NCBI GenBank assembly: GCA_002869925.2
Contig: NEWT02000035.1
Location: 158,918-222,917, forward strand
DNA length: 64,000 nucleotides
Reading direction: 5' to 3'
Source: Nitrospira sp. CG24A
Lineage (GTDB): Bacteria; Nitrospirota; Nitrospiria; Nitrospirales; Nitrospiraceae
Below, piece by piece: positions 1 through 64,000 of this stretch (positions are counted from its first letter, which is position 1; every line of letters starts with the position of its first letter). The notes beneath the pieces are model-generated. The model worked only from the letters and a program-made list of their open reading frames with translations. It ran no database searches and was not told the origin of the DNA. The position numbers and the translations under genes are program-made.

Positions 1-259
1 AAATATGTACGGGCTGGGCCAGAGCACTGGTTTCAGCGGTTTGTATCCACTCCTCAATGTGAGCGCCAGTCTCCGTAAGCCGGACGGTACGGTCATTTGG
101 CAATGCACCGATTACGTGACCCCGCACAACAAAGCAAACGATGAAGTGCATGCGTTCAGTGACTTCATCGAACAGCCTGAGGTTCTTCGAGGGGTCTGGT
201 CAAAGGTGGCAGGAATTGTCAGCAGAATGCTTGTGAGGGATTTGTCGCCACAGTCCTGA
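1..259 (+). CDS. C-terminal fragment of an unidentified protein (runs off the left edge)
   Basis: The reading frame is open from the first bases and stops at 257-259. It begins outside the window, so only the last 85 or so residues are visible. The visible part has beta-rich stretches such as NVSASLRKPDGTVIW followed by a helical tail. That pattern resembles the C-terminal part of small exported or lipoprotein-like proteins that assemble a response to a tag, but I do not recognise a family. The ATG at 5 is probably internal. Confidence 0.5.
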   Translation, partial: NMYGLGQSTGFSGLYPLLNVSASLRKPDGTVIWQCTDYVTPHNKANDEVHAFSDFIEQPEVLRGVWSKVAGIVSRMLVRDLSPQS

Positions 260-420
260 GCTGATGGTTCTGAGGATATCTGAGGGAGCTGCTCCCCGCA
301 GCTCTCTAGCTAACAAATGATGTTCCGTTTGAATCAAAGAGGTCTGTGGGGGACAAGAAAAGAACGGGGAAAGTCAGGGTCAGGCATGACTATTGACTTA
401 TGCAGGCGAAGGCTTAGCCA

Positions 421-972
421 ATGAGTCTCACCTTTCCCATCGACGCGAAACTCAAAGACGGCTCGCCGGTTCAATTGGTGCTGGCCGACAATCAGGATAT
501 TGAATCTCTGCGGAGCCTCTACCGGGTGATCGTCGAAGAGGGGACGTCGTACCCGCATGACCATTTTCCGGAGCAGGATGCCTTCATGGACTATTGGTTT
601 CGCGGCAAGAGCACGGTGGCGGCTTATGTGCAGGATCGTGCTCATGCGACTGGCATGGTCGGGGCGTTCTACCTCAAACCGAACTGGCCTGGGAGGGCAA
701 GGCAAGTGGCGAACGCCGGCTTCATCGTCTCACCCGACTGGCGCAACAAGGGCTTGGGTTGGCTGTTGGGCGCCACCATGCTGACCTACGCCAAGCAACT
801 CGGGTATCGTAGTGTGATCTTCAATCTGGTGTTTTCTGAAAATGTGGCCGCGCGCCATCTCTGGGATAAACTTGGCTTCAAAGAACTGGGTGTGATCCCC
901 GGCGCGGTGCGGAAGAACGACGGGACGTATCAGGATTCGATCATCATGTTTCGATCATTGCTTGAAACCTAG
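421..972 (+). CDS. GNAT-family N-acetyltransferase
   Basis: This is a 183-residue protein of usual length for a single GNAT domain. The acetyl-CoA pyrophosphate-binding signature RNKGLGWLLG lies at about residues 108-117. The typical C-terminal motif with N-x-A-A-R-x-L-W-x-K-L-G-F follows at about 141-153. It should transfer an acetyl group from acetyl-CoA to an amine; the substrate cannot be read from sequence, and related proteins include amino-acid-derivative (phosphinothricin-type) acetyltransferases. The gene stands alone. Two decayed copies, including the same 45-base upstream leader, lie at about 2826-2955 and 3409-4198, so this is the surviving member of a local duplication. Confidence 0.88.
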   Translation: MSLTFPIDAKLKDGSPVQLVLADNQDIESLRSLYRVIVEEGTSYPHDHFPEQDAFMDYWFRGKSTVAAYVQDRAHATGMVGAFYLKPNWPGRARQVANAGFIVSPDWRNKGLGWLLGATMLTYAKQLGYRSVIFNLVFSENVAARHLWDKLGFKELGVIPGAVRKNDGTYQDSIIMFRSLLET

Positions 973-1290
973 CTCGAGGCTGCAGGTCAGGGGAAAGGGT
1001 GTCGGGCGTGATTCTTTCTGTCACCACGAGAGCACCCGAGTAGGGGTTCACTGTTGAAGGAACAAGGTGCCTGCTATGCAGGGGGAACTTTGTCGTGATG
1101 TCAAGATATCATTGGCCTGCATGTCTTGAACAAGAAGAGAGTGCTCCCGTAGGATGCTCAAAAAGGCCGTCCAGCAAGGCCGCAGGCGAATCGAAACCGG
1201 AGGCGTACCCTCAGGGGTACGTTGAGGATTTTGATGAACCGAGAACGAAGCTGGCGGACTTTTTCAGCATCCTGTTAGGGGTGTAACGCA
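973..1290. other. Gene-free stretch containing a palindromic repeat
   Basis: These 318 bases follow the GNAT gene. I see no convincing gene. The right half (1151-1278) is a reverse-oriented family-A repeat described separately. An open frame across it (1095-1286) translates repeat sequence only. Confidence 0.6.
1151..1278 (-). repeat. Family-A palindromic repeat, short form, reverse orientation
   Basis: The element is bounded by imperfect inverted ends: AGGATGCTCAAAAAGGCCG on the left and the complement of AGGATGCTGAAAAAGTCCG on the right. The interior carries the landmarks shared with the other copies: a goctgcggcc-type G/C-rich core (here GGCCGCAGGCGAA), a GTACCCTCAGGGGTAC palindrome and a GAACGAAGC block. 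Similar copies occur at 40581, 42093, 46220, 51312, 57541 and 59401. It ends 12 bases before the start codon of the next gene, and its end sequence TTAGGGG could act as that gene's ribosome-binding site. Confidence 0.8.
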
Positions 1291-1728
1291 ATGCCGAACG
1301 AAGCTACCAATGAAGCCACACGCCGGGCTTGGCGCGAGTTGGGGTTTTTCTGTGGTCGAAACGATGCTGTAAAAGAGTGGCGCATTGTCGGGTCGGTCAA
1401 GGGTTTGCGGAAGTTTGCAGCCGAGATACGTTCCTACGCGTCCAATCCGGCGCACGATCGGCTGTCGGAATACACCCAGTTCGGTCCGGCCATGAATCTC
1501 GAAGTTGGAACCTCGCATCAAACAGAAATCACTGAGCAGTGGATCGGCGGTCCGCTGGCAGAGCTTCTGCGCCTCGCGACGTTTATTGAGCGGAGCGCGC
1601 AAGCCAATGTGATCGGGAAGTGTATTGCGTTGCGCTCAAATTTCTCGCCCATGGCTCCCTATGAACTCATCTTGGACGTTCGCGATGATGCGTTTGATCC
1701 TGCGTCCGCTGACTCAACTTGCTGTTGA
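1291..1728 (+). CDS. Hypothetical protein, possibly Imm32-like
   Basis: This 145-residue soluble protein has no signal peptide or membrane segment. The pattern W-R-I-x-G-S near residue 30, a central FGPAMNLEVGT stretch and a helical segment (GGPLAELLRLATFIERS) suggest a small alpha/beta fold. I have seen similar layouts among polymorphic-toxin immunity proteins (Imm32), but no toxin gene is nearby, so this is a weak guess. The start ATG at 1291 follows a TTAGGGG sequence contributed by the adjacent palindromic repeat. The final residues include a Cys-Cys pair. Confidence 0.55.
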   Translation: MPNEATNEATRRAWRELGFFCGRNDAVKEWRIVGSVKGLRKFAAEIRSYASNPAHDRLSEYTQFGPAMNLEVGTSHQTEITEQWIGGPLAELLRLATFIERSAQANVIGKCIALRSNFSPMAPYELILDVRDDAFDPASADSTCC

Positions 1729-1914
1729 ACGTGGACAAGAATAAGTTGTCAGACCCCTTTGTTTCAAGGTCGCCAGGGGGTATTCAGCTTGATTCGCTGG
1801 CCCGTTTCTTTCCTCACAATTCTTCCTGTCAGGAAAAGACAAAATTCTTTGAAGAACGTAATCCTGCAGCCATACTACGCGGTGTACTCCTTGGAATGAG
1901 TGAGTGGAGGAAAC

Positions 1915-2322
1915 ATGATCGGTCCGGCCAAGATCGTCGTACGCTATGCGAGTGGCAAGACGCTGAAGGGATACTCGCAGGATTTTTCTCCTGCGTCTCC
2001 TCATTTTCATGTCAGGCCCAATGAAGCTGCTGGGGCAGGTACCGGGCAACAAGTGTTGCTTCGTGACTTGAAAGCTATTTTTTTCGTCCGAAATTTCTCA
2101 GGAGATAATTCTTACGAGGAGCGGAAGACGTTTGTGGCCGGGAAGGCCCTCTCCGGGAAGAAAATCGAAGTGACGTTCAAAGACGGGGAAGTATTGGTCG
2201 GTACGACTACGGGATATGATACCCAACGTCCTGGATTCTTTCTCTTTCCCGCAGACGACAAAACCAACAATACGCGAACGTTCGTGGTGACAGCCGCGGT
2301 CAAGGGCGTCCGGTTTCTCTAG
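1915..2322 (+). CDS. Conserved hypothetical protein with two beta-rich repeats
   Basis: The 135-residue product has two similar halves. One starts IVVRYASGKTLKGYSQDF and the other IEVTFKDGEVLVGTTTGY. Each reads like a small beta-barrel module in which a strand, a G-rich turn and a phenylalanine-containing strand repeat (FSPASPHF, GFFLFPAD). Similar proteins occur in bacteria with many PilZ-type or DUF6982-type proteins, but I cannot assign a function. ATG 1915 is chosen because GGAGG lies five bases upstream (1906-1910); the GTG at 1900 lacks such a site. There is no operon partner. Confidence 0.6.
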   Translation: MIGPAKIVVRYASGKTLKGYSQDFSPASPHFHVRPNEAAGAGTGQQVLLRDLKAIFFVRNFSGDNSYEERKTFVAGKALSGKKIEVTFKDGEVLVGTTTGYDTQRPGFFLFPADDKTNNTRTFVVTAAVKGVRFL

Positions 2323-2820
2323 GGGTCTGTCCGACATTGACCGTTCTACTGCGGTGAACGATCCGAAACCGTCTGCGTCGTTCTCGGCCAGAAAAAGCCC
2401 TCAATGTATTCCAGCGAATACACTTCCGGTTTTTCCAGGCCTGCGGCCTCGCAGCTGGCCGCGCCTCCTTCACCTCGTCACGAAGGCAATGCCGGACAGG
2501 CTCCTTGCTCTATCCCCAATTCATACTGATTCACGACATCACACCCGGTTGCGATGCTCCCAAGCCTAACCCGCATTATTCATGAGCACTTCTACTGCAA
2601 TCGCCGATCCGCTGCTGCGACGAGCCTTCAGCCAACTGGCTTGCCCCTCGGACCCTCACCGTACTGCACGAGTACGCCTCGGGTCCTCCGGGCTCCGCAC
2701 GCCGGTCTCGCGACGCGGCTCAGCGATTTCGTCACTCGACTGGGCTCGGGACCCTGAGCAAGTCGAAGGGTGACGAACTGTCATGAATAATGCGGGCTAG
2801 CGCAGCGGAGCCCCCAAAGA
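2323..2820. other. Gene-free region made of repeats
   Basis: About 500 bases with no credible gene. The left part (about 2370-2500) shares short landmarks with family-A repeats, such as a GTCGTTCTCGG block, a CCTCAATGTA block and a GCCTGCGGCCTCG core, and looks like a degenerate copy. The right part is the inverted-repeat element at 2564-2800. Open frames at 2354-2569 and 2554-2773 translate these repeats. Confidence 0.55.
2564..2800. mobile_element. MITE-like element with near-perfect terminal inverted repeats (family B)
   Basis: The 237-bp element starts with CCCGCATTATTCATGA (2569-2584) and ends with its exact complement TCATGAATAATGCGGG (2781-2796). The match extends outward with a few mismatches (CCTAA / CTAGC). 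It encodes no transposase. Next to the left end is a TTCTACTGCAATCGCC block also present in the element at 3788-4052, which links the two as a family. No target-site duplication is obvious. Confidence 0.75.
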
Positions 2821-2825
2821 TCAGG

Positions 2826-2955
2826 GTTCAAAGGTCAGGGTCGGCGTGACGATTGACTTTTGCGAACGAAGGTTTAGTCCATGAGACTGCTATGTCCTGT
2901 CGACGCGACAGGTAGGACGGTTCACGGATTCAGTTGGTGTTGGCTGAAGCGTGTG
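2826..2955 (+). pseudogene. 5' remnant of the GNAT gene
   Basis: The upstream leader and first codons of the intact gene at 421 recur here. The shared parts are GTCAGGGTC, a GCATGAC/GCGTGACGATTGACTT block, GAAGGTTTAGTCCATGAG against GAAGGCTTAGCCAATGAG, and a GTTGGTGTTGGCTGA stretch matching the codons for QLVLAD. The frame is broken almost at once and resemblance ends near 2955. Only the first quarter of the gene survives. Confidence 0.6.
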
Positions 2956-3065
2956 ATGGGGATGGCCCAAATTGATCGCACTGCTCGATTGATGGACTTA
3001 ATCAGCCCTGATTGTATGTGCGATTTGGAGGGAGCCAACAACAGGCAAGCTTTGCCGGAGCGATT

Positions 3066-3239
3066 TCACGGGTGACTGAGTTGGCGCGTGCAGCTAGAGA
3101 CCATTCGGGCGGCGCGCCTGCGACCGATAAAGGCACACCACACGCACAATAACCCACCAAACACCATGCTGGTTGCAACCACGGTAATGCTGCCGACAAT
3201 CCATAACATGGCTAATTCGTAAAGCATGAAGTGTTCCAT
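3066..3239 (-). CDS. Possible small single-pass membrane protein
   Basis: A 57-codon frame reads from ATG at 3239 to TGA at 3066-3068. It predicts a short N-terminus, a hydrophobic helix from about residue 7 to 36 (beginning MLYELAMLWIVG and including MVFGGLLCVW) and a positively charged tail starting GRRRAAR. An AAGG motif lies seven bases upstream of the ATG. The clean helix plus basic-tail topology supports a real small protein, but there is no homology evidence and the surroundings are decayed sequence. Confidence 0.35.
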   Translation of the reverse strand: MEHFMLYELAMLWIVGSITVVATSMVFGGLLCVWCAFIGRRRAARMVSSCTRQLSHP

Positions 3240-3408
3240 ATGAGAACCTTATCAAATATTTCAATTTTATCCAGTAAAGGGCAAGAGATTACTTTCCCCT
3301 TATACTCCATGTGCTTAGAGTCACGCCTGAGCAAGCAATCCAGCTCGTCACAGGAGAAAAAGTCAGTGCCAGACATGACGTTGATTTTGACGAGCGAAAA
3401 CTTAATCA

Positions 3409-4198
3409 GTGAGTCTGTTGATATGACTCGGAATGACGGCATGGTGGTTTAGATTGTGCTGGCTGATGAGCGAGATGTGGAGTCGTTGCGGCGGCTCTAT
3501 CAAATTATTGTCGATGAGGGGACATCATACCCTCATGACCGGTTCCCGGACCACGATGACTTCATGGATTATTGGTTTTGCGGCAAGAGCACTGTGGTGG
3601 CCTATGTGCCGGACTGTGCTCGCGCTACGGATATGGTTGGGGCATTTTATCTCAAGCCGAACTGGCCGGGAAGGGCAAGCCATGTGGCGAATGCCGACTT
3701 CATCGTGGCGCCTGATTGGCGCAATAAAGAATTGGGCCGGCGGTTGGGCACGACGATGCTGGCTTACCGCAGTGTGATCTTTAATCGAGCCCACAATATT
3801 CACGAAGATTTCTACTGCAACCGCCAATGCGAAGATCAGAACTCATTGCGGTATTCTTTCTTCGCGCCAGGATCATACAAAGGGCGCTCGACCTCGCAAG
3901 CGCGGTGACGACGCACCTGACGGCGGGCGGGCTCGACGCTCAGTCGGTCAACATACAGTTTTGAGTATGCGTCCCTCCTTCGCGGCTTCACGCGCCCATC
4001 TTGCGTGGCGTTCCGGCTGGTTTCGTCACGAACTCTCTTGAATATTGAGGGCAAGTGTTTCTGAAAATGTAGTTGTGCACCGTTTCTGGAACAAACTGGG
4101 CTTTATAGAACTGGGTATGATTCCCGGTGCGGTACGAAAGAACGATGGGACGTATCAGGATTCGATGATTATGTGTCGATCCTTGATTGAAACTTAGA
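3409..4198 (+). pseudogene. GNAT acetyltransferase pseudogene, stop codon plus element insertion
   Basis: Compared with the intact gene at 421, this copy has a premature TAG at 3450-3452, where the intact gene encodes the Gln of VQLVL. It then reads well through LADERDVESLRRLYQIIVDEG and the RNKELGRRLG acetyl-CoA motif. The frame is cut at about 3787 by a 265-bp inverted-repeat element and resumes at about 4053 with the codons for VFxENV through the C-terminal SLIET stop at 4196-4198. Both lesions abolish the protein. The 3' end overlaps the convergent regulator gene. Confidence 0.85.
3788..4052. mobile_element. Diverged family-B element inserted in the GNAT pseudogene
   Basis: The element is defined by comparison with the intact GNAT copy: it is the extra sequence between the codons for VIFN and those for FSEN. 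Its ends are inverted and imperfect, with GCCCACAATATTCACGA on the left and the complement of GCCCTCAATATTCAAGA on the right. Just inside the left end is TTCTACTGCAACCGCC, almost identical to the block in the element at 2564. It has no transposase gene. The insertion boundary is sharp but no clear target duplication is visible. Confidence 0.75.
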
Positions 4199-6823
4199 TT
4201 CTTTTTTCTGATGAAAATGCTGCCGCACCAGTGTCTCGACTGAAGTGAAATGCCGGTCGGGGAGATTTTTGAAGCGCCGCTTACAATCGAGGAGGGCTTC
4301 GCCCGCTGTGGCGAAGGGTTCGATCACGGATATGAGATGATTGTGGTAGTCCATGAGCTTCAGTTCAACGGTTCTCAGATGGCTAGGATCGCCTGCGATG
4401 GCGAGTGTGGCATCGGCCTGATCGCCGGCTGCCTCGACCAGCGCTTGGAAGCAGAGGCCCTTCAATCGTTGTGTCACGGTACTACGGTCCCACCCTAATG
4501 TTTTTGCTGTCGCCTGCATGTCGAAGCTGTGTTCACGGAGACAATGCAATACCGCGGCATCGCTGGCCGGATCCGGCAGAATCTGTGATGCCTTGGTTCG
4601 ACCTGCCGGCTGAAGGGCGCTGTCGAGTCGTAATGATTCTATGCTGAGCAGGGGGCCGTCATTGAGTGCGACCGCCTGTTCCAGGCAATGCCGGAACTCC
4701 CGCACGTTTCCTTTCCATTCATGTTCGACCAGTGCGCGAAGCGCCTCGTTCGAGAGCTGTGGCATCGGCTTACTCATCTGAGCGGCGATGTCGTGGAGAA
4801 ACGTATCTGCGAGGATGGGTACGTCGCCTGTGTGTTCTCGCAACGGTGGGAGCCGGAACACCAGACCGGTCAGGCGAAAGTAGAGATCCTCACGGAACCA
4901 GCCTTCAGACACTCCGCGCTGCAGATCTCGATTCGTGGCGGCTACAATCCGCACATCCACCGTGGTGGAGGCCGTGGCGCCGACGCGATAGAAAGACTTC
5001 TCCTGTAAAATCCGCAGTAGCTTGCTCTGGTGATCCAATCGCAGATCGCCGATCTCGTCTAGAAAAATAGTTCCATGGTTGGCCAGTTCGAAGTAGCCGC
5101 GCCGGTCTGCCGTCGCCCCGGTGAAACTGCCTCTCGTGTGCCCGAAGAGTTCGCTTTCAAACAACTCTGGAGAAATTGCCGCCATGTTGACGGCGATGAA
5201 GGTTTTGCCGGCGCGTGGACTGAGCCGGTGAACCGCCCGGGCAAAGAGTTCTTTCCCGGTCCCCGGTTCGCCGAGCACAAGGACCGTCAGAGGCGACTTG
5301 GCCCCTTTCTTGAGATCCCGGTACAGGCGCAAGAGGCCGGGGTCTTGCGTGACGATGCAGAGCTGCCGACATTCATCTCGCAGGCGAGCGAGTTCTGTGT
5401 CGTCTATTGCCGTGGACTCGTTTGTGGCAGCACGCAGATTATGCAATTGCTGTTCGAGTCCTTTCAGCTTCTTGCGCGCGTCATCTTCCTGTGTTCGGGC
5501 ATCGGCGAGTTGGGAGCGAAGGACGTCTGCGGATCTGGAGAGTTCTTCCTGCTGACCCGTCGATTGTGTGATAGCGGCTCGTGCGACGTCGAGGTCTTCC
5601 TGCAACGTATCTGCTCGGGTTTCCCGCAGCACAAGTGCTTCGCGTACGGCGATGGCTTCCTGCTGCAGGTGGAGCATGTCCTGTTCGATGAGCATCAGCC
5701 GCTGATGAGCGGTGAGGTGGCTCCAAATGGTGGTGCCGACGAGCACCACCAGAGCCGCCGTCATGGGCATGGCGAGGGGAAGCACCAAGTGGCCCATTGT
5801 GAGCGCGAGGATCACGACGACTCCATAAGAGGCTATAGCTTTCCCGGCAAAAAGCAGGCTGATCGCCCCTCTGAAACGAATCAGGGTCCAGGCAACCAAC
5901 CAGGCTACGAGCAGCGTCAATAACGAACGGCTGGTAACACCGAGTTGGTAGAGGTGATTGCCGGTCAGCAGCATGTTGAGGACGTGGAGATGTGCAACCG
6001 AGCTCGTGATCGTCTGTCCTGTGGGCAAGAGCCAGCTTCCTCCCGTGACAGGATTTGGGAGAAATACGACGATCTTCCCTTTGAACCACTCGGTCAGCCG
6101 GTCGCGCTCGTGATGCTCGATGGCGTTCCAGACGGATGACAAAGGAACGGTTGGAAGGGAATTGATCGTTCCATTGCCGACGTAGTTGATTAAGAGGGAC
6201 GTTGTGCTTCTTTGTGAAAATGACAGCGTAGTCGGTGAAGTCTGTTGTTGAAATGCCTCGAACAGTGCCATGCCGAATGCTGGGATGGATTGCTTGTCGC
6301 CGGTTACCGTCACAGGTACTGTTCGCGTGATACGATCGGGATGGGGTGTGACCACAAGATGACCTGCGATCGTTTCGTTTGAGACCAGCGTTGCCTCAGG
6401 GCTCTGCACGACGACGATGGGGCCGGCGGCGCTCATGGCTTCCAGCAGGAGGGCATCGCTCGCCGCCCCGCCGAGCTGCGCTGGACTGGCATGGTTGAGG
6501 CGATGATCGATGCCGATCACGAGAGCGCCTGATTCATGTGCACTGGTCAGCAGGCGTGCGAGAACGGCGCGGTCCCATGGGCCTACACCGAGCGTTTCTT
6601 CGCTGGCCGGATCCCGCGTGACAATGAGAAGAGATTGGCTGACTGGGATAGGTGCGCGATCGGTCAGCCAGAAATCGTACGCGGTCCAGTCCAATGCCGT
6701 AAATGTCGATGAGGCTGCAGCCCATAGTCCGAGCGCCATGACGGTCGCAATCAGCCCCATGGCCCCGGCCTGGAGCCAGGAAGAGCTGAGAAATTGTCGC
6801 CACAGGCGTGAAGTATCGAGCAT
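4169..6823 (-). CDS. CHASE2-domain, sigma-54-interacting AAA+ transcriptional regulator
   Basis: The 884-residue protein starts with one membrane helix (about 15-37) and a large periplasmic CHASE2-type sensor (about 45-290). Three more helices (about 295-375) and a glutamine-rich coiled coil (about 380-490) follow. The sigma-54 AAA+ domain (about 515-745) shows Walker A GEPGTGKE, a GSFTGA loop in place of the usual GAFTGA, Walker B TIFLDEIGDL and the sensor VAATNRDL. A helix-turn-helix sits at about 775-810. It should sense an extracytoplasmic cue and activate sigma-54 promoters; targets are unknown. The last ten codons are antisense to the GNAT pseudogene. The TPR lipoprotein gene lies 9 bases upstream and may be cotranscribed. 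Confidence 0.88.
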   Translation of the reverse strand: MLDTSRLWRQFLSSSWLQAGAMGLIATVMALGLWAAASSTFTALDWTAYDFWLTDRAPIPVSQSLLIVTRDPASEETLGVGPWDRAVLARLLTSAHESGALVIGIDHRLNHASPAQLGGAASDALLLEAMSAAGPIVVVQSPEATLVSNETIAGHLVVTPHPDRITRTVPVTVTGDKQSIPAFGMALFEAFQQQTSPTTLSFSQRSTTSLLINYVGNGTINSLPTVPLSSVWNAIEHHERDRLTEWFKGKIVVFLPNPVTGGSWLLPTGQTITSSVAHLHVLNMLLTGNHLYQLGVTSRSLLTLLVAWLVAWTLIRFRGAISLLFAGKAIASYGVVVILALTMGHLVLPLAMPMTAALVVLVGTTIWSHLTAHQRLMLIEQDMLHLQQEAIAVREALVLRETRADTLQEDLDVARAAITQSTGQQEELSRSADVLRSQLADARTQEDDARKKLKGLEQQLHNLRAATNESTAIDDTELARLRDECRQLCIVTQDPGLLRLYRDLKKGAKSPLTVLVLGEPGTGKELFARAVHRLSPRAGKTFIAVNMAAISPELFESELFGHTRGSFTGATADRRGYFELANHGTIFLDEIGDLRLDHQSKLLRILQEKSFYRVGATASTTVDVRIVAATNRDLQRGVSEGWFREDLYFRLTGLVFRLPPLREHTGDVPILADTFLHDIAAQMSKPMPQLSNEALRALVEHEWKGNVREFRHCLEQAVALNDGPLLSIESLRLDSALQPAGRTKASQILPDPASDAAVLHCLREHSFDMQATAKTLGWDRSTVTQRLKGLCFQALVEAAGDQADATLAIAGDPSHLRTVELKLMDYHNHLISVIEPFATAGEALLDCKRRFKNLPDRHFTSVETLVRQHFHQKKESKFQSRIDT

Positions 6824-6832
6824 GAGTATTCT

Positions 6833-8092
6833 CTACGGTCCTGCAATGTCTGCCAAGATCGCTTTCGATTCTTGCTTGGGCAGCTCCTTCAGCATTGCCT
6901 TGGCTTTCTGCACATCTTGTGTGACACCGAGGCCTTTGCCATAGATGCGTGCCAGCGCTTTCTTTGCCGGAACGAACCCATCACCAGCGGTGGTCGTAAA
7001 ACATGTCAGAATGCGTGCGTCGAACTGAGTAAATCTGGTATCGAGGCCGGTTTCATACAAGCGCGCCAGTTCCTCGTGTGCAGTCTCGCCCAGCGCAAAG
7101 GCTTCGGCAAGCAGAGTCGTGACTCCATTGGGTGATTGGCTCTCTTTGAGCAGGGTGATGCCCAAGGAGTCACTGTGGCCGTTCCTGCCGGCATCCGGGT
7201 AGTCAGCCCAGAGTTGACCGCGATACTGATTGAAGCCTTCGTATGCATCCTTTTTTCGGCGATCGGATTGATCGGGCGACAGTGCTTGACGGCGAAGTTG
7301 TGAAAGGGATTCTGCCGCGCGCTGCTGGCCGAGCTCGACCGCTTTGGTCCACCAGTGGATTGCCAGTGCGAGATTCTTTTCAACCCCCTGCCCGTTACGA
7401 TAGGCGTTTCCCATGAAGTACTGCGCCTGGGGAATCCCGCCGATTGCGGCATCCTCCATCAATTGTGTGGCTTCTCGATGTTGATTCGTCAGCTTCAAGA
7501 TCAGTGCAAGGCGATAGCGGGCGTCGGGAAAGTGCGGATGCAGTTCCAACGCTCGGCGATAGGATTGGATCGCCGCGGTGAGCTGGCCCAGCGAGTACTG
7601 GACGCTGCCCAAACTGTAGTGTGCCTGTGTGAGTGTGGGGTCTAGCAGGATTGATTCCTTCAGGGCCGTAGAAGCCGCGCGCCCATCCTGTTTGGCCATC
7701 AGTGCGACGCCGAGTTGAAGATGGGCTTGGGCGTTGTTCGACTCGAGCGCGATCGCCGCGCGGCATTCATCGATGGCCGCGTCGAGATCGCCGATACGAA
7801 AGAGCCCCTCAGCCAGCTTGAGCCGGCTGTCGGCCCTGTCAGGTGATAGACGGACTTCAGCACGCAACACACTCAGCGCCGTCACGGCATCCTCTGGCTT
7901 TTGCGGTAAGAGCTCCGGGAGCCTGTGTTCCTCCGAAATCTCTGAAGCAGGCAAGGGCTCGGAAGACAGAGGAGGGAACTCAACCACGGGGGGCGGCGCG
8001 TGCTCAAGCGCTTGCGTGAGCGACGAATGGGTGGGGGAACAAGCGATACAGGATGCGAACAAGAGGGTCATGAGAGCCAATCGGCGACGCAT
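6833..8092 (-). CDS. TPR/Sel1-repeat lipoprotein
   Basis: A 419-residue exported protein. The start at 8092 gives an MRRRLALMTLLFASCIAC signal with a Cys suited to lipoprotein processing; an upstream in-frame GTG at 8146 would bury this signal. After a Pro-rich spacer come at least three TPR units (about residues 75-205: DAAIDECRAAIAL, ASTALKESILLDPT, AAIQSYRRALELHP). Sel1-type repeats follow (MGNAYRNGQGVEKNLALA and LARIYGKGLGVTQDV). Such proteins act as scaffolds on the periplasmic face. The gene precedes the CHASE2 regulator by 9 bases, which suggests it may present or modulate a signal for it. Confidence 0.8.
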   Translation of the reverse strand: MRRRLALMTLLFASCIACSPTHSSLTQALEHAPPPVVEFPPLSSEPLPASEISEEHRLPELLPQKPEDAVTALSVLRAEVRLSPDRADSRLKLAEGLFRIGDLDAAIDECRAAIALESNNAQAHLQLGVALMAKQDGRAASTALKESILLDPTLTQAHYSLGSVQYSLGQLTAAIQSYRRALELHPHFPDARYRLALILKLTNQHREATQLMEDAAIGGIPQAQYFMGNAYRNGQGVEKNLALAIHWWTKAVELGQQRAAESLSQLRRQALSPDQSDRRKKDAYEGFNQYRGQLWADYPDAGRNGHSDSLGITLLKESQSPNGVTTLLAEAFALGETAHEELARLYETGLDTRFTQFDARILTCFTTTAGDGFVPAKKALARIYGKGLGVTQDVQKAKAMLKELPKQESKAILADIAGP

Positions 8093-8202
8093 TGGAAACC
8101 TGCGACCCTCCGGATCTGTTGTTGAAGATGCGTTGTATTGTATCACCGAATTGGTGTTGGTGGGCTGGGTGAGCCATGTTGAGGAGGACGGCGATTTATG
8201 AT

Positions 8203-8631
8203 TCAGCGGGCGTGCTGAATGGCTTGCTGCAGGCGCTCGACTCTGCTCTGGAGATCGAGCCCAGAATAAAGCAGGGGCTCATGCTGCATCCGCCACACTG
8301 GTTCGAGGGGAGCCGGGTCGCTGGCCAGACGGGGAATCACATGCCAGTGTATATGAGGGAGTTGGTTGCCAAGGAGTTCGTAGTTGATCTTCTTTGCCTC
8401 ATAGACCTGTGAGAGAGTTTTTGCCACGAGGTTGACCTCTTCCATCAGTTGAATCCGTTCTGTGGGAGCCAGATGAAATAGCTCTGTTGCGTGGTGTTTG
8501 AGCACGACAACCGTCCAGCCGGGAAAGAATTGATCCTCGTGTAAATAGGCGTTGGAGAGTCCTAGATCTGCGATGAAATGGTTTTCTCTCGGCCAGCTAC
8601 CTCGGCAGGCCTTGCACGTGGGGTCGCTCAT
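8203..8631 (-). CDS. HIT-family hydrolase-like protein
   Basis: The 142-residue product carries the histidine triad HIHWHVIPR at about residues 90-98, preceded by LGNQLPH. That arrangement binds and hydrolyses nucleotide phosphoramidates or related phosphoester bonds in HIT proteins. Two N-terminal cysteines (CKAC) may bind metal. Start 8631 overlaps the stop of the upstream gene as ATGA, indicating translational coupling. The longer frame starting at 8652 lies within the upstream gene and is not needed. The physiological substrate is unknown. Confidence 0.85.
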   Translation of the reverse strand: MSDPTCKACRGSWPRENHFIADLGLSNAYLHEDQFFPGWTVVVLKHHATELFHLAPTERIQLMEEVNLVAKTLSQVYEAKKINYELLGNQLPHIHWHVIPRLASDPAPLEPVWRMQHEPLLYSGLDLQSRVERLQQAIQHAR

Positions 8632-9275
8632 GGTTGATTGGCCTTGCGCCACTCTTCTTCTGTGATCACGCCCTTCTTGATCAACAACTGAGTCAGCTTA
8701 TCGACAGAATTTCGACTTGGCGTGGCTGGAGTGGTTCCTGGCTGAACTCGGGATGCTGCTTGGGTTTGTTTCGGCTCAGGCGGCGGACGTTTTTGTCCCA
8801 ACACTTTGAAGAAAGGTGTAAAGACTGAAACATAGTCCTTGTTTCTGAGACGCACTGTGACAGGGAGGCTGTCGGCAAGCGAGCCGAGGTCTTTAGACTG
8901 GCCAAGTGGAACGAGGAAAAATGGTTTGCCATCGTCGGTTTCGCCATCTTGCCCCAAGATATCAAACCGCCCGAGGAAGGATTCCCCTGTTAACCCTTCT
9001 CGGTCTTGACCGGCGAGGTTGGTAATTTTATCGAGGACGATCACCAGCGAGTCGGCGATCAGCAGATCAGAGGAGTGGTTTCTCACGCTGACGTCATAGC
9101 GGTATTCGCTCGTGAAGTTATCGCGCCCTTTGAGTGTGACCACGGCTGAGGCATTACCGGTGAGGTCGGTGAGTTGATCCAGCGATGGTGCTGCGAATCC
9201 TGTGATCGAGGTCAGCAGGGTAGAGGTGCAGAGGAATACGCTCAGGACGATCTGAGATAGATAGAGTCTGATCAT
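8628..9275 (-). CDS. Exported hypothetical protein with C-terminal SHOCT-like motif
   Basis: A 215-residue protein begins with a hydrophobic signal peptide ending near TGFAA. The central part is beta-rich (YRYDVSVRNHSSDLLIADSLVIVLD), like a periplasmic immunoglobulin-type or fibronectin-like domain. A Pro/Gln/Thr linker leads to a short C-terminal helix LTQLLIKKGVITEEEW, which resembles the SHOCT-type oligomerisation motif. No enzyme motif is visible. It overlaps the downstream HIT gene by 4 bases. I do not recognise a named family. Confidence 0.65.
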   Translation of the reverse strand: MIRLYLSQIVLSVFLCTSTLLTSITGFAAPSLDQLTDLTGNASAVVTLKGRDNFTSEYRYDVSVRNHSSDLLIADSLVIVLDKITNLAGQDREGLTGESFLGRFDILGQDGETDDGKPFFLVPLGQSKDLGSLADSLPVTVRLRNKDYVSVFTPFFKVLGQKRPPPEPKQTQAASRVQPGTTPATPSRNSVDKLTQLLIKKGVITEEEWRKANQP

Positions 9276-9448
9276 CGTTCAGCCTGATTGATCTGGAAAC
9301 ATCTCCGCCGGGTGCTCCGTCCGAGCATAGCAGAGATCGGGACATTCATCGAGGGTTGGTTCGCGGGCTTGCCTTGACACCTCGTTTCGTCGAACGATAT
9401 TCTTCTCGCGGCTGTCCCAATAATCCATGCGCGGCGATACCTCAACTC

Positions 9449-10318
9449 ATGAAACGAACTGCCCACGCTCATGCTCCCCTTCTGGTTTCCCGTAGACTTC
9501 TACCACGGTTGATGCGTCTTTACGATTACCCCCATCCGACTCACCCTGGCCGGGTCATTCGCGGGTATGATCGACCTCATGCGGTGCGGACTGCGCGCAT
9601 GTGCGCAGCGATGGCCATGGCATTGGGCCATGGAGCTGAGCGGGTCCACCAGTATCAGATCGCCTGTTTGTTGCATGATTTGGGCCGTGCGGGGCTCGAT
9701 CGCCGACTCTTCGGTAAAATTTGGTCTTGGGCCAAGAAGCGCGGAATTCCGACCAGACCGCGTGAATGGAGAGCCATACATCCAGAGACGATGTATGGAC
9801 GCGAAACCGAAGCCTTTCTCCGGCAATATCGCAACGAATTAGAAGCTGACGGCATTGCGATGACTCCTTGGGCCAAAGAGCAGATCGAGATGCGGTTGGG
9901 TTATTCGCGACGGCTTGCCCGTCGGCTGCGGATGATTCGCCCAGCCATCAAGAAGATGGGAGTGGCTTGGGCACCATGGATGCAGCACGTCATGCTTTAT
10001 TATTACTATCCGGAGAAGCTGGCGTCGGCCACACCCTGGGTCAAGCAGTTGGCAGAAATTCTTGTCGCCTGTGAACAGTTTGAAGCCTACAGCAATCAGC
10101 GTCGTGGGCGTGACTACTATGTGCGGAAGAAAGAAACGTTGATCGATGCCTTTGCCTACTTGGAAGAGCTACAGCAGGAAGGGGTGTTGAGTGACGTGGT
10201 CATGGGGATGTTGCGCCGATTGACGGCACAAGGCGAGTTCGATGCGATTCTCGAGGAGGCTCGCGGCTGTGCCTTTTCACAGGGAGAGCGACAAGCGCTC
10301 CGAGCAATGGAGTCATAA
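9449..10318 (+). CDS. HD-domain protein (phosphohydrolase-like)
   Basis: The product is 289 residues from ATG 9449. The first metal-ligand histidine lies in DRPHAVRTAR and the HD pair in LLHDLGRAGLD, an arrangement close to the HD-GYP or HD superfamilies of phosphohydrolases. The C-terminal half has a YYYYPEKL segment and several helices, consistent with an all-helical HD fold. A conserved GYP triad is not obvious, so c-di-GMP hydrolysis is not supported. The start is uncertain: no ribosome site precedes 9449, and the frame is open back to a TTG at 9356. The YjbQ gene follows after 2 bases. Confidence 0.65.
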   Translation: MKRTAHAHAPLLVSRRLLPRLMRLYDYPHPTHPGRVIRGYDRPHAVRTARMCAAMAMALGHGAERVHQYQIACLLHDLGRAGLDRRLFGKIWSWAKKRGIPTRPREWRAIHPETMYGRETEAFLRQYRNELEADGIAMTPWAKEQIEMRLGYSRRLARRLRMIRPAIKKMGVAWAPWMQHVMLYYYYPEKLASATPWVKQLAEILVACEQFEAYSNQRRGRDYYVRKKETLIDAFAYLEELQQEGVLSDVVMGMLRRLTAQGEFDAILEEARGCAFSQGERQALRAMES

Positions 10319-10320
10319 GT

Positions 10321-10743
10321 ATGGCTGTCAAAACGGTGTCGTTGCGGCTCTCCATGCAGGGGAATACACAGATCGAAAATCTCACGAAGTCTGTCACCGA
10401 TGCCTTGGCTGGCACCAGGTTGTTGGCTGGGATTGTCACGGTATTCGTAAAGCACACCACGGCTTCGGTGATGATCATCGAAGATGAACCGGGCATCAGG
10501 GCCGACACCAAAGCCTTCTGGGATCAGGCCGTGCCTGCTGATCCTGCCTGGCAGCACAATACGAGAAATGCCGGCGAGGATAACGGCCACAGTCACCTGC
10601 GAGGTCAGCTGCAGGGGCCATCGGTCACCATTCCCTTCCTGGACGGAATACTGCTGCTGGGGGCTTGGCAACAGGTTGTCCTTGTCGATTTTGATACCAG
10701 ATCCCGGACCAGGGAAATCATTATTCAAATCATGGGTGAATGA
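10321..10743 (+). CDS. YjbQ/UPF0047-family protein (secondary thiamine-phosphate synthase-like)
   Basis: The 140-residue protein is of normal length for the YjbQ family. It shows the family signatures VFVKHTTASVMIIED in the N-terminal half, NGHSHLRGQLQGPS in the middle and a GAWQQVVLVDFD strand near the end. Members have been linked to a weak secondary thiamine-phosphate synthase activity; the main role is not settled. It sits 2 bases after the HD gene and overlaps the HtrA gene start as ATGA, so the three genes form an operon. Confidence 0.88.
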   Translation: MAVKTVSLRLSMQGNTQIENLTKSVTDALAGTRLLAGIVTVFVKHTTASVMIIEDEPGIRADTKAFWDQAVPADPAWQHNTRNAGEDNGHSHLRGQLQGPSVTIPFLDGILLLGAWQQVVLVDFDTRSRTREIIIQIMGE

Positions 10744-11861
10744 TTGCGATGAAGTGGTTGGTCGTTTCGGCGGGATTTTTTCTCATTGGTTGTTGGTCTT
10801 CCTTGTCGACTGCGGAGTGGGGGAAGCCGCTGGGTGGGGCCTATGACGGCCCTGAAGGAAAGCCTCGTATGATCACGCCTTCGCCAGCCGAGTTGGGTTC
10901 GGATGAGCGGGCCACAATGGCTGTGTTCGAGCGGGCGACGAAATCTGTGGTCTTCATCGCGAATACGGCAATTCAACGAGACCCCTGGTCATTCAATCTC
11001 TTTGAAGCCCCTCAAGGGTCCGGATCGGGGTTCGTGTGGAACAAGCAGGGGCACATCGTCACGAATTTTCATGTCGTCTACGGGGCAAACTCGATCACAG
11101 TCACGCTGGCTGATCGAACGGAGCATAAGGCCACGCTCATCGGAGCCGACCCTGATCACGATGTGGCGGTGCTGCAGATTCGGGCGCCTGAAGACACGCT
11201 CTCGCCTCTCACGGTCGGGACGTCGAATGACTTGCGCGTCGGACAGAAAGTCTTGGCGATCGGGAATCCGTTCGGCCTCGACCATACGCTGACGACCGGT
11301 GTGGTGAGTGCCTTGGGGCGGACAATCAAATCTCTATCGGATCGGACGATTGAAGGGGTTATTCAAACCGATGCGGCTATCAATCCGGGAAATTCCGGTG
11401 GGCCGTTGCTCGATAGCGCCGGTCGGTTGATCGGTGTGAATACGCAGATTGTCAGCCCAAGCGGGGCCTTTGCAGGGATCGGCTTTGCCGTGCCGGTCGA
11501 TACTGTCAACCGGATTGTCCCTGAGCTCATCAAGCACGGCAAGCTTATCCGGCCGGGGATCGGGGTCTCACTCGTTCCCGATGCGATGGCCAAGCGTTGG
11601 GGCGTCAAGGGGCTGATTATCGGCAAGGTGTCGCGTGGCAGTGGGGCAGAGCAGGCCGGGCTGAAAGGCGCACGTGAAACTGTGACCGGCCGTGTAGAGT
11701 TGGGCGATATCATCACCGCGATCAATGGTAAACCAGTCGGAACTCTGGATGAACTAATGGATGTGATGGAACGGCATAAGGTCAATGATCGGGTCACAGT
11801 TGAAATCCTACGAGGAACCCGCCACGAACGTGTCCCCGTCACCCTTCAAGCTGTCAATTGA
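10740..11861 (+). CDS. HtrA/DegP-like serine protease with PDZ domain
   Basis: A 373-residue protein begins with a short signal sequence (FFLIGC), possibly a lipoprotein signal. The trypsin-like domain has the full catalytic triad: His in NFHVVYG, Asp in DPDHDVAVLQI and Ser in NPGNSGGPLL. One PDZ domain follows (about residues 275-370) with GVSLVPDAMA and LGDIITAINGKPVGTLDEL. It should degrade or refold damaged proteins in the periplasm. A single PDZ domain and short length place it with DegS-like or compact HtrA proteins. It is translationally coupled to the YjbQ gene and lies 74 bases before the proteasome locus. Confidence 0.9.
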   Translation: MIAMKWLVVSAGFFLIGCWSSLSTAEWGKPLGGAYDGPEGKPRMITPSPAELGSDERATMAVFERATKSVVFIANTAIQRDPWSFNLFEAPQGSGSGFVWNKQGHIVTNFHVVYGANSITVTLADRTEHKATLIGADPDHDVAVLQIRAPEDTLSPLTVGTSNDLRVGQKVLAIGNPFGLDHTLTTGVVSALGRTIKSLSDRTIEGVIQTDAAINPGNSGGPLLDSAGRLIGVNTQIVSPSGAFAGIGFAVPVDTVNRIVPELIKHGKLIRPGIGVSLVPDAMAKRWGVKGLIIGKVSRGSGAEQAGLKGARETVTGRVELGDIITAINGKPVGTLDELMDVMERHKVNDRVTVEILRGTRHERVPVTLQAVN

Positions 11862-11935
11862 ACAGTTGCGATAAGCGGCAATCCATGGGGCCGCTATGGT
11901 AGGATCATCCATCTGTTCAGCATGGAGGACTACCG

Positions 11936-13693
11936 ATGAGTGATCGCCGACCCGCGCAGCCACAGGATCCAGCATCCAACGGGAAGACGGAGGATGCCCC
12001 GAATCAATCCATGCGCATGGAATCCGATCCGCTCGAGCTTATAGAGCAATGTCTCGCTTCTTTCCCCGACAGTGATCCCCGCCAGAAGATTCTCTACAAG
12101 CTGCGCCATGTCGTGACCCTTGGGCAAGCCGCGCAGAAGCAGCGAGAAGTTGAATTCAAGAAAGTCGCCGATGTCATCGCGAAGCTCACGGCGCCGGCTA
12201 ATCGAGTCGGCACGCTACTTGAGGTGCCGGGTGAAGGCCTTGCAAGGATCCTGGTGGGGGGTGCCGAATACTATGCCTCGGTTGATCCACGGGTGCAGGC
12301 TGCCGAGTTAAAGATCGGCGCCCAGATTCTCGTGAATGAGGCGTATGCGGTGATCAAGGTCTTGGGCTACGACCGTAATGGGCCTGTGTTGAAAGTGGCG
12401 GAAGCGTTGGCGGATGGGCGGCTTCGCTTCGAGCAGGAGATGGGGCGGCAGGTGTTGATTCTCCAACGATCGAGCGATCTCGTCGGCGTGGACCTGAAGG
12501 CAGGCGATGAAGTGCGAATCGACCCCAGCCTCCATGTGGCGATCGAGAAATTGGAAGACAGGAAAGCTAAGTCGCACTTGCTCGACGAGGTTCCCACGGT
12601 CACATGGGAGCAGATCGGTGGGCAAACAGAGGCGATTTCAGCCATTCAAAAAGCCATCCAGTATCCCTTGCTCCACGCGGACACATTTCAGCGCTTTAAG
12701 TTCACTCAGCCCAAGGGCTTCCTGCTCTATGGCCCTCCAGGTTGTGGAAAGACGTTGATCGGGCAAGCGGCAGCCGCCAGCCTTTCGAAGTTGGTGGGGG
12801 AGTCGAACCAGGCTGCCTCAGGCGCGAAGGGAGACAAGACTCCCGTGACTCGCGGGGCCTTCCTTCACATCAAAGGGCCAGAGATTCTGAATATGTGGCT
12901 GGGGGAATCGGAGCGGATGGTCAGGGATCTGTTCGCCCAGGCCCGCGCTCGTCGGAAAGAGGGGGCCTTGCCGTTTATTTTTATCGATGAGGCGGAATCG
13001 GTTCTCGGGACGAGACGGGCTTCTCGTTCATTTAATATCTCCAGCACCTTGGTGCCGATGTTCTGTTCCGAGATGGATGGGATCGAGTCGTTGCAGGATG
13101 TGGTGATTATTCTAGCTTCGAATCGGCCTGATCTGATCGACCCGGCTGTGCTGCGGCCAGGGCGTATCGATCGCAAGATTAAAGTGAGCCGTCCGAATCG
13201 TGATTCGGCGGCATCGATTCTGAGTGTGTATCTCACGGACGATCTGCCGCTGGACCGGCAATGGATCGACCAGCATGGAGGAGACCGGAAAAAAGCTTGT
13301 GCCGACCTTGTCGAACATGCGCTCTCCGCGATCTTCTCGCGTATCGATGAGAATCGGCTTCTGTCGATCAGGCTCAGAAGCGGACAGAATAAGGTCCTCT
13401 ATCGAGGTGATTTGATCAGCGGTGCGATCCTGGCTTCAATCGTCCAACGGGCGAAAGAGCAGGCGATTGATCGTGTGATTGCGGCAGGCGGAGCTGAACA
13501 AAGCGGCATGACCTTGGACGATCTCATGAGTTCCGTGCACGCAGAATTCAGAGAGGGTGAGATGTTGCCGCCCGACGATGCGGCGGAAGAATGGCTCAAA
13601 CTTCTCGACCACCACCCGGAACAGGTCGTCGGAGTCTCCTCGTTCCGAAGAGGGCGGCAGTCCGAAGAGAGACTGCTCAGCCAAATTATTTGA
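11936..13693 (+). CDS. Proteasomal AAA+ ATPase (ARC/Mpa family)
   Basis: The 585-residue protein has a short N-terminal helical segment. OB-type domains (about 80-205; VGVDLKAGDEVRIDPS marks the second) follow, then an AAA+ domain with Walker A GPPGCGKT, Walker B FIFIDEAESVLG and arginine-rich RPGRIDRKIK. It should unfold pupylated proteins and feed them to the PrcAB proteasome. It is the first gene of the six-gene tagging locus. Unlike mycobacterial Mpa, which ends in a penultimate Tyr motif, this one ends SQII, so its docking to the proteasome gate may differ. Confidence 0.92.
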   Translation: MSDRRPAQPQDPASNGKTEDAPNQSMRMESDPLELIEQCLASFPDSDPRQKILYKLRHVVTLGQAAQKQREVEFKKVADVIAKLTAPANRVGTLLEVPGEGLARILVGGAEYYASVDPRVQAAELKIGAQILVNEAYAVIKVLGYDRNGPVLKVAEALADGRLRFEQEMGRQVLILQRSSDLVGVDLKAGDEVRIDPSLHVAIEKLEDRKAKSHLLDEVPTVTWEQIGGQTEAISAIQKAIQYPLLHADTFQRFKFTQPKGFLLYGPPGCGKTLIGQAAAASLSKLVGESNQAASGAKGDKTPVTRGAFLHIKGPEILNMWLGESERMVRDLFAQARARRKEGALPFIFIDEAESVLGTRRASRSFNISSTLVPMFCSEMDGIESLQDVVIILASNRPDLIDPAVLRPGRIDRKIKVSRPNRDSAASILSVYLTDDLPLDRQWIDQHGGDRKKACADLVEHALSAIFSRIDENRLLSIRLRSGQNKVLYRGDLISGAILASIVQRAKEQAIDRVIAAGGAEQSGMTLDDLMSSVHAEFREGEMLPPDDAAEEWLKLLDHHPEQVVGVSSFRRGRQSEERLLSQII

Positions 13694-13696
13694 AGA

Positions 13697-13790
13697 CGTA
13701 AGGGGTGAGGGGGTAAGGCGTAAGGGGTAGCAGAACGTGAAAAGGCTCTGTTCAGTCAAGTCCGTTCACTTTACGCCTCACACCTAACGG
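13697..13790. repeat. Family-C short-period repeat, arms of about 10 bases
   Basis: Between the ATPase and dop genes there is a run of near-repeats built on GTAAGG/GTGAGG (for example GTAAGGCGTAAGG), then a mirrored arm CACTTTACGCCTCACACC. The two arms can pair into a hairpin. Related stretches occur at 15513, 20448, 36507 and 44421. No gene fits here. Confidence 0.6.
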
Positions 13791-13791
13791 C

Positions 13792-15321
13792 ATGATACGG
13801 CTATTCGGCATCGAAACAGAGTATGGGATTACGAGGGAAGACCAGGACGCGGTCGATCCGGTCGTGGAGTCGATGGAACTGGTGCGAGCCCATCTGACGG
13901 CCTCCTTCGAGCGGCGCTGGGACTATGGCGGTGAAGATCCGCACGAAGATGCGCGGGGGTTTCGGGTTTCCGGTCTGCAGCAAGATAAAGAAGAAGACGA
14001 GTTCGCCAAGGTCGATGCCCATCGGCCGTTTTCGTTTCATGAGATGAAGAGTGATTTGGTTCTCCCTAACGGCGCACGCTTCTACAACGATCATACGCAC
14101 CCTGAATATTCCACACCAGAATGCCGAACACTGAAAGACCTTCTTGCCTACGACCGTGCCGGGGAGCGTATTGCCCAGCGGGCGGCGGAACGCCGCAACC
14201 ATGTGCTCGGCGGGCCCCATGTGCAGCTTTATAAGAACAACACGGACTTTCACGGACACAGTTACGGCTGTCACGATAACTACCTCGTCTCTCGCTCGAT
14301 TCCCTTCCCGTCGCTGACCGCAGGGTTACTGCCGTTCCTTGTTAGCCGGCAGATCATTGCTGGAGCTGGGAAAGTCGGGATGGAAGGTCAAGAGAATGGG
14401 TTCGTGCCGGGCCAGTATCAGCTGTCTCAACGAGCTGATTTTGTGGAGACAGATTTAAGCGTCGATACGATGCACAACCGGCCTATTCTGAATACGAGGG
14501 ACGAGCCGCACGCGGTTCGTGAAAAATACCGACGGCTCCATCTCATCATCGGCGATGCCAATATGTGTGAATACACGACGGCGTTGAAAGTTGGGACGAC
14601 GCAGTTGGCGCTGGAATTAATCGCGCGCGAGGTTGCCCCCGCTCTTGAATTGGAACATCCCGTCACCGCGGTGAAGCAGCTGTCTCGCGATCAGAACCTG
14701 AAGGCGACGGTCCGTCAAAAGAACGGTAGCACCATCACGGGCCTCGACATTCAAGAGCAGTATTACATCGCGGCCGAGAAATATTTAGCCGGTGTTGACG
14801 CAGAGACCGATTGGATCCTTCGCGAATGGGCGGCCACGCTGCGGTTGCTCACCGGTGATCGAGGGCAACTGGTCGGGCGGCTCGATTGGGTCACCAAGCT
14901 CTGGTTGTTAGAAACCTTTATGCAGGAAGAGCGGATTGGATGGGATGATCCCTGGCTGGCGAGTTTGGATTTGGAGTACCATAATGTGAATCCTGAACGC
15001 GGACTCTTCCTCGGGCTCGAGGCCGAGGGGAAGGCCTGGCGGATGACGTCGGAGCAGGACGTCGAATTGGCATTGGTGGTTGGCCCGGCCGATACGAGAG
15101 CAGGGATTCGTGGCCTCTGTATCAGACGGTTCCCAGATCAGATCAAGTCGATGCAATGGGAACGCATTCAGTTCAGCGGGGGGCTGCTTCCGCGGACATT
15201 AGAGATGGGCGACCTCTTCGAACCTGAGGCGGTGCAAGTCTGCGCGCAGATATTCGAAAGCGCGGCATCCCCAGTGGATGCGCTGAACGCATGGAACAGA
15301 GAAAAGGAGTTTCGATCATGA
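13792..15321 (+). CDS. dop: Dop, deamidase/depupylase of Pup (UBact)
   Basis: The 509-residue protein starts MIRLFGIETEYGI, the signature of the carboxylate-amine-ligase-like PafA/Dop family. Dop is favoured over PafA by an inserted loop near residue 40-75 (RWDYGGEDPHEDARGF), also seen in mycobacterial Dop. Further family motifs are HPEYSTPEC, QLYKNNTD, NYLVSRSIPF and NTRDEPHA. It should convert the C-terminal Gln of the tag to Glu and also remove the tag from substrates. The pup/UBact start codon overlaps its stop as ATGA. Confidence 0.92.
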   Translation: MIRLFGIETEYGITREDQDAVDPVVESMELVRAHLTASFERRWDYGGEDPHEDARGFRVSGLQQDKEEDEFAKVDAHRPFSFHEMKSDLVLPNGARFYNDHTHPEYSTPECRTLKDLLAYDRAGERIAQRAAERRNHVLGGPHVQLYKNNTDFHGHSYGCHDNYLVSRSIPFPSLTAGLLPFLVSRQIIAGAGKVGMEGQENGFVPGQYQLSQRADFVETDLSVDTMHNRPILNTRDEPHAVREKYRRLHLIIGDANMCEYTTALKVGTTQLALELIAREVAPALELEHPVTAVKQLSRDQNLKATVRQKNGSTITGLDIQEQYYIAAEKYLAGVDAETDWILREWAATLRLLTGDRGQLVGRLDWVTKLWLLETFMQEERIGWDDPWLASLDLEYHNVNPERGLFLGLEAEGKAWRMTSEQDVELALVVGPADTRAGIRGLCIRRFPDQIKSMQWERIQFSGGLLPRTLEMGDLFEPEAVQVCAQIFESAASPVDALNAWNREKEFRS

Positions 15322-15512
15322 ACCACATTTCAATGCCGGAGCGAAGGGAAGGCCCAGGTACTCCTATGCCGAAGGCGCCGAGTCCGTCCGATGAGGGCGG
15401 TGGACCTCGCAAACCCGAGACCGGCTCGCCGGATAAAGACAATCTGCTCAAGCGTATGCGTAAGGTCGATCCAAAGCAGGCGGAGCGGTATCGGCAACGG
15501 ACAGGGCAGTAA
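15318..15512 (+). CDS. UBact/Pup-like protein modifier
   Basis: This 64-residue, highly charged and probably disordered protein lies directly after dop. The N-terminal half is rich in Pro, Gly and Ser; the C-terminal half (DNLLKRMRKVDPKQAERY) can form a helix. It ends RTGQ, a Gly-Gln end that Dop would deamidate to Gly-Glu before ligation. This matches the UBact type of Pup described in Nitrospirota and related phyla. Start 15318 has AAAGGAGT upstream (15303-15310); a start at 15291 would lie in dop. Direct overlap with dop implies coupled translation. Confidence 0.93.
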   Translation: MNHISMPERREGPGTPMPKAPSPSDEGGGPRKPETGSPDKDNLLKRMRKVDPKQAERYRQRTGQ

Positions 15513-15607
15513 GCGTGAAAGGTAAAAGGTGAAACGTGAGAGGTAAAGATGACGAATATTCATATGCTCGGGTTCGAACACCTTCACGTTTTACGTCTCA
15601 CGAGGTA
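15513..15607. repeat. Family-C repeats between pup and prcB
   Basis: The stretch contains runs such as GTGAAAGGTAAAAGGTGAAA followed by a mirrored arm CACGTTTTACGTCTCACG. It is built of the same roughly ten-base words as the copy at 13697, so the dop-pup pair is flanked by two of these repeats. A frame open through it would only extend prcB upstream; the ribosome site near 15602 favours the ATG at 15611. Confidence 0.6.
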
Positions 15608-15610
15608 AAA

Positions 15611-16384
15611 ATGGGGATGCAAGGCGATTTCTATCAATTACTCAAAGAGCAGGGCTACACGTTTGGCGTACCGACGACGGTGGAGACCGGCCATGTACTC
15701 ACGAATGCCACGACGATTCTGGCTTTTAAGTATCGAGACGGTGTGTTGGTGGCCGGTGATCGTCGGGCGACCGCCGGCAATATGGTGATGTATGATCGGA
15801 CGGACAAGGTGTTGGAGATCGATCGGCACAGTGTCATGGCGATTGCCGGCGTCCCGGCAACCGCGTATGAAATGGTGCGTGTCCTGGATCACTCTTTCAA
15901 ATATTATCGGAGGACGCAGCTGCAAGAGCTGAGTTTCGACGGCAAACTTCGCGCGGTTTCCAAACTCTTGAAGGAGAATGTGCCGGCGGCCTTGGCCGGG
16001 ACGGGCGCGGTGGTCCCGGTGTTTGCCGGCTACGATATGGAGCAGGGCTCGGCCAAGATCTATTTCTACGATATCCTCGGGGCGGAGTTTGAAGCTGTTG
16101 AGTATGCCGTATCCGGGTCCGGTTCCCCGACGATCCGAGGGATCTTGCACTATCTGAATACATGGGGCGAGCAGCCCCTGAGTGCGCTGCCTGAAGAACA
16201 GGCTATGGTGCAGGCCTTACGACTGCTTACGAGTGCGGCGGAGTTCGATTCGGCGACCGGCGGTGTGAACCGAGAGGCAAGTTTGTATCCTGTGATCAAG
16301 TTGATTACCGGGGCCGGTGTGCAGACGGTTCCGGACGCGACGATGAAACCCCTCTATGAATCTCAGGTGGTGCGCTATGTATGA
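15611..16384 (+). CDS. prcB: Proteasome beta subunit (catalytic)
   Basis: The 257-residue precursor has a propeptide of about 33 residues and then the mature start TTILAFKYRDG. Catalytic residues fall at the expected places counting from the first Thr: Thr1, Asp17 (VAGD) and Lys33 (DRTDK). It is the N-terminal-nucleophile protease subunit of the 20S core. The residue before the catalytic Thr is Ala, where most bacterial beta subunits have Gly. ATG 15611 is chosen because GAGGT lies nearby; a longer frame from 15536 would start in repeat sequence. It overlaps prcA by 8 bases. Confidence 0.93.
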   Translation: MGMQGDFYQLLKEQGYTFGVPTTVETGHVLTNATTILAFKYRDGVLVAGDRRATAGNMVMYDRTDKVLEIDRHSVMAIAGVPATAYEMVRVLDHSFKYYRRTQLQELSFDGKLRAVSKLLKENVPAALAGTGAVVPVFAGYDMEQGSAKIYFYDILGAEFEAVEYAVSGSGSPTIRGILHYLNTWGEQPLSALPEEQAMVQALRLLTSAAEFDSATGGVNREASLYPVIKLITGAGVQTVPDATMKPLYESQVVRYV

Positions 16385-17207
16385 AGAGCCGTATCGCTGG
16401 GTCGAAGCTGTCGGCAATCGGCGTCAATATCTCGACGAACAGTTCAAGCAGGGGAGTCCGGTTGTCGCTCTGTCCTATGATGGAGGGATTCTCCTGACGA
16501 CAGTGAGCAAGGGTACCCCGAAGCTCTACGAGATCTACGACCGGCTGGCATTGGGGGGAATGGGGCATCCCACTGATCTGGAAAAACTTCGCTTTAGTCT
16601 ACTCGAAATGGCTCATGTCGAAGGTTTCAATCGTTCTCCATCTGATGTCACGGGGTCGAGACTAGTAAAATACGGGATTGCCCCGGTGATAAAGCAGGCC
16701 TTCGAGGAAGTCTATAAGGCGCCGTTTATCGTCCGTATCGTGGTGGCCGAGTTGGGGCAGAAGCCGGAGAAGGATGCGTTGTTGACGATCAACTACGATG
16801 GGACGTTTGAGGAAACGACGGGTCGCGCGGTGTTGGCTGCTACCTCGGCTGCTCAGACGAAGATGATGTCGTATCTCAAGGAGCAGCAGCCGGCTCCGCT
16901 TTCATTGGAACAGGCGTTGGATCTGGCTTTGCGCGCCTGGGCGATTGGTTCGTTGGCGCATCAACAAGATGAGGCAGACCAACAGGCTGAGGCCAAGCCA
17001 CAGACTAGTAACGCAGGCTCATCGGCCGCCGCCATTCCCAGCAGTGATACCTTGATCGCACATGTCCGGAGCATTGCCGGTGAACGGACGATCGAATGCG
17101 CAATTCTCGAGCGCCAGGCTCCCGGCAGCTCAAAATATCGGTCGCTCAAACAGGTGGACCTGTCACGCCTCCTGCCGGCCGCGCTTCAGTCCGTCGTGGC
17201 GAACTAA
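16377..17207 (+). CDS. prcA: Proteasome alpha subunit
   Basis: The 276-residue protein begins MYEEPYRWVEA, a gate-forming N-terminal segment. The alpha-type core continues through SPVVALSYDGGILL and an IYDRLALGGMG segment, and it lacks the catalytic Thr. The last 70 or so residues form a low-complexity linker (QQAEAKPQT) and a C-terminal strand-rich extension (GERTIECAILERQAPG). It should form the outer rings of the 20S core and bind the ATPase. The start is the ATG at 16377, inside the end of prcB, so the two are translationally coupled. Confidence 0.9.
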   Translation: MYEEPYRWVEAVGNRRQYLDEQFKQGSPVVALSYDGGILLTTVSKGTPKLYEIYDRLALGGMGHPTDLEKLRFSLLEMAHVEGFNRSPSDVTGSRLVKYGIAPVIKQAFEEVYKAPFIVRIVVAELGQKPEKDALLTINYDGTFEETTGRAVLAATSAAQTKMMSYLKEQQPAPLSLEQALDLALRAWAIGSLAHQQDEADQQAEAKPQTSNAGSSAAAIPSSDTLIAHVRSIAGERTIECAILERQAPGSSKYRSLKQVDLSRLLPAALQSVVAN

Positions 17208-17208
17208 G

Positions 17209-18693
17209 ATGTTGAACCGTATTTTCGGACTTGAAACCGAATACGGACTCTTGGTCAATCAAGAACGGCCCGATCATTCCCCGACTTGGTTTGCCCACCA
17301 GATCCGAGACCATCTCTTTCACGTTCAGCGGCGAGGCATCCTTGATCTGCACCACCGGGGTCACGATGAACCCCCTGGCAACGGAGGATTTCTCACCAAC
17401 GCCGGGCGCATGTATCTGGACATGGGCCATCTCGAATGGGCTTCGCCGGAGTGTGAATCGCTCAGCGATGTGGTGGCAGCCGACCGGGCCGGCGATCAGT
17501 TGCTGCAGGAAGCGGTTCAGGATCTCGGTCTGGCCGATACGGTGTCGTTGATCAAGAACAATGTGGATCATGAAACTGATGCGACCTTTGGGTCCCACGA
17601 GAATTATCTCGTCTCGCGGCGCTTTCCCTTTACGCGTCGAGGCCTCGGACCCTTAGTGACCTTCCTCGTCACCAGGCAGATCTTTACAGGGGCGGGACGT
17701 ATCGGTACCGCCGGCCCTCAGGATGGCTGGGTCCAGATGGATCGGCTCCTTGTGCCGCGAGCCATGAGTCATCGGTACGGACAGGAGGCGCTTCTCCCGT
17801 TTCAGATTTCGCAACGCGCCGATTACATTGTGAATGATTTCTTCGAATGGGTGCAGCAGAATCGCGCGATCGTCAATACCAGAGATGAACCCTTAGCTGA
17901 CCCAAATCAATATCGGCGTATTCATTTGTTATTGGGTGATTCAAATATGGCTGAGGTCGCCACAGGCTTGAAGCTGGGGACGACGGGGCTGGTTCTTCAA
18001 CTCATCGAAGAGGGCTACGCGCCGCTCGATCTCGACCTCAATGAGCCGGTCGAAACGATGCAGGACTTATCGCAAGATCAGAGTCGGCAATGGATCGTTC
18101 AGTTGGAGTCGGGGAAGACGATCTCCGCGATCGATATTCAGGAAGCGTTTCTCGCGGCGGCGACAGAGCACTATCGTGGACAGGACGATGAAACCGATTG
18201 GGTGCTCGATCAATGGGAAGCGGTCTTGCGCGATCTCCGAGGGGACTACCAAACGCTGGTGGGACGGGTCGATTGGGCCTCGAAGTTATGGCTGCTCGAA
18301 ACCTTTCGTGAAGCGGAGCAGATGACGTGGGCGGATCCGTCGTTGAAGAGTCTTGATTTGGAGTATCACAATCTCCATCAGAGCAAGGGACTCTATTATG
18401 GCCTGATGGAAGAAGGGCGGGTTCCACGCCTCATTACGGACAAGGCGATTACGTTGGCGATGGACCATCCTCCACGCAACACCAGGGCGTTTGGGCGAGG
18501 CGAACTTGTTCGCCATTTGTTAGCCTGTGGACCTCATGAGGCATCTGACGATCCCAAGCCGGAAGAGCGGTTTTCTCCTTCGTATGTAATTAATTGGTCG
18601 ATTTTCCAACTGCGTGGCCACGCGCCCTTTCCCATGCCGGATCCGTTCAAGACCTACGTGCAGGAAGTACGGACCCATTTACGAGCGGTCTGA
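17209..18693 (+). CDS. pafA: PafA, Pup (UBact) ligase
   Basis: The 494-residue protein begins MLNRIFGLETEYGLL and has the family motifs YLDMGHLEWASPEC, LIKNNVD, NYLVSRRFPF and NTRDEPLAD. It lacks the Dop-type loop insertion, and its C-terminal domain ends with DPFKTYV, close to the C-terminal region of PafA. It should use ATP to phosphorylate the C-terminal Glu of the tag and join it to substrate lysines. It follows prcA by one base and closes the locus. Confidence 0.9.
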   Translation: MLNRIFGLETEYGLLVNQERPDHSPTWFAHQIRDHLFHVQRRGILDLHHRGHDEPPGNGGFLTNAGRMYLDMGHLEWASPECESLSDVVAADRAGDQLLQEAVQDLGLADTVSLIKNNVDHETDATFGSHENYLVSRRFPFTRRGLGPLVTFLVTRQIFTGAGRIGTAGPQDGWVQMDRLLVPRAMSHRYGQEALLPFQISQRADYIVNDFFEWVQQNRAIVNTRDEPLADPNQYRRIHLLLGDSNMAEVATGLKLGTTGLVLQLIEEGYAPLDLDLNEPVETMQDLSQDQSRQWIVQLESGKTISAIDIQEAFLAAATEHYRGQDDETDWVLDQWEAVLRDLRGDYQTLVGRVDWASKLWLLETFREAEQMTWADPSLKSLDLEYHNLHQSKGLYYGLMEEGRVPRLITDKAITLAMDHPPRNTRAFGRGELVRHLLACGPHEASDDPKPEERFSPSYVINWSIFQLRGHAPFPMPDPFKTYVQEVRTHLRAV

Positions 18694-18718
18694 CTGGGGT
18701 GGCAGGCAGGTACCTTCT

Positions 18719-19732
18719 TCACTTTCGCTCTTGCAAGAAGTCCATAATCCGATTCTCCGCCCAAAAAGAATCTTCCCCGTTACTCGGCCATTGCAAAAAT
18801 CCGCAATGACCTCCGTAGCGAGGTGCAATCACGCGAATCCGAGAGTTACGTTGAATTTGCGGGACCGTAAACATGGAATAGGGAATAAAGGGGTCGTCTT
18901 GCGCCGTAATGATGAGCGTAGGGACAGTAATAGCGTCGACTACAAGGCATGCACCTGCACGACTGTAGTAATCGGCTCCGCTGGCGTACCCTCCGTCCGG
19001 AGCTGTATAGCGGTGGTCGAATTGGCTCATGCTGACCGTGCTGTCGAGATCCTTAAGATCCCACTTGCCTGGGAAGAGCGCAGTCTTTCGTCTCAGCCGC
19101 GCTTTAAGTTCCACGAGAAAATGTCTGTGGTAAATCCAGTTGCGCGGCTGCTCCAGAGCTTCGACGCATTTCGGAGGGTCGATATTCGGGCAGACTGCGA
19201 TCGCACCTGCCAACGCTGTTTCCGATGAGCCTGCTTCTCCTGCTGCTTTCAAGATGAGATTCCCTCCCATCGAATAGCCGACAAACCAGATGCGATTGAG
19301 TCCATCGACGTGCGCCAATTCATGGACGATGGCTCGGTAGTCCTGGCTCAAGCCGGTGTTATAGAGTGTCGGTGAGAGATGTTCGGTCCCGCCACACGTA
19401 CGCTGGTTCATCCGGATGACATTGAATCCTGCACGATAGGCTTTCGCAGCGATGCCGTGCATGTAGTGAGACTCGCTGGAGCCTTCCAGACCATGCACAA
19501 GGACTAGGGTTTGGCAGGCTGTGCGAATCGGCTGCCAGTGGCAGAATCCGAGCAACTGGGTGGGCGGTTCGGTGGTAAAGAGGCGCGACTCAGTCGGTAC
19601 TTCGGCAAGCAGTCCTCCGCGCGGCCAAAATCTAGGGACAATGGTCATGAGATGTGGATTACGGAACAAGACCGCCGGTGTAAACTCTCGACCGTTTGAT
19701 GACATAAAGGGCATCATACAAAAAAATTCCAT
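18719..19732 (-). CDS. Alpha/beta hydrolase, YheT-like
   Basis: The 337-residue protein has the alpha/beta-hydrolase nucleophile elbow GYSMGG, the acid residue in TAQDDPFIP and the His in YGGHCGFLQW. It also has LVLVHGLEGSSESHYM, typical of the YheT/embryogenesis-associated EMB8 family of esterase-like proteins. The N-terminal part LFRNPHLMTIVPRFWPR is characteristic of the family too. The substrate is not known. Three in-frame ATG codons lie within the first ten residues, so the start is uncertain by up to about 30 bases. It is convergent with pafA with a 25-base gap. Confidence 0.85.
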   Translation of the reverse strand: MEFFCMMPFMSSNGREFTPAVLFRNPHLMTIVPRFWPRGGLLAEVPTESRLFTTEPPTQLLGFCHWQPIRTACQTLVLVHGLEGSSESHYMHGIAAKAYRAGFNVIRMNQRTCGGTEHLSPTLYNTGLSQDYRAIVHELAHVDGLNRIWFVGYSMGGNLILKAAGEAGSSETALAGAIAVCPNIDPPKCVEALEQPRNWIYHRHFLVELKARLRRKTALFPGKWDLKDLDSTVSMSQFDHRYTAPDGGYASGADYYSRAGACLVVDAITVPTLIITAQDDPFIPYSMFTVPQIQRNSRIRVIAPRYGGHCGFLQWPSNGEDSFWAENRIMDFLQERK

Positions 19733-19863
19733 GAATTCGCAGCAGGTATTGCTGGGGCGCTACATGTTGGAATGTGAGTATTACCACTGAAGACAACAAA
19801 GGCTTCGAGAGAGAATCAAAGGCCTTGAAATATGGGCTTCCCGCTTAAGCAAGGGGGTTAGTT

Positions 19864-20302
19864 TCAAGCAACCGAGAATCCGTGGTAGATAAGGACTGCC
19901 TTGCCCAGGGCTAGGAACTCGTCACGTGTGATATCGTGCTTTGCGTCATTGGTGCGGCCATGATGAGATGACGAAGTCGGGTTTGCCCAGACCGTCGCCA
20001 ACATGATCGACAGTAGGAAGTAAGGCCAATTCCTTCTTGTACGACCGTCCCAGCGCCTTGGATTTCTTGTTGTCATATTGGCTTATGAGCGACCAATTCA
20101 GTTCTTCTCCAGTGTAGGCGTCGCGACCACTGCTTTTAACAACCGCACAGTGGATGGCTTGCTTGTATTCGGTGGTCGTTGCATTAGTGTTACCTCGTGT
20201 ACGGTCGCGCTTGACATGCACAACCGCCTTGGGCTGAAGCCAGCGTGAATAGACCTCTGGTGCTACGCGACCAACAAGACATTGGGGGAAATCGTAAGGC
20301 AT
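19864..20302 (-). pseudogene. Frameshifted HNH-like protein gene
   Basis: Two overlapping frames join if one base is removed near 19956-19957 (an extra G on this strand). The first reads MPYDFPQCLVGRV through YTGEELNWSLISQYDN, LLPTVDHVGDGLG and KPDFVISSW. The second continues RTNDAKHDITRDEFLALG. The combined product, about 145 residues, has the spacing of an HNH-like nuclease-related family (YTGE-x-LxW, LPTVDHV, SWRTNDAKxD). A sequencing error rather than true decay cannot be excluded. Confidence 0.6.
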
Positions 20303-20447
20303 GGTTTAGAAGTTGACCAAAGAGTATGCCGGACTGCATGGTACGACGAGGTAAGCTTCAAATTGGCACATAATTGTCCTGTACCATCAACCACCTGTCA
20401 ACTTGGAAGAGCGCATGGGCTTGCCGTGCCATGAAATGGGAATCATT

Positions 20448-20473
20448 TTACGTTTCACCTTTCACACCTAACG
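20448..20473. repeat. Family-C repeat
   Basis: A short run, TTTACGTTTCACCTTTCACA, belongs to the same dispersed GTAAAR/GTGAAR words as the copies at 13697 and 15513. It lies between the HNH-like pseudogene and the tRNA-Asn terminator. Confidence 0.5.
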
Positions 20474-20490
20474 ATTCTTGGCTATGAGAG

Positions 20491-20530
20491 AAAACAAAGG
20501 GGTACTTCACAGAGTGAAGTACCCCTTTTC
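20491..20530 (-). terminator. Terminator downstream of tRNA-Asn
   Basis: The stem GGGGTACTTCA pairs with TGAAGTACCCC around a short loop. On the minus strand the hairpin is followed by TTTGTTTT. It lies 9 bases past the 3' end of the tRNA and is a strong intrinsic terminator. Confidence 0.8.
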
Positions 20531-20538
20531 GTCTGGAT

Positions 20539-20614
20539 TGGCTCCCCGGGCAGGACTCGAACCTGCGACCAGCCGGTTAACAGCCGGCTGCTCTACCAAC
20601 TGAGCTACCGGGGA
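20539..20614 (-). tRNA. tRNA-Asn (GTT)
   Basis: A 76-base cloverleaf with an encoded CCA end. The acceptor arm TCCCCGG pairs with CCGGGGA, the anticodon stem GCCGG pairs with CCGGC, and the loop CTGTTAA gives anticodon GTT. The T arm contains GGTTCGAGTCC. It is alone, with a terminator just downstream. Confidence 0.97.
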
Positions 20615-20718
20615 ACTGATAGTCCATTATCTGGCGGCGTATTCTAGCAAAAGATGTCGGTTGGAGGGAGACTTTATTTCGATCAGGGCGACCGCTTGGT
20701 CTCTCTGCGTCTATTCCG

Positions 20719-20988
20719 TTATACGTCGAAATCTTCGGTTTCATCCTCATCCGAGCTTGCGTCGGTATTGCCTGCTGCGACGGAGGCGTAGTGCTTCGCC
20801 CAAGTCAGATAGAGATTACCGCTGTCGCGCATGGTATCGGCAGCCTTAACGAGTGTGTGCGCCAAATCCGGGTCTTTCCCGCTGGCATGAATTTCAGCTG
20901 CGCGGCGTTCGAGCGCTTTCGGGTATTCATGGATCAGGCCAGAAATTTCCCCAAGAAGTTGATCGATGACGTTATCTTCGGTTTCCAT
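20719..20988 (-). CDS. Small acidic conserved hypothetical protein
   Basis: The 89-residue protein is predicted mostly helical with an acidic C-terminal tail (SSDEDETEDFDV). No membrane segment, signal or enzyme motif is visible. The start at 20988 has GGAGGG nine bases upstream; the longer frame from 21030 lies in the terminator hairpin. It follows the oxidoreductase operon but is separated by a terminator, so it is probably expressed on its own. Confidence 0.6.
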   Translation of the reverse strand: METEDNVIDQLLGEISGLIHEYPKALERRAAEIHASGKDPDLAHTLVKAADTMRDSGNLYLTWAKHYASVAAGNTDASSDEDETEDFDV

Positions 20989-21016
20989 TGATCTATTCCC
21001 TCCAACAGCGGCGCCA

Positions 21017-21049
21017 ACAAAAAACCCCATAGCGCAGGCGCCATGGGGT
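21017..21049 (-). terminator. Terminator of the 2-oxoacid:ferredoxin oxidoreductase operon
   Basis: On the minus strand ACCCCAT pairs with ATGGGGT around a GC-rich loop, followed by a run of six T. It lies 31 bases past the stop codon of the ferredoxin gene. Confidence 0.75.
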
Positions 21050-21079
21050 CTTGCGCGGGAAACCCGCTATACGAAACGA

Positions 21080-21358
21080 TTACCCTTGGTAGGCCTGCCC
21101 CAGCGCGGCGGACTCACCTTTATTGGACATGAGCTGTCCGGTGGCACTGACGGCCTGCATGGTGATGGCGTAATGCTTGGCTGCGTCGCAGACGATCACG
21201 CACAGTTCACAGCCTTTACAGCGGTCGATGATGACTTCGGCGACCATCTTGCTCGGATTGAGATCGAGACAATTGGCCTCGGGGCAATACATGATGCAGA
21301 GCCGACAACCCTTCTTGGCCACGCATTTTTCGTCGATGACTTGCGCTACGTTATACAT
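21080..21358 (-). CDS. 2-oxoacid:ferredoxin oxidoreductase delta subunit (two 4Fe-4S ferredoxin)
   Basis: The 92-residue ferredoxin-like protein has two cysteine clusters. The first has CRLCIMYCPEANC and the second CKGCELCVIVC, each in a CxxCxxxC arrangement suited to a [4Fe-4S] centre. It should pass electrons between ferredoxin and the catalytic subunits. It ends the operon, directly after the gamma subunit gene. Confidence 0.9.
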   Translation of the reverse strand: MYNVAQVIDEKCVAKKGCRLCIMYCPEANCLDLNPSKMVAEVIIDRCKGCELCVIVCDAAKHYAITMQAVSATGQLMSNKGESAALGQAYQG

Positions 21359-21381
21359 GCGAGCTGGTTCCTTCTCTCTCG

Positions 21382-22089
21382 TTACGCTGCCACGGCAGGG
21401 TTGCCGACTCGCAGCTCATACTGATTCTTCTCGGCCCACGCGCTGGCGATGTCGTAGGCTGCCTTTACTGTTGCCAGGTTCTTGGCCAGCAACATTTCTT
21501 TCTTGGCGAATTTTTTCTTAATCGCTTCATCCAGGGAGGCGGTTCCTCCGGAGGCGACGAACTTTTTCCCGAACCGTTCCTGTAAGGCGCCATCCAGAGA
21601 TTCCATTGAGACGCACTTGGTGATGCCTGCGACCGATCCGATCATCGACATATTCGTCGATAACTCAGTGCCGGCCACCTCGATCGCGAGTTCGGTTCCT
21701 GCAATGTAAAATACCTTTACGTTCAGATCCTTGAGCCGTTCAATGTCATCGGCTGATAGAAGCTCCTGGTCGGAGTTGATAACCACGAGGCCGCCTTCTT
21801 TCACGCCGGAATAGAAGGGCATGGTATAGCTCTTTCCCATAGTGATGACCTGGGGATGAAAGACCTGAATGACGTCGGGAAATACTAATTCGCCACGGTC
21901 GTAGATTCGTTCGATGCCAATTCGGCAATAGCTTTCCGCCGGCGCCATGCGCTTCTCGGCACCGAAAAAGGGATTGGAGATCGAAAACTTGCCGTCGCGG
22001 TTGGCGGCCATGGCCAGAACATGCGCAGCAGTGACAGCGCCCTGCCCTCCTAATCCCGACATCCGGATGTTCAGTCTTTTCTTGATCAT
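21382..22089 (-). CDS. 2-oxoacid:ferredoxin oxidoreductase gamma subunit
   Basis: The 235-residue protein begins MIKKRLNIRMSGLGGQGAV. The GLGGQG loop is typical of gamma subunits, which form the third domain of the pyruvate/2-oxoglutarate:ferredoxin oxidoreductases. Length and order match the operon. Confidence 0.9.
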   Translation of the reverse strand: MIKKRLNIRMSGLGGQGAVTAAHVLAMAANRDGKFSISNPFFGAEKRMAPAESYCRIGIERIYDRGELVFPDVIQVFHPQVITMGKSYTMPFYSGVKEGGLVVINSDQELLSADDIERLKDLNVKVFYIAGTELAIEVAGTELSTNMSMIGSVAGITKCVSMESLDGALQERFGKKFVASGGTASLDEAIKKKFAKKEMLLAKNLATVKAAYDIASAWAEKNQYELRVGNPAVAA

Positions 22090-22113
22090 AATCGTCTCTC
22101 CTCCAGAATCGGA

Positions 22114-23019
22114 TTAGGCCCCCTGAGAGGCGAGCTGTTTTGCAGCGGCCTTCTTTTCCTTGTCTTTGGCAGCTATCTCTGCCAGGAGTTGCTTGGCTGG
22201 TTCGCTCATGTACTCTTTGTAGGCGAACCGCTCGGTCGGCTTTTCAGAATCCCGCATTTCCTGGAGCCCTTCCATACTGTTCTTCCCGATTTCGAGAATG
22301 CATGGCGTATAGAGCTGGAGATAAGTCGGGCCAATTTCTCGCGAGATCATGACTGCGTTCCGGACCACCTTTTCCACAAGGGATGGTTTGCTGACGGTGC
22401 ATTGAACTACATAATGGCAGCCTGACTCGCGTGCGATTTCAGGCAGACGGACCTTGTCGAAGAGTTTTCCAACCGGCGCCATCTTGGCGACGAATCCTTT
22501 TTGCATGAGACCACTTTCCTGGCCGCCTGTATTGGCGTACAGTTCGTTATCGAAGCAAATCGTGGTGAACTTCTCCTGGCGGAACCAGGCTTGCAGTGTC
22601 ATGTCGAGGCCGATATCGACGGTGGCACCGTCACCGGCAAGCACGACCACGTCTTTCGTCCGGCCTGGGAAACGGACGCTCAAGGCGCGCTTCAAGCCTG
22701 AGGCAATGGCGTTCTGGTTGCCGAAGAGGGAGTGAATGTTATGTACAGCCACCATGGGGAACACCAGGCTGGTACAGCCGGTGGAACCAACCATGACGGT
22801 GTCTTCGGGGTTCGGCAATGAGGCGAGGATATATCGGAAGGCCATGGACTCAGGGCAACCGGCGCAGAGGGAGTGCTGCTCTATCAGTTCCTTGCTGTTG
22901 CCGATATCTTTCCAGCCTCGGTCTTCTTTGCCATAGGTTGCGCTTTTGACCAGGTCTTGGTAGTCGGATGGCATGATGTCGTATAGGTCATCCGAAATCT
23001 TGATACGTTCTTTGCTCAT
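22114..23019 (-). CDS. 2-oxoacid:ferredoxin oxidoreductase beta subunit (TPP binding)
   Basis: The 301-residue protein has the thiamine-diphosphate motif GDGATVDIG followed by the conserved NTGGQ, and a Cys pair (CAGCPE) for an iron-sulfur cluster. Start 23019 is selected because GGAGG lies 5 bases upstream; a frame reaching back to 23151 runs into the alpha gene. It is the catalytic subunit that binds TPP. Whether the enzyme uses pyruvate or 2-oxoglutarate cannot be told from sequence here; both exist as five-subunit forms in organisms with a reductive TCA cycle. Confidence 0.92.
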   Translation of the reverse strand: MSKERIKISDDLYDIMPSDYQDLVKSATYGKEDRGWKDIGNSKELIEQHSLCAGCPESMAFRYILASLPNPEDTVMVGSTGCTSLVFPMVAVHNIHSLFGNQNAIASGLKRALSVRFPGRTKDVVVLAGDGATVDIGLDMTLQAWFRQEKFTTICFDNELYANTGGQESGLMQKGFVAKMAPVGKLFDKVRLPEIARESGCHYVVQCTVSKPSLVEKVVRNAVMISREIGPTYLQLYTPCILEIGKNSMEGLQEMRDSEKPTERFAYKEYMSEPAKQLLAEIAAKDKEKKAAAKQLASQGA

Positions 23020-23086
23020 GTTGGCCTCCTCGGTACGTATGTCGTATTTAGCTTCAGGTCGGTTGTTTTTGCTGCATAGAATAGGA

Positions 23087-24298
23087 TCAACTGCCTCGAC
23101 CGGCCAACGACATGGTACGCATGCCGAGCAGGTTCTTGATTTCTGAGACAATAATTTCCGGTGGCATCGTCATACCTCCGCAGACACGCGGACCGGCGTT
23201 TACACGGTCACTGTTCGGGATGGTAGCCTTAATTTCCTTTGCTAACCACCCGGTCACATTGAATTCCGGGACGATGATGTGCTTAGCATTTTTTGTGGCT
23301 TCACGGATTTCCTCGCCCGGCCAAGGTCGCAAGGACTTGATCTTTACCAGACCGCAACGGATGCCTTCGTCCTCAAGGAGTCGGATGGCTTCACGGCCTT
23401 GCGATACTGCCGTACCAGAGGAGACGATAATGACCTCGGCATCGGTATTTTCCGTCTCGATCAACCCGTTGATCCACTTGATTGTGTGCTTGCGGGACCG
23501 CTCCACTGCTGCCCAGACTTCTTGCTGCCAGGAAGCGTGGGTGGCATAGCTGATGTAGTTGCTTTTCATGACAAACGGATCGCGCATCATCCGAACCGGC
23601 GGACATTCCATGTCCATGCAGGGCACGGGGGAGCGGTAGGGGTCGTAAGGTGGAAGGCACATGTCGGCTGGGGTGAGATTGACGACGTCCTTGGTATGAG
23701 TCACGAAAAATCCGTCGCAACACAACGCTAACGGGAGGTGCACGTCAGGCTCCTCCGACACCATATAGCCTTTGAGGATCCAATCGAAGAAGTCTTGTGC
23801 AGTTTCTGCGTGCCAGACGAGCATGCCGGTATTCAGAAGATAGGCAATCTCGAGCGTGTCCGGCTGAATTGATAGGGGAGAGTTGATGCCACGGCAGGTG
23901 ACGATCATCTGAATCGGCAACCGTGCCCCTGACCACATTGGGAAGTTCTCCATGGCGCGCATCGTGCCTGGTCCCGCGGTCGTTGTAAACACGCGCGCTC
24001 CACCGAAGGCCGCTCCCGCGCATTGCGACATGACGGCGAATTCACTCTCGCCACGGAAGTAGTCGCCGATGTAACCCTCGGCAAAGAGCTCGCCGATCAA
24101 GGCGGCCGCTTCGCTCTGTGGTGTAATCGGGTATGCGATCATTACGTCACAGCTGGCCCGCCTGAGTGCTTCTTTGATGACCTCGCTACCCGTATAGAAC
24201 GACGGCGTGCGCGGTGCGTCGTTCATCATCGTCCAGGTGTCGGTAAAGGTCTGCCCTTTTTTATTTTTTGTGCCGATGACGGAGTGTGAGTCTGCCAT
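23087..24298 (-). CDS. 2-oxoacid:ferredoxin oxidoreductase alpha subunit
   Basis: The 403-residue protein has the alpha-subunit YPITPQSE pyrimidine-binding motif and the TAGPGTMRAMEN segment. It should bind 2-oxoacid and the TPP pyrimidine with the beta subunit. The start at 24298 follows AAAGGAG by eight bases; a start at 24316 is less likely. It lies between the fifth subunit and the beta subunit in the operon. Confidence 0.92.
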   Translation of the reverse strand: MADSHSVIGTKNKKGQTFTDTWTMMNDAPRTPSFYTGSEVIKEALRRASCDVMIAYPITPQSEAAALIGELFAEGYIGDYFRGESEFAVMSQCAGAAFGGARVFTTTAGPGTMRAMENFPMWSGARLPIQMIVTCRGINSPLSIQPDTLEIAYLLNTGMLVWHAETAQDFFDWILKGYMVSEEPDVHLPLALCCDGFFVTHTKDVVNLTPADMCLPPYDPYRSPVPCMDMECPPVRMMRDPFVMKSNYISYATHASWQQEVWAAVERSRKHTIKWINGLIETENTDAEVIIVSSGTAVSQGREAIRLLEDEGIRCGLVKIKSLRPWPGEEIREATKNAKHIIVPEFNVTGWLAKEIKATIPNSDRVNAGPRVCGGMTMPPEIIVSEIKNLLGMRTMSLAGRGS

Positions 24299-24343
24299 GA
24301 TGTAGGCTCCTTTCACTGTCTTCAGAACCTCAAACCCTGTCGC

Positions 24344-24979
24344 TTAGTTTGAGGCTCCGCTCTTGGCTGATGTCAGCCGTGGTTGAACCGTCCCTTTTAA
24401 TCTTTTCACAGCATCAGCCAGTCGCATAATCTTTTCAACGGACGCGTCGCGGAAGGACAGCATCGCATCTTCATGACCGGCTTGAGCACACATGGCAATG
24501 GTGTAACAGGATGTACCGCCCCGAATGATTTTGAGCGACAAATTGGCTTGATGGCAGTGGACTCCGATGAACATGCAGCAGTCGATTTTATTGTGCCAGA
24601 TAGTCAGATTCGGGTGATTGGGATTGATTTCGACTTCAGGATTGATCTTCGGATATTTGGGCCGATAGTCAGGCATCGGAATCAACATGGGGGTTTGCCC
24701 AGGCTGCACGCATTCCTTGAGCGTGTTGTACAAGTGGCGGATGGCCGTGGCCTTCTTGGCCGCTTTCTCATTCCATGCCCACAGGACTAAGGGGCCGGGA
24801 AAGAGGGTCGGCACTTTGGCCATAAGGAATTGCTTCGCTGCTTCTTCGTAGGCTTTTTCCTCAGGGACGATCACACCGTTGATATGAGCCTCCCCGGGGT
24901 TTGGTAAACAGATACCCATACTGGCAGCTGACGGGGGAAGGAAATGTTCTGGGCCTGGAAGGACACGATACTGAGTCAT
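24344..24979 (-). CDS. Accessory (epsilon-type) subunit of a five-subunit 2-oxoacid:ferredoxin oxidoreductase
   Basis: The 211-residue protein is conserved in the five-subunit oxidoreductases of Hydrogenobacter and Nitrospira. Visible features are FPGPLVLWAWNEKAAKKATAI near the middle and IDCCMFIGVHCHQANLSLK with two Cys-Cys/His positions that could bind metal. Databases often label this family 'carbon monoxide dehydrogenase beta subunit family', a misleading name here because no CODH catalytic gene is near. It is first in the operon. Confidence 0.75.
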   Translation of the reverse strand: MTQYRVLPGPEHFLPPSAASMGICLPNPGEAHINGVIVPEEKAYEEAAKQFLMAKVPTLFPGPLVLWAWNEKAAKKATAIRHLYNTLKECVQPGQTPMLIPMPDYRPKYPKINPEVEINPNHPNLTIWHNKIDCCMFIGVHCHQANLSLKIIRGGTSCYTIAMCAQAGHEDAMLSFRDASVEKIMRLADAVKRLKGTVQPRLTSAKSGASN

Positions 24980-25321
24980 TACAGCGTACTCTCCGGCAAG
25001 GGGTTAATGAATGAAAAACACATATTTCAGCCAATCTCAGCCTGTACCACTCTAAGCTTTTTCTGCGCCCCCTGCAACCTCGCAGAAGACCCACTGCCAA
25101 GAAATTAGGGGCCATTGAACAATGGCAACTTAGGCCTTTTGTCCGCAGATTCTGGCTTTACCAGGAGGCAGCTGAATAAAGCATTTTTAGCGCACATTTA
25201 ACGCGATGGCATTATAGGGGCGGCTCAGTTGGTCTGTCAAATCAATCAGTGGGAGATGGGCTATTAGGTGTGTGGCCACTTGTGCGTGAGGCAGTCACAC
25301 GAATCGACCCACTGCGCGGCA
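24980..25321. other. Upstream region of the oxidoreductase operon
   Basis: These 342 bases hold no gene. They contain the operon promoter at 25211-25240 and an untranslated leader of about 225 bases. The perfect palindrome GCCATTGAACAATGGC (25111-25126) lies about 85 bases downstream of the predicted transcript start, where a repressor or regulatory hairpin could act. A second short inverted repeat, TCTGCG/CGCAGA, lies near 25058-25085. Confidence 0.55.
25211..25240 (-). promoter_or_regulatory. Sigma-70 promoter for the oxidoreductase operon
   Basis: On the minus strand TTGACA (25240-25235), an 18-base spacer and a perfect TATAAT (25216-25211) face the operon. Both hexamers are consensus, so this should be a strong constitutive promoter. 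Confidence 0.85.
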
Positions 25322-26593
25322 TTACGGTAATTGCTCACAAGCCTGAACGGATCCGATGACGCAGGCTCGTTCAAGGTCGTCTTTAGCGAGCCAACCCTGT
25401 AAGCGTTCTCTGTAAATCTTCGCTCTGGTCAGTAGCGCTTTGGTATTGGTGGGGTCGACCCTAATCACAGTGGATAAATCTTCAATCGCTTGTTCCGGTT
25501 GATTTAAATTAAGGTAAATTTCGCTCCGTAGTAGGTATGCCTCTATTTGATCGGGGATCCAACTTTCAGGCGTTTGGGGGTTGAAGAGTTTCTTCAGCGT
25601 GGCTAGCGCCTGACGCCAAGATTTAGCGTCAGCCTGACGGCGAGCTTGCGTCGTGTATATGCCTATGAGTGGCTGGCGAGCAATATCGGCAAATGGATCA
25701 AGCGAGAGGGCTTGCTCGTATGCCTCGGCAGCTTTATCCAATTGTTTCAACCATGTGAACACATCTCCTTTCCCGACCCATGCCCATACGTTCTTGGCAT
25801 CGAGTGCGATCGCACGATCGAAGTCTATTTTCGCTTTCCCCAGATAATCCGTATAGTCTGAAGTCTGACCCCGTTGGGAAAACGCCAGCGAGACGAGCTG
25901 GAGGTAGGTCTGTCCTCGCACAATCAACGGATCGGCATAGCGGTCATCAAGGGTGGCGGCATCGGTGCTGAGCTGGATCTTGTCCCGCAGGTTCGATGTA
26001 TGGAGAGCGGTCTCAAGTATTGTGCGTGCCCGTTGGTATGAGGCGGGTTTTCCATTCGGATCGATTGCCAACATTCGGACGCCGATCGGCTGCTGTTGAA
26101 GCTCTTGGATTTGTGCCCGTAAATGGTGGTTTTCCTGCTGAAGCCGATGAAAGTGTTGCGTAAGCTGCTGATTAGATTGAAATCGGCTGATAGCTTCCGC
26201 CAAACTGCCCATATCAACTGTGGCACGAATGCGCACGAAGAAGACGGGCCGGCCCAGCTCGAAGGAACGCCTGGATTCCAGGATTTCTGTTTCGGTGACC
26301 GCAGCGGCAATCGTTCTAATTTCCAGCGAACTGGTTTGCGTGCTTTTTCCGCCCAATTCTTTTTCGACATCGTGGAATGTCGCTTCGAGATAGAGACCCG
26401 CTTCTTCCACCGCGTTGCGTTGGGCTCGTTGGAGGACTTTTTCTTCTGCGCTAGCTAAGGTGTCGCCATCGGCCATGGCATAGTGGCCGTCAGCGATGAC
26501 AGTTTTCGTGGAGGCGCTGAATGCAGGGATTCCCCATAGTAATAATAGGAATGTGAAAAGGGAGTGGTAGAGTAATCGCCAGTATCGCCCCAT
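25322..26593 (-). CDS. Exported TPR protein with LPP20-like N-terminal domain
   Basis: A 423-residue protein with a signal peptide ending near IPAFSAS. Its N-terminal half has DGDTLASAEEKVLQRAQRNA and a VFFVRIRATVDM strand, a pattern of periplasmic proteins that shape Arg- and Ala-rich helices. A coiled-coil segment (residues 150-180) leads to TPR units in the C-terminal half (AKIDFDRAIALDAKNVWAW, AYEQALSLDPF, AIEDLSTVIRVDP). Such proteins act as interaction scaffolds. The gene stands alone. Confidence 0.7.
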   Translation of the reverse strand: MGRYWRLLYHSLFTFLLLLWGIPAFSASTKTVIADGHYAMADGDTLASAEEKVLQRAQRNAVEEAGLYLEATFHDVEKELGGKSTQTSSLEIRTIAAAVTETEILESRRSFELGRPVFFVRIRATVDMGSLAEAISRFQSNQQLTQHFHRLQQENHHLRAQIQELQQQPIGVRMLAIDPNGKPASYQRARTILETALHTSNLRDKIQLSTDAATLDDRYADPLIVRGQTYLQLVSLAFSQRGQTSDYTDYLGKAKIDFDRAIALDAKNVWAWVGKGDVFTWLKQLDKAAEAYEQALSLDPFADIARQPLIGIYTTQARRQADAKSWRQALATLKKLFNPQTPESWIPDQIEAYLLRSEIYLNLNQPEQAIEDLSTVIRVDPTNTKALLTRAKIYRERLQGWLAKDDLERACVIGSVQACEQLP

Positions 26594-26687
26594 TTAGATA
26601 ACTATACCGCATCACGCGATGGCTATAGGAGCGATGCAACTGGATGAGGTAACCGAGGAGAGATAAAGGGCGAGCGAAAGGTTTTGG

Positions 26688-26966
26688 CTACCGTTCCTTA
26701 GGAAAAACTTGAGTAAATGGATGGACCTCAACCCGTTCGAAGACACCGTGGACGGTATAGGGGTCTTCACGGGCAAACTGTTGCGCCTCTTCCAACGAGT
26801 CTGCTTCGATGACGATAAGACTCCCTGTTTTATCCGTGAGTGGACCGGCTAGCACGACGCGGCCTTGCGCATCAAGGGGTTCCATCTTGGCGAGATGCGC
26901 GGGGCGATAGATTTTCCGCTTGGCTTCTCCGTCGGGACCATCGAATCCAAAAATGGCAAATTTCAT
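26688..26966 (-). CDS. YciI-like protein
   Basis: The 92-residue protein has the YciI-type ferredoxin-like fold: FAIFGFDGPDGEAKR, the conserved HLAKMEPL and GSLIVIEADSLEEAQQF, and DPYTVHGVFERVEVHPF. No catalytic residue beyond the conserved His is evident. The start is the ATG at 26966; upstream frames lack a ribosome site. The adjacent DUF2203 gene runs the same way and its stop at 27002 lies 35 bases before this start. Confidence 0.85.
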   Translation of the reverse strand: MKFAIFGFDGPDGEAKRKIYRPAHLAKMEPLDAQGRVVLAGPLTDKTGSLIVIEADSLEEAQQFAREDPYTVHGVFERVEVHPFTQVFPKER

Positions 26967-27001
26967 AAATCTGTTCAGAAATTGGGGGCGAGGATTCTGT
27001 T

Positions 27002-27415
27002 TCAGGCTAAGCCTTCCAGCGGACACCGGTCTTTATACCCAGTGGTCGTTTCATGCCACCAGCGAATTTCTTGCTCCCCAAGTTTCCAGCATAGATAGAC
27101 GACTCGACCCTCACGAAGATGGGGAAAGTCACAGAGGCCGAGATCCAGGTCCTTCACCAGGATGCCGAGCTCCTGAATCGCTTGAAGATTCGCGCTGACT
27201 TGCTGTAAACCCAAGATGTAGAGGTGCCCAACGGTACTTCCCCCACCATATTGGGCCTGAGCACTGGCTTTCTTGATATCTTCTTTCGTCCGGGACAAGA
27301 CGGCCTTGGCTTGCTGAATAGAAGTCAGCTTAGAATTGAGCTGGGGGATGAGGCGATTCGCCTCGGATAACGTGAACATTCGCTCGTGCTGTGCGTATTC
27401 GTCGTCATGCGCCAT
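27002..27415 (-). CDS. DUF2203-family protein
   Basis: A 137-residue protein with MFTLSEANRLIPQLNSKL, a helical core, and the C-terminal motif VVYLCWKLGEQEIRWWHE, all typical of DUF2203. These proteins are small, conserved and of unknown role. It runs into the YciI-like gene, separated by about 35 bases, so they are probably cotranscribed. Confidence 0.85.
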   Translation of the reverse strand: MAHDDEYAQHERMFTLSEANRLIPQLNSKLTSIQQAKAVLSRTKEDIKKASAQAQYGGGSTVGHLYILGLQQVSANLQAIQELGILVKDLDLGLCDFPHLREGRVVYLCWKLGEQEIRWWHETTTGYKDRCPLEGLA

Positions 27416-27954
27416 GGTGTGTCTCCATCGATTCCCTCATGTATCACACCACTCTTTTGTGCTGCAACCAGCAAGCTGCAATAGAAGATTAGTTTATCAT
27501 GGTGAATATTTAGGAAGAGGCTCGTTGGGTTGGACAAGTTCAGTTCGAAGGTGTGGTGGTATGAAAAAAAAGATATCCCTGTTGACAAGGAACACCACGC
27601 ACGTTATTATTTCCCTACGATCTCAGCTCAATTCAAGGCTATCTCCACACACAAGACTTCCGGGGCACATCTCGATACAAGCCGTAATTGCTTAGAGAAT
27701 AGAAGCGAGTCAACGAGGCATGAGTTCCAGCCTGCAACAATCATCTGCAACCATGAGACAGAGTCGAGCCCTGGTAGCGACGTACGATAATAGGTCAGTC
27801 CCTCACGGGTCATCCTCTTTATAGTCGATAGACACGACACAATTCATCAACGCTTTACCATTGCGCTACCATTTAGTTCGCGGACAATTTCCCATGGTTC
27901 ACCCTGTGCGATCGCTGCTGATACTATTGCAGCTTGGGGCTTGAGAGGATATTC
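27416..27954. other. Intergenic region with the rho promoter and long leader
   Basis: About 540 bases hold no credible gene. It contains the strong promoter at 27582-27610 and about 335 bases of leader before rho. Open frames inside it (27336-27840, both strands) are short and without ribosome sites. Confidence 0.6.
27582..27610 (+). promoter_or_regulatory. Sigma-70 promoter upstream of rho
   Basis: TTGACA (27582-27587), a 17-base spacer and TATTAT (27605-27610) form a near-consensus promoter on the plus strand. The rho start is about 340 bases downstream. Confidence 0.8.
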
Positions 27955-29226
27955 ATGGCACAAACGAAGGGGGAGGTTATGCATCTCGCGGAGCTCAAGC
28001 AGAAGTCCATCGCCGATCTTAATGAGGTGGCGCGCGATCTGAAGATCGATGGCGCCCCTACGCTGCGAAAGCAGGAATTAATTTTTGCGATTTTGCAGGC
28101 GCAGACTGCGAACAACGGCGTGGTCTTCGGCGAAGGGGTGCTCGAAACGCTCCCTGATGGGTTCGGATTTCTGCGCGCTCCCGATTCGAACTATCTTCCC
28201 GGTCCCGACGACATCTATATCTCGCCTTCCCAAATCCGACGTTTTAATTTGCGAACTGGCGACATTGTGTCCGGTCAGATCCGGCCGCCAAAGGAGAGTG
28301 AACGGTATTTCGCGCTGCTTAAGGTTGAGAAGGTCAATTACGAAGATCCTGAAGTGTCGCGCGATAAGATTCTCTTCGACAACCTGACGCCACTCTATCC
28401 GGAAGAGCGTCTCGTTCTTGAGTTCGACCGTGAAGAATATTGTACGCGCGTGATGGATCTTACGACTCCGATCGGTAAAGGCCAGCGTGGGTTGATCGTC
28501 GCAGCTCCCCGAACCGGGAAAACGATGTTGCTGCAGGCTATCGCTCGGGCCATTCTGAAAAACCACAAGGAAGTGACTTTAATTGTGCTCCTCATCGATG
28601 AGCGGCCGGAAGAAGTCACCGATTGGCAGCGGCAAGTGAAAGCCGAAGTCATCAGTTCCACATTTGACGAGCCGGCCCAACGCCATGCTCAAGTCGCTGA
28701 AATGGTACTCGAAAAGGCCAAGCGTTTGGTCGAACATAAGAAGGACGTCGTGGTCCTGCTGGACAGCATCACCCGTCTGGCGCGTGCCTACAATACGATT
28801 GCTCCGCCGAGCGGCAAGGTGTTGTCGGGAGGACTGGACTCGAATGCACTCCAGCGTCCAAAGCGGTTCTTTGGAGCGGCCCGCAATATTGAAAACGGTG
28901 GGAGTCTCACTATTATGGCGACCGCACTTGTCGACACCGGCAGCCGGATGGATGATGTGATTTTTGAAGAGTTCAAAGGGACTGGCAATATGGAAGTGCA
29001 TCTCGACCGCCGTCTGGCCGATAAGCGGCTCTTCCCGGCTATCGATATCAGCCAGTCCGGGACGAGAAAAGAGGAATTGTTGGTGGACAAGGATCGCCTC
29101 AACAAAATGTGGATTTTGCGCAAGGTGCTGAGTCCGCTTGGGACGATGGAAGCCATGGAGTTTCTCATGGACAAGCTCCATGGGACCAAGACCAATCAGG
29201 AATTTCTGCAGTCGATGAATCGATAA
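27955..29226 (+). CDS. rho: Transcription termination factor Rho
   Basis: The 423-residue Rho has a cold-shock-like RNA-binding domain (LPDGFGFLR, about 62-70), Walker A region [14 protein letters not shown], Walker [15 protein letters not shown] and the secondary-site [10 protein letters not shown]. It unwinds RNA and ends transcription. ATG 27955 has GAGAGG six bases upstream; a later ATG at 27979 has a ribosome site only two bases away. The long leader fits autoregulation by Rho. rpmE and prfA follow, a common order. Confidence 0.97.
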
Positions 29227-29320
29227 TATCCAGCTTGTATCCGGTCATTGAGACAGGGTAGAGTGGCGGGCCTTCGAATAGGCGAAGGCTGATGACTGTG
29301 ATGGCGGGGGAGTGTAAATT

Positions 29321-29527
29321 ATGAAGAAGGGCATCCATCCCGTGTACCGGGAAGTCGCAGTGCATTGCGCCTGCGGTAATAAGTATAAGACCAGATCGAC
29401 GGGCGGCGACATCAATGTCGATATCTGTTCGAACTGTCATCCGTTTTTCACGGGGACGCAGAAGATTATCGACACCGAAGGGCGCGTTGAACGGTTCAAG
29501 AAGAAGTACGCGAAGAAAGACAAGTAG
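29321..29527 (+). CDS. rpmE: Ribosomal protein L31
   Basis: The 68-residue protein has the zinc-binding (C+) form with cysteines at CAC (16, 18) and CSNC (36, 39), and the typical [18 protein letters not shown] start and [10 protein letters not shown] end. It is part of the 50S subunit. A terminator hairpin follows at 29551, and prfA begins after that. Confidence 0.97.
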
Positions 29528-29550
29528 CTCGAGAAGGGATCATATGAGGG

Positions 29551-29585
29551 ACCCTGCTTCGCTGAGGGGCAGGGTCTCTTTGTTT
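29551..29585 (+). terminator. Terminator between rpmE and prfA
   Basis: GACCCTGC pairs with GCAGGGTC over a loop of about ten bases, followed by TCTTTGTTT. It probably ends part of the rho-rpmE transcript or attenuates prfA. Confidence 0.7.
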
Positions 29586-29626
29586 GTGTGCGGAAGGTTG
29601 AACGCGCATTCGAAGGAAACGGGGCT

Positions 29627-30703
29627 ATGGAAGCCGTGCTGCTGAAAAAATGGGAAGTGCTGGCGACTCGATACGATGAGTTGACAAATCAGCTCATGGA
29701 TCCGTCCATGATGAGTCAGCCCTCGCAGCTACACAAAGTCAATAAGGAGCGGACGGATATCGAACCGGCGGCCAAGCTTCTCGCCACCTATCGAGACAAC
29801 GCAAGGCAGTTGGACGAAGCGGTTCAAATCCTTGCGGACTCCTCGGCCGGGAACGAGATGCATAAGATGGCGATGGAAGAGAGCGCCCAGCTCGAACGCC
29901 AGCAGGCGGAGATCGAGCAGCAGGCCCAAGAGTTTCTCATTCCCAAAGATCCGCGAGACGGAAAAAATCTGCTTTTCGAAATTCGTGCCGGGACCGGCGG
30001 TGACGAGGCGGCACTCTTCGCTGGCGAGTTGTTCCGCATGTACAGCAAGTACGCGGAGATCAAAGGTTTCAAGGTTGATATGGTCGAAGCCACAGAAACT
30101 ACGGGTGGGGGCTACAAGGGGGTTGTTGCCCTCATCGAAGGCAAGGGTGCGTACAGTCATTTCAAGTTCGAAGCTGGGGTCCACCGGGTACAGCGTGTTC
30201 CCGTCACTGAGGCCAGCGGTCGGATTCACACGTCGACCGTGACTGTCGCGGTGATGCCCGAAGTGGACGAGGTCGATGTTCAGATCGATCCCATGGATCT
30301 TCGAATCGACACCTTCTGTTCATCCGGTGCCGGTGGCCAGAGCGTCAACACAACAAAGTCGGCCGTGCGGATCACCCATATCCCGACCGGTGTGGTAGTA
30401 AGTTGTCAGGACGAACGGTCGCAACTGAAGAACCGCACAAAGGCTATGCGGACTCTGCGGGCCAGAATTGTCGAGGCGGAGCGGGAGAAGCAAGACGCGG
30501 AAACCGCGCAGAACCGCAAGGCTCAGGTGGGCACGGGAGAGCGGAGCGAGAAGATCCGTACCTATAACTTCCCGCAGAACCGGGTGACCGACCATCGTGT
30601 GGGGATAACCTTGCATAAGTTAGAGCAGGTGCTCGAAGGCGACCTCGACGAATTCGTTCAGGCACTGAAGGCGCAGCGGCAGCAGGAAGTGGGCGCGGCA
30701 TAA
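29627..30703 (+). CDS. prfA: Peptide chain release factor 1
   Basis: The 358-residue RF1 has the GGQ peptidyl-hydrolase motif in SSGAGGQSVNTTKSA and the PxT-type region typical of RF1. Length matches E. coli RF1 (360). The start at 29627 (MEAVLLKKWEV) is preceded by AAGGAA; the frame extends back to 29588 but without a better site. The methyltransferase gene prmC, which modifies the Gln of GGQ, follows after one base. Confidence 0.96.
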   Translation: MEAVLLKKWEVLATRYDELTNQLMDPSMMSQPSQLHKVNKERTDIEPAAKLLATYRDNARQLDEAVQILADSSAGNEMHKMAMEESAQLERQQAEIEQQAQEFLIPKDPRDGKNLLFEIRAGTGGDEAALFAGELFRMYSKYAEIKGFKVDMVEATETTGGGYKGVVALIEGKGAYSHFKFEAGVHRVQRVPVTEASGRIHTSTVTVAVMPEVDEVDVQIDPMDLRIDTFCSSGAGGQSVNTTKSAVRITHIPTGVVVSCQDERSQLKNRTKAMRTLRARIVEAEREKQDAETAQNRKAQVGTGERSEKIRTYNFPQNRVTDHRVGITLHKLEQVLEGDLDEFVQALKAQRQQEVGAA

Positions 30704-30704
30704 G

Positions 30705-31610
30705 ATGGATGCAGTCGCTCCTATCCCGCAGTCAACGAGACGGGCCACGCTCGGCGAGGCGATTGCCGAATCACGCCGTGTACTGGATCGTGCCGGTATT
30801 GAGAGCGCGGAGCAGGAGGCATGGTGGATTGTGCAGCATGTGCTCCGGCTTCCCGCGCATTGTGTGGTGACCGACCGTGACCGATTGCTGGCTTCTGTTG
30901 AACTGGCGGGCGTAAAGGGGCTGGTCCAACGGCGGGTCGGTCGAGAACCCTTGCAATATATTTTAGGGACGCAAGAATTTTGCGGGCTGGAGTTTCATGT
31001 CGATCCGGCGGTGCTCATTCCGAGGCCGGAGACCGAGCTGCTGGTGGAGTATGTCGCACAACGGATTTCTGCCGAGCAACCGGCCACTATCGTCGATGTC
31101 TGTACGGGGTCCGGGTGCATTGCTGTGGCGATTGCACGGCGGAGGCCTCGCGCTCGACTGATTGCCACCGACCTATCGAGTCGCGCTCTCGATGTTGCGA
31201 GGCAAAACGCTGTCCGCCATTCGGTAGGAGAGCGCATGATATGGCTGGAAGGCAACTTGCTGGGAGCATTGGCAGGGCAGAGGTTAGAGGGACAGGTTGA
31301 TGTCATCGTCTCGAATCCTCCCTATATTGCGGAGGCTGATTGGGCGACACTCCAGCCAGAAGTGAGGCTGTTTGAACCGCGTGGCGCATTGATAGCAGGG
31401 CCCCAGGGGACGGAGTTGCATGAACGGCTGCTGCGAGAGGCAGGCCGGTACCTTTCTCCCGGCGGCGCGTTGATCCTCGAAATCGGCGCCGGTCAGGCGC
31501 GCGCGATCCGCCAGATCGTTGAGCAGATATCAGGGTACAGATTCCACCGGCTGGTTTATGACGCAGCAGGGCTTGAGCGTGTGGTCATTGTCGAGCGAAC
31601 AGACGGGTAG
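30705..31610 (+). CDS. prmC: Peptide chain release factor N5-glutamine methyltransferase
   Basis: A 301-residue SAM-dependent methyltransferase with N-terminal helical domain, VDVCTGSGCIAVAIARR for SAM binding and the catalytic NPPY motif (SNPPYIAEADW). It methylates the GGQ Gln of release factors. It lies 1 base after prfA and 9 bases before murA, consistent with an operon. Confidence 0.95.
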   Translation: MDAVAPIPQSTRRATLGEAIAESRRVLDRAGIESAEQEAWWIVQHVLRLPAHCVVTDRDRLLASVELAGVKGLVQRRVGREPLQYILGTQEFCGLEFHVDPAVLIPRPETELLVEYVAQRISAEQPATIVDVCTGSGCIAVAIARRRPRARLIATDLSSRALDVARQNAVRHSVGERMIWLEGNLLGALAGQRLEGQVDVIVSNPPYIAEADWATLQPEVRLFEPRGALIAGPQGTELHERLLREAGRYLSPGGALILEIGAGQARAIRQIVEQISGYRFHRLVYDAAGLERVVIVERTDG

Positions 31611-31619
31611 AGGAAGACG

Positions 31620-32897
31620 ATGGATCGTACAATCATCACCGGCGGGACGCCGCTTCGAGGAGAAGTCCAGATCGGCGGGGCGAAGAATGCCGCGTTGCCG
31701 ATCTTAGCGTCCACTATACTCGGCGGCGGGGAATGTGTGATGACGAATGTGCCTCGCGTGGTGGATGTCGTCACCATGGGCAAGCTGTTGGGCATCTTGG
31801 GCGCGAAGGTTCACTATGAGGGGAATTGCGCGGTCATTAATGCTGCCGTGATCACATCGACCCAGGCCCCCTACGATCTGGTCAAGACGATGCGAGCCTC
31901 CGTGCTTGTCCTGGGGCCGCTGTTGGCGCGATGGGGAGAAGCCACGGTGTCGATGCCAGGTGGTTGTGCCATTGGATCGCGCCCCGTCAATCTCCACCTT
32001 GCCGGGTTGGCGAAAATGGGTGCGGATGTGTCGATGGAACATGGGTATATTCGGGCCAAAGCGAAGCGGTTGACGGGTGCGCAGATCTATTGCGATACGC
32101 CGACGGTCACGGGAACGGAAAATTTGATGATGGCCGCATCGCTCGCCCAGGGAACCACGGTGATTGAAAATGCGGCGAAGGAACCGGAAATCGTGGACCT
32201 CGCAAATTTTCTTATGAAGCGAGGGGCTCGCATCGACGGTGCCGGGTCGGATGTCATCACGATCGAAGGGGTCCGTGAGTTGCACGGGAGTGATCATGAC
32301 GTCATTCCCGATCGTATCGAAGCCGGTACCTATCTCGTGGCCGGAGCTATTACGCGGGGAACGGTGACGCTCAATCGGTGCCGCCCGAATCATATGGATG
32401 CCCTGCTGATGAAGCTGCGCGAAGCCGGTGTCGAGATACAGGTGGACAAGGAGCAGATCCATCTGAACGCGGGATCGCCGCTCAAAGGCATCGATATTCG
32501 GACGTTGCCCTATCCCGGATTCCCCACCGACATGCAGGCGCAGATGGTGGCCTTGATGACGGTCGCCGAGGGCACAAGTGTGATTACGGAAACAGTATTC
32601 GAAAGCCGATTCATGCACGTTGAAGAGCTGCGACGGATGGGGGCCGACATCAAGGTCGAAGGCAATCGAGCGGTGGTGGCCGGACCGACTAAGTTGGCAG
32701 GAGCTCCGGTGATGGCATCCGATCTTCGTGCGAGCGCAGGGTTAGTGTTAGCCGGCTTGGCGGCAGAAGGCACCACAGAGATTCTCCGTGTCTACCATTT
32801 GGATCGGGGCTATGAGCGGATGGAAGAGAAACTGCGGGGGTTGGGCGCGACGATCACTCGGCACAAAGAAGGTGCGGCTCCGGCCGACAATTGTTGA
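31620..32897 (+). CDS. murA: UDP-N-acetylglucosamine 1-carboxyvinyltransferase
   Basis: The 425-residue EPSP-synthase-fold enzyme starts MDRTIITGGTPLRGEVQIGG and has the catalytic Cys in MPGGCAIGSRPVNLHL. It transfers enolpyruvate from phosphoenolpyruvate to UDP-GlcNAc, the first committed step of peptidoglycan. Presence of the catalytic Cys predicts fosfomycin sensitivity. hisG follows after 4 bases. Confidence 0.96.
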   Translation: MDRTIITGGTPLRGEVQIGGAKNAALPILASTILGGGECVMTNVPRVVDVVTMGKLLGILGAKVHYEGNCAVINAAVITSTQAPYDLVKTMRASVLVLGPLLARWGEATVSMPGGCAIGSRPVNLHLAGLAKMGADVSMEHGYIRAKAKRLTGAQIYCDTPTVTGTENLMMAASLAQGTTVIENAAKEPEIVDLANFLMKRGARIDGAGSDVITIEGVRELHGSDHDVIPDRIEAGTYLVAGAITRGTVTLNRCRPNHMDALLMKLREAGVEIQVDKEQIHLNAGSPLKGIDIRTLPYPGFPTDMQAQMVALMTVAEGTSVITETVFESRFMHVEELRRMGADIKVEGNRAVVAGPTKLAGAPVMASDLRASAGLVLAGLAAEGTTEILRVYHLDRGYERMEEKLRGLGATITRHKEGAAPADNC

Positions 32898-32901
32898 CAT
32901 C

Positions 32902-33606
32902 ATGCTGACGATTGCCTTGTCGAAGGGAAAAATGTTGGATCTCACGCTCGACGTCTTTCGCCGGGCAGGTTATGCCATGGGCAGCCTCTCTACTGAAAGC
33001 CGTCGCTTGGTGTTTCCCTGCCCGGAGATCGACATGACGTTCCTGATCGTACGTCCGACCGATGTGCCGACCTATGTCGAGTATGGCGCAGCGGACGTCG
33101 GGATCGTTGGGAAAGACGTGTTGATGGAGCAGGACAGCGACGTCTATGAACCATTGGATTTAGGGTTCGGAGCGTGTAGAATCGCGGTCGCCGCCCTTAA
33201 GGGGCAGGCCTCGCGCGACCGACTGTCTTCAAAAATTCGGGTGGCGACGAAGTATCCGAAGATCACCGAGCGGTATTTCAATCAGCGTGGCCTGTCGGTC
33301 GAGATCGTCAAGTTATACGGCTCGATTGAATTGGCGCCGTTGGTCGGTCTGGCTGATCGGATTGTCGATCTGGTCGAGACCGGCAACACGCTCAAGGCGC
33401 ATGGTCTTGTCGAGGTGGAGTGCATTGCGCAGTCTACTGCTCGGCTGATTGTCAATCGAGCGAGCCTGAAGCTGGAGCACGCGGTGGTCACAGAGTTAAT
33501 TAAAAAGCTTCGGGCTGTCAGCGGCACATCAACAGGGTCTCGAACAGCTGCTCCGCGCAACGCTTCGCGTGGGGCACGTCGAACGGTCAGACGCACACGC
33601 GCATGA
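32902..33606 (+). CDS. hisG: ATP phosphoribosyltransferase (short form)
   Basis: The 234-residue protein starts MLTIALSKGKMLDLTLDVFR, the beginning of short-form HisG, and has the phosphoribosyl-binding DLVETGNTLKAHGL. It lacks the C-terminal ACT-like regulatory domain of long HisG, so it may need a HisZ partner, which is not in this window. A low-complexity basic tail ([13 protein letters not shown]) is unusual. ATG 32902 is chosen because the earlier frame start at 32788 lies in murA. The stop overlaps hisD as ATGA. Confidence 0.92.
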   Translation: MLTIALSKGKMLDLTLDVFRRAGYAMGSLSTESRRLVFPCPEIDMTFLIVRPTDVPTYVEYGAADVGIVGKDVLMEQDSDVYEPLDLGFGACRIAVAALKGQASRDRLSSKIRVATKYPKITERYFNQRGLSVEIVKLYGSIELAPLVGLADRIVDLVETGNTLKAHGLVEVECIAQSTARLIVNRASLKLEHAVVTELIKKLRAVSGTSTGSRTAAPRNASRGARRTVRRTRA

Positions 33607-34886
33607 AGATTGTAGCCTCCACCGAGCGAGCCTTTCTCCCTACCCTCAAGAAAGTGGCGTCGCGTGCCCGTGTGCAGGGGGCTGCCGTCGAAAAGACGGT
33701 CAAGTCGATTTTGCAAGCCGTGGAACGGGGCGGCGATAGGGCTGTTCTCCGTTATACGAAACAATTCGACCGCGTCTCCATGAAGGAGACGGAGCTGCGC
33801 GTCACCCCCGAAGAGATCAAAGAGGCCTACTTCCACATTCGGAAAGACGAGGGCGACGCACTCCGGTTTGCGGCCCAGCGGATCACGTCATTCCACGAAC
33901 GCCAGCGCATCAAGACCTGGATGTATCAGGACAACGGGGCGACGTTGGGGCAGGTGGTCACGCCCATCGATGCAGTCGGGGTGTACGTGCCGGGGGGCAA
34001 GGCCGTCTATCCTTCATCGGTCTTGATGTGCGCGATTCCGGCCAAGGTCGCAGGCGTCTCACGTGTCGTGATGTGCACGCCACCACAAAAAGGCCCGATC
34101 AATCCCTATTTGCTGGTTGCAGCCGACATCGCCGGCGTGACGGAGATTTATCGTGTCGGGGGTGTGCAAGCGATCGGAGCGATGGCTTATGGAACCAAGA
34201 CAATCCAGCGCGTCGACAAAATCGTGGGTCCCGGCAATATTTACGTCGCAACGGCCAAGCGACTTCTCTATGGCACAGTCGGGATCGACATGGTGGCAGG
34301 CCCGAGCGAGCTGCTTGTCGTTGCAGATGGCGACGCCAAGCCCGCGCATGTCGCAGCCGACTTGCTCTGCGAGGCGGAGCATGACGAAGATGCCCAGGTC
34401 TATCTCGTCACCACATCGGCTCAGTTGGCAAAAAATGTGGTGCAGCTTATCGGCAGCCAATTGAAGGGTCTGCAACGGGAAAAGATCGCGGCCAAGTCCA
34501 TCGCGCGCCATTCGGTGGCGTTCGTGGTCGCCACCATGGACGAAGCCATCGATGTCGCGAACCAGATCGCTCCGGAACATTTGACCCTCTCAGTCGATGA
34601 GCCGTTTGAGTATCTCGAGAAAATCCGTCATGCGGGGGCGTTGTTCTTGGGTCGCTACACGCCGCCGTCGGTTGCCGATTACATTGCAGGCCCGAATCAC
34701 GTCTTGCCGACCGGTGGATCGGCCCGCTTCTTTTCGGCACTCTCCGTCCACGATTACATCAAGGTGAGCAACATCGTGCACTACACACGCGAAGAATTGA
34801 GCAAGGTGAAAGATCATCTCGTTCGTTTGGCCCATATCGAAGGATTCGACGCGCATGCCAAGTCGGCCCAGAGCAGGTTCTCATGA
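33603..34886 (+). CDS. hisD: Histidinol dehydrogenase
   Basis: The 427-residue enzyme has the conserved NAD and zinc-binding segments: [34 protein letters not shown] and [10 protein letters not shown], with HEDAQ-type residues [13 protein letters not shown]. It oxidises histidinol to histidine in two steps. ATGA overlaps on both sides (with hisG and hisB) indicate translational coupling. Confidence 0.96.
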
Positions 34887-35491
34887 AGAAGAACGGATCG
34901 GCGCCGAGGCAGGCATCAATGCATCGTGCCACCAAGGAAACGGATATTCATGTCGGATGGGCGCTGGACGGCAGCGGACAGGGAAAGATCGACACCGGCA
35001 TTCGCTTCTTCGACCACATGCTGGAGCTGCTGTCCAAGCACGGTTTCTTCGATCTGACCGTCCAGGCCAAAGGCGATATTGATATCGACGAGCACCACAC
35101 GGTCGAGGATGTCGGCATCGTCATGGGCAAGGCCTTGCATCAAGCCTTGGGCGAAAAGGCAGGGATTAAACGGTTCGGATTTGCCTCAGCGCCGCTCGAT
35201 GAAACGCTGGCGCAAGTCACCGTCGATCTCAGCGGCAGGCCCTATCTCGTCTATAACGTGGCGCTGCCTGATCGGAAGATCAAAGCGTTCGATTTAGGTC
35301 TATTCGAAGACTTTTTCCAGGCCTTCGTCACTCACGGCGGGCTCAATCTCCATGTCAATCTTATCTACGGCCGCAATCCGCACCACATCATGGAAGCCAT
35401 CTTCAAAGCGACGGCCAAGGCGCTCGATCAGGCCACGATGCTGGAAGAGCGGTTGGCCGGCAAAGTGCTCTCAACGAAGGGGATGTTATAG
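34883..35491 (+). CDS. hisB: Imidazoleglycerol-phosphate dehydratase
   Basis: The 202-residue monofunctional HisB has the metal-binding [13 protein letters not shown] and [11 protein letters not shown], and near the C-terminus [20 protein letters not shown]. It dehydrates imidazole glycerol phosphate. A terminator follows at 35526, and then the accessory island; a degenerate duplicate of its 3' end appears at about 36455. Confidence 0.95.
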
Positions 35492-35525
35492 TTCAGAGAG
35501 AGCATCAATATCTGTTGGTCTGAAG

Positions 35526-35565
35526 GGGCAGGCTTCTGAGAAGGAGCCTGCCCGTTGTGTTTCAA
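35526..35565 (+). terminator. Terminator after hisB
   Basis: GGGCAGGCT pairs with AGCCTGCCC over a ten-base loop, followed by GTTGTGTTT. It separates the hisGDB block from the island downstream. Confidence 0.7.
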
Positions 35566-35694
35566 CGAATTGCTTTATCCCAAGAGCTCGCATAGAATTC
35601 AGGCATAGAATTAGGGCGCTGGTCAATTCCGGAGACTCCAAGCCGCGCATCGTTTTTTGTCGCCCGTACTCAGGTTTGGGGAGAGTGTTGAACA

Positions 35695-35955
35695 ATGCCC
35701 ACCATTAGCGTGTTTTATGGGATTGTCATCAAGATGTTTTTCAATGATCACGTCCCACCGCATTTCCATGCGGAATATGCGGAATTTACGGCCACGGTGG
35801 ACATTAGAAACCTTCAGGTACTAGAGGGGAAGTTGCCTCGCCGAGCGCTGGATTTGGTGCAAGACTGGGCCGAACTACATCGTGAGGAGCTGATCAATGA
35901 CTGGAATCTCTGCAGGGCAAAGGAGTCTCCAAAGCCGATCGCCCCGCTTTTATAA
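35695..35955 (+). CDS. DUF4160-family protein
   Basis: The 86-residue protein has the DUF4160 pattern: PTISVFYGIVIKMFFNDH, PPHFHAEYAEF and ALDLVQDWAELHREEL. Family members are small, often paired with DUF2442 proteins, and are suspected toxin-antitoxin components. Its partner gene follows after 11 bases, supporting such a module. The function has not been shown. Confidence 0.85.
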   Translation: MPTISVFYGIVIKMFFNDHVPPHFHAEYAEFTATVDIRNLQVLEGKLPRRALDLVQDWAELHREELINDWNLCRAKESPKPIAPLL

Positions 35956-35966
35956 AGAGGATATCG

Positions 35967-36221
35967 ATGTACTGGGATGTCGTTGAAGTGAAGCCGTTGG
36001 AAGCACTTGGATTGTTTGTGCGCTTCACAGACGGGCTGTCGGGTGAAGTTCGTTTCAGCCCCGAGCATCTCAGTGGAGTGTTTGAGCCGTTGAAGGACCC
36101 AGCGTATTTCAAGCAAGTATACGTTGATCACGGTGCCGTAGCTTGGCCTGGCCAGATCGATTTAGCGCCGGATGCGATGTATAAGGAGATCAAAGCCAAC
36201 GGGGTATGGGTGTTGGCCTAA
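35967..36221 (+). CDS. DUF2442-family protein
   Basis: The 84-residue protein has PLEALGLFVRFTDGLSGEVRF and a conserved WPGQIDLAPDAMY end. It follows the DUF4160 gene in the usual order, and both are probably cotranscribed. DUF2442 proteins have been proposed as antitoxin-like. Nothing in the sequence shows an enzyme. Confidence 0.85.
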   Translation: MYWDVVEVKPLEALGLFVRFTDGLSGEVRFSPEHLSGVFEPLKDPAYFKQVYVDHGAVAWPGQIDLAPDAMYKEIKANGVWVLA

Positions 36222-36224
36222 CTG

Positions 36225-36416
36225 ATGCCCTCGAAGATAGTCAAATGGAAGCATGATGGTCAACCCCGCATATTTCTGGGGTACGATTTCAGCAAAGGCG
36301 TTCGAGGAAAGTATGCCAAACAGTATGCAGAGGGAAGTAATGTGGCTGTGCTCTCGCCGGATGTTGCGAAGATATTTCGAACTTCGGAGTCTGTAAATAA
36401 GGCGTTAGAACCTTAG
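36225..36416 (+). CDS. Small antitoxin-like hypothetical protein
   Basis: The 63-residue protein contains RGKYAKQYAEGSNVAVLSPD followed by VAKIFRTSESVNKAL. The RGKYAxxYAEGxNVVxLxPDVAxxF pattern recurs in small bacterial proteins of unknown function. Three bases separate it from the DUF2442 gene, so the three form one unit. It may be an antitoxin-like partner. Confidence 0.55.
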   Translation: MPSKIVKWKHDGQPRIFLGYDFSKGVRGKYAKQYAEGSNVAVLSPDVAKIFRTSESVNKALEP

Positions 36417-36797
36417 TCCGAGTTGGAAGAAAGCCTTCGAGAAAGTTGTCGGCCTGACGCACCACATCATGTAAACCATCTTCAAGGCTCTGCTCGGCAG
36501 TCCTGCGTTGTACATTTCACGTCTCACCTTTTACGATTCTTAAGAACACAGCCTCGCCGTTCACTCTTCCAACGCTCCCGCGCTTCCCCGTATTGAGTGC
36601 ATGTGTGTTCTCTGAAGTAGGTACTTCTAAACTCCCTCGAAAAACCCGTTGACGGGTTCCTATCTTTCTGCCAGCATGTCTTCCCTCGCTGTGAACCGAA
36701 TTGGGTGTTGACGTGCCGGACGCCAAAGGGAACGAGAGCAGCAACAAAGAAGCGCCCAAGGACTCGTTCTCAATTACTCCACCAGCCATTACGATGC
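36417..36797. other. Gene-free stretch with hisB remnant and family-C repeat
   Basis: No gene is credible. At about 36455-36490 a stretch resembles the 3' end of hisB (CGCACCACATCATGTAAACC against CGCACCACATCATGGAAGCC). At 36507-36541 a family-C run (CATTTCACGTCTCACC) follows. A 90-residue minus-strand frame (36517-36789) has no ribosome site and low-complexity content. Confidence 0.5.
36507..36541. repeat. Family-C repeat
   Basis: CATTTCACGTCTCACCTTTT is followed by ACGATTCTTAAG, made of the words seen at 20448 (ACGATTCTTGG). The two sites share the end ACGATTCTT. Confidence 0.5.
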
Positions 36798-37943
36798 CTA
36801 ACAGGCTGTTGACAAACCCTCTCCTGCTCCCGTCGCGAGTGTGATAAGAGAAGGCTCCGCATTGAGGTCTGAATGGACGATTTCGTTCCCGTCCAACATC
36901 GCGAGAATGGGTCTGTTCTTGTAGAGGCCGGCGATGTAGCGCTTTTCATAGTCAATCACACGGTAGGGATGTCGCCCTGCTTCTCCAGGCTGCGTGACGG
37001 TCACTTCTTGGAGATCGCGGTGGGTCACCTGCGACCGATACCATTTTGACCCTTTGGGTTGGACATTCACTGCACCGAATAAGCCCATGCCCAATTGGCC
37101 GCCGTCCCCCTCGCCCCCCACCGTGGTTCCGGCGGAATACGCAAAGTAGGTCCCTTCGCGAAATGCGCGATAGCGATACATGGCACTCTGTCCTGGCTTC
37201 ACAAGCGTGCCCTGCTGCTCAAGCTCAGGGCGTATCGAATCTATAGCTGGATTCCCACCGGTATTGACGAGGCCTCGGTTTAAGCCGACATTGTCTCCAT
37301 CCATTCCACAGACCCACTGACGCTCCAGGGTAGAGACGGGACATTCTTCCCTGGTTACAGGGACATATCCCAAGCCGTTGACGTGGAATGAGGCAACCCG
37401 TGTATGCGGCCAATCGTTGCTGATTGCGGTAGCGTTGACGAGATCTCTTCCGGCCTTCTTAGGATCATTGCTCTTGGGGTCATACACAATACCGCTCGGA
37501 TCTTCCATGTGGCGAGGCACTTTGCCGTCGTATTGCTCGGGACCACGTGTGCGCTCATCTGGAACCTCTCGCATCAAGAGGTTGTGAAAGCGTACCTCAA
37601 GGCAATCACCTTCGTTGGCACGCAATACAAGTGGGCGAGGACGCTTGTCATCTCGCAGTTTGACATTGCCAGGGGCGTCCTTAAGGTTGGAATCGTTGAG
37701 GGGGGTGCCATCGGACAGGACGACATCTTGCTTGAGGGCGAATAACATGCCTGCGGGGTTAAACGCCCCATACCGATTCAGCACGACCGCATGTTCCAAC
37801 GCCACAACTTCGGCCTTGAGCAAACGCTCGCACTTCAGGGGAGTGGCATGCTGATTGACCATGGGGACTCCGGAGCAGCCAACGGCTGTGACAAGCCACC
37901 CTGCGACGCTTACCACACTCCAATAATGTCCAGCGGATCTCAT
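36798..37943 (-). CDS. Truncated multicopper-oxidase-like lipoprotein
   Basis: The 381-residue product has a lipoprotein signal ending LVTAVGC and then a cupredoxin-type N-terminal part. Typical features are the FNPAGMLFALKQDVV segment, a DCLEVRFHN strand and a FHVNGLG segment. Full family members that I recognise are much longer with several copper-binding His blocks; no such blocks are seen here. The last residues (GAGEGLSTAC) look out of place and the stop lies at a TAACAGGCTGTTGACAAACC sequence resembling the end of family-A repeats. The protein is probably truncated by an insertion. Start 37943 has AGGAGG four bases upstream. Confidence 0.55.
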   Translation of the reverse strand: MRSAGHYWSVVSVAGWLVTAVGCSGVPMVNQHATPLKCERLLKAEVVALEHAVVLNRYGAFNPAGMLFALKQDVVLSDGTPLNDSNLKDAPGNVKLRDDKRPRPLVLRANEGDCLEVRFHNLLMREVPDERTRGPEQYDGKVPRHMEDPSGIVYDPKSNDPKKAGRDLVNATAISNDWPHTRVASFHVNGLGYVPVTREECPVSTLERQWVCGMDGDNVGLNRGLVNTGGNPAIDSIRPELEQQGTLVKPGQSAMYRYRAFREGTYFAYSAGTTVGGEGDGGQLGMGLFGAVNVQPKGSKWYRSQVTHRDLQEVTVTQPGEAGRHPYRVIDYEKRYIAGLYKNRPILAMLDGNEIVHSDLNAEPSLITLATGAGEGLSTAC

Positions 37944-37983
37944 AATGCCTCCTCGCGAACAATGTGCCGTGTTCATAGACAAG

Positions 37984-38688
37984 CGGCCTATCAGGATTAC
38001 GAATTCACAACACTAGGGAACGGTGCGGTTCTACATTGGGCAACATCTTCACTCGTCTGTATTGCATCCTTCGACATTGGGCAGACGTTGTCGGCACGAG
38101 AGAAAACCTAAGCCTCTTGCTCACGAAGCTTCCATTCGATGCAACAGGTGCAGCTTTCTTGCCAGACGACATGGCGCGCAATGATCTGAAAGGATCTGCC
38201 AGCGGTGAATGGCTGCACATCAAACACCAGAGCCGATTACAGCCATATGCAGTCTTCATACTTCGAGAGCCCTGGCACTCTTCTCAGCCTCAAAAATGAA
38301 GTTCGATCGCGAAGAGAAAAGAATCTAAAATGATTCAGGTCGTATCCAATCCGATTCAGTGCCGATGCTGGCCATCGGGAAGGGAACCGTTACTATTCAC
38401 TCGCATTTGGACTAACGCAAATTTGGGTAGGGGTTGAAGCGGGAGGGATAATACGCGCGCTCTATTTCCTTGGCAACATAGCAGGCTGTCGACCAGTCTA
38501 GCAGTAGGCCTACTCGCCATCAGGTTTTCCCCTACAGCGTATAGGCGATTGCAATAGCGTCTTCGTGAAGAATGCGGGGCGGGGGGAAGTTCACCTTGCC
38601 GTCTTGACCTGTAAGATTGTCAGCTCCTGTTCGACCAACCGATACGTGCCTTTCTGCTACCGGCCATGAATGAATAATGGGAACGACT
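37984..38688. other. Gene-free stretch between divergent/decayed genes
   Basis: About 705 bases hold no firm gene. The minus-strand stretch 38532-38640 reads NLTGQDGKVNFPPPRIL and LHEDAIAIAYTL before a stop; it looks coding-like and may be a C-terminal remnant of a decayed gene. The rest carries only short unremarkable frames. Confidence 0.4.
38532..38640 (-). pseudogene. Possible C-terminal remnant of an unidentified gene
   Basis: The residues NLTGQDGKVNFPPPR, then HEDAIAIAYTL and a stop read like the end of a real exported protein. Upstream in this frame, sequence becomes low complexity and overlaps the dehydrogenase pseudogene on the other strand. No start is seen. It could be related to the multicopper-oxidase-like gene downstream on the same strand, but this is a guess. 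Confidence 0.25.
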
Positions 38689-39050
38689 ATGAAAGCTGTC
38701 GCCGCCACTCCGGGACAAGCCAACTCTGTCCATGAAATTCCTAATGGTCGAGGTGTGTGGGTACTGGCACGTGTGGCAGGAGGCGATCGGGAACATTCCA
38801 TCCCGGCGAACACAATTAACCTGGATGTTGTGCTCGGAAATAAACTGGTCGTCGGGACCGTCAATGCCAATCGTGAATACTTCGAGGCCGGCGTCTACGA
38901 TTGGCGCGAGCCGAGCTGGAAATTCCAGGCTGGTTCCCGAAGTTGCTGACGTATCCCGTGACAGGGCTGAGAAATTATCAAGAGATGACGCAGATACTGA
39001 CGACGGAACGAAGCGCGATTAAGGTGTATGTGAAGGTCGTGCATGACTAA
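38689..39050 (+). pseudogene. Glucose 1-dehydrogenase-like pseudogene with internal deletion
   Basis: The remnant starts MKAVAATPGQANSVH and NGRGVWVL, the N-terminal part of zinc-type alcohol/glucose dehydrogenases. Without the central domains it jumps to GGDREHSIPANTINLDVVLG, then VVGTVNANREYFEAGVYD, which belong to the C-terminal part. A one-base loss after GTCTACGAT shifts the frame; reading on in the third frame gives PGWFPKLLTYPVTGLRNY and RSAIKVYVKVVHD with a stop at 39048-39050. A large in-gene deletion and a frameshift make this a dead gene. Confidence 0.75.
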
Positions 39051-39167
39051 CTGCGATGGTTGGGACCAGTAAATCTGGAGTGCGTCGAACGCTGTGTTGA
39101 CTTAGAAGTTCGGAGGGGCCAGGCTGTGTCAGATCACTATTTCTCACAATCACATGGGAGGTCTTCG

Positions 39168-39452
39168 ATGAAAAAGATCATGTTGTCGGCCATCGCAGTC
39201 ATGTGTCTGGTCGGGTTCAGCTCGCTTTCCTTTGCTGCAGATATGGGGAAAATGAAGGATGAGATGAAGGGTGAGATGAAGGAAATGAAGGGCGACATGA
39301 AAGGTGAGATGAAGGGCGACAAGAAGGGCGAGATGAAGGAAAAGATGGGGGACATGAAGGATGACATGAAGGGCAAGATGGGTGAAATGAAGGAAAAGAT
39401 GGGCGAGATGAAAGGTGAGATGAAGGGCAAGATGGGAGAAATGGGTAAGTAA
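39168..39452 (+). CDS. Exported Met/Lys-rich repeat protein (MXKDX-like)
   Basis: The 94-residue product has a signal peptide (MLSAIAVMCLVGFSSLSFAA). The mature part is almost wholly repeats of MKGEMKE, MKGDMKG and MGEMKEK types. It is charged, helical and lacks aromatics, and resembles the 'pentapeptide MXKDX repeat' proteins. The many Met residues could bind copper or other soft metals, but the Lys/Glu/Asp pattern can also simply be a helical rod. ATG 39168 follows GGGAGG by six bases. A terminator hairpin follows. Confidence 0.7.
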   Translation: MKKIMLSAIAVMCLVGFSSLSFAADMGKMKDEMKGEMKEMKGDMKGEMKGDKKGEMKEKMGDMKDDMKGKMGEMKEKMGEMKGEMKGKMGEMGK

Positions 39453-39480
39453 GGCGACCACCTCAACGGACTTTCCCCTC

Positions 39481-39515
39481 ACGGCCTGCGCTCGGTATAT
39501 CCGACCGCAGGCCGT
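39481..39515 (+). terminator. Hairpin terminator after the Met/Lys repeat gene
   Basis: ACGGCCTGCG plus TCGG pairs with CCGACCGCAGGCCGT around TATAT, followed by CCTGTTTCT. The stem is strong; the T run is weak, so termination could be partial. Confidence 0.6.
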
Positions 39516-39622
39516 CCTGTTTCTCGTTGAGTACAGCAGCCTGCTAACGACAGCCTGTAAGATTCGAGGCCGGGCGACGACCAACCAATAGGCAGGTCAT
39601 TACAGCTAGAGGAGACAGGATC

Positions 39623-40591
39623 ATGGCCTCACTCATTTATGAAGGAACTGGAACCAGTGAAGGCAGAGAGGACGAACAAGTCTCGGAACTCGCGATGAAG
39701 ACTGAACCTTCTCCACTTGAAGAATCCGCGGCTCTCGATGATCTTGTTGCGCGCCAGAGTGACGTTCCAGCTTCACGGCCTACTTCAACCCCGGCGACCG
39801 AGAAGGTCTACCGTCATCGACTACCGGTACGAATCAGCCATTGGCTCAACGTTCCCATTCTCATCATTCTGATTATGAGCGGACTTCAAATATTCAACGC
39901 GCATCCAGCCCTCTATTGGGATGACCGTTCCGATCGGGAGCACCCGTTCCTCTCGATGCGTCCCATGAAGACTGAGAGCGGTGAGATGCGCGGCATCACA
40001 ACTATTCTGGGCCATCAGTTCGATACAACCGGAATACTTGGCTATTCGGATGGCAAGCGCCGTGCCTTTCCTGCTTGGGCGACCATTCCGAGCGCCAAGG
40101 TTCTGGCGATGGGGCGGCAGTGGCACCTATTCTTTGCCTGGCTTCTCGTCATCAATGGGCTGGTTTTCACGGCTTATGCATTGATCAGCCGGCATGCTAC
40201 GCGTGACCTCGCTCCAACCGGCAAAGACCTGCGTGGCATCGGCAAGGCCGTCAAAGACCACATTGCACTCCGACATCCCCAGGGTGAGGAGGCCAAGCGA
40301 TACAACGTGCTGCAGAAGCTCGCCTACGTCGTGATTCTGTTTGTGGTGGCGCCGCTGATCGTCTTGACGGGCCTTACGATGTCGCCGACGATCGATACGG
40401 CCTTCCCCTGGCTGCTCACGATCTTTGGTGGGCGGCAGGCGGCGCGGACGATTCACTTTATCGCCTGTTTTGCCTTCGTCGGATTCATCGTAGTTCATGT
40501 GGTGGAAGTGATCCTGACTGGATTCTTTAACAACATCCGCTCGATGGTAACAGGGTGGTTTGTCGTCAAGCATGAAGGAGCAGGACGTTGA
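39623..40591 (+). CDS. Cytochrome b (b561/PhsC-like) membrane subunit
   Basis: The 322-residue protein has a low-complexity cytoplasmic N-terminus of about 65 residues and then four membrane helices. Likely haem ligands sit in RISHWLN (helix 1), RQWHLFFAW (helix 2), TIHFIACFAF (helix 3) and VVHVVEVIL (helix 4). It resembles the membrane anchors of thiosulfate-reductase or formate-dehydrogenase-type complexes. With the Mo-enzyme gene just downstream it should pass electrons across the membrane. Its stop codon TGA (40589-40591) lies inside a family-A repeat. Confidence 0.85.
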   Translation: MASLIYEGTGTSEGREDEQVSELAMKTEPSPLEESAALDDLVARQSDVPASRPTSTPATEKVYRHRLPVRISHWLNVPILIILIMSGLQIFNAHPALYWDDRSDREHPFLSMRPMKTESGEMRGITTILGHQFDTTGILGYSDGKRRAFPAWATIPSAKVLAMGRQWHLFFAWLLVINGLVFTAYALISRHATRDLAPTGKDLRGIGKAVKDHIALRHPQGEEAKRYNVLQKLAYVVILFVVAPLIVLTGLTMSPTIDTAFPWLLTIFGGRQAARTIHFIACFAFVGFIVVHVVEVILTGFFNNIRSMVTGWFVVKHEGAGR

Positions 40592-40792
40592 AAGAAGCCG
40601 CCAGCGTCGTTCCCGCATCATTCAGACCCTCAACGTACCGATTGAGATTCTCGGAGGCTGAAGTGCTGGAGGGGTTTATCCGTTCGCCAGGATCCATTGT
40701 ACGGGCGAACGGCCCCACGAAGTGCGGTGGGTACCTCCTCCGATCTTCACTCGCTGCGGCCTTGCTGGACGACTCCTTTGAACGTTCTGCGG
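40581..40792 (+). repeat. Family-A palindromic repeat, long form
   Basis: The repeat runs from CAGGACGTTGAAAGAAGCC to GACTCCTTTGAACGTTCTGC, which are inverted ends. It shares a roughly 80-base interior with the copy at 46220: ACGAAGTGCGGTGGGTACC, CCGTTCGCCA and CTTCACTCGCTGCGGCC. It separates the cytochrome b gene from the Mo-enzyme gene. Confidence 0.75.
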
Positions 40793-40845
40793 GAGAGACT
40801 TCTGGCATTAGCTCCGGCATCGCATTGACACATTGAGGAGGCATC

Positions 40846-41622
40846 ATGATTCCACATGAACGAGCGATGGAACGAAGACAGTTTCTGAAAGGGACGTTAG
40901 GCGCCGCAAGTCTCGTGGCCCTCGCCGGCTGCGACAACTTGTCGCAGAGCAGTTGGTTTCCTTCGATTTTGAACAAGGCGGAGAAGTTGACTGAACGAGT
41001 GCAACGGGCGGTGACGCCTCCGAACGCGCTCGCCAAAGAATATGGGGAGGCCGACATCTCGAAGGTGTTTCCAGCGAACGGGAATACCGATCCGGGAACA
41101 GAAGAGTATGGCGAGCACGTGGCGAAGAATTTTTCCGAATGGACGGTGGAAGTCGTCGGCTTAGTTCAAATCCCGATGAGTTGGTCGCTCGCGGCAATGA
41201 AAGAATTGCCGTCGCGGACACAAATCACCCGGCATGACTGTGTCGAAGGCTGGAGCGCCATCGGCAAGTGGACCGGCGTCCCGCTCGGCGATCTCCTGCG
41301 TCAGGTTCAACCGTTGCCGAATGCCAAGTTCGCGGTCTTTCATTGCGCCGATGTAGACGAAGACGGGATACCGTACTACGAGAGCATGGCTCTGGCCGAT
41401 TGTTATCATCCACAAACGATTCTGGCGTACGAATTAAACGACACTCCGCTGGACATCCCCCATGGCGCGCCGATTCGACTCCGCTTTGAACGCCAACTCG
41501 GGTACAAGCAGGCTAAGTATGTGACGATGGTCGAATTGGTGGAGACGCTGTCCGGCACCGCCGGCGGAAAGGGCGGGTATTGGGAAGATGATCAGGGATA
41601 TGAATGGTACGCGGGTATATAG
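40846..41622 (+). CDS. Tat-exported molybdopterin oxidoreductase (sulfite oxidase/MsrP-like)
   Basis: The 258-residue protein begins with a twin-arginine signal (ERRQFLKG) followed by ALAGC, which could also be lipidated. The Mo-cofactor domain has the Mo-ligand Cys in TRHDCVEGWSAIGKWTG and YGYKQ-type C-terminal residues. Substrate is not readable; sulfite or other S- or N-oxide substrates are possible. The cytochrome b upstream (with a repeat between) should be its electron partner. The stop TAG at 41620-41622 begins a fragment of family-A repeat (TAGCAGGGCGCTGAACAAG). Confidence 0.8.
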   Translation: MIPHERAMERRQFLKGTLGAASLVALAGCDNLSQSSWFPSILNKAEKLTERVQRAVTPPNALAKEYGEADISKVFPANGNTDPGTEEYGEHVAKNFSEWTVEVVGLVQIPMSWSLAAMKELPSRTQITRHDCVEGWSAIGKWTGVPLGDLLRQVQPLPNAKFAVFHCADVDEDGIPYYESMALADCYHPQTILAYELNDTPLDIPHGAPIRLRFERQLGYKQAKYVTMVELVETLSGTAGGKGGYWEDDQGYEWYAGI

Positions 41623-42318
41623 CAGGGCGCTGAACAAGTCATTCTTCTCGCCAATCCAACCCCGGCGGCTACCTCACCCTCCTGCCCTGAGGCCACCACG
41701 ACAGCCTCTTTGCCCAGGGACGCGGCTGTTCTCGTGAATCGTTTAGACCATCAACAGGGCACCCTCCTCACTCACTCGCGGTAGAGATAGACGTGGTGTC
41801 TCTTTTGAGTATCCTGCCACAATAGCTTTTCTGCAGCCTGCCAGCTCTGAGATCGGTTGAATCATCGGCATCAGGTCCTCTTTGCAAGCACGATAGATGA
41901 TAGTGGCAGGATGTTGCGAGTTGCGGTATTGTTGCGACCTTATGGCCAGGTAAAGGCCACGCGTCGTGGCGCACGAAGTATGAGTGCAACAAGAGGTTTT
42001 CCTCTCGCCTTGAGAAGGCTGCGGAAGTATGCCACTTAGCAGAATGGTATTGCGATACTCCGTCCGTGTGCCACAACAGAAGAATGCTCCCGCAGGATGC
42101 TCAAAAAGGCTGTTCAGCAAGGCCGCAGGCGAGTCGAAACCGGAGGCGTAGTATTTCTCACCCGCCCGCCCCAAGCTGCCAAGACAGCTTGTTCTCCAGG
42201 TGGGCTACGTTGAGGATTTCGATGAGACGAGAACGATGCCTGGGAAGAGGCGCGTCTCGGCGGGCCTGGGTTGGGCGGGTGAGAAGGCGGTTTTTCAGTA
42301 TCCTGCTAGGAAGGGGTT
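41623..42318. other. Gene-free stretch before hisH
   Basis: About 696 bases. The left end continues a repeat fragment started at 41620. Minus-strand frames at 41743-42174 and 41768-42076 are not convincing: no ribosome site, and they run into repeat sequence. The right 220 bases are a family-A repeat with an insert. I see no RNA gene. Confidence 0.5.
42093..42310 (-). repeat. Family-A palindromic repeat carrying a second inverted-repeat insert
   Basis: The outer ends CAGGATGCTCAAAAAGGCTG and TTTTTCAGTATCCTGC are as in other copies. Inside, TTCTCACCCGCCC and its complement GGGCGGGTGAGAA are found about 120 bases apart, which suggests an inserted second element or an expanded arm. The right end CTAGGAAGGGG lies just before the hisH ATG and includes its probable ribosome site. 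Confidence 0.7.
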
Positions 42319-42927
42319 ATGATCGCGATTATCGACTACGGCATGGGCAATCTTCGCAGTGTTTCCAAAGCCTTTGAGGCAGTGGGGCATCAGGCGGTGG
42401 TCACACGGGATTCGCACGTGATCGGCAATGCGAGCCATGTGGTACTGCCTGGGGTGGGAGCCTTTGGCGATTGCATGGCCAACGTTGAGCGCTATGGGCT
42501 GGAGGAACCGATTCGTACCGCGATTCAATCGGGAAAACCATTTCTGGGAATCTGTTTAGGGCTCCAATTGTTGTTTGAGGAAAGTGAGGAGTTTGGCACG
42601 CACAAGGGGCTGGGCATCATTTCGGGCAGGGTCAGACGGTTTGAGATCGATCCAACGCTAAAAGTTCCTCACATGGGATGGAATCAGGTCGCTCTTCAGC
42701 GGGCCTGTCCCTTGTTCGAGGGGATTGCGGATGGCGACCATTGGTATTTTGTGCATTCGTATTATGTTGAGCCGGTCGACCGAAAGATTGTCGCGACGAC
42801 AACCACATATGGATTTCCGTTTGTGTCGAGTATCTGGCGGGATAATGTCTTGGCTTGTCAGTTCCATCCTGAAAAGAGCCAGGCCGTGGGGTTGCGGTTG
42901 ATCAAAAACTTTGGATCCTGGAAATGA
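42319..42927 (+). CDS. hisH: Imidazole glycerol phosphate synthase glutaminase subunit
   Basis: The 202-residue class-I glutaminase has the nucleophile Cys in FLGICLGLQLLF and the His-Glu pair in CQFHPEKSQ. With HisF it makes imidazole glycerol phosphate and AICAR. Its ribosome site AGGAAGGGG comes from the right end of the family-A repeat before it. The stop overlaps the next gene as ATGA. Confidence 0.96.
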   Translation: MIAIIDYGMGNLRSVSKAFEAVGHQAVVTRDSHVIGNASHVVLPGVGAFGDCMANVERYGLEEPIRTAIQSGKPFLGICLGLQLLFEESEEFGTHKGLGIISGRVRRFEIDPTLKVPHMGWNQVALQRACPLFEGIADGDHWYFVHSYYVEPVDRKIVATTTTYGFPFVSSIWRDNVLACQFHPEKSQAVGLRLIKNFGSWK

Positions 42928-43664
42928 GCACCATGAGCAATACGAAACGGTCGATAGCCTTGGTGGGAATAGCGCTGCTGATGGTTGCCGGCTGCAGCGG
43001 ATCAAAAGTGACCACGAAAGCATCTGCGGAATTATCGCGCTATCAGATTCGTACCATCGCATTGGTCCCGTTCACAACACTCGCGACGCCACAAGTCAGG
43101 GATGTCGCCGATCAGCATTTCTCGGTGCCGCCGGAGGTTCGCAGGTCCGATATGGCGATGGCGGTGCCACCGACTATCGAACAACCGCTCAGGCAAACAG
43201 TCATCGTGCCGGCTGGAGCTGGGGAAATCATCACTCAGCTGCTGTGGAGTCGCTTGAAGGTAAGGCAGGGTATGACTGTGCTCTCGCCGGGGGAGGCGAC
43301 TAGAGCGCTGACGTCTCAAGCGGCGTCGCAACCTTCAGCCGGTCAATCACAGGCGGTGACGGTGGCGAAACAGCTCAAGGCGGATGCCTCGCTGATCGGA
43401 CAAGTGCGGGTGTATCAGGAACGAGTCGGTGGTCGTTTTGGCGCCAGCCCACCGGCGACGGTGGGGTTTGAGGCCAAGGTGGTCGCGGCTGATGGACAAG
43501 TTCTTTGGGAAGGGAATTACTACGAAAAGCAGCGGCCGATGACGGAAGACTTGATGGGATTCATTCAGCGGCGTGGGGTATTTGTGACAGCGGAAGAGCT
43601 GGCGGCGTATGGAGTCGAGCACATGCTCAACGAGTTTCCGTTTGGAACGGTAGTGGAACACTAA
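42924..43664 (+). CDS. Lipoprotein of unknown function within the his cluster
   Basis: The 246-residue protein has a lipoprotein signal LMVAGCSGS. The mature part has RTIALVPFTTL and ADASLIGQVRVYQERVGG strands, and a VGFEAKVVAADGQVLWEG segment like lipoproteins that assemble periplasmic responses (GNA1162-type). It has no histidine-synthesis motif. It overlaps hisH by 4 bases and precedes hisA by 18, so it is transcribed with the his genes. Its function is unrelated by sequence. Confidence 0.75.
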   Translation: MSTMSNTKRSIALVGIALLMVAGCSGSKVTTKASAELSRYQIRTIALVPFTTLATPQVRDVADQHFSVPPEVRRSDMAMAVPPTIEQPLRQTVIVPAGAGEIITQLLWSRLKVRQGMTVLSPGEATRALTSQAASQPSAGQSQAVTVAKQLKADASLIGQVRVYQERVGGRFGASPPATVGFEAKVVAADGQVLWEGNYYEKQRPMTEDLMGFIQRRGVFVTAEELAAYGVEHMLNEFPFGTVVEH

Positions 43665-43682
43665 GAGGAAGCGGTTCTGTGT

Positions 43683-44408
43683 ATGCTCGTTATTCCTGCA
43701 ATTGACCTGAAAGATGGCCGCTGTGTGCGGTTACGTCAGGGCGACATGGCGGCTGAAACGGTCTATTCTCACGACGTGCCGGCTGTCGCGACGCAATGGC
43801 AACAGGGCGGTGCGACGCTGATCCATGTGGTGGATCTCAATGGAGCTGTGGAGGGAGAGCCGCGCAATCTTCCTCAAATTGAAACGATCATTCGCACCGT
43901 GAGCGTAAAGGTGCAGGTCGGGGGTGGGATTCGCTCGATTGAGACGGTGCGTCGCTATCTTGGGGCAGGTGTGGCCAGGGTAGTGCTCGGTACTGCGGCA
44001 TTGACCGATCGGTCTTTTTTGGAGAAGGCCTGCCGGGAGTTTCCTCGTCAGATTCTGTTGGGGCTGGATGCGCGTGATGGGAAGGTGGCGGTCAAGGGGT
44101 GGACATCGGTATCGGAGACAAAGGCGACAGATCTGCTCAAGGAATTAACAGACTATTCTCTGGGCGCCGTGATTTATACCGACATTGCCCGCGATGGTAT
44201 GTTGGGCGGGCCGAATCTGGCGGCGTTGCGGGAAGTGGTGGAGTTGTCGTCCTTTCCCGTGATCGCTTCCGGCGGCATTTCCCGTATCGAGGATCTGCAG
44301 GCCGTGCAGGCGCTTGGCCCACGCGTTGAAGGCGCAATTGTGGGGAAGGCGTTGTACGACGGGAAATTAAATTATTCGGCGGCTGTCGCAGCCATCCGTG
44401 AGGCATGA
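43683..44408 (+). CDS. hisA: 1-(5-phosphoribosyl)-5-[(5-phosphoribosylamino)methylideneamino]imidazole-4-carboxamide isomerase
   Basis: The 241-residue beta/alpha barrel begins [17 protein letters not shown] and has the phosphate-binding [13 protein letters not shown] and [14 protein letters not shown]. It catalyses the isomerisation before HisF. Confidence 0.96.
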
Positions 44409-44420
44409 TGAATTCTTTTC

Positions 44421-44462
44421 TCACATGGTCGTTTCACCTTTCACCGTTCACTTTTCACGGCC
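44421..44462. repeat. Family-C repeat between hisA and hisF
   Basis: TCGTTTCACCTTTCACCGTT followed by CACTTTTCACGG is a run of the same words. It lies in the short intergenic gap and could form weak hairpins. Confidence 0.55.
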
Positions 44463-44466
44463 TCCC

Positions 44467-45228
44467 ATGTTGACCAAACGCATTATTCCCTGCCTCGACG
44501 TCAAAGACGGTCGCGTCGTCAAAGGGGTGAGTTTTGTGAACCTGCGCGATGCGGGAGATCCAGTCGAAGTGGCCACCGTGTACGATCGTGAAGGGGCCGA
44601 TGAGCTCTGTTTCCTGGACATTACCGCCTCGCATGAGAATCGCAAGACCATCATCGATGTGGTCGAGCAGACGGCGGCGCGGGTGTTTATGCCGCTGACT
44701 GTGGGCGGCGGAGTGAGAACAATTGAAGACATTCGGGCGCTGTTGAGCGCGGGCGCGGACAAGGTGAGTATCAATACCGCGGCGGTCCAACGGCCGGAAT
44801 TTGTGAAAGAAGCGGCGGAGCGTTTCGGGACGCAATGTATCGTCGTGGCCATCGACGCCAAGCATCGTCCCGAGCCGGCAACAGGCTGGGAAGTGTTCAC
44901 CCATGGCGGCCGCAAGTCCACCGGTCTCGATGTCGTCGAATGGGCCAAGACAATGGCACGGTATGGGGCAGGCGAGATTTTGCTTACGAGCATGGATCAA
45001 GATGGGCAACAACGAGGATACGACCTTGCATTGACGGCCGCCGTGTCGGAAGCGGTGTCGATTCCGGTGATTGCGTCGGGCGGCGTGGGAAGTTTGGCGC
45101 ATCTCTATGACGGATTTGTCAGAGGTAAGGCCGATGCGGTGCTCGCCGCGTCTATTTTCCATTTCCGGACTCACACGATTCAGGAGGCGAAAGCCTATCT
45201 TCGGCAGAAGGGAGTGGCGGTTCGATAA
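44467..45228 (+). CDS. hisF: Imidazole glycerol phosphate synthase cyclase subunit
   Basis: The 253-residue barrel enzyme begins [20 protein letters not shown] and has [17 protein letters not shown] and [16 protein letters not shown]. Start 44467 is used; a frame from 44398 lies in hisA and the repeat. It pairs with HisH and overlaps hisIE by one base. Confidence 0.96.
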
Positions 45229-45881
45229 TGGATACGGGGCGATTAAAATTTGATGCGCAGGGGCTGATTCCGGCGGTCGTACAGGATTGGCGAGATGGCA
45301 CCGTCCTGATGGTGGCCTTTATGAACCAGGAGGCACTGCAAAAGACCATTGAGACGAAGTCGGTGCATTTCTGGAGCCGATCGCGCCAGACGTTATGGGA
45401 AAAGGGTGAGACCTCCGGCCACAAGCTGCAACTGAAAGACCTGTTTCTCGATTGTGACGGCGATGCCCTTCTTGTGAAGGTCGAACCAGTCGGCCCGACC
45501 TGTCACACAGGAGAGCGGGCCTGCTTCTTTTCTCGTTTGGACTCGCCTGAGACGACGACGTCCGAGTCCTGGGGGGGAATTCTCGAACGGCTTTATCAGA
45601 CCATTCAAGAACGGAAGCGTCAGCCGTCGAGCGAGTCCTATACCTCCAAACTGCTGGAGGGTGGTGTCGATCGAATACTCAAAAAGGTCGTGGAAGAAGC
45701 CGGAGAGGTCGCAATCGCTGGCAAGGGTGGGAAGAAGGACGAGATTGTCTATGAAACGGCGGATTTGTTGTTCCATACCGTGGTGGCGTTGGGATACCAT
45801 AACATTACGCCGCAAGAGATCTATCAGGAGCTGGCAGCCAGGTTCGGTAAATCTGGATTGAGAAAAGGACCCACCTCATGA
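45228..45881 (+). CDS. hisIE: Bifunctional phosphoribosyl-AMP cyclohydrolase / phosphoribosyl-ATP pyrophosphatase
   Basis: The 217-residue fusion has an N-terminal HisI domain (VAFMNQEALQKT, HFWSRSRQTLW, the zinc-type CHTGERACFF) and a C-terminal HisE domain (residues ~120-217, GVDRILKKVVEEAGEVAIA). It carries steps 2 and 3 of histidine synthesis. Overlap with hisF by one base and with the HIT gene by ATGA shows coupled translation. Confidence 0.96.
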   Translation: MDTGRLKFDAQGLIPAVVQDWRDGTVLMVAFMNQEALQKTIETKSVHFWSRSRQTLWEKGETSGHKLQLKDLFLDCDGDALLVKVEPVGPTCHTGERACFFSRLDSPETTTSESWGGILERLYQTIQERKRQPSSESYTSKLLEGGVDRILKKVVEEAGEVAIAGKGGKKDEIVYETADLLFHTVVALGYHNITPQEIYQELAARFGKSGLRKGPTS

Positions 45882-46222
45882 GTGAGTGCCTCTTTTGCAA
45901 GATCGTGGCGAGAACCATTCCAGCCACACTGGTCTATGAAGACGATCTGGTCGTTGCGTTCGACGATATCAATCCTCAGGCCCCGACTCATACCCTCGTC
46001 ATCCCTCGGAAACATGTGGATTCGATAGCCGAATTGCACGATTCGGATGTCGGGCTACTTGGGCATTTGATGCTGGCCGGCAACAAGATTGCAAAATTGA
46101 AGAAGATTGCCGATGCCGGATACCGCTTTGTCATCAATACCGGTACACATGGGGGCCAGACCGTGTTTCACCTGCATCTCCATGTATTGGGCGGACGACA
46201 CATGGCCTGGCCTCCCGGCTAG
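45878..46222 (+). CDS. HIT-family protein (HinT-like)
   Basis: The 114-residue protein starts SECLFCKIVARTIPATLVYE and has the histidine triad HLHLHVLGG. It should hydrolyse adenosine phosphoramidates. It ends the his operon, overlapping hisIE by ATGA. Its stop TAG (46220-46222) is the first part of a family-A repeat. Confidence 0.92.
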   Translation: MSECLFCKIVARTIPATLVYEDDLVVAFDDINPQAPTHTLVIPRKHVDSIAELHDSDVGLLGHLMLAGNKIAKLKKIADAGYRFVINTGTHGGQTVFHLHLHVLGGRHMAWPPG

Positions 46223-46432
46223 CAGGAGGCTGAAAAAACCCGTCAGCATCGTTCTCGCATCGTTCAGATCCTCAACGTACCGAAGAGATTCTCGGAGATC
46301 GGAATCTCTGGAGGGGCTTTTCCGTTCGCCAAGCTCCATTCTACGAGCGAACGGCTCCACGAAGTGCGGTGGGTACCTCCTCCGGTCTTCACTCGCTCCG
46401 GCCTTGCTGAACGGCCTTTTTGAGCCTCCTGC
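46220..46432 (+). repeat. Family-A palindromic repeat, long form
   Basis: The copy begins TAGCAGGAGGCTGAAAAAAC and ends GGCCTTTTTGAGCCTCCTGC. The interior agrees with the copy at 40581 (ACGAAGTGCGGTGGGTACC, CCTTCACTCG-like, CGTTCGCCA). The first three bases are the HIT stop codon. Confidence 0.8.
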
Positions 46433-46524
46433 GGGGTCGCGTCCCGTTGTCCCAGATATGTGGACCAGTGGATTTCCAGCGCGTCACCATTATTTTTCGC
46501 AACCGGCTAGCGCAATCTCGCAAC

Positions 46525-46554
46525 GTTGACAGGTTTCTTTTCCTTCTGTTACCC
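46525..46554 (+). promoter_or_regulatory. Possible sigma-70 promoter for dnaG
   Basis: TTGACA (46525-46530), an 18-base spacer and TACCCT, a weak -10 with the conserved TA and final T, lie about 80 bases before the dnaG start. The -10 is poor. Confidence 0.4.
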
Positions 46555-46631
46555 TGACCGGTCTATTTTACGATCATTTACAGGTATTAATTTCACCGGC
46601 ATTCGGTGGGGAAATAGGAGCCGCGACTCCC

Positions 46632-48446
46632 GTGGGCCGAGGTCTGATTTCTGAAAACGTGATCAACCAAGTCAGAGATCGGGTCGATATCGCCGAGGTC
46701 GTTGGACATCACGTGAGCTTGACTCGGGCTGGACAGAATCTGAAGGGGCTCTGTCCGTTCCATCAGGAAAAATCACCTTCATTTACGGTGAGTCCGTCCC
46801 GCCAGATTTTTCATTGTTTTGGATGCGGCGCGGGCGGCAATGTGTTTACGTTTCTGATGCGGATTACCGGCGCGAATTTTCCTGAAACGGTTCGTGATCT
46901 CGGGCAGAAGCTTGGGATTGATGTGCCGGACAGTGGGCCAAGCGCGGGACCTCAGGTTGCGCAGGCGAATCGCCTCGAACCGCTTAATCGGGCGGTCACG
47001 GCATGGTTCCAACAGAATTTGCGGGATGACGTGACCGGCGCGACGGCACGGGGCTACTTGGCCGGCCGGGGCATACAAGCTGAAACGATCGAGCGATTTG
47101 AAATTGGCTGCGCCCCGGCTGAGTGGGACGGCCTCATCAAGGCGCTGAGCAAGCAGGGCTTTGCACAGAACGACTTGGCCGCTGCTGGATTGACGATAGC
47201 CCGCGAACATGCCGCCGGGGCCTATGATCGCTTTCGTTCCCGTGTGATGTTTCCTATCACGGACTTGCGCAAGCGGGTCGTCGGGTTTGGAGGGCGTATC
47301 CTTGGCGAGGGGACTCCGAAGTATCTGAATTCGCCCGATACTCCCTTATTCAAGAAGGGGCAGACGCTGTACGCGTTGGATCTTGCACGGGAAGCGGTGG
47401 CTCGGCTGAAGACCGCGATTGTGGTGGAAGGGTATTTTGATGTGGTTGCGCTTCATCAAGCCGGACTGACCCATACGGTTGCGACGCTGGGGACTGCTCT
47501 GACGGAAGAGCATATTCAGGTGCTGAGACGGTTTACCTCAAAGGTTGTATTGCTGTTCGATCCGGATCAGGCCGGGGTCCGTGCCGCACTGCGAGGGCTC
47601 GATCTGTTTGTGAACAGCGGGATCGGTGTGAAAGTTGTGACGTTACCGGCTGGAGAGGACCCCGATACGTATGTGCGGAAGGAAGGACCGGACGCCTTCG
47701 CTCGGTTAGAAGAACAGGCTCCGAGCCTCTTGGATTTTGCCCTCGAACATCGTTTGAGCACCGCAGAGTCCAGCACGATTGAAGGGCGTATCCGCAGCGT
47801 GGATGATGTGTTGCGGATTCTGCAAAAAAGCGAACATCCAATCGAACGAGAAGAACGGATTCGTGTCGTGGCAGAACGATTGGGGATCAGCCAACAACGG
47901 TTGATTGAACGGTATCCGGCATTGGAGCAGTCGGAGCGAACTCGTCCGACGGTCGCTCGATCAGCCCTTCCCACGCCAGCGACGTTCAAGGGTGTGAGCG
48001 AGGAGCGGGATCTGGCGTATCTACTGCTGCACGGACATCTGACCTCTGCCGATGTGCAACGACTGAAGCCCGAAGATTTTTCGGTTCCGGCCTGTCGGTC
48101 CCTCGTCGAGGCGGCGCTGAATCACCTTGATCGAGACGGACGAGTCGGGCTCAGGTTGTTACTGGACGCGGTGGTCGATCACCCAGATTGTGGGTCGCTG
48201 GCAACTGAGTTGTCCATGCGGGAAGACCATTTTGATGACGTGAGGGCCCACGTTGCGGGTTGCTTAGAGACGTTGGATCGGAAGCGGGCCGAGGCCGTAT
48301 TGCGAGATTTGATCGTGCAACTCAGGGCCGCCGAACGGGAAGGCCGTGTGGAGGATGCGCGGATGTTGAACGGACGAGTCAATGAATTGCGAATGCACAA
48401 GGCCGGCCGGTCTTCTGCCGGAATGTTGTCCTTAGTGAAGGAGTAG
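46632..48446 (+). CDS. dnaG: DNA primase
   Basis: The 604-residue primase has the N-terminal zinc ribbon (CPFHQEK and CFGCGAGG). The Toprim domain has [15 protein letters not shown] and [14 protein letters not shown]. The C-terminal helicase-binding domain is at about 450-604. GTG 46632 is the start. The rpoD gene follows after 2 bases, the usual macromolecular-synthesis arrangement. Confidence 0.96.
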
Positions 48447-48448
48447 TC

Positions 48449-50296
48449 ATGGCGAAACCAGAGTTGCTCGGCGAAGTGAAGAAGCTGATCTCGATGGGAA
48501 AAGAGAAGGGCTTTTTGACGTATGACGAGCTGAATAGCACGTTGCCAGCGGAAGTGGTGTCTTCCGAACAGTTCGGCAGCATCATGACGATGTTCGGTGA
48601 AATGGACATCGAGATCGTCGATGCGCCTGAGGGGGAACGGATCAGGAAAGCCCGGGACAGCGAAGATTCGAGTGAGGACGCAGAGGACGCCGAGGTCGAA
48701 GCCGGTGCCGGTGCCGGATCCGGGGAGGAGAATGAGAAGGAAGAAAAAGAGGAGAAGGAGATCGATCTCACTCCCGGCGCACTCAGCCGGACCGACGACC
48801 CGGTACGACTCTATCTCAAGGAGATGGGCAGTGTGGCGCTGTTGAGTCGTGAAGGGGAAATCGAGATCGCAAAGCGCATTGAAGAGGGGAAGAAGGACAT
48901 CGCCTCGGTCATCTATGGGATGCCGATGACCATTGAGTTTGTCCTCGCGCTGTACGATCAGCTGAAGAATGGGACCATCGATGTACGTGAGATTGTCCCG
49001 ATCGTCGAGACCGAGGAGGAATTCGAGGAAGAACAAATCCAGCGGGACTATGAAGAGCTTCGGGTGAAGACGCTCGAAGGGTTGAGTTCCGTCCGGAAAA
49101 TCTCGACGTCGCTCAAGAGTCTCTACGAAGTGGCCCGGCATGCCAATAGCGATCCTGCGAAACAGAAGAAGATTAAGAAGCAGATCGATACGATTCGCGA
49201 TCAGGTCGTCGAGAAGATGGAGTCTGTCAACTTGCACGGGGTGCTGAAAGATCGGATGGTGCAGCGTGTTCGGGAATTGGCGATTCAGATCCGAACGTCG
49301 GAGCGGGAGATTGTCAGCTGCCAGCGGCGGCTTGGGATCAGCGGTGAGGCCGGGGCTGAGGCGCTGAAGAGACTCTGTCGCGAACGGAAAGACTTTCTCG
49401 CCGTCAAACGCAGGACGAGCTGCTCAGAGGAGGCGCTCAACGAAATAAAAAAAGTGTATCAGGCGGCGAAGGGCCGGATTCGAACACTCGAGACCGAAGA
49501 GGCCCTCGCCTCTGCGGAAGAGATTAAAGATGCCGTCAAGCATCTGGATGTGGCGGAGGACAAGGTCAAGCGCGGGAAAGCCGAGCTGGTCGAGGCAAAC
49601 CTGCGTCTCGTTGTCAGCATTGCCAAGAAGTATACCAACCGAGGTCTTCAGTTTCTCGACTTGATCCAGGAAGGCAATATCGGCTTGATGAAGGCCGTCG
49701 ACAAGTTTGAGTACAAGCGAGGCTATAAGTTCAGCACCTATGCCACCTGGTGGATCCGCCAGGCCATTACTCGCGCGATTGCCGATCAAGCCCGGACGAT
49801 CCGTATTCCCGTACATATGATCGAGACGATCAACAAGCTGATTCGAACGTCCCGTCATCTGGTCCAGAAACTGGGGCGGGAACCGACCCCGGAAGAAATT
49901 GCCGAGCGCATGGATTTGCCGCTCGACAAAGTACGGAAGATTTTAAAGATCGCGCGTGAACCGATTTCTCTGGAGACCCCGATCGGCGAAGAAGAAGACA
50001 GCCACTTAGGAGACTTTATCGAGGACAAGAAGGCGGTGTCTCCTCTGGAGGCTGCGATTCGGTACGATCTCCAGCGCCAGATCAATAGCGCGCTGGAGAC
50101 GCTCACTCCGCGGGAAGAAAAAGTGTTGCGGAAACGGTTCGGTATCGGCGAAGCCACCGACCATACTCTCGAAGAAGTCGGTCAGGATTTCGAAGTGACC
50201 CGCGAACGTATCAGGCAGATTGAAGCGAAGGCTTTACGCAAGCTGCGTCATCCGAGCCGGAGTAAGAAACTGCGCAGCTTTGTGGAAGGTCTGTGA
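48449..50296 (+). CDS. rpoD: RNA polymerase sigma-70 factor
   Basis: The 615-residue primary sigma factor has an acidic N-terminal segment ([23 protein letters not shown]). Region 1.2 is [12 protein letters not shown]. Region 2 is [20 protein letters not shown] with [14 protein letters not shown]. Region 3 and region 4 follow ([20 protein letters not shown]). It should recognise TTGACA/TATAAT-type promoters of the kind seen here. Length and domain order match the vegetative sigma factor. Confidence 0.97.
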
Positions 50297-50323
50297 TGCG
50301 CCATGAAATATTTCCCTCGGAAT

Positions 50324-50352
50324 TTGACTCCCTTTCCTGGACAGCCTAAAAT
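50324..50352 (+). promoter_or_regulatory. Sigma-70 promoter for tRNA-Ile2
   Basis: TTGACT (50324-50329), a 17-base spacer and TAAAAT (50347-50352) lie 48 bases before the tRNA. Confidence 0.7.
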
Positions 50353-50400
50353 CGGTTGTGCGTGTTTGCGGGGCAGGCACGAGAGAGTCACCGCCTGATC

Positions 50401-50477
50401 GGGCCCATAGCTCAGGTGGTTAGAGCGGCTGACTCATAATCAGCTGGTCCTAGGTTCAAGTCCTAGTGGGCCCACCA
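50401..50477 (+). tRNA. tRNA-Ile2 (CAT anticodon, probable lysidine tRNA)
   Basis: A 77-base cloverleaf with encoded CCA has the anticodon loop CTCATAA. The CAT anticodon could belong to tRNA-Met or to tRNA-Ile2. The acceptor arm GGGCCCA carries C4, C5 and C6 with paired G, the recognition pattern of the lysidine synthetase TilS, and the discriminator is A. The body also resembles known tRNA-Ile2 more than elongator Met. I therefore call Ile2, but the modified base cannot be seen. Confidence 0.8.
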
Positions 50478-50537
50478 GTGTAGCTGGGAACGTATCGGTC
50501 GAGATCGTTGTTCGGAACAACAGCAGTTAGGAGTGCA

Positions 50538-51314
50538 TTGAGCCAGAATCTTTCTCCTCTTATCGATCTGCAGAAATTAGATCTCCGCATTGCGGAAATC
50601 AAGGAACAGCGCCGAAAAATTCCCGAACGACTCCAAGCGATTGATCTCCCGCTTCGAGAAGCGCGGCAGCATCATCAGCAGACCAGTGGGTCCGTGGAGA
50701 CACTCGTCAAAGAGCGGCGGTCGTACGAACAGGATCTCGAATCGCATGAAGCGCACACTGAGAAAATGAAGTCGCGGCTGTCCGAGTTAAAGTCCAATAA
50801 GGAATACCAGGCTCATCTGTTCGAGATCGAGGTGGCCAACAAGAAAAGAGGGGATATCGAAGAGAAGATTTTGTTGTGCATGGAGAAGGTTGAACAGCTG
50901 CAACAGGCGGCGAAAGAGGCGCAAGAGAAGCTCCGTGCCATCGAGAAATCATTCGCACAGGAAAAACAGGCGCTTGATGAGCTGGAAGGCAGGCTCTCAA
51001 CGGAATTGGCGGATCTTGAATCGCAGCAGCAAGCCCGTTCGGCTCATGTTGAGAAGGGACTTCTCAATCGCTATAACTCCATTAAAGCATCGCGCAAGGA
51101 TCATGCGCTCGCCGAAATCAAAGAGGGGAACTGCTCCGGATGCCGGTTGCAGCTTCCCCCACAACTGATTTCACAAGTCAAACGGTCTGAAGATCTCCAC
51201 ACCTGTCCCTACTGCCGTCGGATGCTCTACTGGAGTGGACAGATTCCTGTCGAGTCTATACCAGGTCCCGATCTCGAAAAGACGTCGGTTCTTGAGATCG
51301 GTGAGTCGGTCTAG
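50538..51314 (+). CDS. Coiled-coil protein with C4 zinc ribbon
   Basis: The 258-residue product is a long coiled coil (about 10-185, rich in Glu, Lys, Gln and Arg). A zinc ribbon with CSGCRLQLPP and CPYCRRMLYW follows. Related proteins form helical hairpins and have roles in RNA handling, but the role is not settled. Start TTG 50538 follows AGGAGTGCA; an upstream TTG at 50508 is possible. The stop TAG (51312-51314) begins a family-A repeat. Confidence 0.8.
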   Translation: MSQNLSPLIDLQKLDLRIAEIKEQRRKIPERLQAIDLPLREARQHHQQTSGSVETLVKERRSYEQDLESHEAHTEKMKSRLSELKSNKEYQAHLFEIEVANKKRGDIEEKILLCMEKVEQLQQAAKEAQEKLRAIEKSFAQEKQALDELEGRLSTELADLESQQQARSAHVEKGLLNRYNSIKASRKDHALAEIKEGNCSGCRLQLPPQLISQVKRSEDLHTCPYCRRMLYWSGQIPVESIPGPDLEKTSVLEIGESV

Positions 51315-51438
51315 CAGGATGCTGAAAAAGTCTGCCAGCGGCGTTCTCGCGTCGCTCAGAGGCTCAACGTACCAAAGCGTACGCCTCACCTTTTCGCTCG
51401 CTGCGGCCTTGCTGAACAGCCTTTTTGAGCATCCTGCC
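51312..51438 (+). repeat. Family-A palindromic repeat, short form
   Basis: TAGCAGGATGCTGAAAAAG at the start is complementary to CTTTTTGAGCATCCTGCC at the end. Interior landmarks are GCCAGCGGCGTTCTCGCG, CTCAACGTACC and GCTCGCTGCGGCCTTGCTG. It supplies the stop codon of the zinc-ribbon gene. A short half-copy in the opposite direction (51444-51482) follows and supplies the stop of the RNase gene. Confidence 0.85.
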
Positions 51439-51479
51439 AGTGATCCGGCCGCGCAAAAAACTGAGTTTTCAGCAAACTG

Positions 51480-52142
51480 CTAGTCGGCTTTTCTCAATAC
51501 AGCCTGAGTCGTTTTAAAGTGCAGTTTGGCAACCGATTCCAGCCGTTCCTCTCCATGCTTTTTGACGATCATGCGTCCGGCCAGTTCGACGGCGGGTGAT
51601 GCCCCTTTGGGTAACGTCGTGCCCACCTCGTCCGAGAGGCGTTGTAATCGCAAGAGGAATTCTGCACGGGCCAGGATGGAAGCGGCAGCCACTGCCAAAT
51701 CGGATTCGGCCTTATGCCGTTGTTCTAATGTGATCGTGCGCCCCTTTTCCTGTAAGGCGTTGAGAATCAATCGCTCATCGCCAAACTGATCCGCGATCGC
51801 CCGCCCGCACGAAACCTTTTCCAGTAACGTCTCTAAGGCCTTCGCATGTCCCCATGCCAGCAGGCGATTCAAGTTCCGGATCTTTGCATAGAGTTCGTTG
51901 TATCGTTGTGGCCCGATTACAATAATGCTGTGAGGGCAAATTGTCCGGATATCGGGCGCCATATCGAGAATACGTCCGTCTGATATTTTTTTGCTATCCC
52001 GGACCTGCATGAGGGTCAGTTCGCTCTGTGTGGTGGCGTCGACGAAGACGGCGGCGATGACCAGGGGGCCGAAATAGTCTCCTTTGCCGGATTCATCGAT
52101 GCCGATGCGTTCGATGGAGGTGTGCGGTGTTTTGTCGGTCAC
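51480..52142 (-). CDS. rnhC: RNase HIII-like endonuclease
   Basis: The 220-residue protein has GIDESGKGDYFGPL, the RNase HIII rather than HII signature, with a DSKKISD and a KAESDLAVAAAS segment. It should cut RNA in RNA-DNA hybrids. Family HIII proteins normally have an extra N-terminal domain of about 80 residues; this one starts directly at the catalytic domain, and an in-frame TGA just upstream excludes an extension. GTG 52142 is used because AGGG is 9 bases upstream; a TTG at 52148 is also possible. Its stop lies in a repeat fragment. Confidence 0.85.
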   Translation of the reverse strand: MTDKTPHTSIERIGIDESGKGDYFGPLVIAAVFVDATTQSELTLMQVRDSKKISDGRILDMAPDIRTICPHSIIVIGPQRYNELYAKIRNLNRLLAWGHAKALETLLEKVSCGRAIADQFGDERLILNALQEKGRTITLEQRHKAESDLAVAAASILARAEFLLRLQRLSDEVGTTLPKGASPAVELAGRMIVKKHGEERLESVAKLHFKTTQAVLRKAD

Positions 52143-52256
52143 GGGCAATGGCCCTAGTAGAAAATGTCAGAGCGGCACGCTAATCTAACAGACCAATCTA
52201 AAGTGGTCAATTTCCTTGGAGTCGACACAATCGACTGGAGAAGAGGAGGTCGTTCA

Positions 52257-53120
52257 ATGCGCATTGTGAAACAGCGTTCGCGTTCGGCATTCATTGCCGT
52301 GATGAGTCTGACGCTCCTCTCGCTGGTAGGGTGCCAAACCAATCCTTACACGGGGCGGTCACAGCTGCTCATGACATCGGTGTCGGATGAAATGAAAATG
52401 GGCGTGCAGGCCTATGATCAGGTCAAGAGCGATCCCAAAATGCGGCAGTCTCAAGATCCTCGCGAGATCGAGCCAGTGAAGAGAATCGCGGCCCGCATTG
52501 TCGAAGCGGCCAAGCGTTCGAAGTATGCCGAAATGGCGAATCAGTTTCAGTGGGAAGTGACCGTCATCAAGGATGACAAGACCGCGAATGCGTTCGCGCT
52601 GCCTGGTGGAAAGATGGCGGTGTATACCGGCATCTTCCCGATGGCTAAAACTGAAGCGGGGTTGGCGGCGGTCATGGGACATGAGGTTGTCCATGCGTTG
52701 GCTCGACATGGCGCTGAACGGATGAGCCAAGGCCAGTTGACGAATACCACGTTGAAGGTTCTCGGCGCAGCGGCCGGGGCTGCGGGAGGCGGTGGGATGA
52801 TGGGGCAGGCGGCGATGGCGGCGCTGGGTGTCGGCGCGCAGGTGGGCGTGTTGCTGCCCTTCAGTCGAAAGCATGAATCGGAAGCGGACTATATCGGAAT
52901 CTTACTCGCGGCAGACGCCGGTTATGACCCGCGCGAGTCGGTCGCCCTATGGGAGCGGATGGGGCAAGCGTCCGGTGGCGGAGGGCCGTCAGAATTTATG
53001 TCCACGCACCCGAGCCATGAGACCCGTATCGACCAGTTAAAAAAATGGATGCCGGAGGCGATGGCAATTTACCAGACCAGGCAGCCGGTTCCCGAGGCAT
53101 TCTTGCCGGGCGTGCAGTAG
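52257..53120 (+). CDS. M48-family metalloprotease lipoprotein
   Basis: The 287-residue protein has a lipoprotein signal (LLSLVGC), then the zinc-protease HEVVHALARHG and the downstream HESEADYIG. The glycine-rich segment between (GAAAGAAGGGG) is common in this family. It should degrade damaged outer-membrane proteins (BepA/LoiP-type). ATG 52257 has GAGGAGG seven bases upstream; a frame from 52164 adds a non-signal extension. It is divergent from rnhC. Confidence 0.88.
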   Translation: MRIVKQRSRSAFIAVMSLTLLSLVGCQTNPYTGRSQLLMTSVSDEMKMGVQAYDQVKSDPKMRQSQDPREIEPVKRIAARIVEAAKRSKYAEMANQFQWEVTVIKDDKTANAFALPGGKMAVYTGIFPMAKTEAGLAAVMGHEVVHALARHGAERMSQGQLTNTTLKVLGAAAGAAGGGGMMGQAAMAALGVGAQVGVLLPFSRKHESEADYIGILLAADAGYDPRESVALWERMGQASGGGGPSEFMSTHPSHETRIDQLKKWMPEAMAIYQTRQPVPEAFLPGVQ

Positions 53121-53143
53121 GTCGAAGCTTACACCGCGCGCCC

Positions 53144-53173
53144 TTGAAAGCGCACCGCATGCAGCCCTATAGT
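53144..53173 (+). promoter_or_regulatory. Sigma-70 promoter for rnpB
   Basis: TTGAAA (53144-53149), an 18-base spacer and TATAGT (53168-53173) end about 13 bases before the predicted RNase P RNA start, an ideal spacing. Confidence 0.75.
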
Positions 53174-53186
53174 GTTCTGGCGCGAG

Positions 53187-53612
53187 GGAGAAGACTGGGT
53201 GATCGCTCGTGGTGGAGACGCTGCGAGAGGAAAGTCCGGACTTCATGGGCAGGGCGCTGGGTAACTCCCAGGCGGAGCGATCCGACACCAGCACCACAGA
53301 AAACAGACCGCCGATGGCCAAGGTGACGGGATGCCAATTCGGTCACCTTGGCTCAGGTAAGGGTGAAACGGTGGGGTAAGAGCCCACCGCGGTGGTGGCG
53401 ACATCACTGGCACGGTAAGCGTTGCCCGATGCAAGGCCAAATAGGAAGACATCTGTCGGCTGTCTTCGGAGAGCCGGCGACCGGCTGGCCCGGCCGAGGT
53501 CTTCGGGTAGGTCGCTTGAGGTTCGAGGTAACTCGAATCCCAGAGAAATGATCACCTCTGCTTGGGAGCATATCCCAGGCAAGACAGAATCCGGCTTATC
53601 GGTCTTCTCCAC
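53187..53612 (+). ncRNA. rnpB: RNase P RNA (class A)
   Basis: Hallmark conserved blocks are GAGGAAAGTCCGGACTTC near the 5' end, AGGTAAGGGTGAAACGGTG, AGCAAGGCCAAATAGG (here GCAAGGCCAAATAGG) and ACAGAATCCGGCTTAT near the 3' end. The 5' GAGAAGACT pairs with the 3' GGTCTTCTC to close helix P1. Length about 425 bases fits class A. A T-rich tract follows, which may end the transcript. The glutaredoxin gene on the other strand overlaps its 3' end by about 60 bases. Confidence 0.95.
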
Positions 53613-53860
53613 CGCGCTTTTTTTATTGCTCGTCGCAACTCTCCTTCCGTCACATGTCCTGAAAAATACTCGATGTCGTCGAGCAGGACCACGGGAACCC
53701 GGGTACCATAGCGCTTCAACAGATCTGTATCATCTTCGATAGAAAGCTTCTTTGTGTCGATGCGTAGCTCTCGTTGCAGGCACATAGCCATTCGGTGGAC
53801 GACATCGCAAAGGTGGCAGTCTTTACGAGACAAGATGATCACGCGGATAGGGTTGCTCAT
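53552..53860 (-). CDS. Glutaredoxin-like protein
   Basis: The 102-residue protein starts MSNPIRVIILSRKDCHLCD; CHLC is a CxxC redox centre, and TRVPVVLLDDIEYFSGHV is the conserved cis-Pro strand. It should work as a thiol redox protein. The start 53860 is chosen because the longer frame from 53980 has no ribosome site. The last 20 codons are antisense to the 3' end of RNase P RNA. Confidence 0.75.
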   Translation of the reverse strand: MSNPIRVIILSRKDCHLCDVVHRMAMCLQRELRIDTKKLSIEDDTDLLKRYGTRVPVVLLDDIEYFSGHVTEGELRRAIKKARWRRPISRILSCLGYAPKQR

Positions 53861-54142
53861 GGTTGAGGCGCGATCCGAACCATTTCGCTGGAGTGAGGAA
53901 AATATCATGCGGAGAGCTACGCTGTCAGGGAAGAAGGTTGCGAGACCAACCCCTCCTAATCTATTGACGCGTAGAAACACGTGGTGATAGGATCAGCTAT
54001 CTTTCTCCCTGAATTTTCAGAATGTTCTGAGTCGTCGTGGGGGTGGTGTCGCGTCTAAGCGTGGACAAGCTGCCGCGCATCCTAATTTCGTGCTGGCTCC
54101 TCTGTCTAGTTTTTAACTAGCGGTGAGGAGGGAGGCTCTGTC

Positions 54143-55918
54143 ATGAAGCTCACAGGTGCTGAAATCCTCATCGAATGTCTCAAACGGGAAGGCGTCAAAA
54201 CAATTTTTGCGCTTCCTGGCGGTGTCGTTCTGAAGATTTTCGACATGCTTCATCAACAGAAAGACATTGAAGTGGTGCTCACACGCCATGAGCAGGGTGC
54301 GGGCCATATGGCGGAAGGCTATGCCAAGGCGACCGGAAAGGCCGGAGTCTGTCTTGTGACTTCCGGCCCGGGCATGACGAACGTCATCACCGCATTGGCG
54401 GATGCGTACATGGACTCTGTGCCGTTGGTGTGTTTTAGCGGGCAAGTTCCTACCAGCCTGATTGGAAATGATGCGTTCCAGGAAGCGGACAACATGGGAT
54501 TGAGTCGGCCCTGCACGAAATATAACTTCCTGGTGAAAGATGTGAAAGATCTGGCGGTCACGATCAAAGAAGCCTTCTACATTGCGACGACGGGGCGTCC
54601 AGGCCCGGTGCTGGTGGATATTCCGAAAGACGTATCCATGGATAAGGCAGAATTTGTTTATCCGAATTCCATCGCCATCCGGAGCTACAATCCCGTGTAT
54701 GAAGGAAATAAGTGGCAGATCAAGCAAGCTGCCGAGGCCATGACGAAGGCGAAGAAGCCGGTGTTGTATGTCGGTGGCGGTGTCGTGTTCTCTGGCGCCT
54801 CGCAGGAATTGCTGGAACTGGCAGAGCTGACCCATATGCCGGTCGACATGACGTTGATGGGGCTTGGGGCGTTTCCTGGTGAGCATCCCCAATCCATGGG
54901 CATGCTGGGCATGCACGGCACCTATTGGGCGAATATGGTCATGCATTATTCCGATCTTGTCGTGGCCATCGGAGCACGGTTTGACGATCGGGTCACCGGG
55001 AAGGTGTCAGAGTTTTGCCCGCACGCCAAGGTCATTCATATCGACATCGATCCGACTTCGATTCGCAAAAATGTCAATGTCGACATTCCAATCGTGGGCG
55101 ACTGCAAGATGGTGCTCCGTGAGTTGATCCAGATTCTTCGTGCCACGGTGAACGGCGATCAACGGGAGTTGCGCAAGCCCTGGTGGAATCAGATCCGCGA
55201 ATGGCAACAGGCGAACCCGCTTGCGTACCAACAAGAAGCGGATGGGCCGATCAAGCCGCAGCATGTTATTCAGCGACTGTATGAACTCACGAAGGATCGG
55301 GATCCGATTGTGTCGACCGATGTCGGGCAACACCAGATGTGGGCTGCCCAATATTTTAAGTTGGCGAAGCCGAATCGCTGGTTAACTTCGGGGGGGCTCG
55401 GGACCATGGGGTTCGGTTTCCCTGCTGCGATGGGGGCGCAGGCGGCGTTCCCGGGCCGGCTGGTTCTCTGCATTGCCGGAGACGGTAGTATCCAAATGAA
55501 TATGCAAGAAATGGCAACAGCGGTGGTGCATAAGCTGCCGGTCAAGATCATTATTCTGAACAACCGATTCCATGGGATGGTCCGGCAGTGGCAGGATCTC
55601 TTCTATGAAGGTCGGTATGCCTCGAGCGATTTGGAGACGACGCCGGACTTTGTCAAGTTGGCAGAGGCGTACGGAGCAGTCGGGCTCAGGGCCAGCAAGC
55701 CGTCTGAGATTGATGCCGTTCTCAAGGAAGCGATCGCAGTGAACAAACCGGTTATCGTCGATGTGCCGACGTATCGATATGAAAACGTGTATCCGATGAT
55801 TCCCGCTGGCGGCTGCAACCATGAAATGATTTTGGAAGATCCGCCGGCCTTGAGAAATAAGCAGTCTGGAGTAGGGCAGGTGACTCCGAAGGACTCGGAT
55901 ACGATCCTCACGGCCTAA
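54143..55918 (+). CDS. ilvB: Acetolactate synthase large subunit
   Basis: The 591-residue TPP enzyme starts MKLTGAEILIECLKREGVK and has the catalytic Glu in RHEQGAGHMAEGYA, a FAD-binding middle domain and the TPP motif GDGSIQMNMQEMATA. It makes acetolactate from two pyruvates. A GGAGGGAGG sequence precedes the start. Confidence 0.96.
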   Translation: MKLTGAEILIECLKREGVKTIFALPGGVVLKIFDMLHQQKDIEVVLTRHEQGAGHMAEGYAKATGKAGVCLVTSGPGMTNVITALADAYMDSVPLVCFSGQVPTSLIGNDAFQEADNMGLSRPCTKYNFLVKDVKDLAVTIKEAFYIATTGRPGPVLVDIPKDVSMDKAEFVYPNSIAIRSYNPVYEGNKWQIKQAAEAMTKAKKPVLYVGGGVVFSGASQELLELAELTHMPVDMTLMGLGAFPGEHPQSMGMLGMHGTYWANMVMHYSDLVVAIGARFDDRVTGKVSEFCPHAKVIHIDIDPTSIRKNVNVDIPIVGDCKMVLRELIQILRATVNGDQRELRKPWWNQIREWQQANPLAYQQEADGPIKPQHVIQRLYELTKDRDPIVSTDVGQHQMWAAQYFKLAKPNRWLTSGGLGTMGFGFPAAMGAQAAFPGRLVLCIAGDGSIQMNMQEMATAVVHKLPVKIIILNNRFHGMVRQWQDLFYEGRYASSDLETTPDFVKLAEAYGAVGLRASKPSEIDAVLKEAIAVNKPVIVDVPTYRYENVYPMIPAGGCNHEMILEDPPALRNKQSGVGQVTPKDSDTILTA

Positions 55919-55946
55919 TTGTCGGTGTCGGGAGTGCAAATTGGGT

Positions 55947-56465
55947 ATGGAACATATTATCTCGGTGACAGTCGAGAATAAGTTTGGTTCTCTGTCTCGC
56001 ATCGCCGGCTTGTTCAGCGGACGTGGATTCAATATTGAAAGCCTCTCAGTCGCGCCGACGCTTGATCCGTCTATGTCGCAGATGACTATTGTGACATCCG
56101 GTGACGAACGGATTATCGAGCAGATTGTAAAGCAGCTCAATAAACTTATCGACGTCATTAAGGTCGTGGATCTGAACGAGAGCGATTTTGTCTCACGGGA
56201 GACGGCACTCATCAAGGTGCATACGCGGCCGGAGGACCGGGCGGAAGCGTTGCGCATCGCTGATATTTTTCGCGCGAACGTGATCGATTCTACGCCGGCG
56301 ACGTACACGATCGAGGTGACCGGGGACCCGCGAAAGATCGGAGCCATCATCAACCTCCTGCAGCCGCTTGGAATTAAAGAACTCACACGTACCGGACGGG
56401 TTGCGGTTGCCCGCGAGTTGATTCGGTCGACGGACGTACAAGCGAAAAAGATTGCCCGCGAATAG
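55947..56465 (+). CDS. ilvN: Acetolactate synthase small (regulatory) subunit
   Basis: The 172-residue protein has an N-terminal ACT domain (SVTVENKFGSLSRIAGLFSG) and a C-terminal domain that activates the large subunit. It binds valine for feedback control. It follows ilvB by 28 bases. Confidence 0.95.
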   Translation: MEHIISVTVENKFGSLSRIAGLFSGRGFNIESLSVAPTLDPSMSQMTIVTSGDERIIEQIVKQLNKLIDVIKVVDLNESDFVSRETALIKVHTRPEDRAEALRIADIFRANVIDSTPATYTIEVTGDPRKIGAIINLLQPLGIKELTRTGRVAVARELIRSTDVQAKKIARE

Positions 56466-56526
56466 GCGTGACCTCGGACTCAATGCCCAATCGGTTTTTT
56501 GACACGATGATTACCCTAAGGAGTGA

Positions 56527-57540
<1,014 letters not shown>

Positions 57541-57543
<3 letters not shown>

Positions 57544-57672
57544 CAGGAGGTTGAGCCGCGACTTTCCACGCCGTATTTAATCGCTGCGGTCTTGCCTGGG
57601 CTTAGACGAGTCTCAGCATGGCCGGGCTGGGTGGATGAGAATGAACGTCGGGTCGGGCATCCTTCCTGAATA
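57541..57672 (+). repeat. Family-A palindromic repeat, degenerate
   Basis: The copy starts TAGCAGGAGGTTGAGCCGCG and contains a GCTGCGGTCTTGCCTGGGC block and a GGGCTGGGTGGATGAGAATG block that resembles the insert in the copy at 42093. The right end TCGGGCATCCTTCCTG is worn. It separates ilvC and psd. Confidence 0.55.
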
Positions 57673-57687
57673 ACCTGAGGCGACTCT

Positions 57688-58338
57688 GTGGCGGATCGTG
57701 CCGTCGGCATCCCGTTTGCCAAAGAGGGAATTCCCTTCATCGGGGCGGCTGTCGGCGTTACACTGCTGGCAGGATGGTTGGGCTGGATCATTGCGACGGT
57801 TGGAGCGGCAATCCTGACGCTCTTTGTTTCGTGGTTCTTTCGCAATCCATCCCGCGTGATTCCCCGGGGGCCACGTCTCGTTCTCGCTTCGGGTGACGGG
57901 AAAGTGATTGCTATCGAAGAAGAGTTCGAGTCCCGTTTCATCAAGGATCGTAGCATCAGGGTCAGCATCTTCTTGAACGTCTTCGATGTGCATATTAATC
58001 GGATTCCCTGTGAAGGGGTCATTGAGGATGTGCAGTACCAACCAGGTTTGTTTCTGGTCGCCAGTAAACCGGATGCGACATTGAGAAACGAGCAAAATGC
58101 GCTCATGATTCGAACCGTGGAGGGTACGAAAGTATTGTGTGTGCAGGTTGCCGGGTTGATTGCCAGACGGATCGTCTGTTGGGTTTCGCCAAAAGATCGG
58201 GCAGTGCTGGGTGAACGGTTCGGTTTGATTCGATTTGGCTCGAGGATGGATACGTTTCTTCCTCTCGGGACGTCTATAAAGGTTGCGGTCGGCGATCGAG
58301 TGAAAGGTGGGGAAACCATCTTGGGAGAACTCCCATGA
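57688..58338 (+). CDS. psd: Phosphatidylserine decarboxylase proenzyme
   Basis: The 216-residue protein has two membrane helices (about 15-50) and the autocleavage site Gly-Ser in GLIRFGSRMD near residue 185, the type that forms a pyruvoyl group. FDVHINRIPCEGVIEDV is a conserved strand. It makes phosphatidylethanolamine. The start is GTG 57688. It overlaps pssA as ATGA. Confidence 0.93.
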   Translation: MADRAVGIPFAKEGIPFIGAAVGVTLLAGWLGWIIATVGAAILTLFVSWFFRNPSRVIPRGPRLVLASGDGKVIAIEEEFESRFIKDRSIRVSIFLNVFDVHINRIPCEGVIEDVQYQPGLFLVASKPDATLRNEQNALMIRTVEGTKVLCVQVAGLIARRIVCWVSPKDRAVLGERFGLIRFGSRMDTFLPLGTSIKVAVGDRVKGGETILGELP

Positions 58339-59141
58339 AGACTGTCGGACTTCGCCAATCATTTGGAAGAGATGGGAAGCGGCGCAAAGCCGCCATGCAT
58401 TTGATTCCCAATCTTTTCACGACAGGGAATCTGTTGTGCGGCGTGTTTTCGATGCTGTCCGTGTTTAATGCGGACTACATGATTGCAGCAGTCGCCATTC
58501 TGGTGGCGATGATCTTCGATATACTTGATGGAAAATCTGCACGGTTGACGAACAGCACCAGCCATTTTGGTTTTGAGTACGACTCGTTGTCGGATGTGGT
58601 GTCGTTCGGGGTTGCACCAGGCCTCTTGATTTATTCCTGGGCGCTGAGCGGGCAGGGCATGTTCGGTATGGCGGTGATGTTTGCGTATGTCGCGATGGGC
58701 GCAGTCCGGTTGGCTCGGTTTAATTCGACAACCTCTGTGCCGGACGGCAAATACTTTACCGGGTTGGCGATTCCTGCAGCGGCTGGGGTTGTGGCGTCGC
58801 TCGTGATTTTTGATCACTATAGTCTCAGGATGGGGACGGAAGTGAAGCCCTTCCTTGTGTTGATTATTACGCTGACCTTGTCGTTCTTGATGGTGAGTAC
58901 CATCAAGTATCGAAGCTTTAAAGACATGAAGTTCCGTGGCGGTCAGCACATTACCTATCTGGTATGGGGAATTTTGACCCTCATGCTGTTGGCAGCCTGG
59001 CCCCAAGTGATGTTATTTGTCATCTTTGCAGGGTACGCTCTCCTTGGCCCGGCAGAGCGGCTTGTCGGACTTTTTTCCAAAGTGGCCGGGAAGCGTCCAT
59101 TGCCAAAGACCGAACAGCCAGTGAACGAATCGAAGGTCTAA
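58335..59141 (+). CDS. pssA: CDP-diacylglycerol-serine O-phosphatidyltransferase
   Basis: The 268-residue membrane protein has the CDP-alcohol phosphatidyltransferase signature: Asp-Gly at FDILDGKSARL, then Gly and two further Asp at FGFEYDSLSD (about residues 55-80). Six or more membrane helices follow. It makes phosphatidylserine, the substrate of Psd. Confidence 0.93.
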   Translation: MKTVGLRQSFGRDGKRRKAAMHLIPNLFTTGNLLCGVFSMLSVFNADYMIAAVAILVAMIFDILDGKSARLTNSTSHFGFEYDSLSDVVSFGVAPGLLIYSWALSGQGMFGMAVMFAYVAMGAVRLARFNSTTSVPDGKYFTGLAIPAAAGVVASLVIFDHYSLRMGTEVKPFLVLIITLTLSFLMVSTIKYRSFKDMKFRGGQHITYLVWGILTLMLLAAWPQVMLFVIFAGYALLGPAERLVGLFSKVAGKRPLPKTEQPVNESKV

Positions 59142-59149
59142 TTGGCGAC

Positions 59150-59401
59150 GACGAGGAGTAGTACGCGATTCGCACAGCAATAGAGAGCTGGTGATATGGT
59201 GCAAACCAGCCTGTGTGGCGCCGAACTCGCCTCTGAGCCAGAATCTATGAAACCCGAGTAATGGATTCCGTCTCGCCCCCGTGACAGGGCGTAATGAAGA
59301 GCCGTGGATAGCGTACGTTGTCCAAGGTTAAATCAGGGTGGTACCACGGAGCTTCTTGAGCCTCCGTCCCTGGGCGTAGGGATGGAGGCTTTTGTGTTTT
59401 T
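59150..59401 (+). promoter_or_regulatory. T-box leader with probable Leu specifier, upstream of leuA
   Basis: The conserved T-box AGGGTGGTACCACGG (59335-59349) is followed by a terminator. Stem I landmarks are GAGAGCTGGTG and GGTGCAAACCAGC, and the specifier region GAACTCGCCTCTGAGCC, where CTC (59226-59228) is a Leu codon. Uncharged tRNA-Leu should stabilise the antiterminator formed by the T-box and allow leuA expression when leucine is scarce. Confidence 0.9.
59359..59401 (+). terminator. Terminator of the T-box leader
   Basis: AGCCTCCGTCCCT pairs with AGGGATGGAGGCT over GGGCGT, followed by TTTTGTGTTTTT. The 5' arm overlaps the region needed for the antiterminator, so the two structures exclude each other. 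Confidence 0.85.
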
Positions 59402-59526
59402 GCAGACTGCTGAAAACGGCCGCCAGCTTCATTCTCGGTTTGAAGACATCCTCAACGTATCCCAGAGGGTACGCTTGCGGTGTCTTCTGCTGCGGCCTTG
59501 CTGGGCGATCGTTTTGAGCAGTCTGA
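59401..59526 (+). repeat. Family-A palindromic repeat, short form
   Basis: GCAGACTGCTGAAAACGGCC and GATCGTTTTGAGCAGTCTG are the inverted ends. Interior: GCCAGCTTCATTCTCGG, CCTCAACGTATCCCAGAGGG and GCTGCGGCCTTGCTGG. It lies between the T-box terminator and leuA. Confidence 0.75.
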
Positions 59527-59546
59527 ATTGAAGAGAGGGTAAAAAT

Positions 59547-61094
59547 ATGACACGCATGATCAGAATTTTTGATACGACGCTCCGAGATGGCGAGCAATCG
59601 CCGGGGGCCAGCATGAATGTGGAAGAGAAAATCATGGTGGCGAAACAACTCGCGCGGTTAGGGGTCGATATCATCGAGGCAGGGTTTGCGTATAGCTCGC
59701 CTGGGGATTTTGAGGCGGTGCGTCGGATCGCGCAGGAAGTCGAGGGACCGACGATTTGCAGCTTGGCTCGAGCCCGCCCGGAGGATATCGATCGAGCCTG
59801 GGAGGCATTGAAGGGGGCTCCGAAGGTCCGCATTCATACGTTTCTCTCGACCTCGGATATCCACTTGAAGCATCAGTTTAGAATGACGCGTGATGAAGCA
59901 AAGGCACGCGCGGTTGAAATGGTGCAACGGGCGAGGGGCTATGTGGATGATGTGGAGTTTTCACCCATGGATGCCAGTCGCTCCGATCCGGCTTATCTCT
60001 ATGAGGTCATTGAGGCGGTGATCGCCGCAGGAGCTGGGACGATCAACATTCCCGACACGGTCGGCTACGCGGTGCCGCAAGAGTTTGGCCGGCTCATTCG
60101 GGGCATTCGTGAGCAGGTGTCGAACAGTGCGCAAGCGGTGATCTCTGTCCATTGCCATAATGATCTCGGCTTGGCTGTGGGGAATAGTTTGGCGGCGGTG
60201 TTTGAAGGGGCAGGCCAAGTTGAATGCACGATCAACGGCATAGGCGAGCGTGCGGGGAACACGGCATTGGAAGAAATTGTCATGGGGATTCGGACCAGGA
60301 AGGATTTTTACCAGGCTGACACGAGGATTCGGACCGAAGAGATTTCGAAGACCAGCCGATTAGTCAGCAAGATCACCGGCATGATGGTGCAGCCGAACAA
60401 GGCGATCGTCGGGGCGAACGCCTTTGCCCATACATCCGGCATTCATCAAGATGGGCTGCTGAAAGACAAAACGACCTATGAAATCATGCGGCCGGAGACG
60501 ATCGGGTTGATTGAGAGCAAAATGGTCATGGGAAAACTCTCAGGCCGGCACGCATTTCGGCAGAGGCTGGTGGAGTTGGGCTATACCCTTTCGGACGAAG
60601 AGGTCAATCATGCGTTCGAGCGGTTTAAAAAGTTGGCCGATCAGAAGAAGGAGATCTATGAGGAGGACCTCGAAGTGATCGTGTCCGAAGAGTTAGTGAA
60701 AATGGCCGATCGGATCACGTTGAAGTCTTTCCATGTGACCAGCGGGACAGATCAGGTGCCGACCGCCACAGTCGAGCTCGAGGTCGATGGGCAAACGATT
60801 GCGCAGACCGGGGCCGGAGACGGGCCGGTGGATGCGGTGTATCGGACGATCGCCATCATGACGCAGACGAAAAGCACACTTCTCATGTATGCCGTCAAGG
60901 CGATTACAGGAGGGACGGATGCTCAAGGCGAAGTTTCGGTCCGGGTTCAAGAAGATGGGCGCACGGTTTCAGGGCATGGCGCGGACACGGATATTATCAT
61001 GGCCTCAGCAAGGGCCTATCTGAATGCGCTGAATAAGCTGTCATACTTGGCGGGAAAGCAGGCGCAGGGCGAACAGAGGGTAAGCTTGATTTAG
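59547..61094 (+). CDS. leuA: 2-isopropylmalate synthase
   Basis: The 515-residue enzyme has the barrel motifs [29 protein letters not shown] and the GIGERAGN loop, and a C-terminal LeuA regulatory domain (about 375-515; [19 protein letters not shown]). It makes 2-isopropylmalate. A T-box leader and a palindromic repeat precede it. ATG 59547 has GAGAGGG upstream. Confidence 0.95.
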
Positions 61095-61166
61095 GGAAAG
61101 TGACCACGATACAGTCAGCGGCTCGGGTCTGAAACCGGGACAATATTGTTGGCTGTGAGGTGATCC

Positions 61167-61529
61167 GTGGTTCATGTGAATCTGGCAGCTCGGCCTGAGT
61201 TTCTGGCCGGGGATCATACGCGCCTGCGAGAGCTCCTGCATCCGGCGAAACAACCGCTCGCGCTTGGGTATAGTATGGCGCATGGGATCTTGGCTCCCGG
61301 CGCTCGGTCGAAACGGCACCGTCTCACGTCCTCAGAGGTCTACTACATTATTGCAGGTCGTGGGCGATTGACCGTTGATGATGCTGTCGTCGCGGTGGAA
61401 CCAGGTTCTGTGGTCTATGTGCCTCCTGGAGGCACACAGTCTTTGGATAATGTTGGGCCTACTGACATCGTGTTCCTGTGTCTGGTTGATCCTGCGTGGC
61501 GACCGGAGGATGAAGAAGTGTTGGAATAG
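61167..61529 (+). CDS. Cupin-domain protein
   Basis: The 120-residue single cupin has the metal-binding motifs KRHRLTSSEVYYIIAGRGRL and PPGGTQSLDN. It could be an isomerase, dioxygenase or binding protein. Its position between leuA and leuB suggests a role or expression linked to leucine synthesis, but this is an inference. The start is GTG 61167. Confidence 0.85.
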   Translation: MVHVNLAARPEFLAGDHTRLRELLHPAKQPLALGYSMAHGILAPGARSKRHRLTSSEVYYIIAGRGRLTVDDAVVAVEPGSVVYVPPGGTQSLDNVGPTDIVFLCLVDPAWRPEDEEVLE

Positions 61530-61570
61530 AAGTTGCTGCGGTCAATACTTACAATGGGGGAGAGTAGCCT

Positions 61571-62644
61571 GTGAAAGCGAAGATAGCCGTATTGGCTGGT
61601 GATGGAGTAGGTCGAGAGATCGTTCCTGAAGCGGTAAAGGTATTGAAGGCTGTGGCCGAGAAGTTCGGCCATACATTCGAATTTCTCCCCGGTGATGTTG
61701 GCGGGCAGGCCATCGACAAAGTGGGTGTTCCACTTCCTCAAGAAACGCTGACCTTGGCGAAACAGAGCCACGCGGTCTTGCTCGGTGCGGTTGGTGGTCC
61801 GAAGTGGGAGGGATTAGAGTATAGCTTGCGTCCAGAGCGTGCGCTGCTGGGTTTGCGAGAGCACCTCGGGCTCTATGCGAATTTGCGCCCGGCGAAGCTC
61901 TATCCGATGTTGGCCGATGCCTCCACGTTGAAACGCGAGGTGATTGAGGGCATCGACATTCTCGTCGTTCGTGAACTGACCGGCGGCATTTATTTCGGGA
62001 AGCCAAAGGGGATTGAGAAACTGCCGAATGGGAGCGAGCGAGGGGTCAACACGGAGGTCTATACGACTGAAGAAATCCAACGTATTGCGAAAGTGGCATT
62101 CGAGGCGGCGAGAAAACGACGGAAAAAAGTGATGTCTGTCGACAAAGCAAACGTGCTGGAGTCATCCGAGCTGTGGCGTCGTGTAGTCACGGACGTTCAC
62201 AAACACTATCCGGATGTAGAGCTGAGTCATATCTATGTCGATAATGCGGCGATGCAACTCGTGCGTAACCCGCGGCAGTTCGATGTGATGCTGTGCAACA
62301 ATATCTTTGGCGACATTCTGAGCGACGAAGCCGCGATGTTGACCGGGTCCATCGGCATGTTGCCGTCTGCCAGCATCGGCGCGCAGGTCGGATTGTTCGA
62401 GCCGATTCATGGCAGCGCGCCGGACATTGCGGGAAAGAATGTGGCGAATCCTATTGCGACGATTGCTTCGGCGGCGATGATGTTGTCTTATGGGTTCAAG
62501 TTAGATACGGAAGCGGAAACTATCGGGCAGGCGATTGTGAAAACACTCGATCTCGGGTATCGCACGAAAGATATTCACAGCCTTGGTACTCGCCTGGTTA
62601 GCACAACCGAAATGGGCGAGGCCATCCTGCGAAATCTGAACTAA
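61571..62644 (+). CDS. leuB: 3-isopropylmalate dehydrogenase
   Basis: The 357-residue enzyme starts [20 protein letters not shown] and has [15 protein letters not shown] and the C-terminal [18 protein letters not shown] with [14 protein letters not shown]. It oxidises 3-isopropylmalate. A strong ribosome site (GGGGGAG) precedes it. Confidence 0.96.
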
Positions 62645-62662
62645 GAGAGATGTTCGATACAG

Positions 62663-63868
62663 ATGAAGGCCAATCTCACAGCTGGATTGATCCTGACCAT
62701 TGCCGGTACCGGAGTTTCAGGCTGGTCAGGAGATGGAACGGTCGCCTCCACGGCTTGTCTGAATGAGCCGAAGAGTGTGACCGTCGATGCAGAGGGAAAT
62801 CTTTTCATCGCTGACTCAGAGAACCACGTCGTTCGAAAGATCGATCGGAAGACCCTTTGTATCACAACCGTTGCGGGCATGGTTCAGGCGTTTGACGCAG
62901 GGACGACACCCGTTCTGCCGGCTTCAAGATCTGAGGATGTCGATGAGGATCCTCTTTCTGAAACCAGCAAGGTCGACTTGCACGCTGTGACCCAACAGAC
63001 CGACTTGAGTGGAACGGTGCGATATGTTGCGGTCAGTACAGCGCCGGGTATGCACTTCGGTGGTGATGGTGGACCGGCTGATCAAGCCCTGCTGAATTTT
63101 CCCACAGCAGTGGTAGTCGATCGGGCGGGGCATCTCTATATTGCGGACACCCTGAACCATCGAGTGCGGCGTGTGGATGCGGTGACAGGGGCGATTACGA
63201 CCGTGGCCGGCCTGGGCAAGCCTCGGTATTCTGGCGATGGAGGATTAGCCGTGGAGACCGGATTGAACGAACCGGCTGCATTAGCGCTAAGCGACGACGG
63301 GATCCTCTACATCGCTGACCAGAGTAACAATCGTGTGCGGGCGGTAGATTTGGCATCGGGAATGATTCGGACGGTCGCAGGGACAGGCACAGCAGCGTAT
63401 AATGGAGACGGTCTGACTGCGACAGAGACCGATCTGGCCGGCCCCAGCGGATTGGCGCTGGCGTCGGATGGTACTTTGTACATTGCCGATTGCTTCAACG
63501 GAAGGATTCGCGCGGTCGATCCTGTCACTGGTCTGATACGAACTGTGGTGGGTAACGGCGGAGAGTATCGGTATCAAGGGTTGGATGAACCGCCCAGCTC
63601 CAGCGCCTCTCGGCCAGCGGGGATTACATTGGATGATGAGGGAAATCTGTACATGACCGATTCCGACAACCACCTGGTGCGGCGGTGGGATCGAATCTCC
63701 GGGCGTATTGAACGCATTGCCGGTGTGGGTGTGTCTGACTACAGTGGCGATGGGGGCGCTGCCCTCGAAGCCAGTTTGAGCTACCCGTTTGGAATCGTGT
63801 TAGATCGCGCAGGGCATCTCTTCGTGGCCGATACATTCAATCATCGCATTCGTGAGATCATATTGTAG
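62663..63868 (+). CDS. NHL-repeat protein
   Basis: The 401-residue protein is a beta-propeller of NHL repeats. Repeats of the TVAGxGxxxYSGDGG type alternate with LYIADxxNNRVRxVD (residues ~1-400, e.g. GHLYIADTLNHRVRRVD, ILYIADQSNNRVRAVD, TLYIADCFNGRIRAVD). A convincing signal peptide is not seen. It may bind a ligand or protein; the function is unknown. It sits between leuB and asd. Confidence 0.85.
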   Translation: MKANLTAGLILTIAGTGVSGWSGDGTVASTACLNEPKSVTVDAEGNLFIADSENHVVRKIDRKTLCITTVAGMVQAFDAGTTPVLPASRSEDVDEDPLSETSKVDLHAVTQQTDLSGTVRYVAVSTAPGMHFGGDGGPADQALLNFPTAVVVDRAGHLYIADTLNHRVRRVDAVTGAITTVAGLGKPRYSGDGGLAVETGLNEPAALALSDDGILYIADQSNNRVRAVDLASGMIRTVAGTGTAAYNGDGLTATETDLAGPSGLALASDGTLYIADCFNGRIRAVDPVTGLIRTVVGNGGEYRYQGLDEPPSSSASRPAGITLDDEGNLYMTDSDNHLVRRWDRISGRIERIAGVGVSDYSGDGGAALEASLSYPFGIVLDRAGHLFVADTFNHRIREIIL

Positions 63869-63884
63869 GTAGGGTCGAGGGGGC

Positions 63885-64000
63885 ATGGTGAAAAAGAAAT
63901 CAGGGTATGTGGTGGCCATCCTCGGCGCAACGGGGGCGGTTGGGAAAGAAACTCTTGAGATTTTAGAGGAACGAAAGTTTCCCTTGGCGGCCCTACGTCT
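63885..64000 (+). CDS. asd: Aspartate-semialdehyde dehydrogenase, N-terminal fragment
   Basis: The visible 38 residues read MVKKKSGYVVAILGATGAVG and then KETLEILEERKFPLAALR. The GATGAVG loop is the NADP-binding motif of Asd, the enzyme of the aspartate pathway. The gene runs off the right edge. Confidence 0.85.
   Translation, partial: MVKKKSGYVVAILGATGAVGKETLEILEERKFPLAALR

Follow-up and report, generated by a model that had tools for sequence, protein, structure and literature searches.

A Nitrospira UBact conjugation-proteasome operon and a second, predicted canonical Pup-proteasome system in the same genome

Lehmann et al. reportedly described, in 2017, a UBact conjugation-proteasome system in Nitrospirae and other Gram-negative phyla. 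The locus analysed here has the same modifier family (PF20513, NF033388), the same phylum and the same C-terminal R-T-G-[EQ] of the tag, and its gene set shows no difference from that of the UBact system. Since UBact has its own Pfam and NCBIfam families and Gram-negative proteasome subunits have been recognized as a separate cluster (PMC5666114), the locus itself is already known. What is apparently new is the presence of a canonical Pup system alongside it and the lack of the HbYX tyrosine in the tail of the UBact-system ATPase; the co-occurrence of Pup and UBact may be contained in the 2017 report. In the open papers searched, no description of both systems in Nitrospira was found. According to a 2026 review, Nitrospirales have only one alpha and one beta proteasome subunit, and Rhodococcus (R.) erythropolis, with two alpha and two beta genes, is the only bacterium to depart from this number (PMC13022661).

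The UBact operon and its products

The window, a stretch of 64,000 nucleotides from a Nitrospira sp. genome (positions 158918-222917 of the 688-kb contig C29), contains a UBact conjugation-proteasome operon at 11936-18693. An earlier note, made from the sequence alone, had proposed a complete Nitrospirota tagging locus of Pup/UBact type with six genes head to tail; the order ATPase-dop-UBact-prcB-prcA-pafA, the coordinates, the strand and the Pfam/NCBIfam identity of each gene were confirmed, and family matches together with named Nitrospira relatives bear out a complete UBact rather than Pup system. The features are as follows:

11936-13693, plus strand: UBact-system proteasomal AAA+ ATPase, ARC/Mpa homologue, 585 aa (PF00004, PF17758, PF16450)
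13685-13690, plus strand: C-terminal Ile-Ile codons of the ATPase, with Ile at the Tyr position of HbYX/GQYL (tail comparison)
13694-13791, plus strand: 98-nt spacer between ATPase and dop with a long hairpin of -33.4 kcal/mol (fold; TTTACGYCTCAC matches)
13792-15321, plus strand: dop, UBact deamidase/depupylase homologue, 509 aa (PF03136, 2.4e-164)
15318-15512, plus strand: UBact modifier gene, 64 aa, C-terminus RYRQRTGQ (PF20513, 1.2e-21; NF033388, 6.2e-23)
15513-15610, plus strand: 98-nt spacer between UBact and prcB with a hairpin of -26.5 kcal/mol and the same repeat type (fold; repeat matches)
15611-16384, plus strand: prcB, 20S proteasome beta subunit, 257 aa, from ATG (PF00227, 8.3e-26)
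16377-17207, plus strand: prcA, 20S proteasome alpha subunit, 276 aa (PF00227, 5.7e-08; TIGR03691, 82.4 bits)
17209-18693, plus strand: pafA, UBact ligase, 494 aa (PF03136, 9.5e-130)

Two gene calls needed small corrections: prcA starts at ATG 16377, and pafA at 17209, the ATG further upstream at 17062 not being used. The overlapping starts noticed earlier are present, with 4 nt between dop and UBact, where the UBact start overlaps the dop stop codon, 8 nt between prcB and prcA, and a gap of 1 nt between prcA and pafA. Because of these overlaps, the 1-nt gap and the two 98-nt spacers, a single transcript of all six genes is plausible. Scans of the locus found no sigma-70 consensus promoter and gave a terminator signal at chance level. 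The spacer repeat TTTACGYCTCAC occurs in nine copies in the genome and in none in a backward control, and its hairpins may be a palindromic mobile element or a site of transcript processing.

The closest named loci come from Nitrospira sp. metagenome genomes (Dop identity 90-96%), and the operon is also present in the complete chromosome of Ca. Nitrospira defluvii (FP929003) and in dozens of Nitrospira genomes. Of 80 named Nitrospira loci, 73 have the order ATPase-Dop-UBact-PrcB-PrcA-PafA, which is also found in nearly all loci sampled across the phylum and in the majority of 119 other loci. In comparison with five relatives, dN/dS of each of the six genes is 0.02-0.20, mostly 0.04-0.09, which indicates strong purifying selection; all six genes are intact, and chance open reading frames and pseudogenes were excluded by these low values and by the gene order kept in relatives. 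The conserved catalytic residues and the purifying selection make it likely that the six genes are functional. The five proteins other than the modifier score below their canonical NCBIfam equivalog cut-offs, with 434.7 bits for the ATPase (TIGR03689, cut-off 504.75 for the canonical ATPase), 457.2 for Dop (492.3), 325.6 for PafA (551.3), 82.4 for PrcA (139.05) and 166.8 for PrcB (191.9).

The modifier matches UBact models only (NF033388 80.8 bits, cut-off 35; PF20513 76.6 bits, cut-off 27.8), and the Pup models PF05639 and TIGR03687 are unmatched; the 64-residue protein ending in RTGQ that the note had singled out is thus present and passes the UBact family cut-offs. Among 80 named relatives, 56 tags end in RTGE and 22 in RTGQ, the window species having Gln. 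This mix implies that the need for deamidation differs between close species, with Dop retained throughout. For trypsin-digested conjugates, a Gly-Glu remnant on lysine had been expected; the prediction for UBact is instead Thr-Gly-Glu (+287.11 Da) versus Gly-Gly-Glu (+243.09 Da) for Pup. A candidate second UBact copy in another genome (G168) was rejected, as it reaches 24 bits, under the cut-off, in a frame without a GE or GQ end. Two relatives have altered loci. In L072 (genome G216), an open reading frame of 255 aa, methyltransferase-like by eye, lies on the reverse strand between dop and UBact (5134-5901). In L059 (Nitrospira sp. RSF8, genome G006), a deletion fuses the UBact C-terminus into the interior of prcB, with loss of the GE/GQ end and of Thr1; the named record has the same end, and either an assembly error or a real loss is involved.

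PrcB has a propeptide of 33 aa. Alignment to bacterial beta subunits in the PDB upholds the catalytic Thr1, Asp17 and Lys33 named in the note, which correspond to Thr34, Asp50 and Lys66 of the precursor. In PrcA, the lysine of the activator pocket is Lys49, and it is found in 39 of 39 UBact-system PrcA proteins. The prcB-prcA stretch (15611-17207) differs from its counterparts in L060 and L051 by a dS of 0.09-0.22, far below the 0.35-0.59 of the flanking ATPase and dop, which suggests a recent exchange of prcBA between species.

Both ETEYG-type signatures proposed earlier were recovered, as GIETEYG in Dop and GLETEYG in PafA, and nearly all mapped ATP-site residues are kept in both proteins along with the GxETEYG motif. 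When mapped to Acidothermus (A.) cellulolyticus Dop numbering (PMC8599861), Trp43 of the window Dop corresponds to the Dop-loop residue W47 and Asp100 to the active-site residue D94. PafA retains the active-site Asp71 and the conserved catalytic columns, and the Dop-loop columns are missing, which is the main reason for calling it the ligase. Dop scores 457 bits with TIGR03688 versus 367 bits with TIGR03686. PafA, however, fits the two families almost equally well (325.6 bits for PafA, 321.0 bits for Dop), and the solved structures closest to it are Dop structures. It was therefore considered whether the two enzymes have swapped or share their roles. This reading would draw on the similarity of PafA to both families and on the best tree, in which the Dop and PafA of UBact systems, each a clade like their two Pup-system counterparts, group together, apart from the Pup-system and actinobacterial enzymes. 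The Dop-loop Trp, however, is found in 100% of UBact-system Dop proteins and in no UBact-system PafA, and a tree with a single old Dop/PafA split is unrejected (AU p = 0.219), so that exchanged or shared roles are very improbable. With Dop as deamidase and PafA as ligase, the best tree raises the point that these two activities may have split independently in the UBact and Pup systems.

The window ATPase combines a short N-terminal coiled coil and proteasomal ATPase OB domains with Walker A GPPGCGKT (residue 266), pore loop NMWLGE (319) and Walker B FIFIDEAE (347), and these motifs are kept in 39 of 39 relatives. It ends in LLSQII and lacks the tyrosine of HbYX (GQYL-like) tails. At the penultimate position, 38 of 39 UBact-system ATPases carry Ile or Val and none carries Tyr, and QII, HII or PII tails are found in 80 of 80 named loci, some species being common to both sets. 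The tail [IV]-[IE] is conserved within an otherwise variable C-terminus. The UBact operon L080 of one draft genome (G159) carries a deletion that fuses the start of prcB and the end of prcA in frame (156 aa); the conserved ATPase tail is also gone, and the tag, Dop and PafA remain. The joint loss of the tail and of intact prcBA is consistent with a docking role of the tail; the locus possibly represents a natural loss of the 20S core or an assembly error.

A canonical Pup system in the same genome

The whole genome contains four proteasome genes and four Pup_ligase genes, two of each inside the window. The remaining genes belong to a second set, which is dispersed over three places:

C29, 64.9-69.8 kb (L094, 8937-13763): ATPase2-dop2-prcB2-prcA2
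C29, 140381-140569 (L124, 8379-8576): pup, unlinked, the one Pup match of the genome, outside the window
C30 (L125, 6367-7761): pafA2

The contig that harbours the UBact operon thus also carries the second system except for pafA2. The six components score 731.8, 557.2, 299.3, 303.5, 561.1 and 62.8 bits, all over the curated cut-offs, Pup ends in QKGGE, and ATPase2 ends in TTGHYL, an HbYX motif. Judged by these matches, the second set is a complete canonical Pup-proteasome system. In three genomes the pup gene is flanked by hppA and recJ, and in a fourth it adjoins recJ and relA; because its neighbours recur across four genomes, it is regarded as a genuine gene with a stable position. In the deeper families of the phylum, the genes of the Pup system form a compact single operon with the gene order of the UBact operon. 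That the second system stems from contamination is unlikely, as a single 688-kb contig holds both, as do closed chromosomes; the complete Ca. Nitrospira defluvii chromosome, for instance, carries both tags.

Within the genus, 28 of 32 genomes encode UBact; across the phylum, 104 of the 296 sampled species do. Both tags occur together in 97 of these 296 Nitrospirota species; 7 carry UBact without Pup, 41 carry Pup without UBact and 151 carry neither tag, in raw counts that include draft genomes and ignore kinship. Most genomes of the family encode two bacterial-type beta subunits, one at about 300 bits and one at about 170 bits. Within the class Nitrospiria, at least four ligase-family genes are present in 82 of 87 UBact-positive and in 0 of 27 UBact-negative genomes, a pattern which indicates that the modules are kept or lost whole. 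The closed genome G050, probably that of Leptospirillum (L.) ferrooxidans, has UBact and two ligase genes; this genome and those of its genus-mates are without Pup and without the second system.

Two tags and the proposed separation of their pathways

Within the last 30 residues, the net charge of UBact is +2 to +5 and that of Pup is -9 to -3, and the ranges are disjoint. The enzymes differ as well: per 100 residues, UBact-system Dop and PafA carry average charges of -4.1 and -4.6, and Pup-system Dop and PafA carry -2.0 and -1.8, so that the former are about twice as acidic. The ATPase and PrcB are without this contrast and PrcA shows it in part; as UBact-system PrcA is somewhat more acidic too, the acidity is not limited to tag-binding proteins. 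Dop and PafA also contain columns with reversed charge, which could not be assigned to the tag groove.

Based on homology and conserved residues, the following mechanism is proposed for the operon. UBact would be made with a Gln end, which Dop would deamidate to Glu; later, Dop would also remove tags. PafA would join the Glu side chain of UBact to substrate lysines, and the hexameric ATPase would capture and unfold tagged proteins, thereby feeding them to the PrcA/PrcB 20S core. The oppositely charged tags with their matching enzymes would separate the two pathways, and each ATPase tail would dock on its own 20S core, with the Ile/Val-ending tail replacing HbYX in the UBact system. The UBact operon is most likely one of two tag-proteasome pathways in the cell that are kept apart, a reading to which a probability of about three in four is assigned. 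The fuller version, slightly short of even odds, is that most Nitrospiria have two insulated pathways, one with a basic UBact leaving Thr-Gly-Glu and one with an acidic Pup leaving Gly-Gly-Glu, and that the UBact core is opened by the tyrosine-free tail; in the same tentative reading, each tag would have its own ligase, deamidase, unfoldase and 20S core.

Alternatively, the two tags and proteasomes could cross-talk, with either ATPase or 20S core handling both, which would mean redundancy without insulation. Dop and PafA of both systems share nearly all mapped active-site residues, and the activator-binding pocket lysine is present in every PrcA of both systems, as such cross-talk would suppose. 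However, the tags are of opposite charge, ATPase tails and pore loops differ (16 of 16 Pup-system ATPases end in GHYL or GHYF), counterparts of the two systems in the window genome are only 31-42% identical, and the modules are lost whole, making cross-talk unlikely.

The missing tyrosine also bears on whether the UBact operon leads to degradation at all. In mycobacteria, GQYL/HbYX is needed for opening of the 20S gate (PMC12288473), and no examined UBact-system ATPase has the HbYX tyrosine; the gate might hence stay shut and the operon might mainly tag proteins for regulation, unless the core is activated by something else. A search for the alternative activator Bpa gave no match in the genome, and the control gave no match either. 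Against tagging without degradation stand the conservation of [IV]-[IE] amid a variable C-terminus, the pocket lysine in all 39 PrcA proteins, the retained PrcB active site, the persistence of ATPase and core genes in one operon, and genome G159, in which the tail has been lost with the fused and deleted prcB-prcA, which fits a docking role. Taken together, this second alternative is decidedly improbable, and a degradative UBact pathway beside that of Pup is preferred. From its gene content, one small bacterium thus appears to operate two parallel ubiquitin-like routes of protein disposal.

Comparison with known systems

The actinobacterial Pup-proteasome system as found in Mycobacterium (M.) tuberculosis (Mpa/ARC, Dop, Pup, PrcB, PrcA, PafA) has its gene order, enzyme families, proteasome architecture and catalytic residues in common with the window locus. 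In contrast to that system, with its acidic tag, the window locus encodes a basic UBact tag, its ATPase has a short N-terminal coiled coil and no GQYL tyrosine, and its proteins fall below the NCBIfam equivalog cut-offs. UBact-system ATPases constitute a family of proteasome unfoldases without the tyrosine that is regarded as essential for opening the gate. The coexistence of two tag-and-degrade systems within a single organism would furthermore provide a natural experiment in pathway separation, which single-system Actinobacteria do not offer. The second system also renders knockout or proteomic studies of the UBact operon alone ambiguous, and studies of UBact in Nitrospira, which are important nitrifiers, must control for Pup.

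The proteasome/pupylation locus of Leptospirillum (De Mot 2007; PMC2588565; PMC3511204) is of the same UBact type. In the Leptospirillum-type genome G050 and in those of its genus-mates, however, neither Pup nor the second system is present, which is perhaps the reason why two systems escaped notice in early work. The two alpha/beta pairs found here contradict the statement of the 2026 review that Nitrospirales have one of each subunit (PMC13022661). As in Nitrospira, two alpha and two beta genes are present in one bacterium in R. erythropolis, which was compared by subunit count alone; the feature of Nitrospira is that each alpha/beta pair is accompanied by its own ATPase, tag, ligase and deamidase.
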